Below are positions 1 through 10,382 of a stretch of 10,382 nt of DNA, one piece after another. The notes below the pieces were generated by a model. That model was not told the DNA's origin, did not search any database, and saw only the letters and a list, made by a program, of their open reading frames with translations. How positions within the stretch are numbered: the first letter of the stretch is position 1; the number at the start of each line of letters is the position of its first letter. Source of the stretch: Melioribacteraceae bacterium (lineage in GTDB: Bacteria > Bacteroidota > Ignavibacteria > Ignavibacteriales > Melioribacteraceae); NCBI GenBank assembly GCA_026987055.1, contig JALSNL010000311.1, forward strand, positions 1 through 10,382. Reading direction: 5' to 3'. A program made the translations under genes and the position numbers.

Positions 1-1358
1 ATGTTCCAACAACAAGTAATTTAATAGGGATAAAATTTTCTGATGAAAATAACGGAATTGCTTGGGGTAAAGATGTTTTAATAGCTACTAATGATGGGGG
101 CAAAACTTGGGATGTTGTCTCAAACTTTGAAAGTAATGCTGTGTCATTTGCCGATAAATATTATGGAATGAAAATTATTAATCATTATCAGGATAAAGAT
201 ACATCTGCACTACTCAAAACAACTGATGGAGGGAAAACTTGGAAAGTATTATTAAAATTAAGTGAGCATCCTCTTAATTGTGATGTGTGTGATACAGATC
301 GAAGATTAAAAAATATTTCATTATTAGATAAAAATATTGGTTGGTATTCTTCTGTAAGCAATACTTATTCCATGTCTACTCATGTTACAGAAACTCGATT
401 ATATCCTACAACAGACGGTGGAGAAAGTTGGAATGAAGATATTATCCAAAATCTACCGGAAGGTAATTTATACAAAGTGTCTGCTTATTTTCTTAATAAA
501 AATTTTGGTTGGGTTAATGTGAGATACGCGGTTTCTGATGCGTACGAATTACCTGATAATGCAGAAACATTTTTAACAACGGATGGTGGTGGCTCGTGGG
601 AAAATAAAGCTACTCTTAGTCAAGGTCGAAATAATATAAGTTTTTTTATAAATGAAAATATTGGCTGGAAAGCAGCCGGTCCAGTTTATGCATCAACTGC
701 AGATGGTTCAGAAATAAGGGATAATAGAGTTAATTTATATAAGCTAAATGAAAGTGGCTGGGTAAAGCTTTATGAAGCATCTCTTAAAGGTCCAATTGCA
801 TTATATTTCATTTCCGATAGTATCGGTTGGTTTTTAGGCAAAGCAGTAGACCGTTGCTGTTTGGGTTCCAACGAGGATGAATTTCCGTCATACAGATTTA
901 TTTGTATGACTAAGGATGGGGGCGTAACATGGGAACTACAAGAATTTAATTTAACAAAAGATTTTCCCAAAATAAATAATTTCTTTTCTCTTCATGGTGA
1001 AGTATGTTGGGCTGTTTGTGATAGTGGAACACTTTTAAAATATGATTTATCTAATCCTAATTCTATACCTAATAAATTTCATAGAATTATTCCTGATAAA
1101 TACAGCTTAATGCAAAACTACCCGAATCCGTTTAATCCTTCAACGGTAATTAAATTTGCATTACCAAAAGAAACAAAAGTTTCATTGATTATTTATAATT
1201 CTCTAGGTGAACAGATTACTAAGCTAATTGATAAACAACTAAAAGCAGGTTTTCACGAAGTTAAGTTTAATAATAAAAATTATTCTTCCGGTATTTATTT
1301 CTATAGATTACAAGCCGGAAAATTTGTTAAAACAAAAAAGATGATTCTTTTAAAATAG
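1..1358 (+). CDS. Secreted Asp-box repeat protein with type IX sorting domain (5' end outside window)
   Basis: The reading frame is open from base 3 to the TAG at 1356-1358 (451 codons) and its true start lies left of the window. An internal GTG at 141 is not the start, because Asp-box sequence in the same frame precedes it. Five Asp-box (BNR) motifs of the form S/T-x-D-G-G-x-S/T-W are visible, at about 87-110, 219-242, 408-431, 577-600 and 908-931. They are spaced as in Ycf48-like or sialidase-type beta-propellers. The last ~85 residues (from about 1101) start with YSLMQNYPNPFNPST and end in KKMILLK. This is a typical type A C-terminal sorting domain, recognised by the type IX secretion system, which exports the protein across the outer membrane and cleaves off the tail. 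Inference: a secreted or surface-attached propeller protein of unknown ligand. Asp boxes are structural, so no enzymatic activity is implied. Confidence is high for the secretion class and low for function. Confidence 0.9.
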   Translation, partial: VPTTSNLIGIKFSDENNGIAWGKDVLIATNDGGKTWDVVSNFESNAVSFADKYYGMKIINHYQDKDTSALLKTTDGGKTWKVLLKLSEHPLNCDVCDTDRRLKNISLLDKNIGWYSSVSNTYSMSTHVTETRLYPTTDGGESWNEDIIQNLPEGNLYKVSAYFLNKNFGWVNVRYAVSDAYELPDNAETFLTTDGGGSWENKATLSQGRNNISFFINENIGWKAAGPVYASTADGSEIRDNRVNLYKLNESGWVKLYEASLKGPIALYFISDSIGWFLGKAVDRCCLGSNEDEFPSYRFICMTKDGGVTWELQEFNLTKDFPKINNFFSLHGEVCWAVCDSGTLLKYDLSNPNSIPNKFHRIIPDKYSLMQNYPNPFNPSTVIKFALPKETKVSLIIYNSLGEQITKLIDKQLKAGFHEVKFNNKNYSSGIYFYRLQAGKFVKTKKMILLK

Positions 1359-1362
1359 TATC

Positions 1363-1407
1363 AAATGACTTCCGTAGTATATTATATAAACTACGGAAGT
1401 CATTTTT
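1363..1407 (+). terminator. Intrinsic terminator between convergent genes
   Basis: A perfect 16-bp inverted repeat has arms at 1363-1378 (AAATGACTTCCGTAGT) and 1390-1405, an 11-nt AT loop, and a five-T run at 1403-1407. It starts 5 nt after the stop of the Asp-box gene. The minus-strand Spy-like gene ends at 1424, so the same hairpin can also stop transcription from the other side, although the T-run in that direction is poor. Confidence 0.85.
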
Positions 1408-1423
1408 ATTCATTCCAATAATT

Positions 1424-1894
1424 TTATCTCATTCTTCCAAAACAATTGTGCTTCATAGGTTTACGTCCTTTCATCATTCCATGATGCATTCTGCTCATTT
1501 TATCAAAATTATTAATCCAAACTTTCTTTTGTGTATTATCTAAAAAATTATACACATCAAACCATAAACTGATTTTTTGTTTTGCCATTTTACTACGCAA
1601 GGAACTAATTTTATCTACTATATTAAGAGCGGCGGATTTATTGATGTTTCCGTTTGTTATCATTTTTTTCAAAGAAAGCCGTTCCTTTTGAATTTTAGCT
1701 TTTAAATCAATCATTTTTTCTTGATTGTCAAATTTTAATTCGTTGAACTTTTTTAATTGGGAATCATTTAATTTTAATTGTTGAAAAATTCCGTTTGGTT
1801 TTTGCATCGGTTTATGCTTAAACGGTTGAGCCGAAAGAATTGAAAAGCTAAAAACTATACTTACGATTAATAAAAACACAAATGATTTTTTCAT
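1424..1894 (-). CDS. Spy/CpxP-like periplasmic protein with Met/His-rich tail
   Basis: This encodes a 156-residue exported protein. Residues 1-22 form a signal peptide ending LSA, with predicted cleavage before Gln23. The mature part is mostly helical and basic. LNDSQLKKF (42-50) and FLDNTQKKVW (117-126) sit where Spy/CpxP/CnrX-type proteins carry their paired LTxxQ-like motifs, although the Thr is shifted here. The last ~24 residues are rich in possible metal ligands: Met133, Met136, His137, His138, Met140, Met141, Met147, His149, Cys151 and Met155. A strong GGAGG site (plus-strand 1899-1903) lies 4 nt before the ATG. The family includes periplasmic chaperones and metal sensors of envelope stress responses. 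The gene diverges from an ECF sigma operon and shares its promoter motif (1930-1961), so it is probably a target of that sigma factor. Metal binding is inferred from composition only. Confidence 0.8.
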   Translation of the reverse strand: MKKSFVFLLIVSIVFSFSILSAQPFKHKPMQKPNGIFQQLKLNDSQLKKFNELKFDNQEKMIDLKAKIQKERLSLKKMITNGNINKSAALNIVDKISSLRSKMAKQKISLWFDVYNFLDNTQKKVWINNFDKMSRMHHGMMKGRKPMKHNCFGRMR

Positions 1895-1929
1895 TTTTCC
1901 TCCAAGTTATAAATTGTTTGTTTTGTAAC

Positions 1930-1961
1930 TTAGACACATAAATCACTTATTGGGTTTAAAG
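1930..1961 (-). promoter_or_regulatory. Putative ECF-type promoter of the Spy-like gene
   Basis: Read on the minus strand, CTTTAAACC (1961-1953) is followed by exactly 17 nt and GTCTAA (1935-1930). The identical boxes with identical spacing lie upstream of the sigma gene at 2130-2161. The AAAC core upstream and GTC core downstream fit the general AAC/CGTC pattern of ECF sigma promoters. A start near 1922-1924 would give a leader of about 30 nt containing the GGAGG ribosome-binding site. Confidence 0.7.
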
Positions 1962-2055
1962 AAAACTTAGAGTTAATTTTACATAAAAATACTAAGTGAA
2001 AAAAGATGTAATAATAAAGACGGAATTATATATTACAAATAATTGCAAATAAATA

Positions 2056-2081
2056 TTGTAATGTACTCTGTAAAGTATAAT
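2056..2081 (+). promoter_or_regulatory. Possible second, housekeeping-type promoter upstream of the sigma gene
   Basis: A perfect TATAAT (2076-2081) is preceded by TTGTAA (2056-2061), but the spacing is only 14 nt, which is short for a sigma-70 promoter. In such AT-rich DNA this could be chance. If used, it would give a leader of about 100 nt that includes the hairpin at 2137-2175. Confidence 0.2.
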
Positions 2082-2129
2082 TAAATTTTTGCTTAGCGTT
2101 TTAATTTTTTAGAAATTACAAAGAATAAA

Positions 2130-2161
2130 CTTTAAACCTTTTTAGTAATAAAATTGTCTAA
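2130..2161 (+). promoter_or_regulatory. Putative autoregulated ECF-type promoter of the sigma operon
   Basis: CTTTAAACC (2130-2138), 17 nt, then GTCTAA (2156-2161) matches the element upstream of the divergent Spy-like gene in both boxes and in spacing. ECF sigma factors commonly transcribe their own operon, so this is the likely self-recognised promoter. Transcription would begin around 2167-2169 and leave a leader of only about 13-15 nt, with the GAAGGA site (2171-2176) almost at the 5' end. Confidence 0.7.
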
Positions 2162-2175
2162 TTTATTACTGAAGG
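2137..2175 (+). promoter_or_regulatory. Near-palindrome over the -10 box that can pair with the ribosome-binding site
   Basis: AGTAATAAAATT (2144-2155) and AATTTATTACT (2160-2170) form an inverted repeat around GTCT, with one bulged base. It is centred on the proposed -10 box. As RNA, the stem extends after a small internal loop: CCTT (2137-2140) pairs with AAGG (2172-2175) inside the ribosome-binding site of the sigma gene. It could be a DNA operator. In a transcript that starts further upstream, it could be a hairpin that hides the ribosome-binding site. Confidence 0.4.
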
Positions 2176-2181
2176 AATTAT

Positions 2182-2730
2182 ATGAGCAACGAAGAAGAAT
2201 TTGAACTGATAAAGGAATTTCTAAGGGGGAAAGAAAAAGCCTTTAATAAGTTGGTGCAGATTCATCAAAAAAATATCTATTGGCTCGCCAGAAGAATGGT
2301 TGGCAATCATTTTGACGCAGATGAAATTACGCAGCAAGTAATAATTATTATGTATCAAAAGTTAAAAAAATTTAAGTTTAATTCTTCATTAAGTACTTGG
2401 TTATATAAAATTACAAGAACAAGAAGCTTAAACTTAATAAAACGAAATAAAGTGAAAAATTTTTTTAGTCTTAATGATAGCAGCGTAAAACAAAAAGCAA
2501 CGGAAGATAATATATTTGTTGATTTGGAAAACAAAGAAAAAATTGAACGAGTACAAAAATTATTAAATAATTTACCGGTTAAACAAAGAGAAGTTTTTTT
2601 ATTTAGAAATTTCGAAGAACTTAACTATGAAGAAATTTCCAAAATAACCGGTAAAAGTATTGGTGCATTAAAAGCAAACTATTTCCACGCATCAAAAAAA
2701 ATATTAGAGATGATGAAAAATGAAAATTAA
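2182..2730 (+). CDS. ECF-family RNA polymerase sigma factor
   Basis: This encodes a 182-residue sigma-70 family protein with only regions 2 and 4, as in extracytoplasmic-function (RpoE-like) sigma factors. Region 2 covers about residues 22-90: FDADEITQQV (44-53) is the core-binding helix, and STWLYKITRTRSLNLIKR (71-88) is the -10 recognition part. Region 4 covers about 122-175: LNNLPVKQREVF (128-139), then the helix-turn-helix YEEISKITGKSIGALKANYF (149-168) for the -35 box. A GAAGGA site 5 nt before the ATG fixes the start. The last 11 nt overlap the next gene, which points to translational coupling with its presumed anti-sigma partner. The operon probably starts at the ECF-like promoter 2130-2161. 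Class assignment is confident; the inducing signal is unknown. Confidence 0.93.
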   Translation: MSNEEEFELIKEFLRGKEKAFNKLVQIHQKNIYWLARRMVGNHFDADEITQQVIIIMYQKLKKFKFNSSLSTWLYKITRTRSLNLIKRNKVKNFFSLNDSSVKQKATEDNIFVDLENKEKIERVQKLLNNLPVKQREVFLFRNFEELNYEEISKITGKSIGALKANYFHASKKILEMMKNEN

Positions 2731-3325
2731 TGAAGATTTGTTTTTAAAATATAATTCGGATTTATTACCCGAAAACGAAAAGATGGAATTTGAAAAACTT
2801 CTTACAAAAAATCCGGAAATAGATGAACAGTTTAACGCATTTAAAACAAAATTAAATTCAATAAAAATTGATGGCAAAATTGATGAAAGATATTTTAATA
2901 GTCTGTTGCCAAAAGTAAGAGAAAAAATTGATAATAAAATAAAAAAGAAAACCATACCAAAATTAGCCTATGCATTGCCGTTGTTAGTTTTAATCTCTTA
3001 TCTTGTTTTTAATTATACAAACAATCCGGTACCAAACAATATTAGTAAAGAAGATAATTTTACGGAATTATACAATAATGTAGATTTGACAAATAGTTAT
3101 TTATCGGATTTATTTTTAACGGAAAGTATTTCTTTAACGGAAGATAAACTTGTTTTAAATCTGGGAAGTGATTTTCTAAAAGATATCAATAACTTGCAAG
3201 CTCCGGAAATAATTATTGATGAAGGAGCTTTTGAAGAGAATTTTTATAATAATTATGTAAATTACTTTCCGGAAGATGAACTAAATAAAGTTTATACGGA
3301 GCTACATTCAAGTAATAACTTATAG
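2720..3325 (+). CDS. Probable membrane anti-sigma factor
   Basis: This encodes a 201-residue predicted single-pass inner-membrane protein. Residues 1-78 are charged and would be cytoplasmic. A transmembrane segment covers about 79-99 (PKLAYALPLLVLISYLVF region), preceded by the positive KIKKK stretch that favours an inside N-terminus. The last ~100 acidic residues would face the periplasm. No HxxxCxxC zinc motif is present, so it is not a ZAS-type anti-sigma factor. DERYFNSLLPKVREKI (55-70), just before the membrane, resembles the YF-x-x-L-x-x-V/I-x-x-x-I segment common in anti-sigma factors of the Bacteroidota group. The identification rests mainly on topology and on the 11-nt overlap with the ECF sigma gene upstream. 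The periplasmic domain is the natural place to receive a signal, perhaps from the Spy-like protein encoded next. The start is the ATG at 2720, with a weak AGAG site in the sigma gene. Confidence 0.75.
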   Translation: MKINEDLFLKYNSDLLPENEKMEFEKLLTKNPEIDEQFNAFKTKLNSIKIDGKIDERYFNSLLPKVREKIDNKIKKKTIPKLAYALPLLVLISYLVFNYTNNPVPNNISKEDNFTELYNNVDLTNSYLSDLFLTESISLTEDKLVLNLGSDFLKDINNLQAPEIIIDEGAFEENFYNNYVNYFPEDELNKVYTELHSSNNL

Positions 3326-3334
3326 GAATAAAAA

Positions 3335-3805
3335 ATGAAATATTTAATAGCACTTATATTTTTGGTTTCTAATTTTTCCTTTGCGCAAGGAATGATGGAT
3401 AAACCGCCTCATCACATGCGGGAAAGATTTAAAGAGCTGGAAAAAATAAAATTATTGGAATCGCTAAATTTAGATGAAGAAACTGCAATCCGGTTTTTTA
3501 CAAGAAGGAATAAATTTTTAAATGAACAACAAAAACTATTTAATCAACGTGAAAACCTTGTAAAAGAAGCGGAAAATTTTTTAAAAGAAAAAAATCTAAA
3601 AGACAAAGATTACGATGTAATGATAAATAAAATCAAATTGGTTGAAGATAAACTATTACACTCGCGTCAAAAATTTTTTGAATCGGTAGAAGATATTTTA
3701 ACCAAAGAACAAACTATTAAGCTCTTTATCTTTGATTATAAATTCAAACAAGAAATAAGAAAGATGTTAATGAAAAGAGGTAAAAGAAAATTCTCACCGG
3801 AATAG
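3335..3805 (+). CDS. Spy/CpxP/CnrX-like periplasmic protein of the sigma operon
   Basis: This encodes a 156-residue exported protein. Its signal peptide is cleaved after FSFA (residue 17), leaving Gln18. The mature protein is almost entirely charged helix. It has a conserved-looking ILTKEQTIKLFIFDYKFKQEIRKML segment (about 121-145) with a true LTxxQ motif at 122-126. This is the hallmark of Spy/CpxP and of 'heavy-metal resistance' periplasmic sensors. An N-terminal MMDKPPHHM patch (20-28) offers Met and His ligands. It is 9 nt downstream of the anti-sigma gene, and its AGGA site (3324-3327) overlaps that gene's stop, so all three are one operon. By analogy with CnrX in CnrYXH systems it may sense a periplasmic signal and act on the anti-sigma factor. 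Equally, it may be a chaperone made as output. It is a distant paralogue of the minus-strand gene at 1424. Confidence 0.8.
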   Translation: MKYLIALIFLVSNFSFAQGMMDKPPHHMRERFKELEKIKLLESLNLDEETAIRFFTRRNKFLNEQQKLFNQRENLVKEAENFLKEKNLKDKDYDVMINKIKLVEDKLLHSRQKFFESVEDILTKEQTIKLFIFDYKFKQEIRKMLMKRGKRKFSPE

Positions 3806-3908
3806 GAATTGTATAGTTCAAATATTTAGTAATAGAGCTTCTGCATAATAAGAAATGTAACCCGGAATGTTTAGCAAAGCATTATGATAATCTTAGTTAT
3901 ATATTAAC

Positions 3909-4030
3909 AACAAATTGGTTCCCGGATTTTCAATTAGTCCTCTCTTTACGAAAGAGAGGATTTAGCCTGCCGCCAGCTTTTTTGGCGCGGGTTAGTTATT
4001 AAAATAAACTAATCCGAAAACCAATTTGTT
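3909..4030. repeat. Nested palindromic repeat element (REP/MITE-like)
   Basis: The outer arms are imperfect inverted repeats. AACAAATTGGTT (3909-3920) pairs perfectly with 4019-4030, continues through CGGATT (3923-3928) against AATCCG (4011-4016), and, after a 7-nt insertion, ends with AGT against ACT. Inside are two further hairpins. CCTCTCTTT-ACG-AAAGAGAGG (3939-3959) is a perfect 9-bp stem, extendable by a T-A pair. A GC-rich stem pairs 3966-3975 with 3983-3991 and has one bulged base and a T-rich loop. No target-site duplication and no coding capacity are visible. The local GC content stands out from its surroundings. This suggests a small mobile or repetitive palindromic element, possibly doubling as a transcription terminator for the sigma operon. 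Confidence 0.6.
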
Positions 4031-4303
4031 TCTGGTACACTCTAAATTTTCCGAAACGTACTTTTAGCACAACTCATAAAAACATAGCTAGGAAATGACA
4101 ATATTTAAAATCAAAAAATCAAATTTTAGATTTATTTTCATTTTGCCTATTTTCTATTAGTTCCACTTATAACTTCAAATTATTGATATTCCTCACAGAC
4201 ATTATTCAATTAAAATATTATTCTTATTAACCGGAACTTTTTAATATTTAAATTGTTTATATTATAAAATACTTCAAAAGATTTTAGTGTATATTTAAAT
4301 CAG

Positions 4304-4332
4304 TTGCATTTTAAAAACCATAAATATATCTT
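4304..4332 (+). promoter_or_regulatory. Possible promoter of tRNA-Leu
   Basis: TTGCAT (4304-4309) is followed after 17 nt by TATCTT (4327-4332), or after 15 nt by TATATC (4325-4330). Either -10 candidate would place a start just before the tRNA at 4346. The match is moderate, and the surrounding AT richness makes chance matches common. Confidence 0.3.
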
Positions 4333-4345
4333 TAAGATTCAATTT

Positions 4346-4429
4346 GCGGAAATGGTGAAATTGGTATACACGCTATCTTGAGGGGGTAGTGCTCGTAAGA
4401 GCGTGCGGGTTCAAGTCCCGCTTTCCGCA
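4346..4429 (+). tRNA. tRNA-Leu (anticodon GAG)
   Basis: This is a complete class II tRNA of 84 nt. The acceptor arm GCGGAAA (4346-4352) pairs perfectly with TTTCCGC (4422-4428), followed by discriminator A at 4429. The D-loop has the GGTGAAATTGGTATACAC leucine pattern. The anticodon stem is CTATC/GGTAG around loop TTGAGGG, with anticodon GAG at 4380-4382. The long variable arm is GCTC-GTAA-GAGC, and the T-arm is CGGGTTCAAGTCCCG. The layout matches bacterial tRNA-Leu(GAG), which reads CUC and CUU. The 3' CCA is not encoded (the genome continues C-G-G), so it must be added after transcription. Confidence 0.97.
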
Positions 4430-4472
4430 CGGTTATTAAATTATTTTTTTTAACAAAAGTAGGATTAGATCT

Positions 4473-5246
4473 ATGAAAAAAGTGTTTAAAATTGCCTTGT
4501 CCGTTTTATTATTGCTAGCCACAGTAAGTTTTGCTCAAGAAGGTGCAATGGATAAGGAAGCTGCCAAACTGTACAACCAAGGGAACAAACAAAAAAAATC
4601 CGGTGATTATGACGGTGCTTTAGCATCTTACACCGAAGCACTAAATAAATCAAAAGACTACAGAATTTATTATCAATTAAGTTCTGTATATAAAAAGAAA
4701 AGAGACTTTGCAAAATCTGAAGAAATGCTCAATAAAGCTCTTGAGTTAAACCCTAAATTTAATATTGCACATAATGCTTTGGGAACTACTTATTATTCTT
4801 GGGGCAAATATGAAAAAGCAATTGAAAGTTTTAAAAAATATGCTGAAAATGCAACTAAGAAGCGAGATAAAAAACGTGCAAAAAAATATATTGGTCTGGC
4901 CTATACAAAATTAGGTGATATTGCATTAAAAGAGAAAAACTATGATAAAGCTCTTGAATATTTGATGAATGCAGTATCTAACTATAATTATGATGCCGCT
5001 TATTTGAAATTAGCTGATATTTATTTGGATAAAGGTCAATATAACGAAGCTTTGCAAGCTGCCGATAATGCCGTTAAATATAAAAGTAGAAAATCAAAAG
5101 TACCTAAAGGTGCTCCTTATTTCTATAAAGGAATGGCATACAAAGGACTACATAATATTGCCAAAGCTAAAGAAAATTTCAAGAAAGCAAGTAAAGATAA
5201 AAGATACAGAGATAGAAGTAAGCATGAAATAAAATATTTAAGGTAG
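4473..5246 (+). CDS. Secreted tetratricopeptide-repeat (TPR) protein
   Basis: This encodes a 257-residue protein with a signal peptide of 21 residues (…ATVSFA, then Gln22) and no lipobox cysteine, so it is predicted to be soluble in the periplasm. About six TPR units follow, at roughly 28-60, 62-95, 96-131, 138-173, 174-205 and 213-245. Their consensus residues are clear, for example YKKKRDFAKSEEMLNKALEL and YYSWGKYEKAIESFKKY. The mature chain is strongly basic, especially at the C-terminus. An AGGA site (4461-4464) lies 8 nt before the ATG. The gene begins 43 nt after the tRNA-Leu with no visible terminator between them, so it may be read through from the tRNA promoter. It ends at its own strong terminator. 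TPRs mediate protein-protein contacts; the partner is unknown. The next locus encodes another, much larger periplasmic TPR protein, but the terminator separates the two transcription units. Confidence 0.9.
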   Translation: MKKVFKIALSVLLLLATVSFAQEGAMDKEAAKLYNQGNKQKKSGDYDGALASYTEALNKSKDYRIYYQLSSVYKKKRDFAKSEEMLNKALELNPKFNIAHNALGTTYYSWGKYEKAIESFKKYAENATKKRDKKRAKKYIGLAYTKLGDIALKEKNYDKALEYLMNAVSNYNYDAAYLKLADIYLDKGQYNEALQAADNAVKYKSRKSKVPKGAPYFYKGMAYKGLHNIAKAKENFKKASKDKRYRDRSKHEIKYLR

Positions 5247-5263
5247 AAGCTTAATACTTTTAG

Positions 5264-5291
5264 AAAAAGCCCGGTTAACCGGGCTTTTTTT
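5264..5291 (+). terminator. Strong intrinsic terminator
   Basis: An 11-bp stem, AAAAAGCCCGG (5264-5274) with 5279-5289, a TTAA loop and a seven-T run (5285-5291) form a textbook Rho-independent terminator. It starts 17 nt after the stop of the small TPR gene. Confidence 0.95.
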
Positions 5292-5439
5292 ATATTTATT
5301 TCAATTCAAATTATTTTTTAATACGATTTAACATCCTATAATAAATAAAGTTATAATCATAACATCATAATTCCCTTTAACTTAATTAACTAATTATTTA
5401 TATTAAGCAAATATATTTTTAATTTTATGGAACTCTTTG

Positions 5440-5468
5440 TTGTTTCATAACGTTTAATATTGTATTGT
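5440..5468 (+). promoter_or_regulatory. Possible promoter of the TPR/barrel operon
   Basis: TTGTTT (5440-5445) and TATTGT (5463-5468) are separated by 17 nt and end 23 nt before the ATG at 5492. The spacing is good, but the -10 box is a weak match, and the whole 5292-5491 gap is AT-rich. Some promoter must lie in this gap, because a strong terminator precedes it. Confidence 0.3.
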
Positions 5469-5491
5469 ATAAAAATTAAATTACCATTACT

Positions 5492-8464
5492 ATGAAATTA
5501 GTATTAAAATTCTATCTTCTATTACTTTTCAGTTCTTTATTATATGCTCAAAATGATGTAGAGCTTTATTCTTCTGCTATGGAAAGTTTTAATAAAAAAG
5601 ATTTTGCATACGCACTAAAAACATTTGAACAAATAATAAAATTAGATGAAGTTGATAAACAGTTGTTGTCCTCGTCAAAATATTATATTGGAGAATGTTT
5701 GCTTGGTATGCGGCAAATTGATGGAGCAATGGCGCAATATCAAAGTTTTATTGTAGAGTATCCGCATTCCGCTTTTGTAGATTTGGCTTTATACAAATTA
5801 GGAAGTTTACATTTCAATAAAAAAAATTATAATGCAGCACGTGATAATTTAATTGCGTTAATCAATAATTATCCTTCCTCAAAATATGTAGGCTCCGCTT
5901 ACTTTTTAATTGGCGAGTCTTTTATTAAACAAAATAATTTGAAGAAAGCCGAAGAGTTTTTTAAGACTGCCGTTAGAAAAAACAATAATAGTTCCTTTGC
6001 AGATTACAGCTTGTATTCTTTGGCAAATCTTTATGAGCAAAAAGGTGATTATGATAATGCAGTTAAGTATTATGATAAGTTACTCGGTTTTTATAGTAAA
6101 AGTAAGCTTGCACCTAAAGCTCAGTTAAGAATAGGTGTTTGCTATTTTCATTTGAATGAATATGATAATGCGGTAATTGAGCTGTCCGATCCTTTGATTG
6201 ATAAACTATCTACCGAAGAAAAAAATGAAGCGAATTTTGTTTTGGCTAATTGTTTTTACAGACTAAAAGAATATGAAAATGCATCGGAAACATATAAACG
6301 TATATTAGATAATTCTCCCTCCAAAGAAATGTTAGAAAAAATTCGCTACGGGTTAGCTTGGATTAACTTTCACGAAGGACATTATTTAAATGCATACAAA
6401 TTATTCAATGAACTAAAAAATTCCGGTAATGATTCTGTTGCAATAAAATCTTTTTATTGGAGTGGAGAAGCCCAACGATATGCCGGAAATAATAAAAAGG
6501 CAATAGAAATTCACAAAGCTTTTGCGGAAAAATATCCTGATAGTCCGCTAGCCGAAAGAGTAAAACTTAGCATTGGGATAAGTAAATTTAGTGAAAAAAG
6601 ATTTGAAGGTTCCGAAGATGCACTTTTGAAATCTATTTATTCCAGAGATCCCTTTACAAAAGCTAAATCTTTAACATTGCTTGGTGAAATAAATTTAAGA
6701 AAAAAAGAATACGGAACTGCTGCAGAATATTTTAAACGCGGTCTATTAGTAAAACAAATTGCTGCCGAATTAAAAGACCGTTGTTATTTAGGATTGGGCG
6801 TTGCTTATTTCTTTCAAAAAAATTATGTAGGAGCTTTGGAAGAATTAATCTCAATTGATATAAAGCGGACGAATGTTGATAAGAATAAATTAAACTTTTA
6901 CTTAGCCGAAGTTAATTTTTATCTTGGTAACTATTCAAAAGCAATTTCTTATTATAATAGAATTAAGAGCAACGATAGAAAAATACAAAAAAATACAATT
7001 TACGGAAAAGCATATTCATATTTCAATTTAAGAGATTACACTAAGTCGGCATTTCTTTTTGGTGAGTTCGTAAAAAAATACAGAGGTGATAGAAAAACGG
7101 CGGAAAGCAAAATGAGACTGGCTGATTCTTATTATGCATTAAAAGAGTTTGAAAATGCCAGCCGAATTTATAAAGATGTTTTAACACGTTCAAAAGAATT
7201 TGGGAAAGATGAAACAGCATATTTTAATTATGCTCAAACATTATTTAAAGCCGGTGATGCAACTACTGCTATTGAGGTCCTTTATAATCTGCAGAATAAA
7301 TTTCCTGCATCAAAATATGCAGATGATTCTCAATATTTAATAGGGTGGATTTATTTTCAAAAAAATCAATTTAACGATGCCATAGATAACTATAAAAAGT
7401 TAATAGACATTTATCCGAATTCTCCTACAATTCCAATTGCTTATTATTCAATTGGGGATTCTTATTTTAATCTTGGTAAATATAATGAAGCAATAAAAAA
7501 TTATAAAAAAGTAATAGAGCTTTATCCTAACAGCAAATATGTTTATGATGCTGTTAACGGAATACAATATTGTTATATTGTACAAGACAAACCAAAGGCT
7601 GCAATAAGCTATCTAAGCAAATTTATTAAAACTCACGACAATTTGGAATTTTTAGACAAAATACAATTTAAGAAAGCGGAAATATATTATAATAACGGGA
7701 ATTACCAATTAGCATTAAATGAATTTTCTAAAGTTATAGATAACTATCCGAAAAGTTCGTTAATACCATCGGCATATTATTGGATGGGAAAAAGCGAAGT
7801 GTTTTTAAAGCATCCTGAAAAAGCAATTAACTATTTTGAAGTTGTTAGAAGTACTTCACTTAACACCGAAATAGGATTTAACGCAGTTTTGGAAGCAGGA
7901 AAAATATACAGAGCACAAAAAGATTTGGAAAGTGAAGTTAATTTATATAATGATGTGATGACTAAAATAAAAAATCCTAAAGTGCTATCGGAATTAAATT
8001 TTGTAAAAGCACAAGCTTATATTGAGAACAATGATATCTCATCAGCGTATAAAGTACTAAATGAAATAATAGCAACACCCGACGGTTCATTGTTTTATCA
8101 CAAAGCGGAAATAGAACTTGGAATATTAGAATTGGTAAAAGGGAATTACGAGCATGCAATAAAGCTTTTTGAAGATGTAGCCAAAAACAGAAAAGATGAT
8201 ATTGCTGCCAAGGCTCTTTATTATAAAGGCTTGGCTTATTTTGATCAAAATAAATATGAAGAAGCTGTTGAACCCTTTATAAAAGTACGTTCATTGTATT
8301 CCGCTTATGATGAATGGTATTCGCAAGCTTTATTAAGGCTTGGAGATTCCTATGTTAAATTAGGTGAAAAAGAAAATGCCAAAGAAATGTATAAAGCAGT
8401 ATTAAAAAGACACAAAAGAGATCCTTTAGGAAAAGAAGCAACAGAAAAACTAAAAGAACTATGA
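5492..8464 (+). CDS. Giant periplasmic TPR solenoid protein
   Basis: This encodes a 990-residue protein. Residues 1-19 form a signal peptide (…SSLLYA, then Gln20). There is no lipobox cysteine and no transmembrane segment, so it should be periplasmic. The rest is a continuous array of TPR-type helix pairs, about 26 by eye. The period is mostly 36-38 residues, and many units have the YPxSxxxxxAxYxxGxxY form seen in BamD, CpoB/YbgF and related envelope TPR proteins. A good example is the stretch NFNLGKYNEAIKNYKK-like at about 665-685. The chain ends in a charged helix, KEATEKLKEL. No clear Shine-Dalgarno site precedes the ATG (TTACCATTACT), but the signal peptide fixes the start. The stop codon overlaps the start of the outer-membrane barrel gene in an ATGA. 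The coupling implies roughly matched synthesis and probably a physical partnership with that barrel. The substrate or cargo is unknown. Confidence 0.9.
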   Translation: MKLVLKFYLLLLFSSLLYAQNDVELYSSAMESFNKKDFAYALKTFEQIIKLDEVDKQLLSSSKYYIGECLLGMRQIDGAMAQYQSFIVEYPHSAFVDLALYKLGSLHFNKKNYNAARDNLIALINNYPSSKYVGSAYFLIGESFIKQNNLKKAEEFFKTAVRKNNNSSFADYSLYSLANLYEQKGDYDNAVKYYDKLLGFYSKSKLAPKAQLRIGVCYFHLNEYDNAVIELSDPLIDKLSTEEKNEANFVLANCFYRLKEYENASETYKRILDNSPSKEMLEKIRYGLAWINFHEGHYLNAYKLFNELKNSGNDSVAIKSFYWSGEAQRYAGNNKKAIEIHKAFAEKYPDSPLAERVKLSIGISKFSEKRFEGSEDALLKSIYSRDPFTKAKSLTLLGEINLRKKEYGTAAEYFKRGLLVKQIAAELKDRCYLGLGVAYFFQKNYVGALEELISIDIKRTNVDKNKLNFYLAEVNFYLGNYSKAISYYNRIKSNDRKIQKNTIYGKAYSYFNLRDYTKSAFLFGEFVKKYRGDRKTAESKMRLADSYYALKEFENASRIYKDVLTRSKEFGKDETAYFNYAQTLFKAGDATTAIEVLYNLQNKFPASKYADDSQYLIGWIYFQKNQFNDAIDNYKKLIDIYPNSPTIPIAYYSIGDSYFNLGKYNEAIKNYKKVIELYPNSKYVYDAVNGIQYCYIVQDKPKAAISYLSKFIKTHDNLEFLDKIQFKKAEIYYNNGNYQLALNEFSKVIDNYPKSSLIPSAYYWMGKSEVFLKHPEKAINYFEVVRSTSLNTEIGFNAVLEAGKIYRAQKDLESEVNLYNDVMTKIKNPKVLSELNFVKAQAYIENNDISSAYKVLNEIIATPDGSLFYHKAEIELGILELVKGNYEHAIKLFEDVAKNRKDDIAAKALYYKGLAYFDQNKYEEAVEPFIKVRSLYSAYDEWYSQALLRLGDSYVKLGEKENAKEMYKAVLKRHKRDPLGKEATEKLKEL

Positions 8465-10050
8465 AAAAAATAATCATTCTATTTTATTTGTTTACTATTT
8501 CTCTTTTGGCACAAAAAGAGAATAACACACAAAGTATTGAATTACCGGATTTTGTAATTACCGGCAAGCAAAAAATAACTATGCCTAAAATACAAAAAAA
8601 AGCACCGGATTTTATTCCGCTTTTATCAAAAGATTTTTTCAATCCTAAATTCCCAAGTGAAGAACAAATCCCAATTGATTTGCCGGAGCAGAGAATTGAA
8701 GAAGTTCGGATAGATAATAAACTTCAAGGGGCAAAAGGTTTATTAAAATTAAGCGGAGGTTTATATACTTTACCAAAAGGAGAATTGTTTTACGGTAATT
8801 GGATAAATAATTTTTCTTATAATACTCATTTATTCGGTTTGCAAGAAAAAGAATATATTAATAATGCCGGAATCACCAATTATGGCGGAAGCATTGGCGG
8901 TAAATACTTTGTTAAACAAGAAGCAAAAGTATTACCGGGTTTAGAGCTTTCGTTTGATGGAAATTACAAAAATGAAAAATATAATTATTTCGGTTCCTTT
9001 AAGCCTGATTCTAAAAGGGAATTTAAATTAGCTCATGGTAAAGTTGCTGCTAATTATACATCCAGAAGAAAATTTCAGTTTGGTTTAAATTTTAATGATA
9101 ATTATTTTGATCAGATAAACGATACAATAAATGAAAATATTTTTGGTACCAATGGATTCATGCAATTCAAACTTATGAACATGGATTTTAAACTTGAAGG
9201 AACATATAAAAACCAAACAATTGATAGAACACCAAAACATTTTGGAAATACTTATTACTTCAATACAATTGCAACTGTAAACATAAATCTATTCAGAAGA
9301 ATAAATATTAAAGCAGGTGCTTATATTGCGGAAAGTAATAAAAATACATTCTTTTCACCAATAGCTTACGGAAGTCTGAAACTAAGTAAAAATATTACCG
9401 TTTTAGGAGAATTTGCTCCTTATGCAGAATTACTTACAATGAAGGATTTTGTTGGTATGAATAGATACTACAAACTAAATAATTTTGTAAATTCATTTGT
9501 GGAAAATAAAGTTAATATTAAATTAGCTATGCGGTTTGAGTATGGTCCTTATTTTGAAATCAATGGTGGTGCCGGATATTTAAATTCCGATAATAATGTT
9601 TATTTTGTAGATAATGTAGTTCAAGGTTTTTTTAATGCCATTAAAGATGATACTGAAAATACTTATGTTTTTCTAAATGCTCTTTTTAGAAAAGGACCTG
9701 GTGGGGAATTTTACGGTGAATTAAAAGTTCAAGATGTTAGAGATTCGGATAACAAAAAGGTGCCTTATGCTCCTACCGTTACTGCTAATTTAACATATAT
9801 GTACAATTTCAATTCAGTGTTTGGAACTAAGCTGGAACTGAATTATCATAACGGAGCTTTTTCAAATAATACCAATACCGAAAAAATACCGGAGATGCTG
9901 GATGTATCTTTATCAGGTTATTACAAAATATTTAGGAATTTTAATTTTACATTAGCACTTGAAAATTTGCTTGACAATAAATACTATTATTATCAAAATT
10001 ATAAAGCAAAACCTTTTGATGTTTTAGCCGGATTTGAGTTCAGGTGGTAA
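8461..10050 (+). CDS. TonB-receptor-like outer-membrane beta-barrel lacking a plug domain
   Basis: This encodes a 529-residue protein. The signal peptide is cleaved after SLLA (residue 17), leaving Gln18. SIELPDFVITGKQ (25-37) resembles the TonB-box/VVTG start of TonB-dependent receptors. A Pro/Lys-rich linker runs to about 90. From about 93 to the end, alternating hydrophobic/polar strands with aromatic girdles and Asn/Asp-rich loops indicate a barrel. The C-terminal ~50 residues (LDVSLSGYYKIF…ALENLLDNKYYYY…AGFEFRW) are typical of the last strands of TonB-dependent receptors, including a terminal aromatic BAM signal. The usual ~110-130-residue plug between TonB box and barrel is missing, and the whole is shorter than normal receptors (about 600-1000 residues). 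It overlaps the giant TPR gene by 4 nt. It is probably a dedicated outer-membrane partner of that solenoid; transport or scaffold are both possible. Confidence 0.85.
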   Translation: MKKIIILFYLFTISLLAQKENNTQSIELPDFVITGKQKITMPKIQKKAPDFIPLLSKDFFNPKFPSEEQIPIDLPEQRIEEVRIDNKLQGAKGLLKLSGGLYTLPKGELFYGNWINNFSYNTHLFGLQEKEYINNAGITNYGGSIGGKYFVKQEAKVLPGLELSFDGNYKNEKYNYFGSFKPDSKREFKLAHGKVAANYTSRRKFQFGLNFNDNYFDQINDTINENIFGTNGFMQFKLMNMDFKLEGTYKNQTIDRTPKHFGNTYYFNTIATVNINLFRRINIKAGAYIAESNKNTFFSPIAYGSLKLSKNITVLGEFAPYAELLTMKDFVGMNRYYKLNNFVNSFVENKVNIKLAMRFEYGPYFEINGGAGYLNSDNNVYFVDNVVQGFFNAIKDDTENTYVFLNALFRKGPGGEFYGELKVQDVRDSDNKKVPYAPTVTANLTYMYNFNSVFGTKLELNYHNGAFSNNTNTEKIPEMLDVSLSGYYKIFRNFNFTLALENLLDNKYYYYQNYKAKPFDVLAGFEFRW

Positions 10051-10079
10051 ATTTTATTATTATTAAATAAAATAAAAAA

Positions 10080-10382
10080 ATGACAACTGAAAAATTAAAA
10101 ACACAAGTAGCAGAATTATTAGGTGTTTCGGAATCCGAAAAGAATTTAGCTTTTTCTCAATTTAAGGATAAAATAGCTAATTCAATTAAAGTCGGTGAAG
10201 CTATAAAAATTTCGCAGATAGGAATTTTTCAGCTAAAGGAACAATTTGTTTCTTCGGATTCGGGTAAAACACTCACTTCTGCAAAGAAAAAGCAGACCCT
10301 TATTTTTTCACCAATAGAAAAAAATGAAGATGAATCCTTATTCATAAATTTAGAGTTGGATGATGAGGATTTTGATGGTGCA
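10080..10382 (+). CDS. Divergent HU/IHF-like DNA-binding protein (3' end outside window)
   Basis: The ATG at 10080 opens a frame that stays open through 101 codons to the window end. Residues 1-38 look like the two N-terminal helices of HU. IKVGEAIKISQIGIFQLKE (36-54) matches the HU pattern of a Gly-Glu turn followed by the G-x-F strand. KKKQTLIFSP (70-79) corresponds to the strand normally reading FKPG. The DNA-intercalating RNPxTG arm of canonical HU is not seen; SSDSGKT (58-64) stands there instead. After it comes an acidic stretch (ELDDEDFDG), where an ordinary ~90-residue HU would already have ended, so this is a longer, extended member. It begins 29 nt after the barrel gene with no terminator and no clear Shine-Dalgarno site, so it probably belongs to the same operon. 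An HU-SPOR-type envelope/division protein is an alternative that the missing 3' end would decide. Confidence 0.7.
   Translation, partial: MTTEKLKTQVAELLGVSESEKNLAFSQFKDKIANSIKVGEAIKISQIGIFQLKEQFVSSDSGKTLTSAKKKQTLIFSPIEKNEDESLFINLELDDEDFDGA

Follow-up and report, generated by a model that had tools for sequence, protein, structure and literature searches.

The window (the whole stretch of 10,382 nucleotides that was analysed) carries a three-gene operon headed by an ECF sigma factor gene and, transcribed away from it, a gene for a small periplasmic protein of the Spy/CpxP family, with two opposed predicted promoters in the region between them (Table 1). Open reading frames were taken from simple scripts, and their start codons are guesses.

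Table 1. Features of the sigma factor operon and the divergent Spy-like gene, in window coordinates
Feature	Position	Strand	Details
Spy/CpxP-family periplasmic protein, 156 aa	1424..1894	-	signal peptide by eye; GGAGG ribosome site 1903-1899
Divergent Spy-like promoter (predicted)	1930..1959	-	-35 TTAAACC 1959-1953; 16-nt spacer 1952-1937; -10 TGTCTAA 1936-1930
Sigma operon promoter (predicted)	2132..2161	+	-35 TTAAACC 2132-2138; 16-nt spacer 2139-2154; -10 TGTCTAA 2155-2161
ECF sigma factor, 182 aa	2182..2730	+	PF04542 at 24-90, PF08281 at 122-174, no other domain
Probable anti-sigma factor, 201 aa	2720..3325	+	11-nt overlap with sigma gene; one hydrophobic helix at about residues 79-97
Second, distant Spy/CnrX-like periplasmic helical protein, 156 aa	3335..3805	+	third gene of the operon

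Comparisons were made with a set of 38 genomes, consisting of the window's own and 37 relatives, and with a further 80 loci from a scan of named genomes, which were the best 80 of 424 matches and were labelled as Ignavibacteria, Ignavibacteriales, Melioribacter, Stygiobacter and relatives, or only as Bacteroidetes, Chlorobiota or bacterium. The sigma profile matches SigW (5wuq) at E 1.4e-26. The second-best NCBIfam model for the window sigma factor is NF058625 (the sigma_PG0214 / GFO_1088 family) at 92.5 bits, and strict membership of that family was rejected since the score is below the 130-bit cut-off. The product of the second gene, probably an anti-sigma factor, gave no convincing match in Pfam or the PDB, and its AlphaFold model is weak (pLDDT 68). 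A gene with a hydrophobic helix adjoins or overlaps the end of the sigma gene in 78 of the 80 named loci, and in the remaining two only 352 and 501 bases are left beyond sigma.

The third protein of the operon found no Pfam match in its window form, and PF13801 was matched in 3 of 20 relatives; its profile gave no significant match to Spy or CpxP in the PDB. Comparison of the third gene with the divergent Spy by hhalign gave 98.4%, with weak structure matches, and the best Foldseek match of its model was CnrX, also weak (E 0.14). Inspected for metal-binding residues of the kind expected in a CnrX-type sensor, an alignment of 20 rows showed neither His nor Cys at any invariant or almost invariant position, and Met only as Met1. 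By a spacing rule the third gene is missing from four of the 80 loci, two of which are cut by contig ends and two of which are not (L193 and L263). For the divergent gene, a profile of 25 relatives matches E. coli Spy (3oeo, E 3.1e-10) and CpxP (3itf, E 4.8e-5), and at E 0.001 the relatives match PF13801 (25/25) and PF07813 (24/25). The sequence match that places it in the Spy/CpxP family was obtained with this alignment profile, and the window protein by itself scores under both Pfam cut-offs. The tail of the protein is rich in His and Met, as in several relatives, and might bind metal.

Other features were observed on either side of these genes. Upstream, a secreted repeat protein (141-1358) ends in a C-terminal sorting-type domain (NYPNPFNPSTVIKF...), which we take to be typical of type IX secretion cargo. 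Past the operon, a short inverted repeat, CCTCTCTTT-ACG-AAAGAGAGG, was seen by eye at 3939-3959 and is possibly a terminator or a repeat element. It is followed by a tRNA-Leu gene (anticodon GAG, 4346-4430). Three more proteins are encoded within 4473-10050, two of them secreted and of the repeat type (257 and 990 aa) and one, of 529 aa, probably located in the outer membrane. The neighbourhood looks syntenic, since in the relative G008 (locus L079) the operon is followed by two similar proteins, 252 and 990 aa long, and by the beginning of a third.

A search of the window for CTTTAAACC-N15..19-GTCTAA returned exactly two matches, at 2130-2161 on the plus strand and at 1961-1930 on the minus strand, both with N17, and none of 200 dinucleotide shuffles of the window contained a match. 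The initial annotation had described these as identical, opposed ECF-like promoter sites that were not copies of a duplicated block and that each lay at a suitable distance from its gene. The pair was recovered as described; a third match to CTTTAAACC-N17-GTCTAA was absent from the recovered genome (2.35 Mb in 458 contigs, 68.6% complete), in which the reversed control had 0 matches. The spacers differ and are unrelated in sequence, and there are 20 bases between the end of the plus site (2161) and the sigma ATG (2182), and 35 between the end of the minus site (1930) and the Spy-like ATG (1894). The extent given for the boxes stood in part, the TTAAAC[C/T] and TGTC[T/A]A portions being conserved across relatives and the leading CT not.

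The -35 boxes of the two window sites are 172 nt apart. Transcription of the sigma operon would start near 2167, and on the Spy side a conserved CAAAA, 5 to 9 bases past the -10 box (1925-1921 in the window), probably marks the start-site region. Sigma-70-like sites within 1850-2250 were at chance level (2 found vs 2.6 expected), and RNA-family and tRNA scans returned nothing accounting for the promoter site.

A clear orthologue of the sigma factor was found in 36 of the 38 genomes, own included, at E 1.9e-52 or better, the two without it being G013 and G015. In all 36 the sigma gene is preceded by TTAAAC[CT]-N16-TGTC; under the same strict rule the reverse copy is present in 33 of 36, three of them with N17, and a one-mismatch copy was found in G002 and G032 (with N17 in G032) and none in G031. 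Pooling with the named loci gave 116 loci, from which 19 near-duplicates were taken out to leave 97. The sigma-side site is present in 97 of these 97 (86 exact and 11 with one mismatch), and its spacer is 16 nt long in 96 and 15 nt in one. At L239 and L244 the sigma-side site carries one mismatch. For the reverse site the count is 95, of which 89 match exactly and 6 differ at one position, with a spacer of 16 in 86, 17 in 8 and 15 in one. Shuffled upstream regions matched that well, on one strand, in 16 of 1160 cases. Conservation of the boxes in orthologous loci, which the initial annotation had named as a check, is thus seen in both directions.

The conserved core across relatives reads TTAAAC[C/T]-N16-TGTC[T/A]A, usually followed by A. 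Over the 97 loci the box positions are near-invariant and the spacers carry about 0-0.2 bits per position, the invariance being partly by construction because sites were picked within one mismatch. Most sigma-side sites begin 45-65 nt upstream of the start codon chosen for sigma. The two promoters are separated by 0 to 438 nt, and each retains its own spacer. As to promoter class, the -35 AAC of ECF (group IV) sigma factors is present, with TTAAAC in the window and in 96 of 96 aligned forward sites, themselves selected within one mismatch. The -10 element here is TGTC[T/A]A and lacks the CGT of the early ECF definition as outlined in a section of PMC8103513, in which the defining features are described as having later been restricted to two domains, relaxing the CGT criterion.

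The reverse promoter follows the Spy-like gene. By profile search a divergent Spy-like gene is present in 79 of the 80 named loci, and by inspection a small secreted Spy-like gene is in this position in 35 of the 36 other loci. The exceptions are L217, with a 770-aa open reading frame in the divergent place, and G031, with a 605-aa frame of another kind, and the reverse promoter is absent from both. Because the two loci without Spy are the two without the reverse copy, the reverse promoter tracks the Spy-like gene and not sigma, and the tie between motif, divergent gene and sigma module drawn in the initial annotation is supported. The joint absence amounts to a natural experiment in promoter gain and loss. 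In G031 the motif also occurs elsewhere (L104, 809-837), 31 nt ahead of the gene for another small secreted protein, which possibly replaces Spy in that genome.

Sites away from the sigma locus were sought in the 38 genomes with a stricter motif, TTAAACC-N16-TGTCHA. Of 99 strict sites, 55 were at the sigma locus and 44 elsewhere; the reversed pattern gave 32, and since 44 barely exceeds this control the raw counts were set aside as evidence. Position was informative: 33 of the 44 lie between genes and are followed, 5-120 nt further on, by an open reading frame of >=80 aa on the same strand, the distance being 20-45 nt for 20 of these 33, compared with 1 of 30 control sites meeting the same rule (Fisher p 2.8e-10; 30 of the 32 control sites were classified, and 2 were without a locus). 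Eight of the 44 fall inside open reading frames. The strict motif was absent from the two sigma-less genomes, G013 and G015, and also from G036, which has the sigma factor, because its boxes read TTAAACT.

Within 270 nt of the sites elsewhere, 37 downstream genes were identified, and a Pfam scan covered 36 of them (L133 was left out). Ten of the 37 belong to one outer-membrane beta-barrel family with a carboxypeptidase-like N-domain, the barrel being seen in the fetched part of six and assigned in the rest by matching coordinates. Six encode efflux adaptors of the HlyD/CusB type, and in two of these cases the site is 173-184 nt away. Three are related lipoproteins by eye, one of which matches LTXXQ under the cut-off, and one small protein weakly matches Metal_resist and LTXXQ. 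There is also one ECF sigma gene, and the remainder are single cases or one pair each. The ECF gene, different from the one studied here, lies behind the motif at L137 1545-1573 (genome G009), and possibly reflects a sigma cascade. Barrels were then sampled independently of the motif by picking 20 further high-scoring genes by family. Of the 19 in sigma-bearing genomes, 7 had a site within one mismatch and 12 did not, where about 0.08 of 20 would be expected, and the single gene from a sigma-less genome had no such site.

A scan of the window's own genome that allowed one mismatch gave 10 sites, the known pair included, vs 19 for the reversed control, so that no trans target is shown there; a near-match on C418 was rejected, its spacer being one base too long. 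The motif that the initial annotation put forward for a regulon is supported in relatives, with 33 of 44 sites upstream of genes vs 1 of 30 and many of the genes encoding envelope proteins, while in the incomplete own genome it is represented by the local pair only.

Among 296 genomes from the phylum, 163 contain a match to the sigma profile at E 1e-32, in most cases a single one. Forty distant loci outside the window's order (20 of the same class and 20 of other classes) were chosen from 135 genomes with a match, mostly the better-scoring ones. A sigma-side promoter within one mismatch was present in 24 of the 40 (17 with N15 and 7 with N16), against 0.05 expected; the other 16 lacked such a site, start codons at these loci being guessed. 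The third-gene profile matches downstream in 37 of 40 and the anti-sigma profile in 22 of 40, and in 24 of 40 the divergent-Spy profile also matches the third gene. The reverse copy within one mismatch was found in 0 of 40. Because it is kept in distant Bacteroidota loci, the operon of sigma factor, anti-sigma factor and Spy-like protein, together with its promoter, looks old. None of the distant loci has the reverse copy, so the divergent promoter of Spy seems to have been added in the window's order.

These observations are best accounted for by an autoregulated ECF sigma/anti-sigma module of envelope stress, in which both boxes are very probably promoters read by RNA polymerase holoenzyme carrying the sigma factor encoded at 2182-2730. 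Computation established the conservation of both promoters and of the operon, the co-occurrence of the reverse copy with Spy, and the non-random placing of trans sites in relatives; that the local sigma factor reads both promoters is our inference. The forward promoter would drive the sigma factor, the anti-sigma factor and the co-transcribed Spy-like protein, giving positive autoregulation, and its mirror image would drive the second Spy-like periplasmic chaperone. In the resting state the sigma factor would presumably be sequestered by the anti-sigma factor in the membrane. Envelope damage, possibly sensed through the Spy-like protein of the operon, would release it to amplify its own synthesis and raise Spy and, in relatives, to induce further secreted proteins as well as outer-membrane barrels and efflux adaptors. 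The Spy-like proteins may feed back as CpxP does on CpxA (described in a passage of PMC4160245).

Three other explanations were weighed. The sites may be true ECF promoters used mainly by a paralogous ECF sigma factor, with the local one merely among its targets. Between 6 and 18 matches to the sigma factor were found per genome (38 genomes, E 0.001, orthologue included), ECF sigma factors of similar specificity could share sites, and one motif does precede another ECF gene (L137). Yet the motif accompanies the local type of sigma factor as far as the 24 distant loci and is missing from the two relatives that lack it, two genomes being few, and autoregulation is the norm among ECF sigma factors according to a portion of PMC8103513, which makes this explanation unlikely. 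Slightly less probable still is that a dimeric transcription factor binds the paired TTAAACC boxes as a palindromic operator, GGTTTAA-N10-TTAAACC, and that the TGTC boxes are incidental. The -35 boxes do form an inverted repeat 8-13 bp apart in 53 of 95 loci, but the spread of half-site distances up to 438 nt, the 172 nt in the window, and the 21 wider gaps, which show no helical phasing (Rayleigh p 0.54-0.89), do not suit an operator, while TGTC stays fixed 16 nt from TTAAAC at nearly every site and single copies stand ahead of trans targets and distant sigma genes. That the repeat is chance or duplicated sequence without function, in a region that is AT-rich by eye, is scarcely credible given 0 of 200 shuffles, both copies in 95 of 97 loci and unrelated spacers.

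Taking the boxes as promoters of the local sigma factor, a broader interpretation is possible, which we hold tentatively and at somewhat less than even chance. The module may be a local form of an envelope-stress response widespread in Bacteroidota, in which an ECF sigma factor, a membrane anti-sigma factor and a Spy/CnrX-like protein reading misfolded proteins are autoregulated from a promoter common to the phylum. A mirror-image promoter, often 8-13 bp off, would have brought a second Spy into the circuit in the window's order, so that one regulator sets both amplification and chaperone output, and the two polymerases may exclude each other.

Autoregulated ECF sigma operons are common, about 55% by one prediction (cited in a part of PMC8103513), and PMC12596196 deals with ECF regulons of B. 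thetaiotaomicron, the string TTAAAC being absent from its main text. A literature search, mostly outside subscription papers, found no ECF work naming Ignavibacteria, and no system of this kind appeared among the titles and abstract openings listed for ECF sigma factors with Spy, CnrX, Metal_resist or Bacteroidetes. As far as these searches reach, the kind of system is known, and the wiring and its spread are new. The analysis yields a promoter sequence that can be tested, the sigma factor likely to recognise it and a candidate envelope-stress regulon in a group for which the literature search gave no ECF paper, and the sigma-side promoter extends to other Bacteroidota.

Several known systems resemble this arrangement. 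In CnrYXH of Cupriavidus metallidurans an ECF sigma factor, an anti-sigma factor and a periplasmic Spy-like sensor also occur together, in a gene order that differs from that of the window operon, whereas the recurring targets in the window's relatives are barrels and adaptors. EcfG-NepR/PhyR likewise pairs a sigma operon with a divergent gene, both expressed from promoters of their own sigma factor (as set out in an excerpt of PMC8103513), but there the divergent gene encodes a partner-switching regulator and no periplasmic chaperone, and the promoter is different. In E. coli, Salmonella and Vibrio cholerae cpxP is divergent from cpxRA (as summarized in part of PMC6737893), and stress displaces CpxP, which otherwise inhibits CpxA (according to the same passage of PMC4160245). 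The Cpx system thus also places a Spy-fold periplasmic gene divergent from its own envelope-stress regulator (PMC6737893), but that regulator is a two-component system acting via CpxR, whereas here both genes have the same sigma-type promoter. In ZraPSR of E. coli the periplasmic chaperone gene zraP and the regulator genes zraSR share one regulator-bound intergenic region (as outlined in a section of PMC8249747); ZraR is a response regulator, whereas here there are two separate promoters, presumably read by a sigma factor. The Cpx/Zra layout, in which a Spy-fold gene faces its own regulator, thus appears here with a sigma factor in the regulator's place, an indication of convergent circuit design.
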